Translations under genes and position numbers: made by a program
Assembly: GCA_022510425.1 (NCBI GenBank)
Contig: JAFLTO010000006.1
Coordinates: forward strand, 1 to 64,000
DNA from: Muribaculaceae bacterium
GTDB taxonomy: Bacteria > Bacteroidota > Bacteroidia > Bacteroidales > Muribaculaceae
Reading direction: 5' to 3'
DNA length: 64,000 nt
Shown: positions 1 to 64,000 of the stretch, one piece after another
Layout: every line of letters starts with the position of its first letter
How positions within the stretch are numbered: position 1 is the stretch's first letter
Notes under the pieces: model-generated
Database searches by the model: none
What the model saw: only the letters and a program-made list of their open reading frames with translations
What the model was told of the DNA's origin: nothing

Positions 1-284
1 TCATCAAGGAGAAACTCGGTTCGGAGGTGAGGAACGGCGATGTCTTCATCTTCATAGGCAACAGCCGCAGACTCATGAAGCTTATCCATGCCGAGGACGG
101 CGGTATGGTGATGTATGTCAAGAGGCTTGAGGCAGGCAGGTTCCGACTGCCGGAGTATGATCCTGAGAAGAAGTCGTATTCAATGGAGTGGCGGGATCTG
201 GTGGTGATGGTCGAGGGACTGAAGGAAGATCCGGCCCAAAGGTTGAGGAGACTACGGGCCGAGAGGGTTGAATACCATGTATGA
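1..284 (+). CDS. tnpB: IS66 accessory protein TnpB, C-terminal part
   Basis: The reading frame is open from the window edge (first full codon at base 3), so the true start is upstream; about 94 residues are seen of a protein that is usually around 115. The motif FIFIGNSRRLMKLIH followed by a GRFRLP segment is the TnpB (Orf2) signature of IS66 elements. TnpB is needed with TnpC for transposition of many IS66 members, although its biochemical role is unclear. It is followed by a 134-bp gap and then tnpC on the same strand. Confidence 0.9.
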   Translation, partial: IKEKLGSEVRNGDVFIFIGNSRRLMKLIHAEDGGMVMYVKRLEAGRFRLPEYDPEKKSYSMEWRDLVVMVEGLKEDPAQRLRRLRAERVEYHV

Positions 285-418
285 GAGGGAGGTTGTTTCT
301 TCCTCTTTTTCTTTAATTTTTTGATATGATGTTATATCCGGGAAGGATATTTTCATAGTCTGAAACTTGCATAAATAAAGGATTTTATGTAAATTTGGGT
401 ATATAAGAAGGATACTTT

Positions 419-2023
419 ATGACACCTCTTGAACAGACCCTTACGACTACTGTGGAAACCTTGACAAAACTTGTCGAGACCCAGTCTCGTCAGATCGAGG
501 AGCAGTCTTCGGAGATAAAGAGACTGACGGCGCAGATAGCCTGGCTGAACCGCCAGCTGTTCGGGCGCAAGAGCGAGCGGTTCATTCCGGGCAGCGGCCA
601 GCCTGGTCTTTTCAGCGAGGAAGATTTTGGAGAAAACAAACCGGAGGCCCAGGAAACTGCAAACAATGCCGAGGGAGGAGTTGAGGTTGAGGTCAAGGGA
701 CACAGGCGCAAACCAACCTCACGCAAGAGGGAAAGCTGGGCGAATCTTCCTGTTCTGATTGTGGACACGATCGAACCCAAGGATATCGACTTGAGCCGTT
801 ACCGCAAGATCGGAGAAGAGACAACCCATGTAGTGGAGTTCCAGCCGGGGATGATGTTCCGTCGTGCCATAGTGAGGCCCAAGTTCGGGCTCAAGGACCC
901 TACGGAACCTGTAGAGAGAGGCAAAGGCGTGATCATCGGCCCGATGCCGTTGCTTCCTGTGGCCAAAGGTATAGCGGGCCCCACTCTTCTTGCCGAGGTG
1001 GTGTTGCAGAAATACGAGTATCACATGCCCTTCTACCGCCAGATAAAGCAACTGGCGCATCTGGGCATGGAAGGTATAAAGGAAGCCACCATGACAGGAT
1101 GGTTCCGCAGGACAATGGAACTTCTCAGACCTCTTTATGAGGCTCTGAAGGCAGAGGTGATGGCAAGTGATTACATACAGGCCGACGAAACCACGGTTCC
1201 GGTAATCAACAATGAGAGACATCAGGCTGACAAGGAGTATCTGTGGATGGCACGCTCAGTGATGGAGGGACTGGTGGTCTTTTTCTACGACAAAGGATCA
1301 AGAGCGGCAAAAGTCATAAAAAATCTTACAGACAGACATGGCTTCAAGGGATATCTGCAGTGTGACGGCTACAGTGCCTATACTGCGGCCTACGGTCCGT
1401 GTGCCGATGTGCGACTTGTACATTGCATGGTTCATATCTCCCGGGAATGGGACAAGGCCATGGGCCAGGATCCAAAGGCCGTATCGTGGGTCAAGGCTAA
1501 GATAAGGGAGCTTTATCACATCGAGCACGAATGCGACATGCAAGGCATGAGCTTCGACCAACGCAGGGAGCACAGACAGCTTAAGGCCAGACCGGTGATG
1601 GATGAAGTCAAGGAGTGGATAGAGACTAAAGGCATACAATATAGTCCCGAGAGCCTGGTCGGAAGGGCAGTCACCTACACCTATAACCGATGGCCCAACA
1701 TGATGCGCTATCTTGAAGACGGCAGGATAAGGCTTGACAACAACCTTGCCGAGAATGAAATCAGACCCATAACCCTTGGCAGGAAGAACTATCTGTTCTG
1801 TGGCAATCACAAGGCTGCCGAAGATATGTGCGTGGTGCAATCGCTGCTGGCTACCTGCCGTAACCACGATGTCAATCCCAGGGCCTATCTCAACGATGTC
1901 ATTGCCAATATGCCCTACTATGAAAAAGCTTCTTCCCTTGAACTGGCACTCCTGCTTCCTCACCGATGGATCAAGGACCATCCGGAAGCCGGAATGAACA
2001 AAGTCCGGGAAATGGCTAAATGA
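419..2023 (+). CDS. tnpC: IS66 transposase TnpC (DDE family)
   Basis: A 534-residue transposase, full length for the family. Residues about 1-55 form a heptad-like coiled coil ending in LNRQLFGRKSERF, the classical IS66 N-terminal leucine-zipper region. The catalytic core shows the aspartates expected for a DDE enzyme: QADETT near residue 255, QCDGYSAY near 315 and the C-terminal LDNNLAENEIRP, whose glutamate completes the triad. No frameshift or stop is present, so the element could be active. Codon use is more GC-rich than the flanking chromosome, in keeping with a recent arrival. Confidence 0.95.
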   Translation: MTPLEQTLTTTVETLTKLVETQSRQIEEQSSEIKRLTAQIAWLNRQLFGRKSERFIPGSGQPGLFSEEDFGENKPEAQETANNAEGGVEVEVKGHRRKPTSRKRESWANLPVLIVDTIEPKDIDLSRYRKIGEETTHVVEFQPGMMFRRAIVRPKFGLKDPTEPVERGKGVIIGPMPLLPVAKGIAGPTLLAEVVLQKYEYHMPFYRQIKQLAHLGMEGIKEATMTGWFRRTMELLRPLYEALKAEVMASDYIQADETTVPVINNERHQADKEYLWMARSVMEGLVVFFYDKGSRAAKVIKNLTDRHGFKGYLQCDGYSAYTAAYGPCADVRLVHCMVHISREWDKAMGQDPKAVSWVKAKIRELYHIEHECDMQGMSFDQRREHRQLKARPVMDEVKEWIETKGIQYSPESLVGRAVTYTYNRWPNMMRYLEDGRIRLDNNLAENEIRPITLGRKNYLFCGNHKAAEDMCVVQSLLATCRNHDVNPRAYLNDVIANMPYYEKASSLELALLLPHRWIKDHPEAGMNKVREMAK

Positions 2024-2124
2024 TATAACCGCTGTAATACAAAAATACTAAAGGCCGGTTCTTCTGCAACAGTTGAACCGGTCTTTAAAATCTACAAAAG
2101 TACAAATCCCTGAAATCCTTAAAA

Positions 2125-2148
2125 AGGTGTACTTCAGTTAACGCTTAC
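2125..2148 (-). repeat. IS66 right terminal inverted repeat
   Basis: Read from the end inward the terminus begins GTAAGCGTTAACTGAAGT, matching the GTAAGCG start common to IS66 ends. The left partner is outside the window, so the full repeat length cannot be verified. Confidence 0.75.
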
Positions 2149-2156
2149 ACTTAATT

Positions 2157-2450
2157 TTAGTCGAAAAGTTCTTCTTTGATTATTCTCTTAGTTTCAAGAG
2201 AGAATTTCAAACGGGAATAGCGCTCTCTTTTACAAATAGAGCAACTACATGGACGACCGGTATCTTTATATAGTTTACACCATCTAACCTCTTTTAAATC
2301 GCTCCAACTTTCGAATTCCTTCCTCCCATAATAGCCATTTGAACTGTATCCAAAATAGAAGTACAATTTATGAAGACGACTATGCCATTTGCGTATTGTT
2401 TGGATGCGTCGCCACGCACGAATTGGATCTCTTTCCATCGTCACGTTCAA
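2157..2450 (-). CDS. small basic protein with CSC-x-x-C motif
   Basis: A 97-residue, strongly basic protein rich in Arg, Trp and Tyr, with a C-terminal PCSCSICKRERYSR stretch. The three closely spaced cysteines look like a small metal-binding knuckle. Comparable short proteins with a CSCxxC near the end occur in many bacteria, but I know no assigned function. It has no partner: upstream lies a 440-bp gene-free stretch and downstream the IS66 end. The stop codon is only 8 bp from the IS terminus, so its natural terminator has probably been displaced. Confidence 0.6.
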   Translation of the reverse strand: MNVTMERDPIRAWRRIQTIRKWHSRLHKLYFYFGYSSNGYYGRKEFESWSDLKEVRWCKLYKDTGRPCSCSICKRERYSRLKFSLETKRIIKEELFD

Positions 2451-2893
2451 TTAAAGTTATCTTGAACGTATTGATTAAAAGATGAAAAATATTTGACATA
2501 GCAACTCCTTTGTTTATTGAAAGAAACATATTCTCTTACAAATTTACATTTTTTTAATTATAACCTTTTTATTACCTAGAGATTTTATAGATAAAAAGCT
2601 TAGAAATATTACATAAATAAATATGAACCTACTTCAAGTATTAGAGTTTCATAGATGTCTCAGAAAGTTCTTGATATCAACTTTACGTTAAAATCGAAGA
2701 ATTGAAGTGAAATGATTGGATTCCAATTCTGCTTTTTCCTACTTTACTATTCGAACCGGGTACAACTGGTACACTGTTACAAATTTTTCTAAGGCAGTAA
2801 TTAATTGGTCGGCTTCTCATAACATATGATATGAGAAGCCGACAAGATATTAGGGGCAGAAACCCACGATTTCGAGTAAATAAAATATCCTTC
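2451..2893. other. gene-free stretch with a 14-bp perfect hairpin
   Basis: This AT-rich 440-bp gap has no convincing coding frame. Its only clear structure is a perfect inverted repeat of 14 bp (808-821 with 830-843 past position 2000, that is 2808-2821 and 2830-2843) around an 8-nt loop. It lies downstream of the alcohol dehydrogenase gene on the - strand, so it may end that transcript, although no strong U tract follows on either strand. Confidence 0.6.
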
Positions 2894-4066
2894 TTATTTA
2901 AGACTATTTTTGAGGATTTCTTTGATGTCATCTATGGTGATTTGCTTGTAACCTCCTCCAAGGATGGTAGCCTCAGCAATTTCATCAATCATATCCGAGG
3001 TAACACCTAAAGTAGATACATTAGATGCTGCTCCGATTTCTTTGATCCAGTTTTCGAGGGCTTCAATACCCGCAATTGCCAATTCACTTTCAGTTTTGCC
3101 GTCAGATGGAATTTCCCAAACCACCTTTGCAAATCTTGCAAATCTATGTTGCCCGAATTTCATAATAAATCTATAATAAGCTCCTGAAATTGCAGACAAA
3201 GCCATTCCATGGGTAGCATGAGTGAAAGCTCCTATTGTATGGGCAATCATATGCACCATCCAGTCACCTTTTTTACCCATCTTGAGCAATGTGTTCAATG
3301 CCCATGTGGCACACCACATAATATTGGAACGAGCTTCGTAATTATGAGGATCTTTGACTGCAACTCTACTTGAAGCAATTACAGATCTCATAATTCCTTC
3401 AATTATATAATCGGTTGTTGAATCATCATCCCCGGAAAAATATTGTTCCATCAAATGGCTCATTATATCGAATATACCGGCCACCATCTGATTTTGAGGA
3501 AGACTGAAAGTGTATTCGGGATTCAAGATAGCAAACTTTGGGATAAGCCTTTCTCCAAAAACTTTTCCAAGTTTAAGTTTATGTTCCTCATCGGTGATAA
3601 CGGAACCTCCGTTCATCTCCGATCCTGTACCTGCCAATGTCAATACAGAACCGACAGGAATTACTTTCTGATCTGCAGCTGGCTCATTCTGTTTCACCCA
3701 GAAATTTTCCCATGCGTTACCATCATACCATGCTCCAGCGGCCACGCCTTTTGAATAGTCGATAGTGGAACCTCCACCTACCGCAAGAATCAAATCTACA
3801 TCATTATCTTTTGCAACTTTTATCCCTTCCAACAATTTTGTCAACGTTGGATTGGGCATTACCCCTGATAATTCAATTATTTCTTTATCGGTTTCTTTCA
3901 ACACTTTTGTAACAGTATCATAGATTCCATTGTTTTTGATGGAACCTCCTCCGTAAACCAACAAAACCCTCTTGCCGAAATTCTTTAGGGCATCACTGAG
4001 ATTTTTCTCCACTTCCGTTCCGAAATAAAGTTTGGTGGGGTTGTAGTAAATGAAATTTCCTAACAT
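2894..4066 (-). CDS. iron-containing alcohol dehydrogenase (YqhD/BdhA-like)
   Basis: A 390-residue group III alcohol dehydrogenase. The N-terminal half contains the nucleotide-binding GGGSxxD region (VGGGSTIDYSKG near residues 96-107). The metal ligands expected for the family are visible: Asp and His in FDIMSHLMEQ near 200, and two histidines in VHMIAHTIGAFTHATHG near 275. Such cytosolic enzymes reduce aldehydes with NAD(P)H, serving fermentation or detoxification. It is a single-gene unit, divergent from the AddB-like gene with 226 bp between them. The exact aldehyde cannot be read from sequence. Confidence 0.9.
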   Translation of the reverse strand: MLGNFIYYNPTKLYFGTEVEKNLSDALKNFGKRVLLVYGGGSIKNNGIYDTVTKVLKETDKEIIELSGVMPNPTLTKLLEGIKVAKDNDVDLILAVGGGSTIDYSKGVAAGAWYDGNAWENFWVKQNEPAADQKVIPVGSVLTLAGTGSEMNGGSVITDEEHKLKLGKVFGERLIPKFAILNPEYTFSLPQNQMVAGIFDIMSHLMEQYFSGDDDSTTDYIIEGIMRSVIASSRVAVKDPHNYEARSNIMWCATWALNTLLKMGKKGDWMVHMIAHTIGAFTHATHGMALSAISGAYYRFIMKFGQHRFARFAKVVWEIPSDGKTESELAIAGIEALENWIKEIGAASNVSTLGVTSDMIDEIAEATILGGGYKQITIDDIKEILKNSLK

Positions 4067-4292
4067 AACTTTTCTTTTTGATAAACTTTAAAGAAAAAAC
4101 ATCAAACGAAAGCAGGAAGTTTTATCGTTAAGATATTTTAATACAGGCACCTATAACTTCCCTTATATCCTATGTTAACGTCATGGTGAGATGCAAAATG
4201 GGGTCACTCCTTTAAAAATAGTGGAATGAGCCACAATTGTTTTGGATATGATATGTTATGCAAATTCATAACCTTTTTATTAATTTTGGAAT

Positions 4293-7271
4293 ATGGAACC
4301 GATTTTAAAAACTATAGCAAAAACTTATACTCAGAGATACGGAGATGTCACCCGTTTCTGTTTCATTTTTCCTAACAAACGTTGTGGGATATATCTTAAA
4401 AAATATTTTGCCGAACAAGGGAAAAGGAGCGATCAATTGCCACATATTCTGACAATTTCTGAATTTGCAACTCAAATTGCCAAGAAAACTGAAGCAAGCA
4501 GAATAGTGCAGCTTTTCACCCTCTTCAATGCTTATAAAGAAATTGTTGGTTCCGAAACTCAACTTGATTTTGACACATTCCGTGGATGGGGAGAAACGGT
4601 TTTGTCTGATTTTAATACAGTGGATCTTAATTTAACAGACCCGGAAGAGATTTTTAAAAACATCAAAGATTATCGTGAACTCACATCCAATTTCTTGACC
4701 CAGGAACAAAAAGAAGTAATGAGGGAATATTTTGGTGTTGAAACCGATGGGGACTCTTCCAATTTCTGGAAATCATTCTCAGGTCAAGGAAAGCCTACCG
4801 AATTGCAACAAAAATTTCTAAATCTTTGGCAAATATTGGCTCCTCTACATAAAAAGTTTATCTCCAGTCTTTCAGAGAAAGGATTGGGTTCTTCAGGAAG
4901 TATATATAGGGAGGCAGCCCGCATAATTGAACAAAGAGGGAAAAAAATACTTCCTTATAATAAAATTGTAGCAGTGGGATTCAATGCCCTTTCGGAGTCT
5001 GAACGAACTATTTTTAAAAGCCTTCAGAATGAAGAAGGCACACCGGGTTTTGATGATTATATTGATTTCATATGGGATGCAACAGGTCCGGTTTTAACTA
5101 ACAAGGATTTTTCTGCTTCTCGATTTATAGAATACAATATTAAACAATTTCCTTTCCCGGAGTGGATACTCCCTGTTTTAGAGGAAAATTCGGTTTCTGA
5201 ATATCCGGAAATAGAAATAATATCCTCCCCATCTGTCACAGCCCAAGCAAAAGTGGCCGGGAAAATCTTGTCAGAGTATACTTCTGTTGATAAAAAGAAG
5301 TTGATTACAGACGCTGAAGTGGCATTGGTTCTCCCGGATGAAACCTTACTCTCAAATATTCTTTATGCATTGCCCGAAGGTATCGGAGAAATCAATCTCA
5401 CCATGGGATATAGTCTGAGACAGACTTCCATCTCGGCATTTATGTATCTTTTTAGAAGGCTTTATGCGAGTTCTAGAGAAACCCCCGATGGTAATGTTTT
5501 TTTCATGAAAGAGCTTAAAATGCTCCTTTCGCATCCTTATTCATATATCTTATTTGACCCTCAAGGAATCGAACAGCTTCTGGAATATGGTACTCAGTTC
5601 CATAAAATAAGATTGAATATTAAAGAAATAGAAGATTTCCTTCCAGTGGCATCTGAATTTTTATCTTTCCCGCCAAAAGAACAAACCGAAAATAATCGGA
5701 TATTTGAATTTGTTCGCAATTTGCTTAAAAATTTAATTTTAAAAATAAGTGCGAACGAACAAAAGCCGGAAGAAAACCAAGACATCTCACAAATCAAGAT
5801 ATATGGAGAATATGTTGATGCATTAGAACAAGCAGTAAATGAATTTTCCATTCAGTCTTCGTCTTTATCTTTATTGCAGATGGCCGAAAAATTGGTGGCA
5901 GCTGAAAAAATCGGATTTGAGGGTGAACCTCTTATCGGCCTGCAGGTTATGGGTACTTTGGAAACCCGATCATTGGATTTTCGCCACGTCATCATAATGT
6001 CGATGAATGAGGGCATAATGCCTCGAAAGGCTTTTGGCTCTACCTTTATTCCTGAAACCTTACGGAAAGCTTATGGTTTGCCTCCGGCAAGATATGCAGA
6101 AGAAATTTTCAGCTATTATTTTTACCGTCTGATAAGCAGGGCAGAAAAGGTGAGCCTGATTTATGATGGACGCTCTATTTCAGGAATGAGAGGCGGTGAG
6201 TCGCGTTATCTTTTGCAATTACGACAATATGCTCCTAAATATAAAATCAGAGAAGAAGCTTGGCAATATAGATTACAGGCCATACACCCCAATGACGCTT
6301 CCATTGAGAAAACTCCGGAAATTTTTGAAATGATCGCTAATTTTTCCAAAAACGGAAAGGAGGGAAAGAATTTTTCTGCATCCTCACTCAACACATATAG
6401 GGAGTGTGAAGTAAAATTCTTTCTTGAAAACATTTTAAACTTAAATTCCGACCCCGAGAAAGGTGAATATATGGATGCTATTTCCATAGGCAATGTTCTA
6501 CACCAGGTGATGATGCAATTGTATATACCTGCGGAAGAGAATCAAAAGAAATTATTGATGCATCCGAAATATATAACAAAAGAATTCCTTTCCGAACTTT
6601 TGGAATCTACAAGCCATATAAAACAATTGGTGGAAAAAAATATTCAGGAATTTTATTATGGAGATAAAGAAGGTGTGAGGAAGAGAGTGGCATCGGGCGT
6701 TACTGATATAATATCCGATCAAATTGTAGAATTGATAAAGGATATCATAAGATATGATTTAAACCTGGCTCCCTTCAAATTGTATGGATGTGAAATATCT
6801 GAAAATTTAAGAATCAGACTTACATCCGGAAGAGAAATAAATTTCCGCTTTGCCATCGATCGATTAGATGAAATCAACTATAATGGAGTGAAAAGGCTCC
6901 GAATAGTGGATTATAAGACGGGATCAAAAAAAAGAAAAGCAAAAAGCTTAGACGAAGTCTTTGAAGGGGGATATGGAAGTGAACAGATTTTTCAGCTTTT
7001 CACATACGCTTGGCTGTTAGGTAAAAAAGGAATAAAAGGTTGTGAAGATGTGATGACGGAAATTTATTATGTCCCCGACTTGGTGAAAGGAGAAGGCGGC
7101 CTTCCTGAACTGGATAAACAAAAAGTGGAGTCTTTTAGCCCATTCACAGAAATTTTCAATAATAAGATCGAAAATCTCCTTGAAAGCATATTTGAAGATC
7201 CTAAATTCAAGGAATGTCAATCAATAAGTTCATGTAAGCTCTGTGGATTTCGCAGCTTCTGCAGCAAATAA
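4293..7271 (+). CDS. AddB-like PD-(D/E)XK nuclease (recombination repair)
   Basis: A 992-residue protein with the architecture of AddB/RecB-type subunits: a helicase-like N-terminal and middle part without an intact Walker A lysine motif (the corresponding stretch reads FPNKRCGIYLKKYF), then a C-terminal nuclease. The nuclease motif DYKTG is near residue 872. Four cysteines fit the AddB iron-sulphur cluster: one in YRECEVK near residue 705 and a terminal C-x2-C-x5-C (CKLCGFRSFC). AddB acts with an AddA helicase-nuclease on double-strand ends; no addA gene is in the window. A TAATTTTG promoter box lies only 5 bp before the start codon, so the mRNA may be nearly leaderless. Confidence 0.85.
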   Translation: MEPILKTIAKTYTQRYGDVTRFCFIFPNKRCGIYLKKYFAEQGKRSDQLPHILTISEFATQIAKKTEASRIVQLFTLFNAYKEIVGSETQLDFDTFRGWGETVLSDFNTVDLNLTDPEEIFKNIKDYRELTSNFLTQEQKEVMREYFGVETDGDSSNFWKSFSGQGKPTELQQKFLNLWQILAPLHKKFISSLSEKGLGSSGSIYREAARIIEQRGKKILPYNKIVAVGFNALSESERTIFKSLQNEEGTPGFDDYIDFIWDATGPVLTNKDFSASRFIEYNIKQFPFPEWILPVLEENSVSEYPEIEIISSPSVTAQAKVAGKILSEYTSVDKKKLITDAEVALVLPDETLLSNILYALPEGIGEINLTMGYSLRQTSISAFMYLFRRLYASSRETPDGNVFFMKELKMLLSHPYSYILFDPQGIEQLLEYGTQFHKIRLNIKEIEDFLPVASEFLSFPPKEQTENNRIFEFVRNLLKNLILKISANEQKPEENQDISQIKIYGEYVDALEQAVNEFSIQSSSLSLLQMAEKLVAAEKIGFEGEPLIGLQVMGTLETRSLDFRHVIIMSMNEGIMPRKAFGSTFIPETLRKAYGLPPARYAEEIFSYYFYRLISRAEKVSLIYDGRSISGMRGGESRYLLQLRQYAPKYKIREEAWQYRLQAIHPNDASIEKTPEIFEMIANFSKNGKEGKNFSASSLNTYRECEVKFFLENILNLNSDPEKGEYMDAISIGNVLHQVMMQLYIPAEENQKKLLMHPKYITKEFLSELLESTSHIKQLVEKNIQEFYYGDKEGVRKRVASGVTDIISDQIVELIKDIIRYDLNLAPFKLYGCEISENLRIRLTSGREINFRFAIDRLDEINYNGVKRLRIVDYKTGSKKRKAKSLDEVFEGGYGSEQIFQLFTYAWLLGKKGIKGCEDVMTEIYYVPDLVKGEGGLPELDKQKVESFSPFTEIFNNKIENLLESIFEDPKFKECQSISSCKLCGFRSFCSK

Positions 7272-7277
7272 AAAGAT

Positions 7278-7308
7278 TTGTGTATTTCATTGATTTTAGT
7301 TAATTTTG
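7278..7308 (+). promoter_or_regulatory. rpsO promoter, Bacteroidota type
   Basis: TTG at 7278-7280 and TAATTTTG at 7301-7308 are separated by 20 bp, an exact match to the TTG/TAnnTTTG consensus. Transcription would start near 7315 and give a leader of about 90 nt. Confidence 0.7.
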
Positions 7309-7322
7309 CAATGCTTTTTGAA

Positions 7323-7361
7323 AAAGGAGAGACACGTGAGAGACTGTCTCATAAATCCTTT
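7323..7361 (+). promoter_or_regulatory. folded leader in front of rpsO
   Basis: Two helices stack in the predicted leader: AAAGGA (7323-7328) pairs with TCCTTT (7356-7361) and GAGAC (7329-7333) with GTCTC (7346-7350), leaving a 5-nt bulge on one side. S15 binds its own leader in several bacteria with unrelated folds, so this is a candidate autoregulatory site; binding is not shown by the sequence. Confidence 0.4.
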
Positions 7362-7403
7362 GAAGAAAAGTGTCATTATTAATTATACTAAACTCTCAAC
7401 AAC

Positions 7404-7679
7404 ATGTATCCATCACAAGAAGAAAAAGAAAAAATCTTCGAAACCTACGGCACAGGTAAAACCGACACAGGAAGTCCTGAAAGTCAAATCGCCTTATTCT
7501 CATTCAGAATCAAACACCTCACCGAGCATTTGAAAGAAAACCACAAAGACCATGTCACAGCTCGTGCCCTTAAGGCTCTTGTAGGTAAAAGGCGTTCTCT
7601 TTTGGATTACCTCATCCGTAAGGATATTAATCGTTATCGTGCAATTATCGCCAAGAAAGAACTTGGTATCCGTAAATAA
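7404..7679 (+). CDS. rpsO: 30S ribosomal protein S15
   Basis: A 91-residue protein, normal length for S15, with the diagnostic TGSPESQIALFSFRI segment, the HxKDHVTARAL region and the C-terminal KRRSLLDYLIRKDINRYR. It binds 16S rRNA helices and helps assemble the platform of the small subunit. It is a single-gene unit with its own promoter, a folded leader and a strong terminator. Confidence 0.98.
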   Translation: MYPSQEEKEKIFETYGTGKTDTGSPESQIALFSFRIKHLTEHLKENHKDHVTARALKALVGKRRSLLDYLIRKDINRYRAIIAKKELGIRK

Positions 7680-7751
7680 TATCTCCCTTCTCATAATCTT
7701 TAAGTCGGGAAGACTATCCGATTATCAGATAAGATATTATAAACCTTATAT

Positions 7752-7787
7752 AAAAAGCCATTCCGACTCTAACGGAGTGGCTTTTTT
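7752..7787. terminator. bidirectional-looking terminator after rpsO
   Basis: A 14-bp stem with one wobble pair (7752-7765 with 7773-7786) and a 7-nt loop, flanked by a run of A on one side and T on the other. It separates rpsO from typA. Confidence 0.85.
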
Positions 7788-7846
7788 AAGACAATGACTC
7801 TCCGAGTATCAAATCTTTAGTAACTTTGCTTTTAAACAATTGGCAA

Positions 7847-9643
7847 ATGCAGCAGATTAGAAATATAGCTATAATCGCACATGTCGACCATGGTAAAACC
7901 ACTTTGGTTGACAAAATGCTAATGGCCGGCAATTTGTTCCGAGATAACCAAACCACCGGCGAACTTATCCTTGATAACAACGATCTTGAAAGAGAAAGAG
8001 GAATTACAATTCTGTCGAAAAATGTTTCCATTAATTATGGAGACACTAAAATAAACATCATAGACACTCCCGGACACGCTGACTTCGGCGGAGAGGTGGA
8101 ACGGGTATTGAATATGGCTGACGGTTGCCTGCTTTTGGTAGATGCTTTTGAAGGACCTATGCCTCAGACTCGTTTTGTGCTTCAAAAGGCTATTCAAATG
8201 GGGTTGAAACCTGTGGTGGTCATTAACAAAGTGGATAAACCTAACTGTCGTCCCGATGAAGTTAACGAAATGGTATTCGACCTTATGTTCAACCTTGGAG
8301 CAACAGAAGATCAACTCGATTTTCCTACAATTTATGGGAGTGCTAAACAAAATTGGATGAGCCTTGATTGGAAGGATAGGACAGACAATATCACTCCGGT
8401 GCTTGATGCCATTATTAAATACATCCCGGCTCCGGAAATTCTTGTGGGTGATCCTCAAATGCTCATCACATCTCTTGACTACAGTAGTTATGTGGGAAGA
8501 ATAGCAATCGGAAGAGTACATCGAGGCACTCTTAAAGAAGGTATGGAGGTGGCTTTATGTAAGAAAGATGGCTCTATAAGCAAACAAAAGATAAAGGAAC
8601 TACATGTCTTTGAGGGTATGGGCCGCAAGAAAGTGAAGGAAGTGAGCAGCGGAGATATTTGTGCCATTGTCGGTTTTGAAAATTTTGAAATAGGAGACAC
8701 TGTATCCGATTTAAACAATCCTGAAGCTTTGCCTCGAATAGCCATCGACGAGCCCACAATGTCAATGACCTTCACAATCAATGACTCTCCTTTCTTTGGC
8801 AAAGACGGAAAATATGTCACATCCCGACATATAGCGGAACGGTTGGAAAGAGAGCTTGACAAAAACCTTGCCTTGAGAGTGGAAAAGGGCGACACTGAGG
8901 ATAAATGGACTGTGTTTGGCAGAGGAGTGCTCCATCTTTCTATCCTGATTGAAACAATGCGTCGCGAAGGATATGAACTACAGGTGGGTCAGCCTCAGGT
9001 TATCATTAAAGAAATCGATGGAGTGAAATGCGAACCCATAGAGACCCTCACTGTTAATGTGCCTGAAGAATATAGCAGTAAGGTGGTAGATATGGTAACC
9101 CGTAGAAAAGGGGAAATAGTTTCTATGGATACCCGTAATGACCGTATTGATATCCAATTTAATATCCCTTCAAGAGGCATTATAGGGCTTCGCAATAATA
9201 TTCTCACAGCCACAGCCGGAGAAGCTATTATGGCTCATAGGTTCTTGGAGTATCAGCCTTGGAAAGGAGAAATTGAACGCAGAACCAATGGTAGTCTTAT
9301 AGCTATGGAGGCAGGCACAGCCTATGCTTATGCAATAGACAAGCTTCAAGATCGCGGAAGATTCTTTATTTTTCCGCAAGAAGAAGTGTACGCCGGCCAA
9401 GTGGTGGGAGAAAACGCTAAGGAAGGTGATATAGTGGTGAATGTAACCAAATCTAAGAAACTCACCAATATGCGTGCTTCCGGTGCCGACGACAAGGCCA
9501 GAATTGTGCCTCCTGTAGTATTCTCGCTTGAAGAAGCATTGGAATATATCAAGGAGGATGAATATGTGGAAGTGACCCCTCAACATATACGTCTTCGTAA
9601 GATAATTCTGGATGAAAATGAAAGAAAGAGGGCTAATAGATGA
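7847..9643 (+). CDS. typA: translational GTPase TypA/BipA
   Basis: About 598 residues. All GTPase motifs are in place: AHVDHGKTT (G1), RGITI (G2), [10 protein letters not shown] (G3) and NKVD (G4), followed by EF-G-like domains III and V and the family-specific C-terminal domain. TypA is a ribosome-associated GTPase needed under stress and low temperature. I place the start at the ATG at 7847 because the motif-bearing part begins [12 protein letters not shown] and because a TAACTTTG promoter box sits at 7821-7828, which makes a start at 7826 impossible for that transcript. Confidence 0.95.
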
Positions 9644-9675
9644 GGCTCAGGGTTTAGAGATTTATTATAAGGTTG

Positions 9676-10509
9676 ATGGAAAGAGGATATACCTACACAT
9701 TGAATATCAAAGGGCATCTAATGGATTTGGGTGTCCCTAAAGTGATGGGTATCCTTAATGTCACTCCGGATAGTTTTTTTGCTGAAAGCCGCACATATCA
9801 GGAAGAATCAATCAGGCTTCGTGTAAGGCAAATGATTGAAGAAGGAGTGGACATTATAGACATAGGAGGATTTTCAACCCGGCCGACTCATAATGAAGTA
9901 TCAGAAGAAGAAGAATTGGGAAGAGTGGAACTCGGGTGTAAAATAGTTCGTGAGATTGCTCCTGAAATTCCCTTAAGCATAGACACTTTTAGATCTTCAG
10001 TTGCAAAAGAGGCAATAAATCGTTGGGAAGTCGACATTATAAATGATGTCACAGGGGGCAACGATCCCGATATGTTCAAACTGATTGCACAACAAAAAGT
10101 AATATATGTTTTGACCCATAATCGCATTGAAAATCGGGGCTATCGTGATGTCACCGCCGAAGTGATAACGGAACTCTCCAAGAAAATCAATGAACTCCAT
10201 AGATTAGGAGTAACCGATGTGATTGTGGATCCCGGGTTCGGATTTGCCAAAACATTGGAAGAAAATTTCCGTCTCTTCGATTCTATAGATGAAATAGCCA
10301 AAATGGATCTGCCCGTATTAATTGGTATTTCCAGGAAATCCATGATATATAAGACCCTTGAATGCTCACCGGCAGATTCATTGGCAGGCACTATCGCTCT
10401 GGATGCCATGGCCTTGGAGAAAGGAGCCAATATTCTAAGAGTACATGACGTTAAACCTGCAGTTGAAACCATAATGCTGTATAAAAAACTTAAAGAATCC
10501 TCTTTATGA
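9676..10509 (+). CDS. folP: dihydropteroate synthase
   Basis: A 277-residue folate enzyme that joins para-aminobenzoate to the pterin pyrophosphate. Diagnostic motifs are NVTPDSF near the start, GGFSTRP, IDTFRS, INDVTGG and VDPGFGFAKT. The start is the ATG at 9676, directly behind a TTG codon. The gene sits 32 bp after typA and overlaps cdaA by 4 bp (ATGA), so the two are translationally coupled. Confidence 0.96.
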   Translation: MERGYTYTLNIKGHLMDLGVPKVMGILNVTPDSFFAESRTYQEESIRLRVRQMIEEGVDIIDIGGFSTRPTHNEVSEEEELGRVELGCKIVREIAPEIPLSIDTFRSSVAKEAINRWEVDIINDVTGGNDPDMFKLIAQQKVIYVLTHNRIENRGYRDVTAEVITELSKKINELHRLGVTDVIVDPGFGFAKTLEENFRLFDSIDEIAKMDLPVLIGISRKSMIYKTLECSPADSLAGTIALDAMALEKGANILRVHDVKPAVETIMLYKKLKESSL

Positions 10510-11282
10510 TCAATTTCGGCATAAAGGATGTGATAGACATCTTCATAATCGCTGTGATGCTTTTCTACATTTATAAGATGATGAAAAGCAGCGGCACTTT
10601 AAGTCTTTTCTATGGTGTCTTGATCTTTTTCGTGCTTTGGGTGCTTGCCTCCGAAATCTTTGACATGAGGCTTACAGGTTCTATACTTGATAAGTTTATG
10701 GGCATTGGGTTGATCGTGCTGGTTGTGATTTTTCAGGATCAGATAAAGCGGTTTCTCATAGACATCGGTTCGCATGGAAGAATGAAATATTTCCGTAAGC
10801 TTTTCAAACACGACGGAGAACCGGAGGCCCGACGTAAGGATATAATGGCAGTGGTGTATTCATGTATGAGCATGAGCAAAACCAAGACAGGAGCTTTGAT
10901 TGTGTTTCAACGTAAAGTGCCCCTGACAACTTATGAGGCCACCGGAGATTTGATAGACGCAGACATAAATGTGAGGCTAATAGAGAATATTTTCTTTAAG
11001 AATTCCCCCCTCCATGATGGAGCCATGATAATAGCAGACAACAAAATAAAATCGGTGGGTTGCATTCTTCCGGTGAGTCATGATATGGATATACCTAAAG
11101 AACTGGGGTTAAGACATCGGGCTGCCTTAGGAATGAGCCAGGCCACCGATGCCGTATGTGTGGTGGTGAGCGAGGAGACAGGAAATATTTCGGTGGCTAT
11201 AGAAGGTAAATTTAAAATCAAGCTATCCGCTCCCGATTTAGAGCACCTCTTGTCGGAAGCCCTTTCAGATAGTTCTATATAA
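10506..11282 (+). CDS. cdaA: membrane diadenylate cyclase (c-di-AMP synthase)
   Basis: A 258-residue CdaA-type cyclase: about three N-terminal transmembrane helices (residues 1-80), then the DisA_N cyclase domain with LHDGAMI (the DGA motif) and LGLRHRAALG (the RHR motif). It makes c-di-AMP from two ATP at the inner membrane. The pairing with folP and the 4-bp overlap are typical for Bacteroidales. A strong symmetrical terminator follows at once. Confidence 0.96.
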   Translation: MINFGIKDVIDIFIIAVMLFYIYKMMKSSGTLSLFYGVLIFFVLWVLASEIFDMRLTGSILDKFMGIGLIVLVVIFQDQIKRFLIDIGSHGRMKYFRKLFKHDGEPEARRKDIMAVVYSCMSMSKTKTGALIVFQRKVPLTTYEATGDLIDADINVRLIENIFFKNSPLHDGAMIIADNKIKSVGCILPVSHDMDIPKELGLRHRAALGMSQATDAVCVVVSEETGNISVAIEGKFKIKLSAPDLEHLLSEALSDSSI

Positions 11283-11286
11283 CATA

Positions 11287-11318
11287 AAAAAGATGAGGCT
11301 GAAAAGTCTCATCTTTTT
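11287..11318. terminator. shared terminator between cdaA and a convergent gene
   Basis: A perfect 11-bp stem (AAAAAGATGAG at 11287-11297 with CTCATCTTTTT at 11308-11318) gives a U tract on both strands, suiting the two converging genes around it. Confidence 0.9.
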
Positions 11319-11340
11319 AATTCGTATTGTTTGCTTAAGC

Positions 11341-11547
11341 TTATACGAGGTTAACTGCAATTTCTTCATCGTTCATAGCGATGACGATCTTGCCTTCTCT
11401 ACCAAGCCAACCAAGAGCTGCCATGATTTCATCTTTTTTCAGTTTAGTGGCTTTTTTCAACTCTTTCATACCGAGGATGTGAGTGTCTGATTTTTCCAAT
11501 GCTTGGTAAACCTCACCAGCCCAAGTACCGATTGATTCAATGTTCAT
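11341..11547 (-). CDS. winged helix-turn-helix protein, PF10771-like
   Basis: A 68-residue single-domain protein. The pattern GTWAGEVYQAL, a central helix pair around LKKATKLKKDEIMAALGWLGREGKI and a C-terminal beta wing match small winged-helix proteins that are very common in Bacteroidales. DNA binding is inferred from the fold only. It stands alone, divergent from rsgA. Confidence 0.75.
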   Translation of the reverse strand: MNIESIGTWAGEVYQALEKSDTHILGMKELKKATKLKKDEIMAALGWLGREGKIVIAMNDEEIAVNLV

Positions 11548-11671
11548 AACCTAAGAATTTTATTGGTTAAACTATTTTTTTAACGTTTTCTAAATGAATA
11601 TTATTATATCCTTTTGATATTATAACAAAATTCGGGCACAAAAGTAATAAAATTTTTTATATTTTTGCATT

Positions 11672-12652
11672 ATGGCAAGTATGAAAGAGGAAAAACCTAC
11701 TGTTATGATAGAAGGGCGAGTGGTGAAAAACACTGGAAGTTCTTATGTTGTCAGATCAGATGATGGCACGGAATATCCATGTCGGATCAAAGGGAATTTC
11801 CGCATTAAAGGTATTCGCACCACCAATCCGGTGGCTGTGGGCGATATGGTAAAGATCACCCGTGCTACCGATGATGCATATTATATTAAAGAAATAATTC
11901 CTCGCAAAAATTATATAATACGCAGAGCCTCGAATCTTTCTAAAGAGAGCCATATCCTTGCTGCCAATATCGACCGGGCTATTTTAGTGGCTTCCATTTT
12001 TAATCCGGAAACACCCACTACATTTATCGACCGGTTTCTCTCCACGGCAGAAGCTTATTCCATTCCGGCCCTCATAGTTTTCAACAAATCTGATTTATGG
12101 ACTCCGGAAATCCTTGAATATGCTTCTGAATTAAGGCAGATGTATCAAGATATAGGTTATGATGTTTTATTCACTTCTGCCTCAACCGGTGACGGAATCG
12201 ATGAATTAAGGGATCTGGTCAAAAATAAAATAAGTTTGCTGGCCGGTAACAGCGGAGTCGGGAAATCTTCTTTAATCAATGCTTTGGTCCCCGGATTGAA
12301 TTTAAAGACAGGCGATGTGTCCGACCTTCATCACACAGGCACTCACACCACCACATTTTCGGAAATGATTTCTTTGCCCGAGGGTGGGGAACTTATCGAT
12401 ATTCCCGGTGTGAAAGGGTTCGGTATGATAGAGTATCAAGCTACTGAGGTAGGCCACTATTTCCCCGAAATATTTAAGGTATCTTCCCAATGTCGATATG
12501 GAGATTGCCGACATTTAGGAGAGCCCGGATGTGCCGTGGAGGAAGCGGTAGAGAAAGGGGAGATTGCACCGAGCAGGTTCTCTTCCTATCTTTCTATCAT
12601 GGAGGAAGTGATGCAAGATAAAGGTGAGGATAAATATAGAAAAGGGTCCTAA
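11672..12652 (+). CDS. rsgA: ribosome small-subunit biogenesis GTPase RsgA
   Basis: A 326-residue circularly permuted GTPase. An OB-fold N-terminus precedes NKSD (G4), which comes before the P-loop GNSGVGKSSLIN near residue 192 and DIPGVKGF (G3), the permuted order typical of RsgA. The C-terminal zinc site is CRYGDCRHLGEPGC. It checks the decoding centre late in 30S assembly. A TATTTTTG promoter box ends 5 bp before the ATG. Confidence 0.96.
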   Translation: MASMKEEKPTVMIEGRVVKNTGSSYVVRSDDGTEYPCRIKGNFRIKGIRTTNPVAVGDMVKITRATDDAYYIKEIIPRKNYIIRRASNLSKESHILAANIDRAILVASIFNPETPTTFIDRFLSTAEAYSIPALIVFNKSDLWTPEILEYASELRQMYQDIGYDVLFTSASTGDGIDELRDLVKNKISLLAGNSGVGKSSLINALVPGLNLKTGDVSDLHHTGTHTTTFSEMISLPEGGELIDIPGVKGFGMIEYQATEVGHYFPEIFKVSSQCRYGDCRHLGEPGCAVEEAVEKGEIAPSRFSSYLSIMEEVMQDKGEDKYRKGS

Positions 12653-12678
12653 GAGATAATAGATAAAATGAATTGTCG

Positions 12679-13116
12679 ATGAAAGAATTGGAAATTTTTA
12701 GTGGAGATTATTCCACGGAACTTCCCTTACAATATGCGGATGCGGGTATTTTTGCAGGATTTCCGAGTCCGGCACAAGATTACATTGACCGCACTCTTGA
12801 TTTCAACCGTGAAATAATCCGTCATCCCGCTGCCACATTCTATGCAAAGGTATTGGGACAATCTATGGAAGGGGCCGGAATTGACACCGGTGATATTATA
12901 GTGGTAGACCGTGCCTTGGAACCACGTGACGGTGATATTGTAGTGGCTTGCCTGAATGGGGAGTTCACTCTAAAATATATTGACTTAAGTCAAAAGGATA
13001 AAGGAGTTGTATGTCTTCGTCCTGATAATGATAGATATGAACCCATTTATATGCACGAAGGAGATCAGCTCATGGTGTGGGGTGTGGTGAGTAGCGTTAT
13101 TAAAAGATTCAGATAA
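12679..13116 (+). CDS. umuD: UmuD-like self-cleaving subunit of polymerase V
   Basis: About 145 residues, an S24-family protein. The cleavage pair Ala-Gly is at residues 26-27, the catalytic serine at about 62 (GQSMEGAG) and the lysine at about 99 (TLKY). I take the ATG at 12679 as start; a TTG two codons earlier is also possible. It is 26 bp behind rsgA and 7 bp before umuC. After RecA-stimulated cleavage UmuD' joins UmuC for translesion synthesis. Confidence 0.92.
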   Translation: MKELEIFSGDYSTELPLQYADAGIFAGFPSPAQDYIDRTLDFNREIIRHPAATFYAKVLGQSMEGAGIDTGDIIVVDRALEPRDGDIVVACLNGEFTLKYIDLSQKDKGVVCLRPDNDRYEPIYMHEGDQLMVWGVVSSVIKRFR

Positions 13117-13123
13117 ACCTTAT

Positions 13124-14419
13124 ATGTGGGGCCTGATAGACTGCGATAATTTCTTTTGTAGTTGCGAAAGAGTGTTCCGTCCGGAATTAAATGGCAAACC
13201 TGTGGTGGTGTTGTCAAATAATGATGGATGTGTCGTTGCACGCTCAAGAGAGGCCAGGGCTTTGGGTATAAAAATGGGGATCCCCTACTATCAGATGCTG
13301 GAACAATATCCAAATTCCGGCATCTACGCTTTCTCTTCCAACTATAAACTTTATGGTGATATGTCGGCTCGGGTAATGGCCACAATCCGTGAAGAAGTGC
13401 CTTTGCTTCATCAGTATTCTATTGATGAAGGTTTTATGAATCTTCACGGTATGGGAAGGTTCAATCTCAAGGAATTTGGTGAAAACCTTTCAAAGAAAGT
13501 CTTGAAATGGACCGGCATACCTGTCACAATTGGTATTGCTCCCACAAAAACCCTTGCTAAAGTGGCCGGCCGGTTCGGAAAGAATTATTCCGGCTACCAT
13601 AAATGTTGTGTCATCGAGAATGATGAGCAAAGAATAAAAGCCTTGAAACTTTTCGATGTTGAGGATGTCTGGGGTATTGGAAGAAGAATAGCAAGGAAGC
13701 TTCATGGCATGGGTTTAAACACGGCCTATGACTACACACAACGCCCAAGAAACTGGATAAAATCCCGATTTCATATTCCCGGGGAAAGGACCTGGCTTGA
13801 ACTGAGAGGTGAAGATGTTATAGGTGTAGACGAAATGGATGCCAAAACAAAACAGAGCATCGTGACAAGCAGATCTTTTCCCGAAATGATCACCGATATA
13901 GATGATCTTGTTGCCCATGTGGCGAATTATGCCTCACGATGTGCCATGAAACTAAGGCGACAAAAGACAGTGTGTGCTATGGTGACGGTTTTCATCCAAT
14001 CAAATTTCTTTCGTGAAGATCTTCCTCAATATTCCAACAGTGCTTCTTTTGTATTCAACACGCCAACCAATACTACCCCGGAAATTGTAGATGCCGCATT
14101 GAAAGCCCTTGAGAAAGTTTTTAAACCCGGAATTCGTTATAAAAGAGGGGGCGTGATGGTGAGCAACATAACTTCTGCCCGAGCCATTCAGCCTGACTTA
14201 TTCAACTTTGATGCCGGTTTGAGTCAAAAATATCGTTCTATATCTGCTGCCATAGATGAAATAAATTTGAAATTGGGAGCCGATACTATCATGTTGGCCT
14301 CACAGCAATATTCCCTAAGGGATGAAACGGGAAAAAACGTAAAATTCACCCATGCCATCAAACGAGCTCTGTTAAGTCCGGATTATTCCACTTCGATAGA
14401 TGCTTTTGTAGTCAGATAG
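13124..14419 (+). CDS. umuC: Y-family DNA polymerase V catalytic subunit
   Basis: A 431-residue Y-family polymerase, full length. The metal-binding start LIDCDNFFCSCERVF, the SNNDGCVVARS nucleotide pocket and the catalytic YSIDEGF near residue 104 are all present, followed by thumb helix-hairpin-helix and little-finger regions. It makes error-prone translesion polymerase with the adjacent umuD product. Confidence 0.95.
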   Translation: MWGLIDCDNFFCSCERVFRPELNGKPVVVLSNNDGCVVARSREARALGIKMGIPYYQMLEQYPNSGIYAFSSNYKLYGDMSARVMATIREEVPLLHQYSIDEGFMNLHGMGRFNLKEFGENLSKKVLKWTGIPVTIGIAPTKTLAKVAGRFGKNYSGYHKCCVIENDEQRIKALKLFDVEDVWGIGRRIARKLHGMGLNTAYDYTQRPRNWIKSRFHIPGERTWLELRGEDVIGVDEMDAKTKQSIVTSRSFPEMITDIDDLVAHVANYASRCAMKLRRQKTVCAMVTVFIQSNFFREDLPQYSNSASFVFNTPTNTTPEIVDAALKALEKVFKPGIRYKRGGVMVSNITSARAIQPDLFNFDAGLSQKYRSISAAIDEINLKLGADTIMLASQQYSLRDETGKNVKFTHAIKRALLSPDYSTSIDAFVVR

Positions 14420-14457
14420 TTTATAGGATTCACTTATAAAAAACAATTGTTTTTCTC

Positions 14458-16032
14458 ATGCGTTCTCTCATTCTTCCTCCTCTAATAGGTGAAAAATCTG
14501 TTCCAAAGTTGCCTGATGGCCGTCTTCTCACTATTATCGGTGGAAGCGGTGCGGGTAAAACCAAGTTTATGGAACGCCTTATGCAACTCACAGGAGACAG
14601 AACATATTGTCTTTCGGCTATCAGGGCTCCATTCCCGGAAAGAGAGGAATCCAAATTAAAGGGAAGCATTGATGACTTATACTCCAAGGCGGCTTCAAGA
14701 AGGCCTTATATGCGTGTTAATGCAGTGAGCGAAATTGAAAAATTGGTTTTTATGCTTTTTGCCGATGAGTTTGAACAATTGTTGAAACTTAAAGGAAAGA
14801 CCCACTCCAAGAGCCATCTTTTTAAATTTCCTTCAACTAAACTTGACAAATTATCCTCAATTTGGGAAAAAGTTTTCCCAGGCAATAAAATTGTAACCAC
14901 CGGAGGCACGCTTATGTTCTCCACCCCGGCCGGAGAAGATCTGATTCCCGTTGAGCGTCTTAGTCAGGGTGAGATGGTTGTCTTATATTATGTGGCAGGA
15001 GCATTGTATGCCATGCAAAATGCGGTTATTTTTATCGATGCCCCTTCCCTTTTCCTTCATCCCACTATCTTGAATTCACTTTGGAATTCTATTGAAGCTT
15101 TAAGACCTGATTGCACATTTGTCTATAATTCTGTTGATGTGGAATTCGTAAGTTCCAGAAATAGAAATGTGATTTTATGGGTGAAAAGTTTTGATGCTTC
15201 CCAAATTCAATGGGATTATGAAATAATAGCCCCCGGAGAAATACGAGAAGATATTTTCATTGAATTGATGGGGAGTAGAAAGCCGGTTTTGTTTATTGAA
15301 GGCGATCTAACCCACAGCATAGATGCCAAGCTATATCCCTTGGTTTTCCCTGATTATACAGTTAAACCCCTTGGCTCTTGCGATAAGGTGATAGAAACCA
15401 CACGATCTTTCAATGGACTCACAAATATGCATCATCTCGAAAGTCACGGCATTGTTGATCGTGACCGAAGAACCGACAAGGAAGTGGAATATTTGCGGCG
15501 TAAATCCATAATGGTGCCTGAAGTGGCTGAAGTTGAAAATCTTTTTCTTCTTGAAGAAGTAATAAGAACCGTGGCTAAGGCAAGAGGGAAAAATCATAAT
15601 CAAGTGTTTCAAAAGATTAAGAAAAGAGCCTTCCAGGAGTTCAATCAAAGATTGCAGGCTCAAGTTCTTGAGCATGTTCGTCACCGGGTGAAACGTGAAG
15701 TGGATGCAAAAATTGACGGGAAATTCTCTTGCATCACCGCTTTGGAAACCCATTTGCGTCAACTCATCAATATCCTTAACCCGCGAAAACAATACAATGA
15801 ACTTAGTCATTATTTCCGTTCAATAGTGGAAAAGCAAGACTACCCCTCTCTCTTAAAGGTATTCAATCATAAACCCTTGATAGCGGAATGTGAGGTACCC
15901 TCTTTACTGGGATATAAAAACAAAGATGATTATGTGAGAGGAGTCATTGCTATTTTAAAGATGGGTGGAGAAGAAGCTGATAAAATCCGAAATGCAATAC
16001 GTTCCACTTTTCTTGTGACCTCCTCAAATTAA
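14458..16032 (+). CDS. fused ABC-type ATPase and DUF4435 (Toprim-like) protein
   Basis: A 524-residue two-part protein. Residues about 20-260 form an ABC-like ATPase: Walker A GGSGAGKT at 28-35, signature-like LSQGE near 168 and a Walker B region reading IFIDAPSLFLHP near 190-202. In the usual DEP motif of such ATPases the catalytic Glu follows the Asp; here Ala replaces it. Residues about 275-520 match DUF4435: FIEGDLTHSIDAK near 280, GIVDRDRR near 332 and EVENLF near 359, the acidic patches of a Toprim-like nuclease site. An ATPase plus DUF4435 is the composition of the PARIS anti-phage system (AriA/AriB); a fused form fits that family, but a housekeeping role cannot be excluded. It follows umuC by 38 bp and may be transcribed with it. 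Confidence 0.7.
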   Translation: MRSLILPPLIGEKSVPKLPDGRLLTIIGGSGAGKTKFMERLMQLTGDRTYCLSAIRAPFPEREESKLKGSIDDLYSKAASRRPYMRVNAVSEIEKLVFMLFADEFEQLLKLKGKTHSKSHLFKFPSTKLDKLSSIWEKVFPGNKIVTTGGTLMFSTPAGEDLIPVERLSQGEMVVLYYVAGALYAMQNAVIFIDAPSLFLHPTILNSLWNSIEALRPDCTFVYNSVDVEFVSSRNRNVILWVKSFDASQIQWDYEIIAPGEIREDIFIELMGSRKPVLFIEGDLTHSIDAKLYPLVFPDYTVKPLGSCDKVIETTRSFNGLTNMHHLESHGIVDRDRRTDKEVEYLRRKSIMVPEVAEVENLFLLEEVIRTVAKARGKNHNQVFQKIKKRAFQEFNQRLQAQVLEHVRHRVKREVDAKIDGKFSCITALETHLRQLINILNPRKQYNELSHYFRSIVEKQDYPSLLKVFNHKPLIAECEVPSLLGYKNKDDYVRGVIAILKMGGEEADKIRNAIRSTFLVTSSN

Positions 16033-16123
16033 TATTTATCTAATTTTCAAAACATAATAATCTAAATGACTATTTTAATTGTTATTAAAATATAAATATT
16101 AACTATAAAAAAATTAGATTATT

Positions 16124-16561
16124 ATGAAACAGAAAATTTCTTACGACTCAGTTGTATCGGGTATTACAATCGCTATTTTTGTAGCTTTTATTGCTATTTT
16201 CGTTTTATTCTGGGTATTTATCAACAAACCTTTCGACGATGTATTCTTCTGGATATTGGTTGGTCTGTTTGTTTTATGTTGTTGCTGCATCTTTGGTTCC
16301 ATCCCGTATTCTGTAAGTGCTGATGACGATTATGTAGATGTACATAGGCCATTCCACTCAAGAAGAATTAAATATTCCGACATTGATTCAGTTGAACCTT
16401 ACTACGGCGACTCTTATCCTTCAGACGTGAAAGGTAGAAACCGCTTCCATGGAAAATACAAACAACCTATCATCATCACTTTCAAAGACGGATCTAAGTA
16501 TGTCATCGGAAGTGAAGATTCAAAACAATTCTCTGAATACATAAAAGGAAAGATTTCTTAA
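16124..16561 (+). CDS. two-helix membrane protein with PH-like C-terminus
   Basis: A 145-residue protein: two hydrophobic helices (about residues 12-32 and 42-62, the second with a CCCC run) and a soluble C-terminal part with alternating beta strands (YSVSADDDYVDVHRPFHSRR, then IIITFKDGSKYVIGS) like bacterial PH-type domains. No function is known to me. It stands alone with its own terminator. The bases just before the ATG (TTAGATTATT) can pair with AATAATCTAA at 16056-16065, which might fold the leader over the ribosome site. Confidence 0.65.
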   Translation: MKQKISYDSVVSGITIAIFVAFIAIFVLFWVFINKPFDDVFFWILVGLFVLCCCCIFGSIPYSVSADDDYVDVHRPFHSRRIKYSDIDSVEPYYGDSYPSDVKGRNRFHGKYKQPIIITFKDGSKYVIGSEDSKQFSEYIKGKIS

Positions 16562-16582
16562 CAAAAAATGCTAACTCTATAT

Positions 16583-16613
16583 AAACCTGTGGTTAAAACC
16601 CACAGGTTTTTTT
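16583..16613 (+). terminator. intrinsic terminator
   Basis: A 10-bp stem (16583-16592 with 16600-16609), 7-nt loop, followed by a T run to 16613. Confidence 0.9.
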
Positions 16614-16664
16614 ATTCTCCTATTTCATACTTTTTTCTTATATTTGAAGAAAATTGTAATATAT

Positions 16665-17210
16665 ATGAAACGTAAAACATTATTCATCACCTCTGCCCTT
16701 CTTGTTGCATCTTCCATGAGTTTCCAATCTTGCATCGGAAGTTTCTCACTCACAAATAAAGTGTTGACTTGGAATCATAATGTCAACAATAAATTTGTAA
16801 ATGAATTGGTTTTCTTCGCTTTTTGGGTGCTTCCGGTATATGAAGTCACTGCATTGGCCGACCTCTTGGTTATAAATTCCATCGAATTCTGGAGCGGCAA
16901 TAATCCTTTGGAAGCTCATAACCAATTTATACAAACTGAACATGGGAATTATCAGATTTTAGCCGATGAGAACGGGTATAAGGTACTAACACCCGATGGA
17001 AACATAATGAATTTTGATTTTGACAAGGAGAGTCAAACATGGAGTTTTTGTTTAAACGACAATCCCAAAACCGATTTTCTTAAATTTAAAGATTCCCGGA
17101 ATGTAGAGATACTTGGCACAGATGGAAATTTTGTGGATGTGGAACTAAATGAATCGGGAGTGCAAAACTACAAAAACTTGATCACAGCCCCGTTGATGGC
17201 CCAATATTGA
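16665..17210 (+). CDS. DUF3332-family lipoprotein
   Basis: About 181 residues. The N-terminus is a lipoprotein signal: a basic start, a hydrophobic core and a cysteine in SFQSC near residue 24. The middle part TWNHNVNNKFVNELVFFAFWVLPVYEV and the following hydrophobic stretch match the DUF3332 family, which is common in Bacteroidales and has no known role. I place the start at the ATG at 16665 because a TATATTTG promoter box at 16639-16646 overlaps the alternative upstream start. Confidence 0.8.
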   Translation: MKRKTLFITSALLVASSMSFQSCIGSFSLTNKVLTWNHNVNNKFVNELVFFAFWVLPVYEVTALADLLVINSIEFWSGNNPLEAHNQFIQTEHGNYQILADENGYKVLTPDGNIMNFDFDKESQTWSFCLNDNPKTDFLKFKDSRNVEILGTDGNFVDVELNESGVQNYKNLITAPLMAQY

Positions 17211-17314
17211 TTTTGGCTCGCAATTTGCTCTTACATAATAAAATTTAACATAGAGCATTAATCAAAATCATAGAGAATTTGTTATAATTATAAAACCATT
17301 AAAAAACTTTGACT

Positions 17315-17518
17315 ATGAAAGCAATTCACATTGTTTGTGCTGTAGTAGGTGGTGCTATCGCCGGTGCAGCTGTTGGCCTTTTGGTTGCTCCTGAAAAAGG
17401 CAATGAAACTCGTAAAAGAATCATGAAAGTTCTTAAAGAAAAAGGCATTTGCCTTAAAAAAGATAAACTTGAAGAGCTCGTTGATGAGATTGAAGACCAA
17501 ATTGAAAACGTAATTTAA
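17315..17518 (+). CDS. YtxH-domain small membrane protein 1
   Basis: A 67-residue protein with one glycine/alanine-rich transmembrane helix (GGAIAGAAVGLLVAPEKG) followed by a charged amphipathic tail, the YtxH pattern. The first of two tandem paralogues; together with the DUF1469 protein behind them they form a small envelope gene cluster. The ATG at 17315 is preferred over a TTG two codons upstream. Confidence 0.85.
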   Translation: MKAIHIVCAVVGGAIAGAAVGLLVAPEKGNETRKRIMKVLKEKGICLKKDKLEELVDEIEDQIENVI

Positions 17519-17538
17519 CTTACTTAAAATTTAAAGTT

Positions 17539-17733
17539 ATGAAAGCGTTGAATATTCTTTATGCATTCCTCGGAGGAGCTATTGTAGGCTGTTCTGCAGC
17601 CATTCTTCTCGCTCCTGAAAAGGGTGAAGATGTAAGATCTAAAATTTGTGATCTTATTAAAAGAAAAGGTATAAAAATCAGCGACGCTGAAGTAGATGCT
17701 TTAGTGGCTGAACTTGCAAATTCTGAAGAATAA
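17539..17733 (+). CDS. YtxH-domain small membrane protein 2
   Basis: A 64-residue paralogue of the preceding protein, with the same GGAIVGCSAAILLAPEKGED core and a 20-bp spacer between the genes, indicating a local duplication. Its role is unknown; YtxH proteins are often stress-induced. Confidence 0.85.
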   Translation: MKALNILYAFLGGAIVGCSAAILLAPEKGEDVRSKICDLIKRKGIKISDAEVDALVAELANSEE

Positions 17734-17741
17734 AATAACTT

Positions 17742-17775
17742 GATGGTGTGTTGAGTTTTTAATTGACACACCATC
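17742..17775 (+). terminator. hairpin between YtxH 2 and the DUF1469 gene
   Basis: A 10-bp stem (17742-17751 with 17766-17775) with a 14-nt loop. Only a weak T stretch follows, so it may reduce rather than stop transcription into the next gene. Confidence 0.5.
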
Positions 17776-17801
17776 TTTACATCTATAATTCAGCTTTTTA
17801 T

Positions 17802-18170
17802 ATGAAGCCAAAACTAACCGACGAGATTAAAGAACTGTTTACCCAAAGCGTGAATTGGGCAAAAATAGAAATAGAATATCTAAAACTCACGGCAGCAGAA
17901 AAAATCATCATTCTTATCAGCATGATGGTTATCGGAATTGTGGTGCTTCTTCTTTTATTGCCTGCCATCCTGATGTTTCTCTTTGCATTGGCTCAAGTTT
18001 TCATCGGGTTCTTGCCTGTGGCAGTGGCTTATGTTTGTGTCGGTGGTATTGTTTTGTTGCTCCTTGGCATTCTTGTATTGTTTAGAAAACAAGTGGTGAT
18101 AAATCCTGTGGCAAAATTCATCAGTAAGGTTCTATTGGATCATCCCGAGAATAAAAATTCTAAAAAATAA
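17802..18170 (+). CDS. DUF1469 (phage holin superfamily III-like) membrane protein
   Basis: A 122-residue protein: an amphipathic N-terminal segment, then two long hydrophobic helices (about residues 32-62 and 68-90) and a basic tail. This matches the DUF1469/YqjE-like family, which despite the holin name is usually chromosomal and linked to YtxH genes, as here. The ATG at 17802 is chosen because the region upstream is occupied by a hairpin. Confidence 0.75.
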   Translation: MKPKLTDEIKELFTQSVNWAKIEIEYLKLTAAEKIIILISMMVIGIVVLLLLLPAILMFLFALAQVFIGFLPVAVAYVCVGGIVLLLLGILVLFRKQVVINPVAKFISKVLLDHPENKNSKK

Positions 18171-18175
18171 CCACA

Positions 18176-18514
18176 ATGAAGGAAATTAAAGATAAGGAAA
18201 AAATTGCTCAGGATATTGTTTCTCCAAAAAATGAATTCAAAGGTTACACTATCGAGGAAATACGATTCCAGAGAGCGCTTTTGGCTATGGAAGCCGATTT
18301 CAGTAAAACAAAATTATTGAAAAGCTGGAATAATCTGCAAAGACTCAATCCCCTTTCACAACCTATAGGGTCTGCCCTTCCTGTCAAAGCCGGTTCAATT
18401 GCGCTCAAGCTTGTAAATGGCCTTAACTATATGGATTATGTCATGTTAGGGTGGTCGGTCTTTAATGGTGCTCGAAAAGTATTTTCTTTTTTCAAAAAGG
18501 GTAAGAAAAAATAA
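18176..18514 (+). CDS. hypothetical protein at the end of the YtxH cluster
   Basis: A 112-residue protein, 5 bp behind the DUF1469 gene and clearly in the same operon. It begins with a charged helix, includes a moderately hydrophobic stretch near residues 80-100 and ends in a poly-lysine tail (FFKKGKKK). I recognise no named family; its context suggests a role at the inner membrane with the YtxH/DUF1469 proteins. Confidence 0.7.
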   Translation: MKEIKDKEKIAQDIVSPKNEFKGYTIEEIRFQRALLAMEADFSKTKLLKSWNNLQRLNPLSQPIGSALPVKAGSIALKLVNGLNYMDYVMLGWSVFNGARKVFSFFKKGKKK

Positions 18515-18543
18515 GCATTTTTACTTGCCTGGATTTTGCTGTC

Positions 18544-19320
18544 ATGCTTACTTTGCTCGCTGAATCAAAAACCATGTCGGGAGAGCAATATCCTATAACC
18601 GACTTGGAAATTGGAAGTCATACTCCTGTCCTTGAGCCTATGGCTGACGCAATAATGGAATTTTTGGCAACAAAATCCCCGCCTGAAATCGCTTCAAAAC
18701 TGGGCATAAGCACTCAGCTTGCTGTAAAGGCTCACACTTTAGCATATGAATTTCCCCATAAATTAACCGGATATAGTGCTTTAAAGGCCTTCATTGGAGA
18801 GGCTTACAGAGCTTTAGACATACAAACTATCCCTGCGGAAAAATTAGAAAAATCAAAAGACAATCTGAGGATAATCTCTTCGGTTTATGGAATATTAAAA
18901 CCTGATGATATAATTAAACCATATCGCTTTGAATTTAATAAGAACCTGACTCAAGATAATAAAACTCCTATACAATTATTTAAATCAAAAAACACGGTTG
19001 ATTTAGTTAATTTCATAAAAGGAAATAAAATAAGTGATATCATTGACCTTCTTCCTGGAGAAGCTGACAAGTGCGTGGATTGGAAAATAATTCGTGCATT
19101 TGCCTCCGTACATAAAATTTGTTTTCAAATCATCACACCTGAAGGTAGACTTAAAACCCCCATTGCGAAAAGGCTTAAGGAACTTAGGGGCCTAATGTAT
19201 CGGTTCATTTTGGAAAACGATGTTCAATCCTTTCAACAACTTATATCTACTGAGTCTGACCATTTCTTTTATTCTCCTAAAGATTCAAAACCGGGATTGC
19301 CGGTCTTTATTTCTGATTAA
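18544..19320 (+). CDS. yaaA: peroxide-stress protein YaaA
   Basis: A 258-residue member of the YaaA/DUF328 family, recognised by the opening LLAESKTM, the SKDNLRIISSVYGILKPDDIIKPYR region and the C-terminal part. In E. coli YaaA lowers free iron during peroxide stress. It stands alone; a promoter for the following RNA begins 31 bp after its stop. Confidence 0.93.
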   Translation: MLTLLAESKTMSGEQYPITDLEIGSHTPVLEPMADAIMEFLATKSPPEIASKLGISTQLAVKAHTLAYEFPHKLTGYSALKAFIGEAYRALDIQTIPAEKLEKSKDNLRIISSVYGILKPDDIIKPYRFEFNKNLTQDNKTPIQLFKSKNTVDLVNFIKGNKISDIIDLLPGEADKCVDWKIIRAFASVHKICFQIITPEGRLKTPIAKRLKELRGLMYRFILENDVQSFQQLISTESDHFFYSPKDSKPGLPVFISD

Positions 19321-19351
19321 AACTATTCCTCTATTTTTCAAATTATTTTCT

Positions 19352-19381
19352 TTGTAATTTAAACCAAAACTATTATATTTG
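19352..19381 (+). promoter_or_regulatory. promoter of the nitroreductase leader RNA
   Basis: TTG at 19352-19354 and TATATTTG at 19374-19381 with a 19-bp spacer, an excellent Bacteroidota match. The start of transcription should be near 19387. Confidence 0.75.
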
Positions 19382-19387
19382 CATTAT

Positions 19388-19648
19388 ATAAGATGAGAAA
19401 GCAATAAACTTATACCACATCAAAGATTATTGGGAAACTCATCAAATTTTAATGAAAAACCGAGAAATGCAACTGCATCAATGGCGGGCCCCACATCTAT
19501 ATGATGTTGCCCATTTAGGACACAGGCGGATTACAAAGGTGCAGGTGGCACTCAAATCCTGACTTTCGGAGTTTCATCTTAATTTACTTTGGTGTGGCCC
19601 TTTTATAAACCGATGAAACGAATTTTAATTCTTTCATCGGTCTTTTAT
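19388..19648 (+). ncRNA. structured leader or small RNA upstream of nitroreductase
   Basis: A 260-nt untranslated RNA runs from a strong promoter to an intrinsic terminator and holds no plausible gene. Several helices are visible: AAGATGA near the 5' end pairs with TCATCTT near 19575; GGATT/AATCC encloses GTGC/GCAC around 19530-19555; ACATC/GATGT with GGGC/GCCC forms another arm near 19485-19510. The terminator ends 38 bp before the nitroreductase start, and no other promoter lies between them. The layout is that of a transcription-terminating riboswitch or attenuator, but a free-standing RNA such as a 6S-type RNA is equally possible. I recognise no known class. Confidence 0.5.
19609..19648 (+). 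terminator. intrinsic terminator of the leader RNA
   Basis: A 10-bp stem (19609-19618 with 19632-19641) continued by GAATT/AATTC inside the loop, then TCTTTTAT. Confidence 0.85.
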
Positions 19649-19685
19649 GTTTCTTCCTATTGCACATTAACCAAATCACAACAAT

Positions 19686-20438
19686 ATGGAATCAGTAAAA
19701 AAATCTCTGCTGGAAAGAACAAGTGTCAGGCGTTATGAACGTGAGCCTATTCCTCAAGAAACTATGGATTTCATTTATGAGGCTATACGTAATACACCCA
19801 CAAGTTATAACGGTCAACAATTCTCGGTTATCGATATCGACGACCAGGCTTTGAAGGAACAACTTTATGAACTTACAGGACAAAAACAACTTAAGACTTG
19901 CAACCGTCTTTTGATCTTCTGTTCCGATTACCATAAAATGGAGCTCCTTGCAAAAGAAAAAAATTTGGATATGCCCCCATTCACTGATACAATGGACGGT
20001 ACAATCATCGGTATAATTGATGCTTCCCTTGCTATGATGAGTGCTGTGGTGGCTGCCCAGGCTGCCGGTCTCGGAAGTAATTGCATCGGTTATCTGAGAA
20101 CTGTAGACCCTGCAAAAGTGGCTGATCTTTTGAAACTGCCTAAAGGAGTGTTTGTGGTGTGTGGTCTTGCTTTAGGTATTCCTCGTGAACATCCCGACCT
20201 AAAACCTAAGCAAACCAAAGATACTGTGTTTTTCAAAAATTCATATTCACAAGAGCCGGCAAAACTTACTCAAGATCTTGTAGAATATGATAAAATTGTA
20301 AAACATTACAACGAAACCCGTTCTGGTGGCACTACAGAAAACGACTGGTGTAGCCATATTCTGGAATATTATCGCCATGCGATGGATTATAAGATTCTCG
20401 ACTATCTGAAGGCTCAAGGCTATAACATTCAAAAATAA
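19686..20438 (+). CDS. NfsA-like nitroreductase family flavoprotein
   Basis: A 250-residue FMN-dependent oxidoreductase: the start LLERTSVRRYEREPIPQ, the NTPTSYNGQQF phosphate-binding region and the central GLGSNCIGYLR segment are typical of the nitroreductase family, and the length suits NfsA/FRP types. Such cytosolic enzymes reduce quinones, flavins or nitro compounds using NAD(P)H. Its leader is the structured RNA described above. The stop codon overlaps the first bases of the prophage attachment repeat, so integration left the gene intact. Confidence 0.88.
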   Translation: MESVKKSLLERTSVRRYEREPIPQETMDFIYEAIRNTPTSYNGQQFSVIDIDDQALKEQLYELTGQKQLKTCNRLLIFCSDYHKMELLAKEKNLDMPPFTDTMDGTIIGIIDASLAMMSAVVAAQAAGLGSNCIGYLRTVDPAKVADLLKLPKGVFVVCGLALGIPREHPDLKPKQTKDTVFFKNSYSQEPAKLTQDLVEYDKIVKHYNETRSGGTTENDWCSHILEYYRHAMDYKILDYLKAQGYNIQK

Positions 20439-20489
20439 AATAAATAAGAGAGGGGCGATTCACAACGTCCCTCTCCCGATTCCACTATA
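20437..20489 (+). repeat. attL, 53-bp direct repeat
   Basis: Identical over 53 bp to 60018-60070 (offset 39581). It begins at the last two bases of the nitroreductase stop and contains a 7-bp hairpin (20448-20454 with 20469-20475), evidently that gene's terminator. The phage copy restores a complete terminator on the other side. Confidence 0.93.
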
Positions 20490-20533
20490 GAATAAATTGC
20501 ATAATGTAAATCAGTTAGTTACAAAATAGGTAA

Positions 20534-20809
20534 CTATTTTTGTAACGAATCTATATATTTTTCAAGGTCTTCGTCGAGTTGCTTTTCGGCTTCCAGGGCC
20601 TTCGAAACGCTGGCTCCCATCTTGATGGAAGGGATGAGTCTCGTTTCGATCAGCAATGTGTTTAAGGCTTGATTCAAAGAGCAACGGTGATACCAGGCGA
20701 ACTTTATCAGGCTTTTCAACGCTTTCCTTGAAAGGTCGAAATCCATGTGGTATTGTTCTTCCATAGCCGGGTCATTCTCCTTGTCTGCGATTTCGTTTTT
20801 ATTTTCCAT
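20534..20809 (-). CDS. small hypothetical protein next to integrase
   Basis: A 91-residue acidic, mostly helical protein directly behind the integrase gene (9-bp gap) and before attL. The middle RKALKSLIKFAWYHRCSLNQALNTLL could form a helix pair. I recognise no family; the place between integrase and att is one where excision or integration helpers are often found, so that role is a guess. Confidence 0.65.
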   Translation of the reverse strand: MENKNEIADKENDPAMEEQYHMDFDLSRKALKSLIKFAWYHRCSLNQALNTLLIETRLIPSIKMGASVSKALEAEKQLDEDLEKYIDSLQK

Positions 20810-20818
20810 TTTTTCTCT

Positions 20819-22129
20819 TTATTTGTTGAAAAGCTTCATAGCTTCGGATCGTGTGTTGTCGATTATATCGATGTAGGGTTTCATGGCCGAGTAGTCGCTG
20901 TGGCCTGTCCATTTCATCACTACGATTGGAGAAATACCCATTGACAGAGCGTTGCAGATGAAGGTGCGTCTTCCGCAATGGGTTGTGATGAATTCATATT
21001 TGGGCTTCACGATATCTTTCCTCTGGTTCCCATAAAAATTTGTTATCTTGACCGGCTCGTCAATTCCCGCCATTTTGGCGATAGCCTTCAGGTGGTAGTT
21101 CTGAATGTCATTGGGGATATGCGGGAGGGCAAAGTCGGAATCGGCTTCCTTGTATTTGTCAAGGATCTTTTTGGAGTGGCCGTTGAGGTCTATTACAAGA
21201 CGGGTGGAGGTTTTTTGCGACACCAATTCTATATGGTTTTCTTTCACGTCCACCTTCTTGAGATTGTAGGCGTCGGAAAAACGAAGAGAGGTGAAGCAAC
21301 AGAAACAGAAAAAATCCCGAATCATGTCCCATTGGCTTCCCTTTTGCAGCTCCATTGTCTCGAGCCTTGTCAGTTCCTCCCAATTCAGGAAAATGACAGG
21401 CTTGTCGTTCTCTTTAAGTTCCGGCTTGAAATTTCTCTCCGCTGAACGGTCCACGTATCCTTTATTGGCTGCCCAGCGCAGGAACCATTTGAGCATCCGG
21501 CAATTCTTCAGGATTACCGAGTTTGTATAACCGTTTTCCGTATCGTGTTCCTCGATCTTTGACTTGAGTCTTTTATATTTTTCTTTGTCGGCATATTTAT
21601 GTGAGAGCTTGTGTTTGGTCTGGAACTGTATAAAATTGTCCAAAGTCTTTTCATTGATATCTTCGAAAGTGAGATCAGGATTGAAGGCCTTTAAAATGGG
21701 TCTAAGGTTATTGACGGAACGTATGGTGTTGTCTGCCCAGTTCTTTTTGGAAGATCCCTCTCTTACAAATTCCGAGAAGGCTACCCATAGATCATAGCCA
21801 TTGTCTTCTTTTTTATTCGATAAAACGTCTTTAAGCTCCTGAGGTGTTGGCATCTTGTCAGATGCCTCAAAGGAATAGAAAGCGGCATCAATTTTAGATT
21901 CTAAATTTTCTAGAACCTTGTTTATGACAGCCGCCGGGATTTTATCCTTCCCGTGAAACGTGTTTCTCACGCATCGGGAGCCGTCCCATTTGATTTTCCC
22001 TTTCTCGTCTTTTCTGTCGACATGATATCCTGTGGAAACAGTAATGGATGTGCCATGGTTCCAAGTAATGCGAACCCTGAGCAACGTCCTGAGGAATATG
22101 TAGAGTATATTTCGTTTTATCGGTGTCAT
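20819..22129 (-). CDS. int: tyrosine-recombinase integrase
   Basis: A 436-residue phage integrase. The N-terminal part is an arm-DNA-binding domain of the Bacteroidetes type, followed by a SAM-like core-binding domain (residues about 110-210). The catalytic set is visible: Arg in FTSLRFSDAY, Lys in QKTSTR, HxxR in THCGRRTF near residue 383, His in WTGHSDY and the tyrosine in MKPYIDI. It should recombine the 53-bp att repeat at the adjacent end. Confidence 0.95.
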   Translation of the reverse strand: MTPIKRNILYIFLRTLLRVRITWNHGTSITVSTGYHVDRKDEKGKIKWDGSRCVRNTFHGKDKIPAAVINKVLENLESKIDAAFYSFEASDKMPTPQELKDVLSNKKEDNGYDLWVAFSEFVREGSSKKNWADNTIRSVNNLRPILKAFNPDLTFEDINEKTLDNFIQFQTKHKLSHKYADKEKYKRLKSKIEEHDTENGYTNSVILKNCRMLKWFLRWAANKGYVDRSAERNFKPELKENDKPVIFLNWEELTRLETMELQKGSQWDMIRDFFCFCCFTSLRFSDAYNLKKVDVKENHIELVSQKTSTRLVIDLNGHSKKILDKYKEADSDFALPHIPNDIQNYHLKAIAKMAGIDEPVKITNFYGNQRKDIVKPKYEFITTHCGRRTFICNALSMGISPIVVMKWTGHSDYSAMKPYIDIIDNTRSEAMKLFNK

Positions 22130-22152
22130 TGAGTTATTGTTTTCCTGATAGA

Positions 22153-22164
22153 GGTGTCTTTATG
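22153..22164 (+). promoter_or_regulatory. late-motif copy 1 (GGTGTCTTTATG)
   Basis: Exact copy of a 12-bp motif found in front of phage late genes. Here it precedes a 56-codon gene (start 22188); its own embedded ATG leads to a stop after four codons, which argues that the motif is not a start-codon context but a transcription signal. Confidence 0.5.
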
Positions 22165-22187
22165 GATGGAGATTAAAGTTTATTTTT

Positions 22188-22358
22188 ATGATTAAGTTTT
22201 TCAAGAGGCTTTATTACCGGAGGATCTACAGGCGAATATGGTGGAGCTATTTCAACAATGGTATCAAACCTACGAGAGAAAACATCTCGGCAAGATTTTA
22301 TGATTTGACCGGAGAGAAGTTGGATCAATGGGTTGACTGGCCTAAGACTGAATATTAG
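22188..22358 (+). CDS. 56-residue basic aromatic protein
   Basis: A short phage gene, start MIKFFKRLYYRRIYRRIWW, strongly basic and aromatic at the N-terminus, then a more acidic end (DLTGEKLDQWVDWPK). No family recognised. It follows late-motif copy 1 by 23 bp and may be an extra gene expressed late. Confidence 0.55.
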   Translation: MIKFFKRLYYRRIYRRIWWSYFNNGIKPTRENISARFYDLTGEKLDQWVDWPKTEY

Positions 22359-22424
22359 CGAAAGGCCGTGGCAGTGTAATCTTAAATTCCTTGAGTTCCA
22401 TAAAAAAATAATTATATTTGCATT

Positions 22425-22595
22425 ATGGGTAGTGGTTTAAACAAATTTGTAAAAAATTTTCCAAGTCCTAAAGAAGTGATGGAAGATTATGTGGATAGAA
22501 TGATTGATGAAAAACTCTTCGGCATGCTTCTTGAAATAAAGAAGGAGATTAAAGATGATGTTATGGCAAAACTTGACAAAGGGAACTTATGGTGA
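22425..22595 (+). CDS. 56-residue charged helical protein
   Basis: A short protein, mostly helical (EDYVDRMIDEKLFGMLLEIKKEIKDD). A host-type promoter fits well: TTG at 22391 and TATATTTG at 22413-22420, only 4 bp before the ATG, so the mRNA would be almost leaderless. It converges on and overlaps the next gene by 9 bp. It may be expressed in the lysogen. Function unknown. Confidence 0.55.
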   Translation: MGSGLNKFVKNFPSPKEVMEDYVDRMIDEKLFGMLLEIKKEIKDDVMAKLDKGNLW

Positions 22596-23195
22596 TCTTT
22601 TGTCAAATTCCTTTTGTAGATTATAATACCACTCAATCAATTCCTGATCTTTGATTTTTATTACTAATTCAAAGACATTATTTAACATTTCTTTATTTAA
22701 TATTTCCCAATTATCTATTATCTCCGACATGCTTTTTGAGTCTTTAATAAAATCTTTTAAGTGGCCCAAAATAATATCGTAAAACTCCTTTCCTTCGGGA
22801 TTTTCAATAGCTTCCAATATTTCGCCAATAGCGGTCAACATATAAGGAATCCCTGAAGCGGGGTTGAAACCTCCCATCATCATTCCCTGGTCATAATATC
22901 TTTTTGCTGATATTATATTTAAATTGTTCTGCAGTTTCTTATCAAGGGCCGAGTATTTAGACTCCAGTTTTCCATTTAGATCTTCATAATCTTTTCTAAG
23001 TTTTTGAGTATCTATCAAGGTGTAGATCTGCCAGGTTATTACGACTGTTACCAATAAAGCAAGGATACCTACGAGAAGTCCGAGATAGTCGAAGTCTCCT
23101 ATTTGTCGCGGTTCTTTAATGCAGAGCGCCACGATTCCGCAAATACCTCCGCCTAAACATATCAGCAGAGCTAATATTTGTAAAATCTTTTTCAT
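22587..23195 (-). CDS. membrane-anchored coiled-coil protein (candidate lysogeny gene)
   Basis: A 202-residue protein with two N-terminal transmembrane helices (about residues 5-27 and 38-62), then a coiled coil (DTQKLRKDYEDLNGKLESKY) and a helical cytoplasmic part. It lies directly downstream of the repressor gene on the same strand (25-bp gap), so it is likely transcribed in the lysogen. Proteins in this position often block superinfection; nothing in the sequence proves it. Confidence 0.65.
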   Translation of the reverse strand: MKKILQILALLICLGGGICGIVALCIKEPRQIGDFDYLGLLVGILALLVTVVITWQIYTLIDTQKLRKDYEDLNGKLESKYSALDKKLQNNLNIISAKRYYDQGMMMGGFNPASGIPYMLTAIGEILEAIENPEGKEFYDIILGHLKDFIKDSKSMSEIIDNWEILNKEMLNNVFELVIKIKDQELIEWYYNLQKEFDKRSP

Positions 23196-23220
23196 TCGCC
23201 ATCGAGGATTATATAAAAGG

Positions 23221-23853
23221 TTAGAGTTTGCGGGTGATGCCGATTACGCGGGCGATGCGGAGAATGTCTTCCTTGGAGACCTTGTAGTCGTTGTATTCAG
23301 GGTTGAAAGAGTGTAAGGTGATGTCTTTTTTGCCTTCCTTTGCTATTACTTTAATAGCGGCTCCTTCGTTGGTGTCGACCAAATACACCTCCCCGAGTTT
23401 CACGTCGTTCTTATCGTTCAATATCTCACAGAAAGCTATGTCGCCTGAATGGATATCGGGGAGCATTGAGTTGCCACGGATTTCTACCGAATAGGAATAA
23501 TTGCCGAACAGCGGGAAGAATTCCCTACTTTCTCCGTTAGGGCTTTGCCCGGTTCCGGCCATGAAACCAGCAGCGGCGGGCAAGTCGGAGAAGTGGGGCC
23601 GGGTTTCACGCGAGTCAATCTCCACGGAACCTTCACCGGTCCGCATGTACTCCTTATTGATAATAGTTGGAAATTTATCTGCTATTTTCTCTAATAAATT
23701 TATAGTCAGTTTCCGATTTCTATCTGCAAATGCATCACTTAGATAAGATGCACTCACTCCAATCTTTTTAGCAAAATCCTTTTTATCTTCCACTAAGAAT
23801 CTTCCATATAAATATCTATATGTTTTATCCAATCTAGTGATTAAAGAATCCAT
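23221..23853 (-). CDS. LexA/CI-like phage repressor with S24 peptidase domain
   Basis: A 210-residue repressor. Residues about 20-60 form a helix-turn-helix (DFAKKIGVSASYLSDAF). A self-cleavage Ala-Gly is at 95-96 (PAAAGF), the catalytic serine at 129 (RGNSMLPD) and the lysine at 168 (AAIKV). It should hold the lytic promoters shut and be inactivated by RecA-driven self-cleavage on DNA damage. It is divergent from the early operon, with palindromic operators between. Confidence 0.93.
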   Translation of the reverse strand: MDSLITRLDKTYRYLYGRFLVEDKKDFAKKIGVSASYLSDAFADRNRKLTINLLEKIADKFPTIINKEYMRTGEGSVEIDSRETRPHFSDLPAAAGFMAGTGQSPNGESREFFPLFGNYSYSVEIRGNSMLPDIHSGDIAFCEILNDKNDVKLGEVYLVDTNEGAAIKVIAKEGKKDITLHSFNPEYNDYKVSKEDILRIARVIGITRKL

Positions 23854-23884
23854 AATTTATTAGTATTTGTTAAAAATCATTAAC

Positions 23885-23941
23885 TGCGTGAATTTAATTC
23901 TCAAATTATCTTGCGTGAATTATTTTCACGCATTATCTTTG
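23885..23941 (+). promoter_or_regulatory. repressor operators and divergent early promoter
   Basis: The promoter is TTG at 23911-23913 and TATCTTTG at 23934-23941, spacer 20 bp. A perfect palindrome, TGCGTGAA at 23912-23919 and TTCACGCA at 23925-23932, fills that spacer. A second, less perfect site has TGCGTGAA at 23885-23892 and a degenerate right half (5 of 8 bases). Repressor bound here would exclude RNA polymerase from the rightward promoter; assignment to the adjacent S24 repressor is inferred from position. Confidence 0.8.
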
Positions 23942-23971
23942 CATTGTGTTATAAAAAAACAACATAAGGCT

Positions 23972-24220
23972 ATGGCCAGAAAAGAACAAACACATAATGA
24001 TAACACAAAAGAGGAATTACCGACAGGGAATAGATCCACATTCTCCAATAAGGATATCAAATTATTTGACGCGATTGTGAGAAATGTAATCTGGTATCTC
24101 GAACGTGACGGGAGGAAATTGGGTAAAAAGTTTTCATTCGTGTACGCCATGATCGGTATCCTTTATTGCTTGGTCTTCTTGATATTTTGTTTGGTCAGCT
24201 TTTGCATAATGAGATTATAG
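23972..24220 (+). CDS. first early-operon protein, single membrane helix
   Basis: An 82-residue protein: a charged N-terminal half and one C-terminal transmembrane helix (about residues 55-80). It is the Cro position, but I see no helix-turn-helix. The start at 23972 is chosen because the early promoter's -7 box ends at 23941. It overlaps the next, opposite gene by 26 bp at the ends. Confidence 0.6.
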   Translation: MARKEQTHNDNTKEELPTGNRSTFSNKDIKLFDAIVRNVIWYLERDGRKLGKKFSFVYAMIGILYCLVFLIFCLVSFCIMRL

Positions 24221-24536
24221 AGATGACCAATCCTCCGACTGCAGCAAGTTTGAATAAGACGTCAAGTGTTTTGGAAAAAACCGAAGGTTTGAGTCTTGAA
24301 GCCTCATCCTTGCAGATGAAAGAAGCTTCTTTAAGAGATTTGTCTTCTTTAACCACCACACAGCCGTTGTCAACGCTTATGAAACCAAGGTTTTGAAGGA
24401 TTTCAAGTGCGGAGACAGTATAATCCGGGAATTCCTCTTTAACCGTACTGACATAAATAATACCGGGATTATGATAATCCAGCCAACTTGCGATACGGGA
24501 TGCGGTGTGAAATATTTTCCAAGAATGAATTTCCAT
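24195..24536 (-). CDS. winged-helix-like protein with C-terminal membrane anchor
   Basis: A 113-residue protein. The first 70 residues have the helix-strand order of a small winged-helix domain (TVSALEILQNLGFISVDNGCVVVKED), the end is a hydrophobic helix (VLFKLAAVGGLVISIISLC). It has its own - strand promoter (-7 box at 24560-24567, TTG at 24589-24591, 21-bp spacer), so it is probably transcribed in the lysogen against the early operon. Function unknown. Confidence 0.55.
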   Translation of the reverse strand: MEIHSWKIFHTASRIASWLDYHNPGIIYVSTVKEEFPDYTVSALEILQNLGFISVDNGCVVVKEDKSLKEASFICKDEASRLKPSVFSKTLDVLFKLAAVGGLVISIISLCKS

Positions 24537-24581
24537 GGAGGTATGTTATGATTTAATTGCAAATATAATAAAAGTTACAAA

Positions 24582-24818
24582 ATGATAACAAAACGAGAAA
24601 AAGAGATGGAACAGAAAAATGAAGGAGTGATAGAAGAGATCCGGACATTGAGTTTTCCGGAAGCATTGAAGGCTATGAAGGTCGGTGAGACGAAGTATGC
24701 CCCTTTGGATTGTTCTGAAGGCTACGTGAGGGCTAAATGCTCGGATCTGAAGAGCGAAGGTTATGAGTTCGGCACAAGGATGATCAACGGGCGCAGGGCG
24801 ATAACGAGGTTTAAATGA
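24582..24818 (+). CDS. small phage protein, possible DNA-binding
   Basis: A 78-residue protein. Its second half, with YVRAKCSDLKSEGYEFGTRMINGRRAITRFK, reads like a short helix-turn-beta unit found in small Bacteroidales phage proteins where a helix set is followed by a basic strand. I cannot name a family. It is the next rightward early gene. Confidence 0.55.
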   Translation: MITKREKEMEQKNEGVIEEIRTLSFPEALKAMKVGETKYAPLDCSEGYVRAKCSDLKSEGYEFGTRMINGRRAITRFK

Positions 24819-24846
24819 GAGAATTCTTTGCAATAACAAATTAATA

Positions 24847-24876
24847 AACAAAGCAAATATAAGGAAAAAGAATGGA
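24847..24876 (+). repeat. 30-bp direct repeat, left copy
   Basis: Matches 25286-25315 at 29 of 30 positions. It ends in an ATG. Together the two copies bracket the RNA-controlled small-protein unit, as if the unit had been inserted by, or the flank duplicated through, recombination. Confidence 0.8.
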
Positions 24877-24900
24877 AAAGGGAAGGGTAAATAAAGAAAG

Positions 24901-24927
24901 AGGGAGGTTTATCCAACGCACCTCCCT
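24901..24927 (-). terminator. hairpin C, terminator of the 42-residue gene
   Basis: An 8-bp stem (24901-24908 with 24920-24927) and an 11-nt loop. On the - strand it is followed by a U-rich tail (TCTTTCTTTATTT). The loop carries GTTGGAT in the - strand RNA, the complement of the loop in hairpin B. Confidence 0.75.
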
Positions 24928-24945
24928 TGGGTTTACCGGAGAGTC

Positions 24946-25074
24946 TTATTTAACCGGGACCCAGAAGCAGAAGACTTTCGCCTTCTTGGGGAAATATATT
25001 TTCCCGTCCTTCCTGATGTACCTGGCAAACACGAGCTTCTCAAGCTTACCATTATTGAATCTAAGATGGGGCAT
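24946..25074 (-). CDS. 42-residue basic protein under RNA control
   Basis: A very small protein with about 11 Lys/Arg against 2 acidic residues and an aromatic end (VFCFWVPVK). The start is supported by an unusually strong ribosome site: GGAGGT at 25081-25086, 6 bp before the ATG, in a lineage that seldom uses one. That site lies in an inverted repeat with the leader (see the RNA entry), and a terminator follows. I recognise no named family. A toxin, an anti-host peptide or a regulator are all possible; the tight RNA control makes a harmful product a reasonable guess. Confidence 0.65.
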   Translation of the reverse strand: MPHLRFNNGKLEKLVFARYIRKDGKIYFPKKAKVFCFWVPVK

Positions 25075-25115
25075 TCTAACACCTCCTTTCTGCCGTAAGA
25101 ACCGGCGTTTTGCAT

Positions 25116-25168
25116 GTATTGCTATCCAACAGCAATACAAAAAACCGGGCAGTTGGATTACCCGGTTT
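25116..25168 (-). promoter_or_regulatory. hairpins A and B with complementary loops
   Basis: Hairpin B: 8-bp stem 25142-25149 with 25161-25168, 11-nt loop, followed on the - strand by six U (25144-25139), so it is an intrinsic terminator. Hairpin A: 8-bp stem 25116-25123 with 25131-25138, 7-nt loop. In the - strand RNA loop B has ATCCAAC and loop A is GTTGGAT, complementary over all 7 bases, as is loop C. Kissing-loop contact or alternative pairing is therefore possible. Confidence 0.75.
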
Positions 25169-25246
25169 GTACCTTTCTCATTGAAATAGAGGATGGTTTC
25201 GTTAGGTGGTCCAGGAGGTGTTAGTTCTTAAAGACCATCTTAGATT
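25139..25246 (-). ncRNA. short RNA complementary to the start of the 42-residue gene
   Basis: Expected product of the promoter at 25252-25282 ending at hairpin B, about 105 nt. Its 5' region (25213-25224 and 25235-25247) is an inverted copy of 25076-25087 and 25057-25069: 12 and 13 exact bases around short unequal gaps. Thus the RNA can pair with the ribosome site and the first codons of the downstream gene, leaving the AUG in the internal loop. It could act in trans as a separate RNA or in cis when transcription reads through. Existence of the RNA is predicted, not observed. Confidence 0.6.
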
Positions 25247-25251
25247 CGATG

Positions 25252-25282
25252 CAAAGATAATCATAAAAAACGAATTGAACAA
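25252..25282 (-). promoter_or_regulatory. promoter of the short RNA
   Basis: On the - strand TTG (25282-25280) and TATCTTTG (25259-25252) are 20 bp apart, a full match to the host consensus. Confidence 0.75.
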
Positions 25283-25285
25283 ACC

Positions 25286-25315
25286 AACAAAGCAAATATA
25301 AGAAAAAAGAATGGA
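25286..25315 (+). repeat. 30-bp direct repeat, right copy
   Basis: Partner of 24847-24876 with a single mismatch; it holds the ribosome region and ATG of the next + strand gene. Confidence 0.8.
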
Positions 25316-25556
25316 TAGGGACAGTTTTTATTTCATTAAAAAAATTGAAAGTTCAAGGCGAAGGAGAGAAAATATGGAAAGGACGATGCGAGGGGAACCT
25401 TTACTTCCTGACATACCGGATCCCGATGAAGAAAAAATAAAAAAATTAAAAAGGCCATTGAGAATTCTGGTTGCAATCATCGGCTTATTCCTTATAGCAC
25501 TAACACTTTTATTTTTTTCAGGGATTGCATGGTTGATCAGGTCAATGTGGGAATAA
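25311..25556 (+). CDS. single-pass membrane protein
   Basis: An 81-residue protein with a charged N-terminal 55 residues and one transmembrane helix (about 50-76). An early-region phage gene with no recognised family. Its ribosome region is the right copy of the 30-bp repeat, and its end overlaps the opposite gene by 15 bp. Confidence 0.55.
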   Translation: MDRDSFYFIKKIESSRRRRENMERTMRGEPLLPDIPDPDEEKIKKLKRPLRILVAIIGLFLIALTLLFFSGIAWLIRSMWE

Positions 25557-25907
25557 AGGTAGAAATCTTGAAATATAGTCAATACAGGTCATGAGAGCAG
25601 CCCCATGTTCAGCACTGCTGAAGAATTGATTTAATAAACGCTTCCGGTTGTCTTTAAGGAACTGTTCATGCTTTCTCTTGATTGAGATTCTTATAATATC
25701 AATTCTGTCATGATCTACTTCCACAAAACCTTTGGTCCATACCAGATGCCTATTGTCATGAAGCCATCTCAAAGTTTCTTCACCGAATCCATGAGAATTG
25801 GCGGCCAAAGCATAAGGATTAAAACATTTAATATTTGGTCTTTCATGAATCAAAGTGAGCACATTAAGGACTGCCTCACAAAAGAAAGGATTATCTAATT
25901 CATTCAT
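25542..25907 (-). CDS. hypothetical protein, counter-oriented early-region gene
   Basis: A 121-residue soluble protein with its own host-type promoter (CAAAAATA at 25926-25933, CAA at 25953-25955 on the + strand, 19-bp spacer). Like 24195-24536 it lies against the early operon and is probably active in the lysogen. The sequence PYALAANSHGFGEETLRWLHDN may contain a helix-turn-helix, but this is weak. Confidence 0.55.
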   Translation of the reverse strand: MNELDNPFFCEAVLNVLTLIHERPNIKCFNPYALAANSHGFGEETLRWLHDNRHLVWTKGFVEVDHDRIDIIRISIKRKHEQFLKDNRKRLLNQFFSSAEHGAALMTCIDYISRFLPLFPH

Positions 25908-25933
25908 AGAATATAAAATTTAATACAAAAATA

Positions 25934-26131
25934 ATGGAAACGAACAAAGAAACAAAGCGATTGTCAAACGATGCGAGACTTAAGAACCTGGGCATCGGGG
26001 AGAGCGATTCCTGGCCGCTGATATCAATGGACACGATAAGGGCCTCCAAGTACCGGGTAGAGAAGAAATTCGGCAAGAAGTTCGTCACCAAGACTGATGC
26101 CGAGAGTATCACGGTTACCAGAGTGGGCTGA
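25934..26131 (+). CDS. small hypothetical early protein
   Basis: A 65-residue basic protein ending in a beta-rich KFVTKTDAESITVTRV. The central SMDTIRASKYRVEKKFGKKF suggests a helix-strand DNA- or RNA-binding unit similar to the end of the 24582-24818 protein. No family recognised. It is 24 bp before the next gene, in the same operon. Confidence 0.55.
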   Translation: METNKETKRLSNDARLKNLGIGESDSWPLISMDTIRASKYRVEKKFGKKFVTKTDAESITVTRVG

Positions 26132-26155
26132 CAATATCAAGGAGGAGGAACGGCT

Positions 26156-26359
26156 ATGATACAGAACCTCATAAAAGGCAACGTCGGTTTGGCCGAAGCG
26201 TTGGGAGTAACGGTAAGGACGGTGGTGGAATGGAAGAGCCGAGGGATACTTGATCCGGCGATAGTTGTCAACTATGGCAGAATCATAAGGTATGACCTCG
26301 AGAAGGTGAAGGAATGTTTAAGCTACCGTCCGGTTAGACCAGGAAGGAGAAAAGGATAA
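26156..26359 (+). CDS. helix-turn-helix protein (DUF3853/excisionase-like)
   Basis: A 67-residue protein: LAEALGVTVRTVVEWKSRGIL is a MerR/excisionase-like helix-turn-helix, followed by a strand-strand-helix IIRYDLEKVKECL. Proteins of this type serve as excisionases or small regulators in Bacteroidales mobile elements. A GGAGGA ribosome site lies 8 bp upstream. Confidence 0.7.
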   Translation: MIQNLIKGNVGLAEALGVTVRTVVEWKSRGILDPAIVVNYGRIIRYDLEKVKECLSYRPVRPGRRKG

Positions 26360-26391
26360 GGGTTAAAGTTTAAGTAGAAAGAGTTAAAGAG

Positions 26392-26574
26392 ATGAGGATT
26401 ATGAAAGGAATAATAAGTATGGTGCTGATAATGGCGGGGTTCCTGCTGATGTGCAGCGAGACTTTGCCGGGCGACATGGAGACTTCGGCATGGGCGATGG
26501 TGGCCCAGGAGCTTGTGGGTTTAGGGATACTGGGATTCGGATTTTGGGTGGCCTCGAAGATAGAAAAGAGATGA
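26392..26574 (+). CDS. two-helix small membrane protein
   Basis: A 60-residue protein with two hydrophobic helices (about 5-22 and 35-54) and little else. Its stop overlaps the next start (ATGA), so the two genes are coupled. Function unknown. Confidence 0.55.
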   Translation: MRIMKGIISMVLIMAGFLLMCSETLPGDMETSAWAMVAQELVGLGILGFGFWVASKIEKR

Positions 26575-26693
26575 AACTGATTCAATGGAACATTTTCGGG
26601 GAAAAAGAGGAAATACCCCCCCGAAAAGTGAAGGATAAAGGGCAATCCGGGAGGATCCCTCCGGCAAGAGAGCCGGTGAAATCTAAATGTTAG
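26571..26693 (+). CDS. 40-residue protein with clamp-like QxNIFGE motif
   Basis: A tiny basic protein starting MKLIQWNIFGEKEEI. The same IQxNIFGExEEI opening begins the methylase-like protein at 31881. The pattern resembles short peptides that bind the replication sliding clamp (QxxLF). That reading, and the reality of the gene, rest on the shared motif and the ATGA overlap only. Confidence 0.5.
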   Translation: MKLIQWNIFGEKEEIPPRKVKDKGQSGRIPPAREPVKSKC

Positions 26694-26708
26694 TATCTAA
26701 AATTTAGC

Positions 26709-26732
26709 GTCCCGGTACTAACCAGCCGGGGC
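26709..26732 (+). other. hairpin just before the tRNA-shaped RNA
   Basis: A 7-bp stem with one wobble (26709-26715 with 26726-26732) and a 10-nt loop, 5 bp ahead of the cloverleaf. It may belong to the same RNA or help its processing. Confidence 0.4.
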
Positions 26733-26737
26733 AAAAA

Positions 26738-26867
26738 CGGGGGATGGTTCAAGAGGCAGAACGGCCGCAGAAGTGAAGTTTAGTTGATAAGGTTTATAGT
26801 TGTAATTTTTTTCATGCATTGTTTTAGCCAGCGGCAAATGGCGGTTCGAGTCCGCTTCCCCCGACCA
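26738..26867 (+). tRNA. tRNA-shaped RNA with a 62-nt anticodon loop
   Basis: All arms of a tRNA are present: acceptor CGGGGGA (26738-26744) with TCCCCCG (26857-26863), discriminator A and an encoded CCA (26865-26867); D stem GTTC/GAAC (26747-26750, 26759-26762) with an 8-nt loop holding GG; anticodon stem GCCGC (26764-26768) with GCGGC (26831-26835); a 4-nt variable loop; T stem of 5 bp with loop TTCGAGT. Instead of 7 nt the anticodon loop is 62 nt (26769-26830), so about 55 nt are extra and no anticodon can be read. Too short for a group I intron. It may be a decayed or regulatory tRNA mimic. Confidence 0.6.
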
Positions 26868-26896
26868 ATATCGTTTTTAACCAATAATAAAGAATT

Positions 26897-27355
26897 ATGG
26901 AGATTAAAGTGATGATTGACGTGACTCCGAAGGTGGAGGAACTTGTGGAAAAGCTTATCACGGCTTTTTATTACGGAACTAACACTTCCGGATTCCGAGA
27001 AGAAAATACCAAAACCCAAGCACCTATTCCTGAGACAGAAGATCCTAAAACCGAAGAGGAAGTTAAGGCCTCCCCTACTTCACATGAGATTACTGATGAT
27101 GAGATGAAACAGCACATGGATATGTGCATCTCGAGGTTTGCCGGTAACGGATGGAGGGAAAGCAAGGATGAAAGGGTGCTTGCCATAAGGAAAGGCTGCA
27201 CAAAAGCCTTCAAGGAGATAGCCAAGTGGTTAGGAGCTGAGAAACCTACAGCTCTTGATCCCGAGAAACGAGAAGAGTTTTTGAAACGGCTTGGAGAAAT
27301 CTTTATCCAGGAGGAAGACGGGAAGGCTCCCGTGATTGAATTTCGCCCCTATTAG
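26897..27355 (+). CDS. hypothetical protein heading the replication module
   Basis: A 152-residue protein: a short N-terminal segment, an acidic, Pro/Thr/Glu-rich linker (residues about 37-60) and a helical C-terminal domain (ERVLAIRKGCTKAFKEIAKWLG). No recognised family. It lies 15 bp before the DUF2800 gene and is likely part of that operon. Confidence 0.6.
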   Translation: MEIKVMIDVTPKVEELVEKLITAFYYGTNTSGFREENTKTQAPIPETEDPKTEEEVKASPTSHEITDDEMKQHMDMCISRFAGNGWRESKDERVLAIRKGCTKAFKEIAKWLGAEKPTALDPEKREEFLKRLGEIFIQEEDGKAPVIEFRPY

Positions 27356-27370
27356 TATAAACCATGAAGA

Positions 27371-28552
27371 ATGGAAGGAATGGCAGAAATGGAAGAGAAA
27401 ACGCATGCTCTTTTGGGTGCGAGCAACAGTCACCGGTGGCTAGAGTGCACACCGAGTGCCAGAGCAGAGCAACTATATCCGGATTTAGGCAGTGATTTCG
27501 CCAAGGAAGGTAGTCTTGCCCATGCAATCGCAGCGAAGAAACTGAAGGAAAGGTTAGGTCAACCGGTCTATGCCGAGATTGCTGAGATCAAGGAGCTTTC
27601 GGAGTTCATGAGCGGCGAAATGGAGGAATACACCACCGAATATGCCGACTTCGTGATGGAACGCTATATGGAAGCGGTAAGAAACACACCGGAAGGTAAG
27701 GTAAGACCACACCTTTTCGTGGAAAAAAGACTCGACTACTCTGAATGGGTGAAGGATGGATTCGGAACCGGTGATGCAGTGATATTGAGCTATGATATGT
27801 TGGAAGTGATAGACTTCAAATACGGCAAGGGAGTGAAAGTGGATGCAAACAATAACCCCCAGATGAAACTTTATGCCCTTGGTACAGCTGAAGAGTTCAG
27901 TTACTGCTATGATTTCGACCAGGTGAGGATGACTATCTATCAGCCAAGAATGGGCAACATAAGCAGTTGGGAGACCTACGGAGGTGACCTCCTTGAATGG
28001 GCTGAAAGGCATGTCAAGCCGTTGGCGACATTGGCATGGTTTGGCGAGGGCTCGAGAAAGAGCGGTGATTGGTGCCGGTTCTGCAAGGCTAAAGGGAATT
28101 GCCCACGCTTTACTGCTGACTGCATGGTGGAATATTTCATGAATCCGAATGCGGAGGCTTTGGATCCGAAGACCATATCCAGGATATTTGGCATGATGTC
28201 GAGCATCAAGGACTGGGTGAAGGCAATAGAGGATAAATCTCTTGCGGATGCCTTGAATGGAGTGGAGATCCCGGGATATAAGTTGGTCGAAGGAAAGAGC
28301 AACCGAAAAATCACAGATCAAAGGGGGCTTCTGATAAAGTTGACGATGAGTGGCTATGACAGCGAAGCACTGATGATGTCGAGGAAACTGAAGACTTTGA
28401 CAGAGCTTGAGAAACTGATTGGGAAGAAGAAGTTCGGCAAACTTAGTCAGGGTTTCATCGAAAAGCCTGCGGGGAAACCGACCTTGGTACCGGTTGGTGA
28501 CAAAAGAGAGATTTTGAACAATAACGATTTTAAAGATTTGAATTATGATTAA
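27371..28552 (+). CDS. DUF2800 protein, RecB-like nuclease fold
   Basis: A 393-residue phage protein opening with HALLGASNSHRWLECTPSARAE, the hallmark of DUF2800. Later motifs DFKYGKG and a cysteine set (WCRFCKAKGNCPRF) agree with a PD-(D/E)XK nuclease with an iron-sulphur-type site. In phages DUF2800 pairs with DUF2815 ahead of replication genes, as here (8-bp overlap). Several ATG codons at the start make the exact N-terminus uncertain. Confidence 0.88.
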   Translation: MEGMAEMEEKTHALLGASNSHRWLECTPSARAEQLYPDLGSDFAKEGSLAHAIAAKKLKERLGQPVYAEIAEIKELSEFMSGEMEEYTTEYADFVMERYMEAVRNTPEGKVRPHLFVEKRLDYSEWVKDGFGTGDAVILSYDMLEVIDFKYGKGVKVDANNNPQMKLYALGTAEEFSYCYDFDQVRMTIYQPRMGNISSWETYGGDLLEWAERHVKPLATLAWFGEGSRKSGDWCRFCKAKGNCPRFTADCMVEYFMNPNAEALDPKTISRIFGMMSSIKDWVKAIEDKSLADALNGVEIPGYKLVEGKSNRKITDQRGLLIKLTMSGYDSEALMMSRKLKTLTELEKLIGKKKFGKLSQGFIEKPAGKPTLVPVGDKREILNNNDFKDLNYD

Positions 28553-29120
28553 GAACAAGCAATTCAAGCCTCAGAAGAAAGGCGACAGGCTCTTTATAAG
28601 AGCGAGACTGAGTTATGTGCATCTCGATGCCCCATGGGCGGGCAACGAGGGAGCAGACAAGAAATATTCAGTGAGCTGCATTGTGCCTAAGGATGATAAG
28701 GAAACGATAACATTCCTTGAAAAGGAAATCGAGGCAGCCAAGGCAGAAGGCAAGACCAAGAAATGGGGAGGTGTCATCCCAAAGAAACTGTCTTTACCTC
28801 TGAGGGACGGTGATGAGGAAAAGGAAGACGAGGCATACAAAAACAGCATGTTTTTCTCAGCATCGAGCCAACAGCCGGTGAAAACCTTCGACAGAGGCAC
28901 ACAGGAGTGCGAGCCGTCCAAAATCTACAGCGGATGTTGGGGTATCGTGAGTCTCAAGCTTTTCCCATATGACGCTGCCGGAAATAAAGGAATCGGTGCA
29001 GGGCTCAACCAGGTTATGTTCTGGGCAGACGATGACACGCTCGGGGGAGCCAGCCAAGGCAATGACTTCGAAGATATCGAAGGAATAGACATGGACGGTG
29101 AAGATCTGGATGATCTTTGA
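28545..29120 (+). CDS. DUF2815 single-strand DNA-binding-like protein
   Basis: A 191-residue protein of the DUF2815 family, thought to be a gp2.5-like single-strand DNA-binding protein. It has a beta-rich core (LFIRARLSYVHLDAPWAG, KYSVSCIVPK, VSLKLFPYDAAG) and an acidic C-terminal tail (IDMDGEDLDDL), the usual docking tail of such proteins. It overlaps the DUF2800 gene by 8 bp. Confidence 0.85.
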   Translation: MIKNKQFKPQKKGDRLFIRARLSYVHLDAPWAGNEGADKKYSVSCIVPKDDKETITFLEKEIEAAKAEGKTKKWGGVIPKKLSLPLRDGDEEKEDEAYKNSMFFSASSQQPVKTFDRGTQECEPSKIYSGCWGIVSLKLFPYDAAGNKGIGAGLNQVMFWADDDTLGGASQGNDFEDIEGIDMDGEDLDDL

Positions 29121-29178
29121 TATTCAATACCTGTGCTTCCAGTGATGGTGGCACAGGAACCAAGCAAGAAACTGATTT

Positions 29179-31692
29179 ATGAGAAAAATAAGCATAGCTA
29201 CAGGCAAGAGCCGTTTCCAGCAACGCGGATGGGAGAATAAATCCTACGGTTGGGATGAATTGGTGGAACTACTTAGTTCACCGGCTGTCACTGACGAAAC
29301 CATGGAGGAATACCGGGCGATGCCGCATGACAAACGTACCCAAGTGAAGGATGTTGGCGGTTTCATCGGGGGTTACCTGAGTGACGGGAAACGCAGAATG
29401 GAGAGTGTGTATTGCCGGGATCTTCTGACTTATGACTACGATTCTTTCACTCAAGAAGGCCTTGAAAGACTCAGGGAGCAGATGTCGGGCCTTGTATGGT
29501 GCCTCTACTCCACCCATTCCCACACTGAGACAGATTGGAGAGTGAGAATCCTTATTCCGCTTGAAAAGGAGGTTATGCCCGAACAATTTCCCGCAGTTGC
29601 GAGGAAAATAGCCGAAAAAATAGGTTTCGACGGCCTCGACAGAGGTAGTTTCGACCTCAACCGGCTTATGTTCTGGCCCAGTGTGAGCAAGGATGGTCCA
29701 TATATGTTCGAGTCCGGAGAAGGTGATTTCCTGAATCCTGCATCGGTTTTAGCCGAATATGAAGACTGGAGGAACCCTGAGGAATGGCCTTTGCTCCCGG
29801 AAGAGAACGCCGCATCATTATTCGGAGGAAATGACAACATCGGATCGGTGATAAAGGCTTTCTCCCGGAAAGGAAACGGTGGCAGAATGGAGGATCCCGC
29901 CGAAAAGAAAGGGATAATCGGCGCATTTTGCCGCACATACGATATCAAGGCTGCCATATCGAAATTCCTGAGCCATCTATACACCCCCGCACCCAACGGA
30001 CACTTCACGCATGTGGGGAGCAGCACCACCGGGAACGCTTTTGTGAGAGGTGACGGAAAGTTTCTCTACTCATTTCATGGCACCGACCCTTTACAGAGGC
30101 GAATGCTCAACTCCTGGGATTTAGTGAGGTTGGGACTGTATCGTGAATTGGATGAAAGTATCAAGGAAGAGACCCGTTTGGGACGATTGCCGAGCACCAA
30201 AGCCATGGAGGAACTTGCGATGAGAGACAAGGCTGTCAAGGTCAGATATCTCAAAGAAAAAGGGAATGATTTCGATGGCTTGGACGGTTTAGATATAAGG
30301 GATAAGGAATCAGGTATGGGGGATAAGGATGAGGAAGATCTCTTGGCGAGCCTTGACATGCAAAAAGGCGAGATAGCCGTCACCGCCGCCAATGTGGAGA
30401 GAATACTTGACGGGGATCCGAACTTGAAAGGAAAGATGCGAATGGATCTTTTCCGTGACAATGTGCAGATACTCGGAGAGCTTCCATGGAACACCAACAG
30501 CCGTTATTGGGGCAACAAGGATACCGATTGCCTTCTCACCTACTTCGACAAGGTTTATGGCATGAGGAAAAACACCACGATAATAGAGAGGACGTTCAGC
30601 GCCCTGATGTATGACAGAGGGGTGCATCCGGTGAAGGAATATCTCAACGGATTGCCGGAATGGGACGGAGAAGAAAGACTCGGAAAGCTGTTCACCCATG
30701 TTCTTGGAGCCGAAGAGACAGCGTTGAACCGAAAACTTGCTGAGATGATCTTTGTGGCTGCAGTGAGGCGTATTTGGGAACCGGGAGTGAAGTATGACTA
30801 TTGCGTGGTGTTGTATGGACCCGAGGGAGCCTATAAATCGACCTTGTTTTCAGTGATGGGTGGTGAATGGTTTTCGGATTCGGTCAACAGCATCGAGGGC
30901 AAGGAAGGCATGGAGGGTGTTCAAGGTATTTGGATAGCCGAAATAAGCGAATTGACGGGCTTGAAACGCAGTGAACTTTCCACACAGAAACAATTCATAT
31001 CAAGGCAGGAGGATATCTACCGACCGGCATTCGGGAAGATGAAGGAATGGAAGCCGCGGCAGTGCGTGATGGCCGGAACGACCAACGAGGAACATTTCCT
31101 CAAGGGAATAGTGGATGCCAACAGACGTATGCCGGTGGTTGAGATAAAGCCGGAGCTGAGGAAAATAGACTGCAATCCCCGGGAATGGCTTATCGAACAT
31201 AGGGATCAGCTTTGGGCTGAAGCCAAAGAGATAGAGAAAAAGGGCGAACCTCTATATCTTGGAGAAGAATTCCGGGAAGAATTGAAGAAGATTCAAGAGG
31301 ACCATAATATGGATCTGGCCGATCCTTTGTTCATGGCGATCCAGGACTATTTGGATTGGTGGCTCCCCTATGGATGGGAGAAGCAGAGTCGTGAAGCACG
31401 TATAATGAATATAGAGGATGTTCATGAGGAGGCTGACCACAAGCATCAGCGCCAGATTGTGACGATACCTGAAATAGTGGAGGAGTGTATGGGCATGAAC
31501 AAATCCCATGCGGGATATTCTAATATGGCACGAAAAGTAGGACAGTATTTAAGACGCATTCCGGGGTGGAAATTTGCAGGATCTTGGCGAGGTCCCTATG
31601 GGTGTCAAAAGACATGGAAAAGGGATGAAACTGCAACTGAAGGATATAATAGCTTCAGTTGCACAACAGCAGATTTATTAAATGATTTATAA
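29179..31692 (+). CDS. PrimPol-like and VapE ATPase fusion (phage primase-helicase)
   Basis: An 837-residue protein. The N-terminal 250 residues, with DLLTYDYDSF, YSTHSHTE..WRVRILIPL and DLNRLMFWPS, resemble archaeo-eukaryotic-type primase domains of phages and plasmids. The C-terminal 400 residues are a VapE-type P-loop ATPase: Walker A GPEGAYKST near 550-558 and WIAEISEL as Walker B near 593. It should prime and unwind phage DNA. No phage DNA polymerase gene is found beside it, so host polymerase or the primase domain may do the synthesis. Confidence 0.85.
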   Translation: MRKISIATGKSRFQQRGWENKSYGWDELVELLSSPAVTDETMEEYRAMPHDKRTQVKDVGGFIGGYLSDGKRRMESVYCRDLLTYDYDSFTQEGLERLREQMSGLVWCLYSTHSHTETDWRVRILIPLEKEVMPEQFPAVARKIAEKIGFDGLDRGSFDLNRLMFWPSVSKDGPYMFESGEGDFLNPASVLAEYEDWRNPEEWPLLPEENAASLFGGNDNIGSVIKAFSRKGNGGRMEDPAEKKGIIGAFCRTYDIKAAISKFLSHLYTPAPNGHFTHVGSSTTGNAFVRGDGKFLYSFHGTDPLQRRMLNSWDLVRLGLYRELDESIKEETRLGRLPSTKAMEELAMRDKAVKVRYLKEKGNDFDGLDGLDIRDKESGMGDKDEEDLLASLDMQKGEIAVTAANVERILDGDPNLKGKMRMDLFRDNVQILGELPWNTNSRYWGNKDTDCLLTYFDKVYGMRKNTTIIERTFSALMYDRGVHPVKEYLNGLPEWDGEERLGKLFTHVLGAEETALNRKLAEMIFVAAVRRIWEPGVKYDYCVVLYGPEGAYKSTLFSVMGGEWFSDSVNSIEGKEGMEGVQGIWIAEISELTGLKRSELSTQKQFISRQEDIYRPAFGKMKEWKPRQCVMAGTTNEEHFLKGIVDANRRMPVVEIKPELRKIDCNPREWLIEHRDQLWAEAKEIEKKGEPLYLGEEFREELKKIQEDHNMDLADPLFMAIQDYLDWWLPYGWEKQSREARIMNIEDVHEEADHKHQRQIVTIPEIVEECMGMNKSHAGYSNMARKVGQYLRRIPGWKFAGSWRGPYGCQKTWKRDETATEGYNSFSCTTADLLNDL

Positions 31693-31728
31693 TCAATCAG
31701 TTTTAAAGTAATAATAGTTATACTGCAA

Positions 31729-31841
31729 CTATGCAACTACATTTCTTATATAAGACCAAAAACAATGTCCTATAGTCCCAAATAGTATAATGGTACAATG
31801 GACATATAATATAGGTAATATAAGAAATTGCGATTGCATAG
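31729..31841. repeat. long imperfect inverted repeat between vapE and methylase genes
   Basis: Arms CTATGCAA + TTTCTTATAT (31729-31736, 31742-31751) and ATATAAGAAA + TTGCATAG (31818-31827, 31834-31841) are exactly complementary around small internal loops. The left arm overlaps two tandem TGCAACTA units (31724-31739). The enclosed 66 bp are very AT-rich. It could be a replication origin, an operator or a large terminator; the sequence does not decide. Confidence 0.55.
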
Positions 31842-31880
31842 TTTCTCGGTTGCAGAGTCTAAAAAAGGAGGGAAAGAGAG

Positions 31881-32723
31881 ATGGGCAAGAAGATCATACA
31901 AAGGAACATTTTTGGGGAAATGGAGGAAATTAACAAAAAACGTAATCGTGAAGATATCATATCAGACTATGATGGTTTTGTTGACAAATTCAAGGATAAG
32001 AAAACAACAGACGATTGCTATACACCTCCTCATGTTTACGAAGCGATAAAAGAATGGGTGAACGAGAAACTGATGCGTCTGGACAATGTGGAAATCGTAA
32101 GGCCATTTTATCCCGGGGGTGATTATGTTCACGCCAACTATCCTAAGGGGTGTCTAGTATTGGATAATCCACCCTTCTCCATTCTTGCTCAGATAAGGAG
32201 GTTTTATCATGAAATGGGAATAAAATATTTCTTATTCGCACCGGCCCTAACATTAGCCAATTCTGCAAAAGAGTTAGAGAGCACATTCATATTAGCTCAC
32301 TGCGATATCACATATGAAAATGGCGCTGTAGTCAAAACCTCATTTGTAACAAATATAGAATGCGGAGGGATTAAAGCCTGGGTGGCCGGTGATTTAAACA
32401 GAAAAGTGAAAGAGGTACAATCAAGCTTGAAAACCTCAGTAGAAAAGCCAATTTATAAATATCCAATACATGTGATATCGCCGGCATTAATGGGCAAAGT
32501 TGCTGAAAGAGGAGTAGTCCTGAAGTTTCACAAAGACAGCGTGAGCAACATAACGACATTAGACAGCCAGCGAAAGGATAACAAGGTTTTATTTGGAGGA
32601 GGATGGTTATTATCAGAGCGGGCGGCGGCAGAGCGGGCGGCGGCAGAGCGGGCGGTGGAAAAAAAACAGATAGAATGGACACTGAGTGATCGGGAATGGG
32701 AAATAATAAAAAAATTAAAATAA
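31881..32723 (+). CDS. DNA methyltransferase-like phage protein
   Basis: A 280-residue protein of a family common in phages: CYTPPHVYEAIKEWV, RPFYPGGDY and LDNPPFSILAQI near residue 95. DNPPF matches motif IV of N6-adenine methylases, but I do not see a convincing SAM-binding FxGxG, so activity is uncertain. The N-terminus carries IQRNIFGEMEEI, shared with the 26571 protein. Near the C-terminus a tandem 15-bp DNA repeat encodes repeated AERAA units. It is separated from vapE by an inverted-repeat region. Confidence 0.65.
   Translation: MGKKIIQRNIFGEMEEINKKRNREDIISDYDGFVDKFKDKKTTDDCYTPPHVYEAIKEWVNEKLMRLDNVEIVRPFYPGGDYVHANYPKGCLVLDNPPFSILAQIRRFYHEMGIKYFLFAPALTLANSAKELESTFILAHCDITYENGAVVKTSFVTNIECGGIKAWVAGDLNRKVKEVQSSLKTSVEKPIYKYPIHVISPALMGKVAERGVVLKFHKDSVSNITTLDSQRKDNKVLFGGGWLLSERAAAERAAAERAVEKKQIEWTLSDREWEIIKKLK
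32616..32659 (+). repeat. 15-bp tandem repeat inside the methylase-like gene
   Basis: Three consecutive copies of a GAGCGGGCGGCGGCA unit, the last imperfect, encode an Ala/Glu/Arg helix. GC-rich in an AT-rich gene, so probably a recent slippage expansion; copy number may vary between strains. Confidence 0.85.
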
Positions 32724-32735
32724 ATAAAAAACGAG

Positions 32736-33059
32736 ATGAACACAGAAGAGAGGATTTACAGGAATTCGGAAATAAGTGAGAAGGTATTGGAGAAAACCTT
32801 CGTGGAGAAAGTGAGAGAAATGGGTCTTATTGTTATCAAGAACCAGGACCCGATGCAGAGCGGCATGCCTGACCGGTTGGTGGTGATGCCGAGAGGTAAG
32901 GTGGCATGGGTGGAGTTCAAGAGCCGCGGCAAACATATGACGGCACTTCAGTCTAACCGGGCAAAGAAACTTAGCGAGATGAAGCATCTTGTGATACTCA
33001 TTGACAGCCGCAAGGATCTTGACATAGCATTGGCTTTCATCAAGGGGTGTATAGACTAA
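32736..33059 (+). CDS. VRR-NUC domain nuclease
   Basis: A 107-residue single-domain nuclease: GMPDRLVV, then WVEFKSRGKHMTALQ, giving the Asp, Glu-x-Lys and Gln of the VRR-NUC active site. In phages this protein stands before an SNF2 helicase, as here with a 7-bp gap, and is thought to cut branched DNA in replication or recombination. Confidence 0.9.
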   Translation: MNTEERIYRNSEISEKVLEKTFVEKVREMGLIVIKNQDPMQSGMPDRLVVMPRGKVAWVEFKSRGKHMTALQSNRAKKLSEMKHLVILIDSRKDLDIALAFIKGCID

Positions 33060-33066
33060 GGTTCGG

Positions 33067-34422
33067 ATGAGATTCAAGGCACATACATACCAGGAGCGCG
33101 CCATCAGATGGGTTGAATCGACGCCTCGGTGCATGCTTTTCCTTGACATGGGTCTCGGTAAATCGGTGATCACACTGACAGCCGTACAGAACCTCATCGA
33201 CCATGCAGAGGTGGAACGGGTGTTGGTGGTGGCACCGAAGAAGGTAGCCGAATCCACCTGGAGTACCGAGGCTGAGAAATGGGACCATCTGGACCTGCGT
33301 GTGAGCCGGATAATCGGCGATGTGAAGAAACGCAGAGCAGGATTGAATGCGGATGCAGACATCTATGTGGTTGGCAGGGATTCATTGGTATGGCTCATTA
33401 ACGAGGAAGGGGCGAAAGGTAAGTTCGACATGTTGGTGCTTGACGAGCTGAGCAGTTTCAAGAACCACAGGAGCCAGCGTTTCAAGGCTGCGAGGCTATT
33501 GAGCCTTACCACACACCGCGTTGTAGGGTTGACGGGCACTCCGACTCCCAACGGCCTTGTAGACCTATGGGCACAGACGGCAGTGGTGGACCTTGGTGAA
33601 CGATTAGGCAAGAGTTTCCGGAATTTCGCCATGGAGCATTTCCGTGTGATCGAGCGGAACCACATCCCTATAAAGTATGACCCGAAACCTGGAGCCGTGA
33701 ATGCCATCGGGAGGAAGATAGAGGATATATCATTGACCATGAAAGCTGAGGATTGGCTTGATCTTCCGGAACTGATAGAGCATGACGTGGAGGTGGAACT
33801 TGGCGAAAAAGCCATGAAAGGCTACCGTGAATTCGAGAAAGCGAGAGTGATGGAGATTATGGAAAGCGGCGGGGAGGTTACCGCGATGAGCGCTGCGGCA
33901 TTGACCAATAAGCTTTCCCAGTATGCCAACGGTGCGGTATATGTAGACGGATTCGGGGGATTGTGGGTAGAGATGCATAAAGCCAAGATCGAGATGCTTG
34001 AGGAAATCATGGAGAGCGTGGACGGGAATGTGCTTTGCTTCTATCAGTATAAGCATGACTGCGACCGCATCAAGACTTATCTCAAGGATTATGAGCCGAG
34101 GGAGTATAAGGGTTCTGAGGATCTTGATGACTGGAATGCCGGCAAGATACGTTTGCTGCTGGCACATCCGGCGAGCACAGCCTTCGGTTTGAATATGCAG
34201 CATGGCGGCCATACTGTGGTGTGGTTCTCCACGGGATGGAACCTCGAGCTTTACCAGCAGGCTAACGCCAGACTTCACAGGCAGGGACAACGATTCGCGG
34301 TAATGGTTCACCGGCTTGTGGCCAAAGGGACGGTGGATGAGCGCATGAAGGGAGCCATAGATGGCAAAGGCATGAGTCAGGAAGAGTTTTTGAAACTGAT
34401 GATAGCGAGTTATAGGAAATGA
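33067..34422 (+). CDS. SNF2-type superfamily II helicase
   Basis: A 451-residue helicase. Motif I FLDMGLGKSV near residue 22, motif II LDELSSFKN near 127 (DELS instead of DEAH), motif III TGTPTPN near 157 and motif VI ANARLHRQGQ near 400. Partner of the VRR-NUC protein in many phage replication modules. Its stop overlaps the next start codon by 4 bp. Confidence 0.92.
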   Translation: MRFKAHTYQERAIRWVESTPRCMLFLDMGLGKSVITLTAVQNLIDHAEVERVLVVAPKKVAESTWSTEAEKWDHLDLRVSRIIGDVKKRRAGLNADADIYVVGRDSLVWLINEEGAKGKFDMLVLDELSSFKNHRSQRFKAARLLSLTTHRVVGLTGTPTPNGLVDLWAQTAVVDLGERLGKSFRNFAMEHFRVIERNHIPIKYDPKPGAVNAIGRKIEDISLTMKAEDWLDLPELIEHDVEVELGEKAMKGYREFEKARVMEIMESGGEVTAMSAAALTNKLSQYANGAVYVDGFGGLWVEMHKAKIEMLEEIMESVDGNVLCFYQYKHDCDRIKTYLKDYEPREYKGSEDLDDWNAGKIRLLLAHPASTAFGLNMQHGGHTVVWFSTGWNLELYQQANARLHRQGQRFAVMVHRLVAKGTVDERMKGAIDGKGMSQEEFLKLMIASYRK

Positions 34423-34595
34423 TGGAAGGAATGTCAAGACTCCGGGAGTCGATAGCCTTTTGGGAGAAGCGGCTCAAGCGGATAGATGGGAAGAGGGATG
34501 GTTTAAGGGTAGAGAGTGTAAGGAGAAACCTCCGGTTGCTAATCGATGCGGAGATTTCGGGGATGAGGGAAAATTATAAAGAAGAACGGATATGA
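34419..34595 (+). CDS. 58-residue basic helical protein
   Basis: A short Arg-rich helical protein coupled on both sides (ATGA overlaps with the helicase and with the lipoprotein gene). No family recognised; position suggests an accessory of the replication module. Confidence 0.6.
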   Translation: MMEGMSRLRESIAFWEKRLKRIDGKRDGLRVESVRRNLRLLIDAEISGMRENYKEERI

Positions 34596-34858
34596 AGAAG
34601 AAATTATTTTTAATTGCTGCCATTTTATTGACAATGGCATCTTGCACCAAACAATCAAGAGTTAGGAATTTTGGTGGTACTGAAACCATTCAAGTAAAAC
34701 CAGGATATAGGGTAATGATGGCCACTTGGAAAGACAGTAATCTTTTCTATATGATAGAACCGATGCCAGAAAATTACGAGCCTACGGAGAAATATCTCGT
34801 AGAATCTTCATCTTACGGAATATGGGAAAGTGAAATAATATTTATAGAATCAAGATGA
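34592..34858 (+). CDS. small phage lipoprotein
   Basis: An 88-residue protein with a clear lipoprotein signal: KKK start, hydrophobic core, cysteine in MASC near residue 18. The rest is soluble and beta-rich. Membrane lipoproteins encoded in phage early regions sometimes block superinfection or alter the surface; here only the export signal is certain. Confidence 0.7.
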   Translation: MKKKLFLIAAILLTMASCTKQSRVRNFGGTETIQVKPGYRVMMATWKDSNLFYMIEPMPENYEPTEKYLVESSSYGIWESEIIFIESR

Positions 34859-35052
34859 ATACGCTTTGGATCGAGAGAGATAAAGATGGTTTTTTAGAAG
34901 TCTATGCTGAGAAACCGGAAAGGCTCTCTATCGGCTTTACAGGAAGGACGCTATTTTATCCTTCTATTGAAGATTTCCCCGAAGTCACTTGGGAGAACTC
35001 CCCACAGCAAGTTGAACTTAAATTGAAGGATTCAAATGGAAAAACAACATAA
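34855..35052 (+). CDS. small hypothetical protein (cassette gene 1)
   Basis: A 65-residue beta-rich protein ending ELKLKDSNGKTT. The 18 bp coding for its last part recur at the end of the next gene, marking a repeated gene junction. Coupled to the lipoprotein gene by an ATGA overlap. Confidence 0.6.
   Translation: MNTLWIERDKDGFLEVYAEKPERLSIGFTGRTLFYPSIEDFPEVTWENSPQQVELKLKDSNGKTT
35012..35029 (+). repeat. 18-bp gene-junction repeat, copy 1
   Basis: TTGAACTTAAATTGAAGG recurs at 35214-35231; both copies lie at the 3' end of a small gene just before the next start codon, a layout suited to exchange of gene cassettes by homologous recombination. Confidence 0.8.
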
Positions 35053-35245
35053 AGTATTAAGCGAATATGACGGAATAGCGATCGGTGACTTAGTGGACAC
35101 AAAATCCAAATATGGATGTGGAACCGTGGAATCTATAATTGACTTTGACACTCACATAGTCTATTATGTCAATACGGGTTTTCCTATCAAATTGCCAATG
35201 AAAAGAGAATGGATTGAACTTAAATTGAAGGGAGGAAATGGATAA
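35036..35245 (+). CDS. small hypothetical protein (cassette gene 2)
   Basis: A 69-residue protein, beta-rich (YDGIAIGDLVDTKSKYGCGTVE), ending ELKLKGGNG like its neighbour. The order of strands hints at a small SH3- or KOW-like fold, but that is weak. It overlaps both neighbours by a few bases. Confidence 0.6.
   Translation: MEKQHKVLSEYDGIAIGDLVDTKSKYGCGTVESIIDFDTHIVYYVNTGFPIKLPMKREWIELKLKGGNG
35214..35231 (+). repeat. 18-bp gene-junction repeat, copy 2
   Basis: Identical to 35012-35029. Confidence 0.8.
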
Positions 35246-35423
35246 GTGGGAATATAAGATCTTGGAGATAAAACAGGACAATGAATATTGGGTGAATAAA
35301 CGCCTTAATGATGCAGGGAACGAAGGATGGGAGTTGGTTACATTTACCAATTATCAGGAATCGTCCTATATGGGTGAAAAAGAGTATTCTATGGTGTGTA
35401 TTTTCAAACGCAAAATTCAATAG
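35238..35423 (+). CDS. DUF4177-like small protein
   Basis: A 61-residue protein with KWEYKILEI at the start, LNDAGNEGWELV in the middle and a final strand VCIFKRKI, the DUF4177 pattern. Function of that family is unknown; it is frequent in phage and Bacteroidales genomes. Confidence 0.75.
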   Translation: MDKWEYKILEIKQDNEYWVNKRLNDAGNEGWELVTFTNYQESSYMGEKEYSMVCIFKRKIQ

Positions 35424-35424
35424 T

Positions 35425-35589
35425 ATGACACTGAGAGAATTAATAAATAAACTTGAAGAAGTTTCAAATGGAGGTCAAAATGATAATAAACTTGTGTACT
35501 CTGCATTTGAGTGGGAGTCAGGAAGTTTTTATCCAGTAAAATATGTAGATATTGATTATGAGAATGATATAACAATAATAATAGAATAA
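35425..35589 (+). CDS. small hypothetical protein
   Basis: A 54-residue protein, TLRELINKLEEVSNGGQNDNKLVYS: a helix followed by strands, resembling short phage proteins that begin with LRELIxxLEE. It starts 1 bp after the previous stop and ends 2 bp before the next start. Confidence 0.6.
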   Translation: MTLRELINKLEEVSNGGQNDNKLVYSAFEWESGSFYPVKYVDIDYENDITIIIE

Positions 35590-35591
35590 CC

Positions 35592-36122
35592 ATGCCAATA
35601 ATAAGCAAAGAGACTTGGGATAAATTTGATCCAACTGAGCAAAAAGAAATCAGGGAATTATATTCTTCCTTGACAGATGCACTGAAACAAGAGCAAATAG
35701 GTACTGAGGAACATTTAAGACTATCGTCAATACAAGATCGCTATATCTCTCTTTTTGGCAAAGAACAGTTACAGCCTCAGTTGACCTATGAGGATGTAGT
35801 AAGGAATTTGTTTCCTAAATTAAGGGAAGGAGTAGTAAGAGTTGAAATACCTACTTTTTCAGAAAAGGAAGCGGAGAAACTTCATGCCATAGGAAGATTA
35901 CTTGCAACAGCCAAATTCCTCAATAATGATTGGAAGCCTGATTGGGATAGTGGAATACAATATAAATGGTTTATAAGAATTGTAAGCAATGATGTGGTTG
36001 CAGATTACACTATTGGTTATATTGATTCTTTTGTCTATTTCCGCACAGAAGAATTGGCTAAACAAGCAGTGACTATATTAGGAGAAGAGACGGTGAGACT
36101 GGCTTTAACAACTGAGTATTGA
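35592..36122 (+). CDS. hypothetical phage protein
   Basis: A 176-residue soluble protein. The C-terminal half (SGIQYKWFIRIVSNDVVADY, then RTEELAKQAVTILGEETVRLAL) looks like a conserved domain of Bacteroidales phages that ends many small proteins, but I cannot name it. Part of the compact small-gene operon. Confidence 0.65.
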   Translation: MPIISKETWDKFDPTEQKEIRELYSSLTDALKQEQIGTEEHLRLSSIQDRYISLFGKEQLQPQLTYEDVVRNLFPKLREGVVRVEIPTFSEKEAEKLHAIGRLLATAKFLNNDWKPDWDSGIQYKWFIRIVSNDVVADYTIGYIDSFVYFRTEELAKQAVTILGEETVRLALTTEY

Positions 36123-36124
36123 GT

Positions 36125-36286
36125 ATGATTCCACTAAGTTTTGACCAAAAAACCATAATTGACAGACTGAATAAAGAAAGGCAGAAACTCATATCTGATT
36201 GTATGGAAAAATACAATGTAGATTATTTGACAGCCTGCGAGATTGTAGAACGAGGTAATACACTTTATAAGATTGAAGAGAAATAA
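36125..36286 (+). CDS. 53-residue helical protein
   Basis: A short helical, charged protein starting 2 bp after the previous stop. No family recognised. Confidence 0.5.
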   Translation: MIPLSFDQKTIIDRLNKERQKLISDCMEKYNVDYLTACEIVERGNTLYKIEEK

Positions 36287-36292
36287 ACCGAT

Positions 36293-36358
36293 ATGGAAGA
36301 TTATGTAACATTTGAACAAGCAAAGAAACTCAAAGAACTTGGGTTTAGTTGGGAGTAG
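36293..36358 (+). pseudogene. 5' fragment of a small phage gene
   Basis: The frame begins MEDYVTFEQAKKLKELGF, a start seen in longer Bacteroidales phage proteins, but it stops after 21 codons. It runs straight into the next, differently framed gene, which itself lacks a good start. I read this as a deletion joint that kept only the first codons. Confidence 0.45.
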
Positions 36359-36756
36359 CTGTTGGTAAAGTTGGACAAAGATTACTTCGTAAAGGTGATG
36401 AATACGGTAGTCTTTCCCGTAAGCATGAAGACCTCGGACGCAATGTAGAGGCTATGGATGCTTTCTTTATGGATATAGCTTATCAGACTGCCCACTATGC
36501 CATGATAAAAAGATATGAAGCTCTCAGGGATAAAGGAAATAACAAACCCCTCTTCACTCTCACGGCAGAGGAAGTGGAGATAGCAGAAAAGTTATTTATA
36601 GTCGCAAAGAAATGTGGTCAATTAATATATGAAGATGACATTAATAAAGGTAATGCAGAAGATGCCTTATTGGGACTTTCTATTGTCACAAATTCAAATA
36701 ATCTGCTTTCTCCGATAAAAGAATGGCAAGATGAGAAAATTAACATTTCGGGCTGA
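36349..36756 (+). CDS. hypothetical protein, probably N-terminally truncated
   Basis: A 135-residue protein with a helical body (NVEAMDAFFMDIAYQTAHYAMIKRYEAL). The only upstream start is a TTG inside the preceding fragment; the first in-frame ATG is at 36454. Together with the fragment this points to a joint between two ancestral genes. Whether it is still made is unclear. Confidence 0.5.
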   Translation: MGVAVGKVGQRLLRKGDEYGSLSRKHEDLGRNVEAMDAFFMDIAYQTAHYAMIKRYEALRDKGNNKPLFTLTAEEVEIAEKLFIVAKKCGQLIYEDDINKGNAEDALLGLSIVTNSNNLLSPIKEWQDEKINISG

Positions 36757-36929
36757 AATTAGGGGTTTTTATGTTTTCAAAAAATCACTTTCGGCGTGAA
36801 AAGCATGCGATAGGGGTTTCAAGGCCCCTTCGCTCTAAAATTTTTGGGGGTGTGGGGTGCCGGTGAGAAAGGATTGAGTCTAAGTTTAAAATAAAAGTTG
36901 AATGTCTTTATAAATAAAAGCGAATTAAA
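36757..36929 (+). other. non-coding boundary between early genes and tail operon
   Basis: No gene is visible in 173 bp. It holds a GGGG/CCCC hairpin near 36812-36827, a G-rich tract near 36845-36860 and, at 36901-36912, a near copy of the late motif. It is the switch point from early to late rightward transcription. Confidence 0.5.
36901..36912 (+). promoter_or_regulatory. late-motif, imperfect copy before the tail operon
   Basis: AATGTCTTTATA matches the GGTGTCTTTATA form at 10 of 12 positions and lies 17 bp before the first tail gene. Confidence 0.4.
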
Positions 36930-37262
36930 ATGAAGAAGAAAACGGAGAAAAGAAATGACTCAGTGATGATCCTGGGGCAGGAGTACAAAGTCAAGAAGAC
37001 CGTGAGAAGTCTCTTCATCTTCGAGAAGATGGCCGACAAACCCTTCGAAGTGAAGACCATGCTCGACAACTACATGTTCCTCTACTCGGTATTGCTGGCC
37101 TGCAATCCCGACAACGTGTTGAAATGGGAAGACTTCCTTGACGCAATCGATGAGGATGCAAGCATCATAGACAGGATGAACGAGTTGCTGAGTGACCGTA
37201 ACGAGCTGGACCTTCTGCTCAATGAAAGCAAGGGAGAAGAGGGTGAGGTAAAAAAAAAGTAA
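36930..37262 (+). CDS. tail assembly chaperone, short form (gpG-like)
   Basis: A 110-residue protein just upstream of a second chaperone frame and the tape measure gene, the position of lambda gpG. Its last codons form a nine-A run with the slippery heptamer A-AAA-AAG at 37253-37259. A -1 slip there joins it to the next frame. It should coat the tape measure protein during tail assembly; the call rests on position and frameshift rather than similarity. Confidence 0.8.
   Translation: MKKKTEKRNDSVMILGQEYKVKKTVRSLFIFEKMADKPFEVKTMLDNYMFLYSVLLACNPDNVLKWEDFLDAIDEDASIIDRMNELLSDRNELDLLLNESKGEEGEVKKK
37253..37259 (+). promoter_or_regulatory. -1 ribosomal frameshift slippery site
   Basis: A-AAA-AAG in the zero frame, the same heptamer as in E. 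coli dnaX. It lies one codon before the stop of the short chaperone (TAA at 37260-37262). After slipping the frame continues GTA-AGC-ATC and is open to 37582. Confidence 0.85.
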
Positions 37263-37582
37263 GCATCGCAGAGTTATATTCCTTGCTCGTACTTGAGTTA
37301 GGATTACCCCCGAAATATGTGATGGATGAGATGGAGGTGTACGAGATCAACGCATTGATAGAGAACCGTCACCTCCGTCACCGGGAGTCATGGGAACAGA
37401 GCCGGATGCTCGCATTCGTGATTGCCAGATGTGCGGGATCGAAAGTGCAGAACGTGAAAGAAGTGTTCAGTCTTCCTTGGGACAATGAGGTGACTCGTGA
37501 GCAGAGGGAGGCGGACTACGGAGAGATGGACAGACTCAAGGCAAAGGCGGCCGCTTTGATTGCGAGCGGGATGATGGTTTAG
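37259..37582 (+). CDS. tail assembly chaperone, frameshifted extension (gpGT-like)
   Basis: The -1 frame is open from the slippery site and adds about 107 residues (VSIAELYSLLVLELGLPPKY onward) to give a fusion of about 217. No ATG or ribosome site supports separate translation; the first candidate start is a TTG at 37283. The extension, like lambda gpT, should link the chaperone to the tail tube protein. Confidence 0.8.
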   Translation, partial: VSIAELYSLLVLELGLPPKYVMDEMEVYEINALIENRHLRHRESWEQSRMLAFVIARCAGSKVQNVKEVFSLPWDNEVTREQREADYGEMDRLKAKAAALIASGMMV

Positions 37583-37760
37583 GACGTCTCGGTTTGAATG
37601 GAGCGCATCCGATGTAACCTATTATGAAAGGAGCTGACATCAAAATGATTACAAACCACCATTGCGACAGAAGCCAAGATGTAAAAACATTGAACCACAT
37701 AATCACAGATATATAAAAGTATTTAAAGATAAAACAACAAAACGGACCAATAGTTGAACT

Positions 37761-40007
37761 ATGGCAAATCCAAGATTGACCCTTACACTTTCTGCAGATG
37801 ATAAGATATCACAAAAGATCAAAGAAGTGCAGAAAGAGATTACCAGGATTCAGACTACAAGCAAGAGCGCAAAAGGAGAATTGATGGCTATGCAGAGAGT
37901 TTTGGGGCACATGAACCTTGACGGGCTTCATAATACTGCAGCTTTTACGGAAATAGCGGAATATGCCGGTAACATAGCAGATGCCCTTGGGGATGCACGA
38001 CAAGCGGTGAACGCCTTTGCAAATGATAACTTCAAGTTAGAGGCCATGGGCCAAGGGCTCAGTTTGATAGCTACAGCGGGGAACTTGGTATCAGCTTCAA
38101 TGGAATTATATGGGGAAAAGAATGAGAAGGTTGCGGAAGCCATAAAGAAAGTTCAGATAGCGATGAATCTGTTAAACGGAGTCCAGCAGGTGGCCAACTA
38201 TCTGAACAAAGATTCAGCCTTAATGCTTCGGCTTAAGCAGGTGAGGATGAAAATATCTGCCATCACCACTAAAGAGGATACAGCCGCTATAACCTCCAAC
38301 ACCATAGCCACCGGAGCCAACACCGCCGCCACCACACTCGCCACCAAGGCCAAGCAGAGACTCAATACGGCTGTTGCGATTGGCAAGGCAATTGTTGGGG
38401 ACTGGACTGGTGTGGTGCTTCTTGGAGCGGCGCCCCTCACTTCTTATGCCATGTTCTCCGATGAAGCAAAGGACAAGACAGAAGATCTGGAGGGTTCTCT
38501 CACAAAGGCCAAAGATTCAATGCAGTCTTTCAAGGAGAAAGTTTCGGAGAGCGCAGGAGCGACAATCGGTAAATTCAGAGCCCTGCAGACACAATGGCTC
38601 AGTCTGCAGGATACAGCGTCAAAGACCCAATGGATAAAAGACAATCAAAGCGCATTCAGCTCGCTCGGTATGTCAATAAAGGATGTGACAGATGCAGAGA
38701 ATGCATTTGTCAACAATACAGCCAATGTAGTGAAATCGCTTGAGGCACGAGCCAAGGCAGCGGCGGCACAGACAATGATGGAGAAGGCTTATGAGAAAAA
38801 GTGGCAGGATGATCAGAATGTTGAAACCAAAGGGCAATATTCTGTTATAGCCAAGAATGACCCCCTTTTCGCAGAGATGCAGAGAATGGGATATATCCAT
38901 GACACCAACATCACTTCCAACAACGGGGAATATCGCTACCGCATATCGAGTGAGGAAGGAGCAAGATATTACAATTCCAAAAACGAATTCAAACGGAACC
39001 TTGAATTCCAAGACACCATAGGAGAGCTTGAAGAAATGATGGTCTCAGCTATGAAGGAAGTGGCAAACACCGACACCGGTAATTTATTCTCCGGTAATTC
39101 TGAGCCAACGAAAAACACTTCCCCCAAACCGACTGCGGCAAAAGAAGAGAAAAAACCCGAAATATATGACCCATCCTCCATCAAGTATGCTCAAAAGATG
39201 GCAGCCGAAACCCGTAAACTCTGGGAAGAGGCCCCTCAAGGTATGCGCCCCACATTGAAATCAGCTCTGGATTATTGGGAGGAGGAAGTTAAGAAGCGTC
39301 AAGGGAAAGTGGAGGTGGAAGTGGAAGTGGAACCTCAGATCACGAAAGGCTCACTCAGCGACCTCCAGAATCAACTCAAAGACATAACAGACCAGCTCAG
39401 CCAGATTGATCCCGGTGACGAAAGTAAAATCGAAAGCCTTAAGTCCCGATATGCGGAACTCACAGAGCAGATCAAAGAACTCAATATAGCTCTCGGATTC
39501 GAGACTGCCGAAGTCAAGGAGAATTCCAATGAAATGATGAAAGGAGTCGAAGTTATCGGCTCAGCGGTCAACACTCTTGGTGGTGCGATGCAGAACCTTG
39601 CAAAGGACAATGAAGATCTGGCCAAAGCCGCTGCGGTAACACAGGCAGTGGGAACACTCGCTCTCACCTTTGCTCAGTCTATGAAAGGGACAATGACTCC
39701 ATGGGACTGGATAGCTGGCGCAGTAGCGGGCGTAGCAACTCTTACATCGGTTGTAAGCCAGCTGCAGGGTTTTGAGTCCGGCGGTATCGTGGGAGGTACT
39801 TCAACTGTCGGCGACAGGACTCTCATAAGAGCCAATAAAGGAGAGATGATCCTGAATCCGCGACAGCAGGACAACCTGTTCAAAGCTATCGACAACAATC
39901 GGCTCGGGTCTTCCCAACCAGCAGGGACGGTTAAATTTGTGATAGACGGAGACAAACTTGTAGGGACCCTCAACAATTATAACTCTAAAATGAGAAGACA
40001 GTCATGA
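37761..40007 (+). CDS. tail tape measure protein
   Basis: A 748-residue protein: long helical N-terminus (RLTLTLSADDKISQKIKEVQKEITRIQ), alanine-rich middle, a hydrophobic Gly-rich segment near residues 640-670 and a Ser/Gly end (GGIVGGTSTVGDRTLIRANKGEMIL) that is typical of tape measure C-termini. It fixes tail length and is ejected with DNA. Its place directly after the chaperone pair and before the hub gene confirms the call. Confidence 0.88.
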   Translation: MANPRLTLTLSADDKISQKIKEVQKEITRIQTTSKSAKGELMAMQRVLGHMNLDGLHNTAAFTEIAEYAGNIADALGDARQAVNAFANDNFKLEAMGQGLSLIATAGNLVSASMELYGEKNEKVAEAIKKVQIAMNLLNGVQQVANYLNKDSALMLRLKQVRMKISAITTKEDTAAITSNTIATGANTAATTLATKAKQRLNTAVAIGKAIVGDWTGVVLLGAAPLTSYAMFSDEAKDKTEDLEGSLTKAKDSMQSFKEKVSESAGATIGKFRALQTQWLSLQDTASKTQWIKDNQSAFSSLGMSIKDVTDAENAFVNNTANVVKSLEARAKAAAAQTMMEKAYEKKWQDDQNVETKGQYSVIAKNDPLFAEMQRMGYIHDTNITSNNGEYRYRISSEEGARYYNSKNEFKRNLEFQDTIGELEEMMVSAMKEVANTDTGNLFSGNSEPTKNTSPKPTAAKEEKKPEIYDPSSIKYAQKMAAETRKLWEEAPQGMRPTLKSALDYWEEEVKKRQGKVEVEVEVEPQITKGSLSDLQNQLKDITDQLSQIDPGDESKIESLKSRYAELTEQIKELNIALGFETAEVKENSNEMMKGVEVIGSAVNTLGGAMQNLAKDNEDLAKAAAVTQAVGTLALTFAQSMKGTMTPWDWIAGAVAGVATLTSVVSQLQGFESGGIVGGTSTVGDRTLIRANKGEMILNPRQQDNLFKAIDNNRLGSSQPAGTVKFVIDGDKLVGTLNNYNSKMRRQS

Positions 40008-42439
40008 AATATACAGGCGAATTCTATTCCATCGACAGCAGAGCCTACCGCATAGAGATAACCACTCCGTCTTCCGGAGCAGACCAGATCCTCAAGCTTT
40101 CCGGCACTCCGTTCGTGGCAAGCGTCAAAGGCGACGACAAGACCCTTTATTCCCCTATACGCTGCGGAGGGGCAACCGTAGGGATCCTTTCCGAGAACTA
40201 TATCTTCGACCTTTATTCAGGGCAGGCCAAGGGAGTGAAGGTGACGCTACATGAAGAGACACCTTCGGGCGATATCGTGAGATGGACGGGCTACGTATCC
40301 CCTACCGTATACGACCAAGGCTACGACGATTACCTTGAGGAAATAAGTCTTGATTGTGTCGACGGAGTGGCCGTACTGAAGGATATCCCTTTCAGAAGGG
40401 AGGAAAAAGACATAACCACTTTCCTTGACATCATAACCTACTGCCTCAAGGAGTCGGGATGCTTCAGGGCATTCTATATCTCGGACAACGTCCAGTTGAC
40501 AGCGGGCGGAACTGAACCGGTGATAGAGAAATTCCGCATCTCGACTTCCAATTTCTTCAGTCAGAAAAAAGACGTGAACCAGACAGACGATGACGTGGCC
40601 TGGAGCTGCTACGATGTGCTTTACCATATTCTCCAGTGGCTCGGCTATACTCTTACGGTGCATGGCGACGAGGTCTATATCGTCGACTATGACGCAGTGA
40701 CGAACCGGTATGACACCTATCACCGTTATTCCCTTGAAGACGGCAGCAGGCAATATGTCACGCTTTCGGCATCAAAGAAAATCAAGGGAGAGGATTATGC
40801 GGCCAACGGGACTAAACTCAGCCTTGACGAAGTCTACAACAAGGTGACGGTGAAAGATGAGTTCAACACCTATGACAATCTTTTGCCCCAGTTCGGCGAT
40901 ATCAACATTGAGACCAACGTAACCGGCGGAGCCGATTCAGCGGCACTTGCGCTTCCTCCTTCGGTAGAAAACAATATCCTCGGGAATTCATATGTATTTC
41001 ATTATACAATAAATCCGGGCTCTCACGATAGCCAGGAAGTGTTGCGAATAGTCAGATTCTATGATTCACCGGTATTCAATTTCCATAAATATTCCGGCAC
41101 CACTGACACTTCCGGAAATTCCTCACTTTGGGGTGAAGGCAACGTCAAGATCTCGTCCATGCTTGCTTCCAACGGGGCTTTCTATTTCAGGACCACCGAA
41201 GTGTTGGTTCCCTATGAAGACTTTTGGGCGTGGATGCTTGCGGAACCAAGCCTTTCAGCCAAAGACAGATGGGAAAGAATGGGAAGACTACTCGGCAAAG
41301 TGCCCGAGGATTCCGACTATTCCATGAAGCCAATGATCCTTTTCCGCAATTTCGGGACTAACCGCATCGGGCCCGGTGCCGGATCACCTCCTTATGCAAG
41401 GACCGATGATGATATTTCCAAGAAATATCCTTTCATGACACTCAAGAACCAGCCGTCCTCAATATTCGGAGGCTCCAACCATATAATAAGGATAAAAGGT
41501 TCTTTCCGCTATCATAACGATGAGTCGATTCCTTTCCCCCTGGTAGAGGTCAAGGATATACCATATGACGGCGACAAGAAATTCCGGGAAGAAGGTTTCA
41601 TCTGGTGCAAGGTCAAATGGGGTGCGAACTATTGGGACGGCAAGGGGTGGCAGTCTACCGATACTTGGTTCGAACTCTATTTCTGGGACCAGGAGACCTC
41701 ACCTTCCGATTTCAAGAATTCAGAAATCTATAATAAGGAATATAATTTCTGCCCCAATAAAAACTACCTTGCTTCACTTGGCGAAGACGGATATATCATC
41801 CCTGCGCCTCCCGATAATCTTCTTGAAGGCTCCGCAGAAATATCTTTCACCACACGTGACATGTGGGGAAAATCCCGCAGGGATCATTGGCATCCTAAAG
41901 GAACATTCGATGATAATCAATATTGCCGCACTTATTCGGGTAACGTCTTCCTAACGAATATAGCAGTCACTGCCGAGGTTTCTCCGGGACTTCTTTCCGA
42001 TGCAGACCTCGATTCCGATACCTGCTATACCAACGTCATAGACAACGGCTCGGTCTCCCCGATGAACGAGATATCTTTCAAGGTATGCACCGACGACGGC
42101 AAGAAACCTTCCTATTCATCGGTGGCTATTTCCGAAGGATCCTCCACAAAATTCGTCACCGTCACCTATAACAAGGCCCTGGTGTCAAGAGAGGCAGACA
42201 CTATAGGGTTCGACGGGTTCGGAGGCATCCTGCGTCAGGAAGAGCATATGGTCTTCAAGACCGCCTCCCACTATGAATCCCCCAAGGTGGTGTTTGAATG
42301 TACCCTCCATAACGAGGATTTCATGCCGTTCACCGTATTTACCGACGATTCCCTTGGAGGGCGAAGATTCGTGATCATGGAGAAAGAGACCGATTACCGG
42401 TCAAACTCTTCGACAATAAAAATAACCGAAAAAGAATAA
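40004..42439 (+). CDS. large tail tip/hub protein
   Basis: An 811-residue beta-rich protein opening with MKYTGEFYSIDSRAYRIEI, a start I associate with tail proteins of Bacteroidales siphophages. It overlaps the tape measure gene by 4 bp and precedes the collar-domain fibre, so a distal-tail or hub role is likely. Catalytic motifs are not evident. Confidence 0.7.
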   Translation: MKYTGEFYSIDSRAYRIEITTPSSGADQILKLSGTPFVASVKGDDKTLYSPIRCGGATVGILSENYIFDLYSGQAKGVKVTLHEETPSGDIVRWTGYVSPTVYDQGYDDYLEEISLDCVDGVAVLKDIPFRREEKDITTFLDIITYCLKESGCFRAFYISDNVQLTAGGTEPVIEKFRISTSNFFSQKKDVNQTDDDVAWSCYDVLYHILQWLGYTLTVHGDEVYIVDYDAVTNRYDTYHRYSLEDGSRQYVTLSASKKIKGEDYAANGTKLSLDEVYNKVTVKDEFNTYDNLLPQFGDINIETNVTGGADSAALALPPSVENNILGNSYVFHYTINPGSHDSQEVLRIVRFYDSPVFNFHKYSGTTDTSGNSSLWGEGNVKISSMLASNGAFYFRTTEVLVPYEDFWAWMLAEPSLSAKDRWERMGRLLGKVPEDSDYSMKPMILFRNFGTNRIGPGAGSPPYARTDDDISKKYPFMTLKNQPSSIFGGSNHIIRIKGSFRYHNDESIPFPLVEVKDIPYDGDKKFREEGFIWCKVKWGANYWDGKGWQSTDTWFELYFWDQETSPSDFKNSEIYNKEYNFCPNKNYLASLGEDGYIIPAPPDNLLEGSAEISFTTRDMWGKSRRDHWHPKGTFDDNQYCRTYSGNVFLTNIAVTAEVSPGLLSDADLDSDTCYTNVIDNGSVSPMNEISFKVCTDDGKKPSYSSVAISEGSSTKFVTVTYNKALVSREADTIGFDGFGGILRQEEHMVFKTASHYESPKVVFECTLHNEDFMPFTVFTDDSLGGRRFVIMEKETDYRSNSSTIKITEKE

Positions 42440-42485
42440 CGGGAAGGGCTTTTCCATAAGGCCTTCACTTAAAACTAAAAACTCT

Positions 42486-43325
42486 ATGAGGCTTAACAAA
42501 TATTCGGAAACCAAATCAGGAATCACCGTCGGAAGCTTTGCAGACGCTAAAGCTTCTTCCCCCGGGGGTTCGGGCGGTTCAACATCAAGGACAACACTCG
42601 ACCGCCTTATCTGGGGACAACAAGACAACGGAGAGGACGTTGACGGCGACATGCAGATCGGCGGCAATGTGTTCATAGGCGAGGTGGAATACGATGAGGA
42701 TGAGAACCTTCTTCCTCCGCCCCATGAATTCCCTTCAGAGGAAGGCAACCTGTTTGCATCTTCTTCGGTGGCTTCTCCGGAAGTCTACGGAGAAAATCTG
42801 TTCCTTGATATCAACGGAACAAAGACCAACCTTCTGGACCTTCTTATGCCAGTCGGCTCTATCATCATGTTCAACGGTGCAAGCGACATTCCCCCTAACT
42901 GGGCCGTGTGCGACGGCACCAATGGCACTCCCAATCTCAAGGATAAATTCATCAAGGGAGTTACGGCAAAGAATGATGTGGGGAAAACCGGAGGCTCATC
43001 TTCTGTGACACTTTCCGTTGAGAACATGCCCAAGCATTCCCACGCTGCCACATCATCATCATCGGGGGCTGATCTGGATGATTATAAAGGCAAGCTCATT
43101 CCGGCTCTCGATACTGTCTATGCGGCAGTGTTCGACTGGGGAGGCGACCGCAACTATTGTCTTTTCGCCGGTGTCACACCTGACGAAAACGGCTTGATCG
43201 GTATTCCGATCGAGCAGTTCGGAAGCACGGGATTTTCAACCACCATAGGTGAAACCGGGGAAGGCAAGTCATTCGGTATCGAGCCTCCTTTCTATTCACT
43301 TATCTATATAATGAGGATAAAATAA
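42486..43325 (+). CDS. tail fibre with phage tail-collar domain
   Basis: A 279-residue protein. After a Gly/Ser-rich start, the segment VGSIIMFNGASDIPPNWAVC and GTPNLKDKFIKG (residues about 128-165) is the Tail_Collar domain; a Ser-rich region and a compact end (EPPFYSLIYIMRI) follow, as in other collar fibres. It probably sits at the tail tip. Confidence 0.85.
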   Translation: MRLNKYSETKSGITVGSFADAKASSPGGSGGSTSRTTLDRLIWGQQDNGEDVDGDMQIGGNVFIGEVEYDEDENLLPPPHEFPSEEGNLFASSSVASPEVYGENLFLDINGTKTNLLDLLMPVGSIIMFNGASDIPPNWAVCDGTNGTPNLKDKFIKGVTAKNDVGKTGGSSSVTLSVENMPKHSHAATSSSSGADLDDYKGKLIPALDTVYAAVFDWGGDRNYCLFAGVTPDENGLIGIPIEQFGSTGFSTTIGETGEGKSFGIEPPFYSLIYIMRIK

Positions 43326-43346
43326 ACCCTCCGTTATCCCCTTTCA

Positions 43347-43358
43347 GGTGTCTTTATG
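43347..43358 (+). promoter_or_regulatory. late-motif copy 2
   Basis: GGTGTCTTTATG; the ATG of the motif is the start of the holin-like gene. Confidence 0.55.
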
Positions 43359-43694
43359 ATAAAAGACATGGATTCAATGAAGTGGGATAATCATACCAAA
43401 GAAATAATAGCTTATTTCATGGCCTTCCTTTCCTTCGGGATAGGTTACGGCCTGACCATAGCAGGCTTCTGCGTGGAGCCGCGGGGAGAGGTGCACGGCT
43501 CTGTACTTGCAGTGCTCGGCGAGGCGCTCGCATTCGCCGGTTCCATACTCGGGATCTCTATGTATATAAAATCAGAGTTCCGCACCATGAAGAAACACCT
43601 ATCCGATTCCGTGAACAAAAAATTCCTCGAACTCACCGAAGATCAACTGACGCGTGAACCCGCATCCGAACCTCCCCCTCAAAACGATAACTGA
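43356..43694 (+). CDS. holin-like two-helix membrane protein
   Basis: A 112-residue protein with two transmembrane helices (about 17-38 and 50-70) separated by a short loop, and a charged C-terminus. Size, topology and late position suit a class II holin; no sequence family proves it. It is the last gene of the rightward late block. Confidence 0.6.
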   Translation: MIKDMDSMKWDNHTKEIIAYFMAFLSFGIGYGLTIAGFCVEPRGEVHGSVLAVLGEALAFAGSILGISMYIKSEFRTMKKHLSDSVNKKFLELTEDQLTREPASEPPPQNDN

Positions 43695-43703
43695 TTCCAA
43701 TAA

Positions 43704-43737
43704 AAAGAGTCGCGACACACACGAGCCGCGACTCTTT
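43704..43737. terminator. terminator between converging late operons
   Basis: An 11-bp stem (AAAGAGTCGCG at 43704-43714, CGCGACTCTTT at 43727-43737) with 12-nt loop. The - strand product ends in TTTTTATT, and the + strand in a shorter T run, so it can serve both directions. Confidence 0.88.
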
Positions 43738-43761
43738 CGTTAAAGAAGACGGAGATTGAAG

Positions 43762-44343
43762 TTATTTCTTGGCTGTGGCAGTTTCCACTGTTGCGGTTTC
43801 CACCGCTTTTGATCCCTGAGCAAGATTCATCGGTGCTGTGGCGGCTTTCTCTATCCCTTTGCCCATTTTCTGGAGGTTGCCGCATCCTTTGAACGATACG
43901 GTGTAGGTGGCTTTCTCACCATTGTCGGCCGTTACATTCAATGATGTTATCAAAGCCTTGCCGTGATATTGGTTGGTGGCATCGCAGGTCCATCCGCCCT
44001 CGGGAGCCTCGAAAACGTCTGCAAGTTTCTTGGTGTAGTCGATGTTGTTGGTCTGAAGCGAGAAGGCTATTTCCACCGGAGTGCGGCTCAGGAAGATTTC
44101 CATGAGGTCGTTGGCGGATGCCCCGTTTTCCGCAGAATCGCTCATAAGGTTGTTGGAAGACATGTCCCAGCTCATAAGTCCCGCCTCGGCGTTTTCCCAC
44201 ATGCCGTTGCCGTTGTCTTTTGTGGAAGTGTCTTTCGTGTTCATGTTCACGTTCATCTGATGGCTTGTGGCGTAGGCTATGCTCTTGAGTTTGCCTCCCA
44301 CCGTCACGAATACCATTAGATCCGAACCGTTAAGTGTTGCCAT
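43762..44343 (-). CDS. major tail tube protein (TP901-1 type)
   Basis: A 193-residue protein with the order MATLNGSDLMVFV, AYATSHQMNVNMN, TKDNGNGMWENAEAGLMSWDMSSNNL that typifies tail tube proteins of this group, then an Ala/Thr-rich tail. It should form the tube around the tape measure protein. Note that the tube gene is on the strand opposite to the chaperone and tape measure genes. Confidence 0.85.
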   Translation of the reverse strand: MATLNGSDLMVFVTVGGKLKSIAYATSHQMNVNMNTKDTSTKDNGNGMWENAEAGLMSWDMSSNNLMSDSAENGASANDLMEIFLSRTPVEIAFSLQTNNIDYTKKLADVFEAPEGGWTCDATNQYHGKALITSLNVTADNGEKATYTVSFKGCGNLQKMGKGIEKAATAPMNLAQGSKAVETATVETATAKK

Positions 44344-44372
44344 TTTCTTTATCTGTTTAAGGGTTAATAATT

Positions 44373-44762
44373 CTATTTTCCGTTAGAAGTGTCGAGTGTA
44401 ATGGAGAAAAAGAGCTGCTGCACATATGCGTCGTCGCCATACTCCTCCACCGCGTTTGTCATCGTTATATCCTCTATGAGTTTGTCATCCCATCTGCCTC
44501 TGAGCCCGTCAAGCCGGTCTTTCACACGTTGTGCGAGATCTATGCTGCGGATATAGGTCGGAGCCACTACGGCTATCACGATATTGATGGTCTCTTCATA
44601 ATTGAACCGGTCTTTGGTATCCCTGCCTTGATAGCCGGCACGTCTGTAGACACAGAATTCCGTGGGGTTGCCCGTGGCCACACAAGGATAAACGGGAGCT
44701 ATCCCGTCAAGACGCGCCTTCAGCATCGTCCCTATCCAAAGTGAGTCATTCAGTAGGTTCAT
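44373..44762 (-). CDS. tail completion/terminator protein
   Basis: A 129-residue protein similar in position and pattern (LNDSLWIGTMLKARLDGIAPVYP, then FSITLDTSN) to DUF3168-like tail completion proteins. It overlaps the next upstream gene by 4 bp and would cap the tail where it meets the head. Confidence 0.7.
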   Translation of the reverse strand: MNLLNDSLWIGTMLKARLDGIAPVYPCVATGNPTEFCVYRRAGYQGRDTKDRFNYEETINIVIAVVAPTYIRSIDLAQRVKDRLDGLRGRWDDKLIEDITMTNAVEEYGDDAYVQQLFFSITLDTSNGK

Positions 44763-45286
44763 CTCAATAATTGTTGAAGTTCTTTTGTCAGTTCCGTTTT
44801 AATTATTCCCGTAACCTTTTCCATATCCTTTTCCCTTGCTTCCTGAAAGAAATCAAGAGCTTTTATGCGGCCCCGGTTAGTGCCTGCCTTGTAGAAATTC
44901 TCCTTGCCTTTCTTGCGGTAGAGGTAACGTTTGTCACCTTTTGTCCTGCCGCGTTCGCGGTCTTTTGCCCCGGTGCGTTTGAGTTTCCTTTCCTTGGTTC
45001 CGAGCTCGAACCACTTGAGTCGGAAATCACCGTAGAGAGACACCCGGACCTCGATATATTGCTGATCTTCCTTTAGCGTGATACCCTTAAGCATCGGCCT
45101 CCGGTGATGGTTGGTGGAAGAAGCCCCTTTACCGAGTTTCTTTCTAAGCTGCACCTTGGTGTCTGCCTGAAGTTTCTCTCCGCCTTTCTTCAGAGCCTTC
45201 AGCACTAAATCGGACCGAATTCCATTCTGAAGACGGGAGAATATCTCCACCAATGATTTATCTTCAATTCTTAGGTTGTCGTTCAT
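44759..45286 (-). CDS. HK97 gp10-like neck protein
   Basis: A 175-residue basic protein: SRLQNGIRSDLVLKALKKGGEKLQADTKVQLRKKLG is the start of the HK97 gp10 family, with further Arg/Lys-rich segments. It belongs to the head-tail joining set and overlaps both neighbours by 4 bp. Confidence 0.8.
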   Translation of the reverse strand: MNDNLRIEDKSLVEIFSRLQNGIRSDLVLKALKKGGEKLQADTKVQLRKKLGKGASSTNHHRRPMLKGITLKEDQQYIEVRVSLYGDFRLKWFELGTKERKLKRTGAKDRERGRTKGDKRYLYRKKGKENFYKAGTNRGRIKALDFFQEAREKDMEKVTGIIKTELTKELQQLLR

Positions 45287-45603
45287 AGTGTCTGCGCCCT
45301 GATGTAGAGTATCCTCGTTTCCGGTTCCGTCTCAAGACTCACGATCACAAACTTCTTGCCGGCATAGTGCACGATATCGCCTTCAGAAATCTTTGCCTGA
45401 TAATGGAGCCACACGATGAAAGTGGCATCATAGGAAAACACCACCTCCATGTTTGAGGTCTCCCTTCTGCCGCTGCGCCATTGCACTTCGGCCCGAACAG
45501 CCATATTGCTGACGGATGCACGCAACTCTTCACCGGTGATGTTCTCTTCCGATTCCACCGTATGCTCTATCACGATCCTTTTATTGAGTCTTCCCGCCAT
45601 CAT
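45283..45603 (-). CDS. head-tail adaptor (head closure protein)
   Basis: A 106-residue beta-rich protein of the SPP1 gp16/HK97 type: GRLNKRIVIEH, VRAEVQWRSGRRE, FIVWLHYQAKISEGDIVHYAGKKF. It closes the portal after packaging. ATG codons at 45603 and 45600 are both possible starts. Confidence 0.82.
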   Translation of the reverse strand: MMAGRLNKRIVIEHTVESEENITGEELRASVSNMAVRAEVQWRSGRRETSNMEVVFSYDATFIVWLHYQAKISEGDIVHYAGKKFVIVSLETEPETRILYIRAQTL

Positions 45604-45908
45604 CCTATCGCATGTTTTCTATAAGGTGCTATCAGCTGGTCGTAGAAAGGAATGCTCCTCACGTTTTGCACCGTGATGCTCTCACGGAAATTGTAAGCGG
45701 TGCCCACCAGAAGTTTTATGGCATGCCGCAGGCTCGATGCGAGTTCGCCGGTGCGCTCATCCAGGCAATCCGAAAGGCTCCGGTTGATCTCTCCGCTTAA
45801 TGCATCTTCGGCCATTTCGATCAGAGTAAGGATATAGCCGTCGTCTTCCTTGAAGAGTTCGTCATCGATATTCAGATGAGCCTTGGCTTCCTTGAGTGTG
45901 ATATACAT
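45600..45908 (-). CDS. head-tail connector (gp6-like)
   Basis: A 102-residue helical protein, YITLKEAKAHLNIDDELFKEDD followed by ILTLIEMAEDALSGEIN, the gp6/gp15-like connector pattern. First gene of the neck operon, 17 bp after a late-motif copy. Confidence 0.85.
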   Translation of the reverse strand: MYITLKEAKAHLNIDDELFKEDDGYILTLIEMAEDALSGEINRSLSDCLDERTGELASSLRHAIKLLVGTAYNFRESITVQNVRSIPFYDQLIAPYRKHAIG

Positions 45909-45925
45909 TCCTTAATCCTTTTATC

Positions 45926-45937
45926 CATAAAGACACC
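45926..45937 (-). promoter_or_regulatory. late-motif copy 3
   Basis: GGTGTCTTTATG on the - strand, directly after the capsid terminator and before the connector genes. Its embedded ATG is out of frame with the connector gene, so the motif is conserved for another reason than translation. Confidence 0.6.
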
Positions 45938-45946
45938 AAAAACAGG

Positions 45947-45970
45947 AAAGGAGACATCGCTGTCTCCTTT
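45947..45970. terminator. terminator after the capsid gene
   Basis: A perfect 10-bp stem (45947-45956 with 45961-45970) with a 4-nt loop; on the - strand it is followed by TCCTGTTTTT. Separates capsid from connector transcription. Confidence 0.85.
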
Positions 45971-45994
45971 AATCCCGAATCGAATTATGGACGG

Positions 45995-47743
45995 TTATTT
46001 CAATACTTTCTTAACGAAGGCTTCCGGACGTGATACCACATAGTCGAACCAAGCGTTTACGTGAAGCACGATCTGTGCCTTGTTGGCTCTTGTGTACGGG
46101 TCAACCACGATATCAACCGCACCGAATGATCCTACATAAAGGTTGCTCCAGTCGCCAAGTATCACTCCTTTAGGTTTCATGAAACCTGTGCTGATAGCCG
46201 GAACCCCAAGAACCTCATTGTTCTGCATCACCATAAGGCCGCTTCCGGCATCAATCTTGGTGGTGCGCATTAAGGCTTTTGTGCGCGGAGAGATCACATA
46301 TTTCTTTTCGCCTGTGATCTTGGCTGACTCGAGGTCGGCTTCCCAGTCAACAACGCTCTGGAAGTTGAATGCCCCAGTTTCTGCATTTACTCCGTGCATC
46401 AAACCTTCAGGGCGTGTGTCGGTGGCTTCCTTATCACCTAAAATGGTTGCCTGGAGACAATTCGATATACTCTTTATAAGGTCTTGGCGGATAAGTGCCT
46501 CGGCACTGGGCGAAGTCTGAATGAGGAACTGTTTTGAAATCGGGAGCGAAACAGCTATACGTTTCGGCGACATCTTGATAGTCTTGAATTTACCGGCTAC
46601 TTCTTTAGCTGTCTCTATTTCTGAGGCCCAATCAGCTTCTACTCCGCTGTAGAGTGGAATTTCCACGTTTCCGGTGAGATTGAGCATCCTTGCACCGACA
46701 TCGCTAAGGAACGATTGGTCATAGAGCGGTCCCAAAATGTCGAACAATTCGGTTGGAACTACTTCACCACCCATACCTGCCACCTTTTCGGCCGGAGTCT
46801 GTGATGCTATGATACCGTTAGGATTGTCTTCGAATCTCTGTTCCTTATTATATTCAAGAGGAAGAAGGATAGATCCGCGGAAATCGACTCCTGCTTTACG
46901 CGCTTCATCACGTCCCCTTTCAATTACATATGATGCCGCATCATCGAACGGCTGATTCTCGACCGCACTGCGGATCGCTCTCAATAATGAAAATTTCTCT
47001 TTCTTCATCTGTTTATGTGGTGTTTGATTATTATTCCTTTTTTTCACATCTTCATTCACGGGAGGTTGCACGTTCCTGTCCTCCTCATTGTCTTTATTCT
47101 CCTTGGTCTCTTCAGGTCCTTCATCCTTTTTTTCTTCTCCGGATTTTTCCTCCTTTTCTTCCTCGGGATCCTTTTCTTCCTCTTCTTTTGATTCTTCGGA
47201 AGATCTTTTCTCCAAGCTTTCCTTATAAGCATCCAATCCTCGGGAATCCACCTCCACTGATGTGGCGAGATATGCGGGATTGTAAACCGGGGAAACGTCG
47301 AACAGTTGTCCGAACTGTTTTATCGTCCTTAGATAACCTTCCCCTTCTTTCTGCCATTCTTCTGCCTCTACGGTGAAGGCGAAGGAAGAACCAGTTATGT
47401 CACCTCGCTTCACTCCCTCGAGTACTTCATCACCTAATTGAGTGTTCGGGGCATCGAATGAATATCTCAGACCTTTGTCATCTACTTCAAGCTTGAGACT
47501 GCCTCCTCCGTTGCGGAAACGTGCCAGCACTCCCCTGTTTATATCGTGGTTTAGCAGTGCCATCACGTCACTGCGTTCCAACACTCCTTCCACTGCTTCG
47601 GGGGAAATCACTTCAGTGAAACCTCCCAGATCTTCACTCCGGGTGTTGAATACAAGGGCATAGCCCTCTATGTGTCTTGAGTCGCCTTCGGTAGCCGCCC
47701 GCAGCTCGAGGGGACTCGTTATGTTGCGTCTTTCCCTTTTCAT
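45995..47743 (-). CDS. prohead protease-major capsid protein fusion (HK97 type)
   Basis: A 582-residue fusion. Residues 1-175 are an HK97-type prohead protease with the catalytic histidine in LLNHD (66) and serine in ITGSSFAF (119/120). A low-complexity Glu/Lys linker (about 175-235) follows, then the HK97-fold major capsid protein from about 246: VVPTELFDIL, LPISKQFLIQTSPSAEALI, GDWSNLYVGSFGAVDIVVD. The linker may act as the scaffolding delta-domain. The protease must cut itself off during maturation. Many phages encode the two parts separately. Confidence 0.9.
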   Translation of the reverse strand: MKRERRNITSPLELRAATEGDSRHIEGYALVFNTRSEDLGGFTEVISPEAVEGVLERSDVMALLNHDINRGVLARFRNGGGSLKLEVDDKGLRYSFDAPNTQLGDEVLEGVKRGDITGSSFAFTVEAEEWQKEGEGYLRTIKQFGQLFDVSPVYNPAYLATSVEVDSRGLDAYKESLEKRSSEESKEEEEKDPEEEKEEKSGEEKKDEGPEETKENKDNEEDRNVQPPVNEDVKKRNNNQTPHKQMKKEKFSLLRAIRSAVENQPFDDAASYVIERGRDEARKAGVDFRGSILLPLEYNKEQRFEDNPNGIIASQTPAEKVAGMGGEVVPTELFDILGPLYDQSFLSDVGARMLNLTGNVEIPLYSGVEADWASEIETAKEVAGKFKTIKMSPKRIAVSLPISKQFLIQTSPSAEALIRQDLIKSISNCLQATILGDKEATDTRPEGLMHGVNAETGAFNFQSVVDWEADLESAKITGEKKYVISPRTKALMRTTKIDAGSGLMVMQNNEVLGVPAISTGFMKPKGVILGDWSNLYVGSFGAVDIVVDPYTRANKAQIVLHVNAWFDYVVSRPEAFVKKVLK

Positions 47744-47747
47744 ATCT

Positions 47748-47758
47748 ATAAAGACACC
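47748..47758 (-). promoter_or_regulatory. late-motif copy 4
   Basis: GGTGTCTTTATA form, ending 4 bp before the capsid start codon and preceded by GGAAGTTA; the portal copy has a similar GGAAGTAT in the same place. Confidence 0.6.
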
Positions 47759-47782
47759 TAACTTCCGAAAACGAAAAAAAAA

Positions 47783-47800
47783 CCGCCCTTCTCAGAGCGG
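47783..47800 (-). terminator. terminator after hicB
   Basis: CCGC/GCGG stem with additional inner pairing, followed on the - strand by nine T. Confidence 0.75.
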
Positions 47801-47837
47801 CCTAAACAGGCAGATGTCGTCAAACATAAAGGTCCGG

Positions 47838-48257
47838 CTATGAAAAAGCCAAAGCCTCCCTGCCTATCTTGTGTAATCCTTCGATTATTTTCTCTCTCTT
47901 GTCGGGACGTGCCTTCTTCTCTCCGGTGGCGTAATGTGAGAGCTGCTTCTTGTTTATCCCGCAGGCATCGCTGATTGCTGACAAAGTGGTGAATCTCTCT
48001 GCATCCCTCAATATAGCCGGGACATCAAGGATATACATAATCTCAAAATCACCCTCCTTGATATAATCGGGCAGTATATCACCATCTTCGATGCACCCTT
48101 CAATATGGAATTTTAGCCCTTCCGCGAATCCCTTTTTCAATTCTTCCAACGTCTTTGCTGTCTCCACAACGGTTCCGTTGATTTCTTCTCCTGATAAAGA
48201 ACAACAGAAATTATGATCTGTCCATCCGACATGTACGAGTAATTTTCTTCTTTCCAT
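47838..48257 (-). CDS. hicB: HicB-type antitoxin
   Basis: A 139-residue protein with a HicB-like N-terminal domain (LLVHVGWTDHNFCCSL, TAKTLEELKKGFAEGLKFHIEG) and a C-terminal XRE-type helix-turn-helix (LSAISDACGINKKQLSHYATGEKKA). It would neutralise HicA and repress the pair. It lies 39 bp after hicA. Confidence 0.88.
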   Translation of the reverse strand: MERRKLLVHVGWTDHNFCCSLSGEEINGTVVETAKTLEELKKGFAEGLKFHIEGCIEDGDILPDYIKEGDFEIMYILDVPAILRDAERFTTLSAISDACGINKKQLSHYATGEKKARPDKREKIIEGLHKIGREALAFS

Positions 48258-48296
48258 AAATCTCCACTTCCTTTCTTAACTCTTTTCGGGGTGGTA

Positions 48297-48500
48297 TTAT
48301 TTCCACCCCGCTTGTTTCCATATGCTATTCAGTGTAAATTGGTCTATATCTTCGTTGTCTTTCTTGTTGATTGTAACCTTTCCTTTCTTGGTCGGGTGCT
48401 TATATTGTTTGTGGCTTCCTCCGGTTCTTTTATTTTTAAGTTGATACCACCCGTCTTTTTCCAACAGTGCTATCACCTCCTTTGCTTTCATCTTTTTCAT
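48297..48500 (-). CDS. hicA: HicA-type mRNA interferase toxin
   Basis: A 67-residue toxin: KAKEVIALLEKDGWYQLKNKRTGGSHKQYKHP contains the catalytic histidine in GGSHKQ. I set the start at 48500 because the promoter for the pair lies at 48527-48557, which rules out the longer frame. HicA cleaves mRNA; the pair may stabilise the prophage or act in phage-phage conflict. Confidence 0.9.
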   Translation of the reverse strand: MKKMKAKEVIALLEKDGWYQLKNKRTGGSHKQYKHPTKKGKVTINKKDNEDIDQFTLNSIWKQAGWK

Positions 48501-48526
48501 AAACTTTTCCTTTATGTTTGACAATA

Positions 48527-48557
48527 CAAAGGTAGTTATTTTTCTACTTATTTCCAA
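48527..48557 (-). promoter_or_regulatory. host-type promoter of hicAB
   Basis: On the - strand TTG (48557-48555) and TACCTTTG (48534-48527) with a 20-bp spacer. Independent of the late motifs, so the pair can be expressed in the lysogen. Confidence 0.75.
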
Positions 48558-48580
48558 ATTATTTAAAAAAAATAATAATC

Positions 48581-48607
48581 AAAAAGACCCTCTTTCCCAA
48601 GAGAGCC
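48581..48607 (-). terminator. terminator before hicAB
   Basis: A 7-bp stem with two wobble pairs (48586-48592 with 48601-48607) followed on the - strand by five T; ends transcription of the spanin gene before the hicAB promoter. Confidence 0.7.
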
Positions 48608-48647
48608 TTTCCTTCTTAACCAATAAATCTATTTCTCATGAAAAAAT

Positions 48648-49139
48648 CTACTTTCTCCTTATCATCGACACGATGTTGAACCCGGCAAATAGGATGCCTA
48701 TGCCGCCTATCCACATCAGCCCCTTCTGCCACCAATAAAGCCGGTTGACCTCTACATATTCCGTAACGGGATAGGGAACTGGCCTGTCAATGGAATCAAC
48801 CCTTACCTTCGTTTTTGAAATAGAGTCTATGACGGAAAGATAATACTGTTCAAGCCTCTGTATCTCCTTGCTTGAGTCCTTCTCCTTCTCTATGATTATC
48901 TTTATCGTGTCGCCCTGCTCATTGAGAGTGTAGGTGTTGGTTTCCTTAACGCTTACCTTCTCGCTTTCTTTCGTCTGAATGGAATGCTCCCAGAGTGAAC
49001 GGATAAGCCGGTTCAGCGAATCAAGCTCAAATGCGGTATGGCTGCTTTCTACAGGTACATACTGAACCTGCCTCTGTGTCTTGCAGGAACACGCCAACAG
49101 CAACAGAAAGAGAAGCAGTATTGAGATTAACTTTTTCAT
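48648..49139 (-). CDS. candidate unimolecular spanin
   Basis: A 163-residue protein with a lipoprotein signal (hydrophobic core, cysteine in LLACSC near residue 18), a helical/coiled middle with many Glu and Lys, and a C-terminal transmembrane helix (LMWIGGIGILFAGFNIVSM) ending in RRK. An outer-membrane lipid anchor plus an inner-membrane helix is the u-spanin layout. The start codon overlaps a strong hairpin (49143-49150 with 49165-49172), which may delay translation. Confidence 0.7.
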   Translation of the reverse strand: MKKLISILLLFLLLLACSCKTQRQVQYVPVESSHTAFELDSLNRLIRSLWEHSIQTKESEKVSVKETNTYTLNEQGDTIKIIIEKEKDSSKEIQRLEQYYLSVIDSISKTKVRVDSIDRPVPYPVTEYVEVNRLYWWQKGLMWIGGIGILFAGFNIVSMIRRK

Positions 49140-49182
49140 TGTCACCCACGACTCTGCAAGGAGACGTGGGTGGTTTTATTTA

Positions 49183-50376
49183 TCAATAAAATACTCCACG
49201 AACTGTCATGCCATAACACCTATCAAGGTGCCCGTATGGATAAGCGTCTGTTGAATTAACCATTAAATAATATGCCCTTGAGACTTGTTCACTATTTATT
49301 GTGCTTCCCCAAAAGCGACCTATAGAATTACGTTCTTGCAATACTCCGTTGATGCAATAACCGGTTGCCGGGAAGAATAATTGTTTTGATTTTTTAGTCT
49401 TCAAGACAAATAATCTGCCGTATACACCATTTATTGTTGTCCACATTGTGTCACATGCGTTGTAGAGTTCTAAAATCTCATCAAATGTAGGCATTCTCCA
49501 ACTGCTACCCATATTTACCCTTGCGGCGTCATCTTCAGGCTGTAGGGTTCTTAGTCCGTCAGTTGAATTGTATTTGGTGAAATTACTTGAAGAACCGCCA
49601 AATTTATAGTCGTCCCAACTGAATTTCTTTTCTGTAGTTATCCCTGAATATCCTGTTATTTCTCCACAAGCAAAATATAATCCATAGCCTTCCGGACGAG
49701 TGGCTCCTACGTTACAAGTAGCCCATTTCACGGAAAGGCCCAAATCCAAATATTCGTATCCATTATTATAAACAGGTACATATATATCATCCTCGTTGAA
49801 GACCCCCCTAACTGAGAGACCGTAAGCCTTAGATGATTGAGGAATCGTTGGATTTCCTGCCGTGGTTACCTGAAGGCTATAAGCAGCTGAGGAAGAAGAT
49901 GGGTTATTGCACCAATAATAGCCCAACCCTCCACCATTTATGTTATCGGCCGAACTTCCATTGAGTCGTCCAGCATTTGGCAGGAAAATAGTTTTGCTAC
50001 TATCTTTTTTTAGTGTGAGTAAAAGACCACTATATTTGGAGCCTTTATAATTATTAACAAAAGTTCTATTACAAGCATTAAGTAATTCTGTAACTTCTGA
50101 AGCAGATGGCGTCCTCCAAGCTCCACCCATTATAATATTGGCAGCATCATTGACTAAAGGCAGTTCATTAACTCCAGTGAGATATGTGCTTCTTTGAAAA
50201 TCGGAAGTCGGTGTCGGATATCCAGCAGTTGCCCCCCATTTAAAATATAAGCCTGGCTCTGTTTCTTTTGAGGCACCAACATTATAAGAGGCCCAATTAA
50301 CACTTAACCCCAAGTCTACATACTCATAGCCATTATGTAAATTACCCCCCCCATTCAGCAAAGTTCTGATTCTCAT
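49183..50376 (-). CDS. two-domain FISUMP-like adhesin
   Basis: A 397-residue protein made of two homologous units, each starting NGYEYVDLGLSVNWASYNVGA or the like, with PEGYGLYFACGEITGY and IIMGGAWRTPSASE segments. This is the Fibrobacter-type paralogous (FISUMP) domain, otherwise found in Bacteroidota surface proteins. Within a phage tail block it is likely a receptor-binding module. A short N-terminal peptide (RIRTLLNGGGNL) is shared in form with the next protein. Confidence 0.75.
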   Translation of the reverse strand: MRIRTLLNGGGNLHNGYEYVDLGLSVNWASYNVGASKETEPGLYFKWGATAGYPTPTSDFQRSTYLTGVNELPLVNDAANIIMGGAWRTPSASEVTELLNACNRTFVNNYKGSKYSGLLLTLKKDSSKTIFLPNAGRLNGSSADNINGGGLGYYWCNNPSSSSAAYSLQVTTAGNPTIPQSSKAYGLSVRGVFNEDDIYVPVYNNGYEYLDLGLSVKWATCNVGATRPEGYGLYFACGEITGYSGITTEKKFSWDDYKFGGSSSNFTKYNSTDGLRTLQPEDDAARVNMGSSWRMPTFDEILELYNACDTMWTTINGVYGRLFVLKTKKSKQLFFPATGYCINGVLQERNSIGRFWGSTINSEQVSRAYYLMVNSTDAYPYGHLDRCYGMTVRGVFY

Positions 50377-50390
50377 AGTGTTAAAAGTTT

Positions 50391-51038
50391 TTAAATATCT
50401 AAAATACCACGAACAGAATAACCAGTGTAACGGTCATTGTAGTTGATCGAGTTCTCTAAGCCGGATCTAAGGAGAAGGCATTGTGCCATGTAACTGAAGT
50501 TCGGATGTAGCGAAGACGACCAATATAAGCCTCTAGAACCTTCCTCGGACTTTACCATTTGGCTCAACCTACCAGACGCCGGGAAAAATAGAGTTTTGGA
50601 AGAGTCAGTTTTTAAAGAGAACAATGCTCCATTAATGCCATTCCGTGAAGTCCAAATAATATTACATGTATCCCACAAAGTACTAAATTCTTCAATTGTT
50701 GGGATACGCCAATTTCCACCCATAATAATGTGAGCAGCATCATCTTCTAAATCCAGTATTGATTTATTGTCTACTTTACCATGCGATGATGAATTACAAT
50801 ATTTTGTTAATGTTTCTCTTGTTGAGCCATTGCTCCATTTGTAATCATTCCAATAAAAACCCTTTCCAGAAAATTGATCTTTATATCCTGTTATTTCCCC
50901 CCAAGCGAAATATAAGCCGTATTCTTCCGGCTTATTCGCTCCTACATTACAGGCAGCCCAAATTCCGGCTGCCCCCATATCAACAAAATCATATCCATTG
51001 GCGTTTACGCCATTTTCTAACAACCTTCTCCTGCTCAT
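50391..51038 (-). CDS. single-domain FISUMP-like adhesin
   Basis: A 215-residue protein with one unit of the same kind (NGYDFVDMGAAGIWAACNVGA, EEYGLYFAWGEITGY, HIIMGGNWRIPTIEE) and the N-terminal SRRRLLENG. Adjacent to the two-domain copy (14-bp gap); the three units give the phage a repertoire that may be recombined for host range. Confidence 0.75.
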   Translation of the reverse strand: MSRRRLLENGVNANGYDFVDMGAAGIWAACNVGANKPEEYGLYFAWGEITGYKDQFSGKGFYWNDYKWSNGSTRETLTKYCNSSSHGKVDNKSILDLEDDAAHIIMGGNWRIPTIEEFSTLWDTCNIIWTSRNGINGALFSLKTDSSKTLFFPASGRLSQMVKSEEGSRGLYWSSSLHPNFSYMAQCLLLRSGLENSINYNDRYTGYSVRGILDI

Positions 51039-51040
51039 CT

Positions 51041-51637
51041 TTATTGAATATCAAAGTTCAACTTCTCCGGATAACCAGTCTTGTAATCATACGAATCAAC
51101 ATCCTCCACACTTTCCAAGGCTTCCACATTCAGCTTATGTCTTTCGGTCACACAATAGCTCCTGTTGGCATAGAGCTGAATCTGAGCCAACATAAACTCA
51201 GCAAGATTTGTCGGAACGGTGAACTCATTTCCGTTGATGAAGAATGTAACATTCTCTTCTCCGAGCAATTTGGCAGCCTCGATACTTTGCTTATAGTCTG
51301 CCCTTGTGTTCGGGTCAAGCCAAGCAACGATAGCCTTGTTTATAGTAAAGCTGTCCACTTCCGAAGAGGTGTCATAGGCTGCAATCTGCCAGATCTTCTC
51401 TTGTTTAGCTTCTTCAAGAGTCCTAACATGAACCTGAAGCTCCATTGCCAACACTTCTTTGACTGAAGCCTGTGGGTGTTCTTCATGGAATCTGACTTGA
51501 TCTTCGCTCAAAAGCACCCATTTGTCCTGAAGATAATCTTCGTATGTCTCGCCAAGATTGTCGAACAATTCGGGATTGAACTTCTCATTGAAGTCAAGGT
51601 AACCTTTACCTAATTTTATATATGTATATTTTTCCAT
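51041..51637 (-). CDS. DUF4376-like tail-associated protein
   Basis: A 198-residue protein; the middle, EEAKQEKIWQIAAYDTSSEV to GEENVTFFINGNEF, fits DUF4376, which is common beside tail fibre genes. It may be a fibre component or assembly helper. It starts 14 bp after the collagen-like gene ends. Confidence 0.65.
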   Translation of the reverse strand: MEKYTYIKLGKGYLDFNEKFNPELFDNLGETYEDYLQDKWVLLSEDQVRFHEEHPQASVKEVLAMELQVHVRTLEEAKQEKIWQIAAYDTSSEVDSFTINKAIVAWLDPNTRADYKQSIEAAKLLGEENVTFFINGNEFTVPTNLAEFMLAQIQLYANRSYCVTERHKLNVEALESVEDVDSYDYKTGYPEKLNFDIQ

Positions 51638-51651
51638 AGCTGATATCTTTT

Positions 51652-52764
51652 TTATACACCTCTGACATAAGTTGTGCCTCCGATATTCATGAAGTTGGCT
51701 TCCGCATAACCTCCTTTCGGTACGGTAAGTGTAAGTGGGGAACCATCGGGAGTCTTGTAGGTAGTGGCGATAGCAACCGTATAATCAGCCGTTGAGCTGC
51801 TGTTAACAAATATCACATGAACCTGTCTGCCTGCATCCACAGCCTTAGTATAGTTTGTGACATTGCCCGAAACCGGCACACTCTCAATTGTTCCTAACAA
51901 ACAACCTTGAGTGACTGCATCAGTACCAGCCGGACCCTGCGGGCCCTGTGGACCAGTATTTCCGGTGTCACCTTTGTCACCTTTGTCTCCCTTATCGCCT
52001 TTATCCCCCTTGTCTCCCTTATCCCCTTTCAGATTGGCACCGCTTGTGCCGCTTGCACTCGTAACGTTCAATGTGGTGCCATTCCAACTATGAGTACAGC
52101 TTACACCATTAGTACCGTCTTTACCGTTGGTTCCATTAGTACCGTTTGCACCCGGGGCTCCCGTATCTCCTTTTGGCCCTTTAAGATTAACGGCGGCTTG
52201 TCTGACACCGTTGACTGTCAGATAACCTTCACTGTCAACAGAGACTGTAGGAGTGCTTCCGTTGGTGCCGGGATTACCTTGAGGCCCTTGCGGCCCTACA
52301 AGATTTTTATTGCTTTGGGTGACACCGTCCACAACGAGATATCCTTCGGAATTTACCGTTATAACAGGAGTGTCCCCTTTATCCCCTTTATCCCCTTTAT
52401 CCCCTTTGTCGCCCTTATCACCCTTATCACCCTTGGCTCCGGGTTCACCGGCATCGCCTTTAGCTCCTGCCGGTCCCTGAGGTCCCTCGTTTCCGGTCTC
52501 ACCTTGCAAGCCTTGTTCACCCTGTGGCCCGGTCTCGCCTTGCAAGCCCCTCTCTCCTTGCTGACCTTGTGGACCTTGTGGACCGATAAGGCATTTGTTC
52601 ATCTGCTTAACGCCGTCAACCACCAGATAGCCGTCATCGCTTACCGATATTTCAGGTGCTCCTGTGTTTTCTCTTAGCTCATCCACGATTGCGAGGGTCT
52701 GATCCACGATCTCTTTCCCCCCCGCCTCGCTCAGGAATCTTTTCTTAACTTTTTCTTCAGCCAT
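51652..52764 (-). CDS. collagen-like tail fibre
   Basis: A 370-residue protein: N-terminal anchor (RFLSEAGGKEIVDQTLAIVDEL), then several stretches of Gly-x-y triplets (GPQGPQGQQGERG, repeated GDKGDKG) broken by copies of a 'DGYLVVDGVKQ' unit, then a beta-rich tip. The triplets should form a trimeric collagen helix, a rod-like fibre. DNA repeats coding GDKG units (near 51970-52030 and 52375-52435) may vary in number. Confidence 0.88.
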   Translation of the reverse strand: MAEEKVKKRFLSEAGGKEIVDQTLAIVDELRENTGAPEISVSDDGYLVVDGVKQMNKCLIGPQGPQGQQGERGLQGETGPQGEQGLQGETGNEGPQGPAGAKGDAGEPGAKGDKGDKGDKGDKGDKGDKGDTPVITVNSEGYLVVDGVTQSNKNLVGPQGPQGNPGTNGSTPTVSVDSEGYLTVNGVRQAAVNLKGPKGDTGAPGANGTNGTNGKDGTNGVSCTHSWNGTTLNVTSASGTSGANLKGDKGDKGDKGDKGDKGDKGDTGNTGPQGPQGPAGTDAVTQGCLLGTIESVPVSGNVTNYTKAVDAGRQVHVIFVNSSSTADYTVAIATTYKTPDGSPLTLTVPKGGYAEANFMNIGGTTYVRGV

Positions 52765-52793
52765 ATTTCCTAACTGTTTTCATTTTCTTGCAA

Positions 52794-52820
52794 GGGAAGG
52801 AAGCATCACTCTCCCTTCCC
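52794..52820 (-). terminator. hairpin between fibre genes
   Basis: A 7-bp stem (52794-52800 with 52814-52820). No strong U tract, so it may be an attenuator or RNA-stability element. Confidence 0.4.
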
Positions 52821-52854
52821 CTGTTAACTACCCTAATACTTCTGAACTCTATGC

Positions 52855-53424
52855 TTAATCTTTCTTAAACCAGCCTTGGATATCAGCCACAGGCACTTCA
52901 TCTGGTTCAATCTCTGCCAATTCAGCCTTGGTAGCGAATGTAGCCTTGTCAGCTTGATAGGTCTCGTTGGAAACCACGTCCTCGCTCTTGGCATATTCCT
53001 CGAGCATGCCTTCCACTTCCGATGTCTTGGCATATTCTGCGAGTGTTGATGACAATGATGTGCTTGTCACATAGTTCGCCATGTCGGCAATCTTCTGATA
53101 GATTCCTTCGGCTTCTTCTTTGCCGAGTTTCTGGGCGATCGCCTGATTGATGGCTTCGGCAACCTCGTCGTGGTCCTTGAGGTAGTCACCGATCTCTTTG
53201 ATGGTGTCGAAGGCTTCTGCAAGCTCACCGTCTCCGAAGATCTTCTTCTCGGAAGCGTCCACAGCTGCCTTGATAGCCGCGTTCATGTCGGTGGTGTTGG
53301 TATAGTTGGCGAGTGCTGCCTGGAGGGCGTCATTGGTTGCCAACTCTTCGATGATCGCAAGGATCTGGTCCACGATTTCTTTACCACCAGCTTCGCTGAT
53401 GAATTTTTTCTTCTGTTCTGCCAT
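52855..53424 (-). CDS. short tail fibre/stalk protein
   Basis: A 189-residue helical protein. The start KKFISEAGGKEIVDQILAI is the same anchor as in the collagen-like fibre; the end, DIQGWFKKD, recurs in the next protein (VIQGWFKR). The middle is heptad-like. It appears to be one part of a set of fibres sharing attachment ends. Confidence 0.65.
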   Translation of the reverse strand: MAEQKKKFISEAGGKEIVDQILAIIEELATNDALQAALANYTNTTDMNAAIKAAVDASEKKIFGDGELAEAFDTIKEIGDYLKDHDEVAEAINQAIAQKLGKEEAEGIYQKIADMANYVTSTSLSSTLAEYAKTSEVEGMLEEYAKSEDVVSNETYQADKATFATKAELAEIEPDEVPVADIQGWFKKD

Positions 53425-53490
53425 TGCTGTCAGTTTTTAAAAATTGATTAATGAAATTAATTAGTCTCAAATATTTTGTCTTGGCTGTGT

Positions 53491-53507
53491 AAGGCACGGG
53501 GTGCCTT
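53491..53507. other. short perfect hairpin between fibre genes
   Basis: A 7-bp stem (53491-53497 with 53501-53507) and a 3-nt loop, followed by TTTTC on the + strand only; role unclear. Confidence 0.35.
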
Positions 53508-53519
53508 TTCTATTGATCC

Positions 53520-55007
53520 TTATCTCTTGAACCATCCCTGGATGACACTTAACCCAACCGGCTCTATTCGGTCGTCAAGGGCATGCACGGCATCGTCTGC
53601 ATAATGGTTGGCATCCTCCACCGCATGCTTGATGCTTCCTATGGTGTTCTCGTCGCCGTTGATCACTCCTATTGCATCGGCGTTGGCTTTTTCTGCAAGC
53701 TTGGCACGCTGGGTCTCGACCATGATAAGGTTACGGATATCTATCAGCAGTTCATCGATCTTTGTCTTCTTATAGACATCCTCCTCATTCACCTTTTCGC
53801 TGAGCAGCGAATTCAATGCCTTCAACGCGTCATCATCGCTCTTGAGCCTTGCCGCTATCTCTTCAAGCGTGTCAAGAGCCTCCGGTGCGGCGCCAACGAT
53901 TTCACGGATGCGGTAATCGATTCTTTCGGTGAGTTCATTCCTGAGGGAGGAAAGACTTACCTCCATGGTGTTTTCACCGTCGGAAACTTTCTGCTTGAGT
54001 TTCAGTAATGAATCGACGATATCTTTCTCCACAAGCTTGGCACGCTGGGTTTCCTCATTGAGCCTTTCCTTGTTGTCGCTGATACCGGTTCTCAATATCC
54101 CTTCGTTTTCCTTGGCCCTTGTGACCTCAGTTTCAAGGTTCGCCTGGAGTTCCCTGACTTTGGTCTTGGCTTTGGAAATCTGGTCGGAATTCTTCGATAT
54201 CGCAGTGGTGTTCTTTTTCACCTTGTCCTTCAAGGTGTCGATATCACCCTTGATCTCTGCCAACCTTTCCTTTACGGTGTTCTTGATTTTCTGGATATCT
54301 CGCCTGATGGAAATGGTGTCTGCCTGCATGCTCTCCAGGGTAGATCCAATGCTCGCCGATTCCTCGGCCTTGCTTTCGTTGTAGCTGTCCCTGAAGGATT
54401 CAAAGGACTCGATGAGTTCGCCGAGATCTTTCACAAGTTTTATCTCAACCCCTTGGGCACGCTCTTTCTCATCCTTCAGTTTCTCCACAAGATCCACAAT
54501 GCGGTCAAGGAGATCTTTTTCCGCATCCGTTGCCCTCTCTACCTCCGCTTTTATCTCATCGGGATAATTCCTTTGTATGTAATTGTAGAGTCCTCTCACT
54601 TTCTCCGAAAGCTTGTGGTCAAGGTCTTCCAGGAGTTCGGTTATCCGGCCTAATTCCTTGAAATGATCAGGGCCAAGCGGACGGTGCGGTCTTCCGTCGG
54701 GATGGCCGCCCCTCCATTTGATGTCGGTTATAACGGTGTCGGCAGTCTCGCTGTGGTGCTCGAAGAAGGTGTAGCGGTACACTATAACTCCCGGTGCCAA
54801 TGCGTCCATCTCGAAATCCGGTATCCTAAGGATATCGTCATAGTCGGTCTGAAGAATGTCTCGCATATGATACGTCAGGAAGCACCGGGGATCCTGGGTC
54901 CAGACCTTTATCCTCAGTCCCTCGCACAGAGCCGCCCTTATATCCCTGCCTCTTCGGTCGTGTAGCCTCAGGGATATCTCGATTTCTCTTTTTTCGTCGT
55001 GTCTCAT
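53520..55007 (-). CDS. coiled-coil tail/baseplate fibre protein
   Basis: A 495-residue protein. The N-terminal 120 residues are beta-rich (REIEISLRLHDRRGRDIRAAL, VIVYRYTFFEHH), then a very long coiled coil with repeated 'ETQRAKLAEK' units (about 330-460), and the end VIQGWFKR shared with the neighbouring fibre. The head probably binds the tail tip and the coil forms a stalk. Confidence 0.7.
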   Translation of the reverse strand: MRHDEKREIEISLRLHDRRGRDIRAALCEGLRIKVWTQDPRCFLTYHMRDILQTDYDDILRIPDFEMDALAPGVIVYRYTFFEHHSETADTVITDIKWRGGHPDGRPHRPLGPDHFKELGRITELLEDLDHKLSEKVRGLYNYIQRNYPDEIKAEVERATDAEKDLLDRIVDLVEKLKDEKERAQGVEIKLVKDLGELIESFESFRDSYNESKAEESASIGSTLESMQADTISIRRDIQKIKNTVKERLAEIKGDIDTLKDKVKKNTTAISKNSDQISKAKTKVRELQANLETEVTRAKENEGILRTGISDNKERLNEETQRAKLVEKDIVDSLLKLKQKVSDGENTMEVSLSSLRNELTERIDYRIREIVGAAPEALDTLEEIAARLKSDDDALKALNSLLSEKVNEEDVYKKTKIDELLIDIRNLIMVETQRAKLAEKANADAIGVINGDENTIGSIKHAVEDANHYADDAVHALDDRIEPVGLSVIQGWFKR

Positions 55008-55019
55008 CTATTTTTGACT

Positions 55020-56258
55020 TTAAACTTTCAACTTTCCACTTTCCCCCCCGCCATTAGGCCTGGCATTGATCGCATTCTTGATTGTCTGAAGGTTGCCCTG
55101 TATGAAATTGGTGTCGCCGTCCTCCACTGCCGGAAGGTCTATCTCTCTCCGTATCTCGTTGATAGTTATGGCACCGATGTTGCTCATCGTCCTGTAGTAA
55201 TTGGCAAGGCTCTGTTTGTCGGCCCTCAGCAGTTGGCTCACATCGAAACGCACGTCCACTTTCTCACCCTCCTTGAACAGCTTGGTCTCGAACTCAAGCT
55301 CTATCTTCTCAAGCAGAGGGGAAAGCGTTTCAGTGAGGAAACCTATGTTCGTGGCCTCGACGGTGGAATAGCTGCTCTTGCTCAGGTCGAATGCCTTGAC
55401 AGGGCTCACACCGAAAAACCGGCATATGTCTATTACGTTGAATGCACGGGTTTCCAACAGCTGGGCATCCCTGGCGTTGACTGTCACCGGCTGATAATCC
55501 ATGTCGGCTCCAAGCACTGCTACTCCGTTGCTCTCTCCCCCGTTTCTCACAAAGGCATTGTTCCAAGCCTCCTTGGCTTTCTTTGCCTGCTCATCGGTTA
55601 GTTTGGTAGAACTTTTCAGAATACCGCCGATGCCGCATCCGCTGTCGAAGAAATTCGAAGCATGCCTTTCGGCACTTCTTGAGAGCCTTAATGTCTCCCT
55701 TGCATATTCGAGTGTGGAAATACCGGTTACCCCGTCACTTGTATGGTTCACCAGATGGATCATGTCGGAAGCCTGCACTCTTTGACTCCAGCCTTCACCG
55801 CTGATTATGTATTCAACCGGCCGGTCGAGTGTAGGGGGATAGACGATGGTGACATAATTGGAAGGAATGTAGATAAGCTGCCTCACCATTCCGTTGTCAC
55901 GATGTATGTAGGCATAGCCGTTCCCTTCAAGAAGTATGCTCTCCACCATACGCTGCATGAAGACAAAACGTGTCATTCTTGCATTGGGCTTGGCGTTGAG
56001 GATACCAAACATCGGGTGTCCTCTCTGTTTGGTCTTGAACCCTTTGGAATCCACGGTGAACACCTCCAGGGGCAACTGGGCCACGGAATCGCTGATACAG
56101 CTCACACAGCGGTAGACCGTGCTGAGCTTCATCGAATAGTTGCTGTTCCAGCTCCCTTTGCCATACATCAGAGCACCCATGTCGTCAAAGGAATAAGGAT
56201 AATCCCTTCCCGGATGGTGGCGGTGCCTCCTGAAGATTTTGTCAAGCAAATTTCCCAT
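55020..56258 (-). CDS. HK97-type portal protein
   Basis: About 412 residues. VYRCVSCISDSVAQLPLEVF near the start, QRGHPMFGILNAKPN, FMQRMVESILLEGNGYAYIHRD and the C-terminal GAITINEIRREIDLPAVEDGD are classical portal motifs. It is the dodecameric DNA gate of the head. Start set at 56258 (MGNLLDKIF) because the frame upstream runs through late-motif copy 5. Confidence 0.93.
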   Translation of the reverse strand: MGNLLDKIFRRHRHHPGRDYPYSFDDMGALMYGKGSWNSNYSMKLSTVYRCVSCISDSVAQLPLEVFTVDSKGFKTKQRGHPMFGILNAKPNARMTRFVFMQRMVESILLEGNGYAYIHRDNGMVRQLIYIPSNYVTIVYPPTLDRPVEYIISGEGWSQRVQASDMIHLVNHTSDGVTGISTLEYARETLRLSRSAERHASNFFDSGCGIGGILKSSTKLTDEQAKKAKEAWNNAFVRNGGESNGVAVLGADMDYQPVTVNARDAQLLETRAFNVIDICRFFGVSPVKAFDLSKSSYSTVEATNIGFLTETLSPLLEKIELEFETKLFKEGEKVDVRFDVSQLLRADKQSLANYYRTMSNIGAITINEIRREIDLPAVEDGDTNFIQGNLQTIKNAINARPNGGGESGKLKV

Positions 56259-56263
56259 TTGCC

Positions 56264-56275
56264 TATAAAGACACC
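56264..56275 (-). promoter_or_regulatory. late-motif copy 5
   Basis: GGTGTCTTTATA with GGAAGTAT directly upstream, 5 bp before the portal start codon. Confidence 0.6.
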
Positions 56276-56291
56276 ATACTTCCAAAAATCG

Positions 56292-57947
56292 TTAATAGAT
56301 GCTCACATCCACTGCGGGGGTTATCAGGTAGCCTCCCAATGCCTCAAGCATAGATATCACTCCGTCTATCTTCCTCGCTCTCCCGAGTCCTTTGTCGGGC
56401 TTGGCATTTCCGTTGTGGTCATGCTTGAGCGCGACGTTGGTGAACATCCACCGGGTTATCGGATTGTTGTCTATCACTAAACCGTCGCTGCGGCACAAAC
56501 GTTCGAATTCACGTGTCGGGCGGTTGAAATTCCCCAGGGTCTGAGAATATTCCTCCATGGGCAATCCCAGTTCTGTGCATTGCGTCACCCAGCTCACCGC
56601 ATTGTAGCGGTCGTAGAAAATCTTGTGGATCATCATACCCCTTGAGGTTTCCATGATATCGTTTGTGATCCACTGATAGTCGGTTACGTTTCCCGGTGTC
56701 AGTTTAAGGAAGCCGTTGCGTTTCCATCCCATGTATTTGTCTTTGTTGGGAGAATCGTTAAGGGCGCTTTCGGGAAGATAGTATATAGTCTTGAAGTATA
56801 GTTTCGGGTCGTCCTCCCTCTTGAGCATATAGGTGAAGGCCGTCATGTCGTCCACCACTGCAAGGTCGGCTCCGCACCACACGTCGGCTCCCTCGAAGTC
56901 TTCAAGCCTTACGTCTGCGCTGCATCCCATTATGTAATGTTCCGGTATCCATATATCGGCGCTCGAGAGCCATTGCCCGAGATTCTTGGTCCTTACCGAA
57001 AGTTCCTCGCCGGGATTGTTGATCGCCGAATTCACCTGCTCACGCAGATATTTCTCGGTCACTGTCTTTCCCAGGTTGGGATTGCTCTTGACCCACACTC
57101 CCGGGTCTCTCCAGTCGTCTTCTTCGTCGAGCGTGAAAATGATGCAGAAAAGCGAGTCATCCGTCTTGAGCCCCTTGAGGATCTCTGCGCATGTTGTTCG
57201 AAGCGCATAGCAAGGAAGAGTTTTGTCAAAGCCTGCCGAAGTGATAGTGAGCAGCATCGGATTCTCGCGCATACCCATGGAGGATTTTATTACGTCTCTC
57301 ATCCTGGTGTTCGGTGCGCTGTGATATTCGTCGATGATTCCCACCGAAGCGTTGAATCCGTCCTTGCCTTTATCATTGCCTGAAAAAACGTTCACCTTGC
57401 TTGCATTCATCGGCATTTCAACCGAACTGCGAAGCACTTTCAGATATTTCCCCTTGCTGTCGAGTTGACGAGAATACTGCTGAATGAAACTGAAACAGAT
57501 CTTGGCCTGATCGAAATCGTTGGCGGCGATATCCACCTCCGCCGCATCCTCTTCGTCACCGAGGAAGAAATACATCGCCAAGGCCGCTATCAATGCTGTC
57601 TTACCTCCTTTCCTCGCCATCTCGATATAGGCAGATGTGAATCTGCGGAAGCCCGTCTTCTTCCAATACCAGCCGAGAAGGTTGGCCACGATGAAGGCTT
57701 GGAAAGGTTCCAGTATGAACGGATTTCCGCTGCTCTTTCCGGCGAAGTGTTTCAAGGTGTTGATGAACATCAAGCCCCGGTCAACCTTGTCTTTGCGGAA
57801 TATGAGGTCCTTGCGCTTGAGGTCGCATATAAAACGCTCGCACGCCTGTCTTACATAGAGACAGGCGCAAATCTTACCTTTCGCCACTTTATCGGCATAC
57901 CGGTAATAGTCGGTTTTCTTTATTTCCTTGAGGTCAGTTTGTGCCAC
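56292..57947 (-). CDS. terL: terminase large subunit
   Basis: A 551-residue HK97/P27-associated large terminase. Walker A MARKGGKTAL near residue 110, Walker B VGIIDEYHSA near 207, and nuclease-domain acidic residues (CGADLAVVDDMTAF, YDRYNAVSW). It packages DNA into proheads. It overlaps the small subunit gene by 14 bp. Confidence 0.95.
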   Translation of the reverse strand: MAQTDLKEIKKTDYYRYADKVAKGKICACLYVRQACERFICDLKRKDLIFRKDKVDRGLMFINTLKHFAGKSSGNPFILEPFQAFIVANLLGWYWKKTGFRRFTSAYIEMARKGGKTALIAALAMYFFLGDEEDAAEVDIAANDFDQAKICFSFIQQYSRQLDSKGKYLKVLRSSVEMPMNASKVNVFSGNDKGKDGFNASVGIIDEYHSAPNTRMRDVIKSSMGMRENPMLLTITSAGFDKTLPCYALRTTCAEILKGLKTDDSLFCIIFTLDEEDDWRDPGVWVKSNPNLGKTVTEKYLREQVNSAINNPGEELSVRTKNLGQWLSSADIWIPEHYIMGCSADVRLEDFEGADVWCGADLAVVDDMTAFTYMLKREDDPKLYFKTIYYLPESALNDSPNKDKYMGWKRNGFLKLTPGNVTDYQWITNDIMETSRGMMIHKIFYDRYNAVSWVTQCTELGLPMEEYSQTLGNFNRPTREFERLCRSDGLVIDNNPITRWMFTNVALKHDHNGNAKPDKGLGRARKIDGVISMLEALGGYLITPAVDVSIY

Positions 57948-58314
57948 CTTTCCAGAACTTTTCCAACAATGAATCCTCTTCGGTGGATTCGTTTTTCTTC
58001 ATCTTGTTTCTTGATGCGGGGGTCAGTCCCAGATCTTTCAGCAAGCCTTGGATGAGGCTTTGGGTCTTGGCGTTGGCGTTGAAATGCGGCGAGAGTGAAA
58101 AGTTGCCTCTGTCGGTCATATACACGAAGCCTTCTTTCTTCATTTCGGAACGGCTCTGGAAGTAGTTGTCAAGATCATCCGCAAGGAGCCGCCAGGTTAT
58201 GGCGTCCCGTGCATCAAGGTCGCCGTTTTCCTCGCATTTCTTCATCACTTGACCCAATAGGACCTCCGTTTCACGTCGGCGGCGCGCTCCCAATTCTATA
58301 TCACCGATTTTCAT
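57934..58314 (-). CDS. terS: terminase small subunit, P27 family
   Basis: A 126-residue helical protein directly before terL. LLADDLDNYFQSRSEMKKEG and FNANAKTQSLIQGLLKDLGLTPASRNK match the P27-like small subunit. It recognises the packaging site, which is likely near here. Confidence 0.88.
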   Translation of the reverse strand: MKIGDIELGARRRRETEVLLGQVMKKCEENGDLDARDAITWRLLADDLDNYFQSRSEMKKEGFVYMTDRGNFSLSPHFNANAKTQSLIQGLLKDLGLTPASRNKMKKNESTEEDSLLEKFWKGGTN

Positions 58315-58321
58315 ATCCCTT

Positions 58322-58681
58322 TCACTTATGCATTATCCTTTTACAAATCTCTTCCTTGCTTTGACATCCCTGAAGGTCACCGCCATGTATTCTCGCATGG
58401 CACCGGCTGCACACCGTCATAAGGTTTTCCTCATCGTAGGCGAGCCGGTCCCGTTCCACAGCCGTAGGCGCTCCCACAAAGGTTATCAGATGGTGAACAT
58501 GTTCCCCGGGTGTGGTCTTTCCCTCTGTCTCGCATACTTCACATAGGGGCTGTGTCATCAGTTTATACATCCGGAGCTTTTTCCACAATAGCGTGCGGTA
58601 CACTTCCTGTCGCTCGTTAACCTTGACAAGTTTCTTCTCCCGCTGTTTCGGTTTCTTCTTCTCGATGTAAGCCATTCTCAA
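58322..58681 (-). CDS. HNH endonuclease
   Basis: A 119-residue nuclease with CEVCETEGKTTPGEHVHHLI and ENLMTVCSRCHARIHGG, giving the two cysteine pairs and the HNH histidines. Such proteins stand next to terminases and assist genome cutting. It overlaps the sigma-like gene by 65 bp. Confidence 0.92.
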   Translation of the reverse strand: MRMAYIEKKKPKQREKKLVKVNERQEVYRTLLWKKLRMYKLMTQPLCEVCETEGKTTPGEHVHHLITFVGAPTAVERDRLAYDEENLMTVCSRCHARIHGGDLQGCQSKEEICKRIMHK

Positions 58682-59276
58682 ATTGATCCTTCAGTTTCGA
58701 TATAATCGCCTTCTCGGTTTCCTCCGCCGCCTTCTGGGAAGTCAGCCCGCCCGGATATTTCGCACGGAGGTGACGTTTTATTTTCTTGACCGCTTCCTTC
58801 ACCCTTATGGAGGGGATGCCAAGTTCCATCCCGAATTTTTTATAGCTGGTTCTCCCGAGTGTCTTTTCCCTTTCGTAATCCATAAACAATTCTGTTTCCT
58901 TTTCCCCGAATTCCATTCTCAACAAAAAACTCAACTCTTCCTCACTGGCGAGACTAAAATAATCTTCTTCTTCCGCTATATCATAAAGACCGCCGGGTGG
59001 ACCGGAGAGCTTTATTTCCCTTGTCATACGTTTCTCTTCCTTTCCGTTCAAGGTGATATACCATTTGCGGGATGCCTGGAAGAAATATCTCTCGTAATCC
59101 TCTATATCCGGATTATTGCGTATGATGGAGTCATACACCCTCACAACAGTATCCTGGAAGGCATCCTCGAAGATATCATGCTTGAAGGTGATGTTCTTGG
59201 CAAGGTTACGTTTAAGCCTCGCCATATGCTGGCCAATGAATTCAAGAAAATCTTTTGCTTTCTCTTCCGCCGTCAC
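58617..59276 (-). CDS. phage sigma-70-like factor (late regulator candidate)
   Basis: A 219-residue protein shaped like an ECF sigma factor: region 2 around KHDIFEDAFQDTVVRVYDSI (residues 32-52) and a region 4-like helix-turn-helix around SYKKFGMELGIPSIRVKEAVKKIKRHLRA (about 145-175), plus an acidic tail. It could direct RNA polymerase to the GGTGTCTTTAT motifs before the late genes. Its own promoter (TTG at 59327-59325, TAAATTTG at 59303-59296 on the - strand) is covered by palindromes. Confidence 0.75.
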   Translation of the reverse strand: MTAEEKAKDFLEFIGQHMARLKRNLAKNITFKHDIFEDAFQDTVVRVYDSIIRNNPDIEDYERYFFQASRKWYITLNGKEEKRMTREIKLSGPPGGLYDIAEEEDYFSLASEEELSFLLRMEFGEKETELFMDYEREKTLGRTSYKKFGMELGIPSIRVKEAVKKIKRHLRAKYPGGLTSQKAAEETEKAIISKLKDQFENGLHREEETETAGEETCQG

Positions 59277-59290
59277 CCTTAATCCGATTT

Positions 59291-59350
59291 TTGCACAAAT
59301 TTAATGAATTTGTGCAATATTGCACAATATTATTAGAAATGTGCAATATT
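59291..59350. promoter_or_regulatory. sigma-gene promoter inside paired TTGCACA palindromes
   Basis: Palindrome 1: arms TTGCACAAATT (59291-59301) and AATTTGTGCAA (59307-59317), perfect over 11 bp, covering the -7 box. Palindrome 2: arms AATATTGCACA (59316-59326) and TGTGCAATATT (59340-59350), also perfect, covering the -33 box. Four TTGCACA half-sites within 60 bp indicate cooperative binding of an unidentified regulator. Confidence 0.75.
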
Positions 59351-59784
59351 TAACTCCAAATGCTGTTCACATAATTCCGCCATTTTCCATTGGGCAAGCT
59401 CACGTGAATCCAGCTGCCTCCGTTCTCATCCAAGAGTTGGCCCACCGTGATTTCCCCGTTTGCCACCATCTGTTTCATGAGCCGGAAAAGTTCGGGATTG
59501 TTCTTTCCGAGATTTATATCGGCCGCCTCTCCTTGAAGATGCTGGGACGTGGCTACTCCTCCCACGGCTTTATTGAGTGCCGGGGACCGGTAGCCGCTGG
59601 TTATGATGATTGGTTTGCCCCACCGGTTTCTGACCGGCTGTAGAATCTCTTTGGCAAGTCTTAGAAGATTTGACTTTTGAAGTTCATTGGGAGTGTTGTC
59701 TATTTTTCTTGCTCTCGCAGTCGTCGATGCTGTCAGCTCCTCGAGTGTGAAATTTTCAGTAAGTCTCATCCTGTCTTTTCCCAT
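59350..59784 (-). CDS. peptidase M15-type endolysin
   Basis: A 144-residue D-alanyl-D-alanine peptidase domain: TSGYRSPALN, then SQHLQGEAADI with zinc ligands His82 and Asp89, and WIHVSL with His127. It cuts cell-wall peptides at lysis. Late-motif copy 6 overlaps its first codon. The other lysis genes are far away (holin-like 43.4 kb, spanin 48.6 kb). Confidence 0.9.
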   Translation of the reverse strand: MGKDRMRLTENFTLEELTASTTARARKIDNTPNELQKSNLLRLAKEILQPVRNRWGKPIIITSGYRSPALNKAVGGVATSQHLQGEAADINLGKNNPELFRLMKQMVANGEITVGQLLDENGGSWIHVSLPNGKWRNYVNSIWS

Positions 59785-59793
59785 AAAGACACC
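59782..59793 (-). promoter_or_regulatory. late-motif copy 6
   Basis: GGTGTCTTTATG on the - strand at the head of the leftward late block; its ATG is the likely lysin start. Confidence 0.6.
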
Positions 59794-59841
59794 AATTCCC
59801 TTTTCCCGATTCCATTTTTGGAATTATCGAATTATCGAAAA

Positions 59842-59906
59842 AAATGAGAACTAAAAATGTAACCAATTTTGATAAAATCTATGCAAATGAGAACTAAAAA
59901 TGTAAC
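59842..59906 (+). repeat. 22-bp direct repeats near attR
   Basis: Two identical 22-bp units (59842-59863 and 59885-59906, beginning AAATGAGAACT) 43 bp apart, between the lysin gene and attR. The position suits integrase arm-type sites. No gene is visible from 59794 to 60017. Confidence 0.6.
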
Positions 59907-60017
59907 TAAAATCCCTTCCATTCAATGCTATTATCTTCCTTTTAATTCCTCTTATTTCCTTATAACATTTTTCAGCAACATACTATAATCCAATAAATTA
60001 CAAATCGTAACTGGTTC

Positions 60018-60070
60018 AAAATAAATAAGAGAGGGGCGATTCACAACGTCCCTCTCCCGATTCCACTATA
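60018..60070 (+). repeat. attR, 53-bp direct repeat
   Basis: Identical to 20437-20489. It marks the right prophage boundary; ordinary chromosome resumes after it. Confidence 0.93.
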
Positions 60071-60229
60071 AACATATCTAACTAAACTTTCTCGCATTTA
60101 AACTTTCTCACGAAACCTTAAATACTATTCCATATTGCTTTTATGTATATAGAACATTCCATCTCTTTGAATGTTCATTAAATTATACTGGTTTTAACTA
60201 TGTAAACAATACTTAACACATGCTTATTT

Positions 60230-60409
60230 TTATCGGAACTGCTTTGCCGATTCCACAAAATCAAAGCCTGCGTTATGCAGTTTCTCTTTTATTTCTTGGC
60301 TATTGATTCCCAAGGAATCACATAAATCTTCCAAATTTTCATATTCTCCATCTCTTAATTTCATATTGATAAAACTCAATAACATATAAGGATCTTCCGG
60401 AATAGCCAT
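60230..60409 (-). CDS. DUF4250 small protein
   Basis: A 59-residue protein opening MAIPEDPYMLLSFINMKLRD and continuing NLEDLCDSLGINSQEIKEKL, the DUF4250 pattern found in many gut anaerobes. Function unknown. Without the prophage it would face the nitroreductase gene, converging on its terminator. Confidence 0.75.
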   Translation of the reverse strand: MAIPEDPYMLLSFINMKLRDGEYENLEDLCDSLGINSQEIKEKLHNAGFDFVESAKQFR

Positions 60410-60480
60410 AACTTAGATTATTTTGATTAATTTTGTATTTGTTTAAACGGATAGTTACTGACTTATATAATTTGGTAAAC

Positions 60481-61608
60481 ATGAAACGCATTTTTGTGGC
60501 CATTTGTTTTATGGTGGCTTTTATTTTTGATATATATTCTTGCACTTCGGCTATAATTGGGGCAGATATGAATCCATATGGTCGACCAATTTTATGGAAA
60601 AATCGAGATACAAGTGCCTCGGATAATAAAATAGAATATATCCCAGGGTGTGACGGGGAGTTCGCATACGTTGCTTTATTCAATGCCAAGGATTCTTTGT
60701 TGAATGAAGCCTGGATAGGTATGAATGAATACGGCTTTGCCGTGATGAACACAGCTTCCTATAATTTAAAGGACGATAACGTCCCTGAAAAAGATATGGA
60801 TAAAGAAGGCTTGATTATGACGAAAGCCTTGAAAAAATGCAAGACAGTTGATGATTTTGCTTCATTATTGGATTCAATAAGTAAGCCAATGGGGGCGGAA
60901 GCCAATTTCGGTGTGATCGATGCTTATGGGAAAGGTGCCTATTTCGAAACTAATAATCATTCATATGTGAGATTTAATCTTGAAGACTCCCCTTCTCATG
61001 TCTTAGTAAGAACCAACTATAGTCATGCCGGTAGAGAAAATGAAGGTTTCGGTTTCATACGTGAAAACAATGCTGAATATTTGTTGGCTCCTTACATAGA
61101 AAGTAAAAGTATCGCCCCTGAAGTTCTAACAGAAGTATTGAGTCGATCTTTTTATCATGCATTGCTTGGTAAAGATTTCTCAATCGGTGAGGATCGGTGG
61201 GTAATAGATCAGGATTTTATTCCAAGATTCACATCAACTGCTACCATAGCTGTGGAAGGATGCCAACCTTTAAACGAAAATGAAGAATTGGATCCGGAAT
61301 TTCTTACTCGGCAATACATAATGTGGTCGGGACTGGGATATCCTCCCTGCAGCGAAATATTTCCGGTGTATTGTAAAGAAGACGGTGTCGACCCTGTTTT
61401 AAAAGGTGGAGAAATAAATGGTCGCTCTCCGCAGTGTGACATTGTTTTGAAGAGGAAAGCTGAAGTTTTTCCCTTCACAAAAGGAAACGGCAACAAATAT
61501 ATTGATATAAGCAAGCTTTTTAATGAAGAGGGTACAGGATATGTACAGACTTTGGTGCCGGTAAATCTAAAAACCTACAATGCCACAAGAGCTCTTAGAG
61601 AGAAATGA
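60481..61608 (+). CDS. exported Ntn hydrolase (C45/choloylglycine-hydrolase-like)
   Basis: A 375-residue protein. A signal peptide (MKRIFVAICFMVAFIFDIYS) is followed at once by CTSAIIG: the cysteine right after the cut would be the N-terminal nucleophile of an Ntn hydrolase. GRPILWKNRDTS and NEYGFAVMNTASYN support the C45/linear-amide hydrolase group. Likely periplasmic; substrates could be acylated amines such as bile salts, penicillin-like or N-acyl compounds, but this is not determined. The start at 60481 is chosen because it gives a proper signal peptide. Confidence 0.8.
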   Translation: MKRIFVAICFMVAFIFDIYSCTSAIIGADMNPYGRPILWKNRDTSASDNKIEYIPGCDGEFAYVALFNAKDSLLNEAWIGMNEYGFAVMNTASYNLKDDNVPEKDMDKEGLIMTKALKKCKTVDDFASLLDSISKPMGAEANFGVIDAYGKGAYFETNNHSYVRFNLEDSPSHVLVRTNYSHAGRENEGFGFIRENNAEYLLAPYIESKSIAPEVLTEVLSRSFYHALLGKDFSIGEDRWVIDQDFIPRFTSTATIAVEGCQPLNENEELDPEFLTRQYIMWSGLGYPPCSEIFPVYCKEDGVDPVLKGGEINGRSPQCDIVLKRKAEVFPFTKGNGNKYIDISKLFNEEGTGYVQTLVPVNLKTYNATRALREK

Positions 61609-62090
61609 TAGAGTCCGGTATTATAAAGATGCCCTCCCGAAAAATGTTTTCTGTTCTTTTCATGCAAAATGGAATCTTATGGTTGATTATTGCATTAGTA
61701 GGAATTGTAATTTTTGCTTTAATTGGTTGCTTTTACGATAATCGTTTTTTTATCCTTGCCCTGATATGGATATTTATGATTATTCCAATGATTGTGGCGT
61801 TTCTATATTTCTTTTATGGAATGAAACCATTGACCACTTTCAACACCATACCTCACAAGTTGAAATTTGATGAAAAAATCATAGTAGAATTTTTCACGGA
61901 AGATGAAAATGGTTTGACATATGCACCTCAAAAAGATTATGTAATTGATAAATTTTTATTTAATGAAATTAAAATTGGTTACGATTATGTCATCTTATCC
62001 TTTAAAAATTTGGGATGGTTATGGCTCCCCATTGGTGCTTTGAACTCTATCGGTGAAATGCAGGAATTGATTAACGATTTCAAAAAATGA
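61605..62090 (+). CDS. two-helix membrane protein, YcxB-like tail
   Basis: A 161-residue protein: helices at about 20-42 and 48-70, then a soluble beta-rich part (HKLKFDEKIIVEFF, YDYVILSFKNLGWLWLPIGAL) like the YcxB C-terminal domain. Its start overlaps the hydrolase stop by 4 bp, so they are coupled. Function unknown. Confidence 0.65.
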   Translation: MIESGIIKMPSRKMFSVLFMQNGILWLIIALVGIVIFALIGCFYDNRFFILALIWIFMIIPMIVAFLYFFYGMKPLTTFNTIPHKLKFDEKIIVEFFTEDENGLTYAPQKDYVIDKFLFNEIKIGYDYVILSFKNLGWLWLPIGALNSIGEMQELINDFKK

Positions 62091-62091
62091 C

Positions 62092-62508
62092 ATGAAAGAT
62101 TCGAATAATAAGAAATATTGTTTCCAACTGGAAATGGAGGTGAGGGATTATGAACTGGATTGCGAACAAATAGTGAATAATGCTAATTACTTGCATTACA
62201 TGGAACATACCAGACATAAATTTTGCCAGGAAGCCGGACTCCCTTTTATTGAAATGCACAAAAACGGAATAGATGCTGTGGTAAGAAAAATTGAAATGGA
62301 ATATTTCACTCCCCTTATGAGTGGAGATAAATTTTTAAGTTGTATAAGAATTGAAAGAAAAGGGCCTCGGTATATTTTTTACCAAGACATTTATAAACTC
62401 TCGGGAGAAAAAGTGATAGAAGGAATAGTCACTGCAGTAATTCTTAAAGATGGCAAACTTTCTCGTGGAGATGAAATAGCTGATGTTTTTTCTAAATATT
62501 TGGATTAA
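62092..62508 (+). CDS. hot-dog fold acyl-CoA thioesterase
   Basis: A 138-residue 4HBT-type thioesterase: YELDCEQIVNNANYLHYMEHTRHKF is the family's catalytic region, with Asn in place of the more common Asp-containing 'GH(V)NN' context. It hydrolyses small acyl-CoAs or acyl carriers in the cytosol. Directly follows the membrane-protein gene and touches dprA. Confidence 0.85.
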   Translation: MKDSNNKKYCFQLEMEVRDYELDCEQIVNNANYLHYMEHTRHKFCQEAGLPFIEMHKNGIDAVVRKIEMEYFTPLMSGDKFLSCIRIERKGPRYIFYQDIYKLSGEKVIEGIVTAVILKDGKLSRGDEIADVFSKYLD

Positions 62509-63627
62509 ATGCAAGACAGGGAGATAGTTTACAAAATGGCCTTTTCATTTTTAAACAAAATGAATGCCTCTTTGCTACGACAGATTGACCTGAAAAAAAT
62601 TTCTCCCGAAGAATTTTTCACTATTCCCACAAAAGAACTAATTGTGCGACTTGGCATACGTCAAGAACACGAATTCGATAAAATTGCCCGTGAAGAAGCT
62701 CTTACAAAGGCTCAAAAAGAATGGCAACAGATAAAAGACCATAATATAAAACCGCTCTTTCTCCTTGATGAAGATTATCCGGGAAAACTCGCTGAAATCT
62801 ACGATGCGCCTTTGATTCTTTATAAATTAGGTGATGCTGATTTAGATTCTGAACATATGGTATCGGTGGTGGGAACCCGAAAACCTACTCCTTATGGTCT
62901 GGATTTTTGTAATAAGATAGTAGAGGAAATCAGTGAGTATTTTGATGATGCCGTTGTTGTAAGCGGGCTCGCTTATGGTATTGATGCCGCTGCTCATAAA
63001 AAAGCCCTTGAAAAAGGAATACAAACAGTGGCGGTTGTTGCCCATGGTTTAAACATGATATATCCGGCTGCCAACAGAGGTTTGGCTAAAGATATAATAA
63101 AATCCGGAGGCGCTTTATTATCTGAATATCCTTTTGGCACCACACCCTTTAAACCAAACTTTTTGGCCCGTAATAGAATTGTAGCCGGACTTTCAGACAC
63201 CACTATAATAGTGGAAAGCAATATTAAAGGTGGAGCGATGTCTACTGCCAATTATGCTTTCATGTATAACAGAGATGTGATGGCATTGCCGGGTAGAAGT
63301 TCCGACGATCTTAGCTCAGGGTGCAATCTCCTTATTAGAAAGAACAAGGCACATCTAATTGAATGTGCCGCAGATCTTATAGAAATAACAGGGTGGCAAC
63401 CTTTAAACTTGGCTGTAAACTCTCAACATAGAAATCTTTTCCCTGAACTACAAGGAGATAACAAAAGAATTTATGAAATTCTGAAATATGCTTCACACCC
63501 GGTCCAGATGGATCAGATAGTGCATCAGACCGGTATACCGGCGTCAAAACTTTTAGCGTTGCTCAGTGAATTGGAATTTGATGGTATCATTATGCGCCAT
63601 CCCGGCAACCGATACTCAATCTCCTAA
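62509..63627 (+). CDS. dprA: DNA-processing protein DprA
   Basis: A 372-residue DprA/Smf. The Rossmann core is clear: VSVVGTRKPTPYG, VVSGLAYGIDAAAHKKAL, TVAVVAHGLNMIYPAANRGL and SEYPFGTTPFKPNF, followed by a C-terminal winged-helix (HPVQMDQIVHQTGIPASKLLALLSELEFDG). It loads RecA on incoming single-strand DNA during natural transformation. Confidence 0.96.
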   Translation: MQDREIVYKMAFSFLNKMNASLLRQIDLKKISPEEFFTIPTKELIVRLGIRQEHEFDKIAREEALTKAQKEWQQIKDHNIKPLFLLDEDYPGKLAEIYDAPLILYKLGDADLDSEHMVSVVGTRKPTPYGLDFCNKIVEEISEYFDDAVVVSGLAYGIDAAAHKKALEKGIQTVAVVAHGLNMIYPAANRGLAKDIIKSGGALLSEYPFGTTPFKPNFLARNRIVAGLSDTTIIVESNIKGGAMSTANYAFMYNRDVMALPGRSSDDLSSGCNLLIRKNKAHLIECAADLIEITGWQPLNLAVNSQHRNLFPELQGDNKRIYEILKYASHPVQMDQIVHQTGIPASKLLALLSELEFDGIIMRHPGNRYSIS

Positions 63628-63652
63628 TCTCAAATATATTATACTTTAACCC

Positions 63653-64000
63653 TTATATCCTCTCCAATACAGTTTCTACCAGTCTGGCAACGGATGGTTT
63701 ATAATCAGTATTAGCGTTTTCTTCCCTTCTTTGAGCGATTATGCAGCATACTGTCAACGCTTTATGTCCAAGCAATTTCGCCATCCCCTGTAGACATGCG
63801 CTCTCCATTTCGAAATTTGTAATAGGAGTGCCATTATATCTGAACTCTTCTATTCTTTTAATCAGATCAGGGTCTTTTAATCTAAGCCTTACTTCACGTC
63901 CCTGAGGAGCATAAAAACCTACGGATGCGATTGTATTACCTCTCACCATATCATCACCGCCGATTCTGGATACCAAGGATTCGTCGGCGTCAACTACGTA
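63653..64000 (-). CDS. uridine/purine nucleoside phosphorylase family, C-terminal part
   Basis: The gene runs off the right edge; 115 residues of the C-terminus are visible. TNFEMESACLQGMAKLLGHKALTVCCIIAQR is the nucleoside phosphorylase signature (FEMES binds the ribose), close to uridine phosphorylase. It converges with dprA, 25 bp apart. Confidence 0.88.
   Translation of the reverse strand, partial: YVVDADESLVSRIGGDDMVRGNTIASVGFYAPQGREVRLRLKDPDLIKRIEEFRYNGTPITNFEMESACLQGMAKLLGHKALTVCCIIAQRREENANTDYKPSVARLVETVLERI

Follow-up and report, generated by a model that had tools for sequence, protein, structure and literature searches.

The window, i.e., the whole stretch of 64,000 nucleotides analyzed in this study, contains an apparently complete tailed prophage that extends from an integrase to an endolysin (20819-59784). 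The integrase gene (20819-22129) and an S24 repressor gene (23221-23853) are followed by genes for an exonuclease, helicases, and a tape-measure-like protein, and further genes encode a head protein, the portal, the terminase, and the endolysin. Between the repressor and the early genes, the - strand carries a small cassette (25283-24902), the parts of which are arranged in the order of promoter, leader with two antisense arms, hairpins B, A, and D, extended Shine-Dalgarno (SD) sequence, open reading frame (ORF), and hairpin C, as follows:

25252-25283, - strand: Bacteroidetes-type promoter with a -33 TTTG and a -7 TATCTTTG, read from the sequence
25138-25246, - strand: putative short antisense RNA of approximately 109 nt, with both ends predicted
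25235-25250, - strand: antisense arm a1, which reads ATCGAATCTAAGATGG in the RNA and has ORF codons (25054-25069) as its partner, from the inverted repeat and the pairing test
25213-25224, - strand: antisense arm a2, which reads CTAACACCTCCT in the RNA and has the SD region (25076-25087) as its partner, from the inverted repeat
25142-25168, - strand: hairpin B with the loop ATCCAAC, the intrinsic terminator at which the short RNA is predicted to end, from a terminator scan
25115-25140, - strand: leader hairpin A, whose GTTGGAT loop complements that of B, read from the sequence and from the 15-locus comparison
25092-25106, - strand: hairpin D (GCCGGTTCTTACGGC), immediately 5' of the SD, read from the sequence
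25078-25091, - strand: extended SD AGAAAGGAGGTGTT, perfectly complementary to the host 16S 3' tail AACACCTCCTTTCT
24946-25074, - strand: basic 42-codon ORF (P0001), from the ORF call and an alignment of 15 members
24902-24926, - strand: hairpin C, the predicted terminator behind the ORF, whose GTTGGAT loop complements that of B, read from the sequence

The promoter, which we name by what we take to be the Bacteroidetes consensus, consists of TTTG (25283-25280), a 20-nt spacing, and TATCTTTG (25259-25252) on the - strand, and it was not among the predictions of a sigma-70 scan. This reading agrees with the first-pass annotation, which had placed a full promoter upstream of the RNA, and the intrinsic terminator that it assigned to the end of the short RNA is likewise present as hairpin B (25168-25142; a 10-bp stem, a 7-nt loop, and a T run). 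The proposed inverted copies were also recovered, with 12/12 matching bases for a2 and 15/16, including 13 exact ones, for a1, the first bases of which may lie upstream of the RNA start; the ORF just downstream (25074-24946) and the complementary loops of A, B, and C are as described. The statement that all stems are 8 bp applies to C and not to B. Repeats resembling hairpin D were seen by eye in several loci. The arms of hairpin C resemble GGAGG and CCTCC in the window (24902-24926) and in several loci, so C might also hide or mimic an SD.

A 360-nt RNA of the cassette folds at -135.9 kcal/mol (z = -7.2), a value that none of 100 shuffles equaled; the stability comes from pairing of the leader with the SD and the first codons. 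The longest exact inverted repeat between leader and start is 13 nt in the cassette and at most 11 nt in 40 other genes of the window; however, one of these 40 genes reaches a duplex energy of -40.9, close to the -41.0 of the cassette. The window alone is therefore weaker evidence than the relatives, and this near-equality is what would be said in favor of a chance or neutral inverted duplication with no function.

The first-pass annotation had also described a direct repeat that flanks the whole unit. The repeat itself is present (35 nt, 91% identity, 24847-24881 and 25286-25320), but no equal was found in the 14 relatives described below when approximately 230 nt on each side was compared (less for L277); the nearest cases, i.e., 27 nt in L011 (its repeated promoter), 21 nt in L076, and 17 nt in L269, are all mismatched. 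The repeat was accordingly rejected as a component of the unit. The copies at 24847-24881 and 25286-25320 and a further one at 24559-24573 center on TATATTTGC. This sequence could be a -7 element of the Bacteroidetes type, and the repeat may accordingly derive from a duplicated promoter.

When 297 genomes of the family were searched with the protein, 9 of them, including that of the window, gave a match; the match in G023 proved unrelated on reading. Later searches covered 393 genomes of the order, 111 of the genus, 397 of the family, and 395 of the phylum, together with viral contigs, and the protein matches L010 and L016-L021 were dropped as unrelated. Fifteen distinct loci (the window, L005, L029, L007, L008, L009, L011, L030, L033, L277, L034, L269, L022, L076, and L014) have the same layout, with the parts in the same order and the leader on the strand of the ORF in every case. 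The 14 diverged relatives come from genomes of the same family or order and from viral contigs, and their proteins, which like that of the window fall within 40 to 46 residues, are 33 to 59% identical to it. Copies of 4 of the 15 loci are found in metagenome-assembled genomes labeled Bacteroides (n = 2), Prevotella, and Barnesiella. The cassette is rare, being detected in only 11 of 397 genomes of the family; the genome searches score part of the candidates, so absences are soft. The first-pass annotation had made its proposal depend on the retention of the paired arms and of the ORF in relatives, and both are retained.

Two pattern scans of viral sequences returned at least 120 and 113 stretches, respectively. 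All loci gathered by then held 264 sites with an SD and a start codon, and among the best 45 of these 264 by inverted-repeat length, three scan loci with the layout were recognized, i.e., L076, L170, which encodes the same protein as L269, and L210, which is the contig of L022. A leader model built without the ORF found 8 of 287 family genomes below an E value of 1e-6, all of which have the protein; since these genomes were in the alignment of the model, the result says only that there is no further strong leader without the protein. No leader paired with a different ORF was found among the 287 genomes, of which the search scores part of the candidates. Weaker matches of the leader model were other terminators, the orphan units of G189 described below, or the opposite strand of this locus, and the weak RNA-model matches L299, L310, L311, and L314 were on reading other terminators. 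A short-RNA model of one subfamily, run against the 111 genus genomes, matched its four source genomes and gave one weak match that was rejected.

Homologues of the protein that have no recognized antisense leader are also present (L013, L015, L023-L025, L028, L031, and L280-L282; L025 and L280-L282 were judged by eye and L024 was unread), which indicates that the protein is not always locked. One of them, L280 (G888, elsewhere in the phylum, approximately 1400-1570), has an extended SD, AGAAAGGAGGTGAT, and no antisense leader by eye. Near the L007 cassette, the opposite strand (L027, reverse strand near 2938) carries another ORF that has an extended SD, and a 16-nt SD stretch is common to this ORF and the cassette as an inverted repeat.

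In all 15 loci, the B loop is complementary to the C loop over 5 to 7 nt, and in 10 of them it is complementary to the A loop over 5 to 8 nt. A matching A is absent in L011, L033, L277, and L034, which form one protein subfamily, and the A of L008 is mismatched. By our count there are seven loop types, side swaps included; reversed loops are seen in L009 (B GTTGTAGG with A CCTACAA) and L022 (B GGTAGGAT with A ATCCTAC). The mean B-C complementarity was 6.1 nt for cognate and 3.4 nt for noncognate pairs with hairpins chosen by eye, and 5.6 and 3.2 nt with hairpins chosen automatically; 0 of 20,000 permutations reached the observed value in either case, under an assumption of independence that is not true of the 15 loci. 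The automatic picker chose the same B, taking an inner stem of it in L008, and failed to find C in two loci (L277 and L076); the test still held. When one locus per loop type was taken, only the true assignment of 5,040 attained the observed sum for all 24 choices, in a test that covers the loops only.

The leader is complementary to the region of the SD and start in 15/15 loci, where binding is predicted. Its mean energy is -49.8 kcal/mol against its own ribosome-binding region and -31.5 kcal/mol against noncognate ones. For the first 40 nt of the ORF only, the corresponding values are -25.1 and -14.1 kcal/mol, and the own ORF is the best partner in 13/15 loci; the own pair is second in L033 (one better) and fifth in L014 (four better). 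Diverged loci have retained both pairings despite changed letters, and this covariation contradicts a chance or neutral inverted duplication, the probability of which we regard as negligible. That very different relatives keep the same pairing looks like a real RNA lock. At the level of sequence comparison, the 15 covarying loci strongly support the proposal that an antisense leader on the same strand, together with matching terminator loops, places a tiny basic ORF under RNA control.

A TAnnTTTG element is located upstream of B in 14/15 loci (all except L009), and the end rule used for the window gives short RNAs of 81 to 125 nt in these 14. No -7 element of this promoter type lies between B and the ORF in any of the 15 loci, and the mRNA would therefore most simply arise by read-through of B. 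The ORF is followed by a terminator hairpin within 22 nt in all 15 loci.

The 14-nt SD of the window, AGAAAGGAGGTGTT, complements the 16S 3' tail of its host, the one 16S tail that was compared, without a mismatch. The core AAAGGAGG precedes the ORF in 15/15 loci, AGAAAGGAGG in 14/15, and the full 14 nt in 7/15. The 12-mer AGAAAGGAGGTG occurs at three sites in the 2.9-Mb assembly, i.e., in the cassette, opposite the 16S end, and once inside an open frame. In Bacteroidia, the ribosomes reportedly keep the 16S tail hidden and ignore SDs, and an extended SD is reported to be needed for rpsU; according to the same report, no Bacteroidales fall within its criteria for rpsU (PMC9976891). The rpsU gene of Flavobacteriales, which is involved in bS21 autoregulation, resembles the cassette in having extended SD-anti-SD complementarity in Bacteroidia, but, as far as the same source describes it, rpsU is a ribosomal gene with no antisense lock (PMC9976891).

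The first-pass annotation had stated that no described system has this layout, which is too strong in view of two precedents, P1 c4-icd-ant and Gifsy-1 IsrK-orf45. The genes c4, icd, and ant of P1 form one operon, and C4 RNA is released by cleavage of a longer transcript; multicopy C4-like RNAs are reported in Acinetobacter baumannii (PMC8198154 and PMC5320573). C4 of P1/P7 is similar to the cassette RNA in that an antisense RNA lies upstream of its targets in one operon, is followed by the small host-affecting icd, and pairs with its target through two loops. As far as these sources describe it, C4 differs in being cut by RNase P and in serving the ant operon, whereas the cassette RNA is predicted to end at an intrinsic terminator; furthermore, the cassette has one ORF with its own terminator, has complementary terminator loops, and has no C4 match in Rfam. 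With the ORF on the same strand and no second -7 element, the layout may be of the C4 type, with cotranscription predicted. In Gifsy-1, an intrinsic terminator ends IsrK, and part of the transcription continues past it into an ORF of 45 codons. IsrK-orf45-anrP resembles the cassette as proposed below in having one promoter, a terminated short RNA, partial read-through, and a cis pairing that leaves the mRNA inactive (PMC4825925). According to the same work, IsrK differs as a trans activator that serves a downstream antirepressor and in that the orf45 protein is variable, whereas the cassette protein is conserved; no isrK match was obtained. The par locus of pAD1 (RNA I/RNA II, Fst) combines a contact between terminator loops with another pairing that spans the start of a very small ORF, and it occurs at plasmid and chromosomal loci; it has convergent RNAs, one shared bidirectional terminator, and direct repeats (PMC7472228). 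The cassette, in contrast, has its RNA and ORF on the same strand in 15/15 loci, an inverted repeat, and two terminators, and no convergent arrangement was found.

We propose, with slightly better than even confidence, that the locus is an autonomous self-silencing small-gene cassette with an RNA lock and read-through, the product of which is most likely harmful, as in the logic of type I toxin-antitoxin systems. One promoter would give mostly the short RNA that stops at terminator B, and polymerase that passes B would make the mRNA of the basic protein of 40 to 46 residues. The SD and the first codons would be masked both by the short RNA, acting in trans, and by the leader of identical sequence, acting in cis, and the B loop would contact the C loop and, in most loci, the A loop. 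Release would follow if synthesis of the short RNA stopped and unpaired mRNA persisted.

Folds computed without the kissing contacts bear on the repression step. The start codon is predicted to be unpaired at a mean of 0.22 with the leader or the RNA and 0.55 in leaderless mRNA, and the SD at 0.29 with the leader, 0.27 with the RNA, and 0.40 leaderless; the SD is still largely paired in some leaderless folds. The start codon of the window shows the opposite trend (0.85 with the leader and 0.18 without). The modeled accessibility supports repression on average for the start codon, weakly for the SD, and not for the start of the window. An IsrK-like role, in which the short RNA would activate the read-through mRNA in trans, follows the same transcript logic, and IsrK in trans increases anrP translation approximately 140-fold according to its report (PMC4825925). 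However, the arms of the cassette RNA, unlike those of IsrK, cover the SD and start directly, so a second copy would compete for the same site and repression is expected; in the models, moreover, the RNA closes the start codon of leaderless mRNA again on average. We consider activation very unlikely.

The 42-residue product is basic, and its AlphaFold2 model is all-β with no helix (mean pLDDT = 90, pTM = 0.52). Type I toxins are usually, but not universally, small hydrophobic membrane peptides, and Fst is a membrane peptide; the basic sequence and the all-β model of the cassette product do not suggest such a peptide. The comparison with type I toxin-antitoxin systems made in the first-pass annotation, and hence any toxicity, is suggested by the regulation and not by the protein. 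The product reached no family in Pfam, NCBIfam, or PADLOC, and PHROG gave weak matches only (phrog_4533 for 3/15 members, best E = 0.0011), none of which has a named function. A PDB sequence search gave nothing below an E value of 0.25, and a fold search of PDB and BFVD gave nothing below 0.001, the best BFVD match being a 48-residue phage protein (E = 0.052). Named phages had no DNA match, named phages and plasmids had protein matches only at E values of 0.4 and 0.1, and the L023 protein had no match in named phages. C4 and isrK, both of which are families in Rfam, were absent among Rfam matches up to an E value of 5 in the 15 loci. Rfam gave nothing up to an E value of 1 in window positions 24400-25800, and the leaders of L030 and L007 matched only anti-hemB (E = 0.06 and 25.8 bits for L030 and E = 1.3 and 21.1 bits for L007; the gathering score is 49.5). 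As no leader reached any Rfam gathering score, the RNA looks like an undescribed family.

The cassette is found in varied surroundings. Its neighbors are of phage type in the window, in L287 (G223), and in L292 (G241), and three loci are on viral contigs (L076 and L269, both with repressor-like genes, and L022). Chromosomal-type neighbors were seen in G056, G713, G714, and G719, where one or two genes were scanned per locus, and include an RNase E/G gene with a NUBPL-type NTPase gene and a GH97 gene with an α-amylase gene. A tRNA gene is near the cassette in G080, and a domain like an integrase arm was just under the cutoff in G054. The cassette of L008 lies between the RNase E/G and NUBPL-type genes; at the same site, G012 (L328, 647-1107) has by eye a decayed promoter- and leader-like remnant with no ORF. 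Such stand-alone contexts are the expected look of a self-contained moron or toxin-antitoxin cassette.

The same-transcript antisense layout, for which C4-icd-ant and IsrK-orf45-anrP are precedents, would also suit a phage regulator. The short RNA would then belong to a switch of lysogeny or superinfection immunity, and the small protein would serve the development of the phage or its takeover of the host and be no addiction toxin. Genes for a repressor and an integrase-like protein lie close to the cassette both in the window and in L076; the integrase of L076 is recognized by its start, which resembles that of the window. Several observations argue against this reading: the chromosomal-type neighbors at the four loci above, the location of L287 beside an endolysin gene and of L292 on a contig with a DnaB-like replicative helicase gene, the orientation of the cassette opposed to the nearest mechanically called ORFs on both sides in L287, L292, L293, L022, and L269, and the terminator close behind the ORF throughout. 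A phage regulator appears unlikely. The stand-alone cassette at varied positions is also consistent with an antiphage (abortive infection) moron, the lock of which would open once an infecting phage shuts off host transcription. In hok/sok, the labile silencer is lost first, and by analogy a labile silencer from the sole promoter would be the first to fall. The lack of a PADLOC match for the protein argues against such a moron, which we regard as rather improbable.

Self-silencing by RNA, our preferred reading, can also be viewed in the light of units that have no ORF. On the reverse strand of G189 (L288, approximately 7800-8110), three tandem ORF-less units lie 3' of an ORF cassette, each with a -7 element, a leader, a hairpin, and an identical B hairpin, and their antisense arms differ. 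The best partner of unit 3 is the ORF start of L034, which is in another genome of the genus (-45.8, next best -40.5), whereas no clear partner emerged for unit 2 (best -33.2) or unit 4 (best -27.3). ORF-less RNA units would be expected if the RNA acts in trans. A more speculative extension, which we consider doubtful, is that the loci form a Bacteroidales family of RNA-locked toxins that are translated only through a full-length SD-anti-SD helix and would hence respond to ribosomes whose 16S tail is free, and that the ORF-less units are an RNA "immunity array" against other alleles.

The cassette is absent from Rfam, Pfam, NCBIfam, and PADLOC and from the open-access literature searched. We regard the RNA-locked cassette as real and conserved, and it appears to be undescribed; it joins known same-transcript antisense control to the logic of type I toxin-antitoxin systems. 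If this is true, Bacteroidales would have a system for silencing a small protein by RNA that is new to the family libraries searched. The system would combine kissing terminator loops with an antisense leader on the same transcript, each of which is already known, and its covariation is clear enough for mutations to be designed from it. The units of G189 may be a case of antisense-RNA arrays against rival cassettes. The most interesting question is why so strong an SD lies beneath a double lock, and the cassette would be a natural test of when the ribosomes of Bacteroidia use the Shine-Dalgarno sequence.
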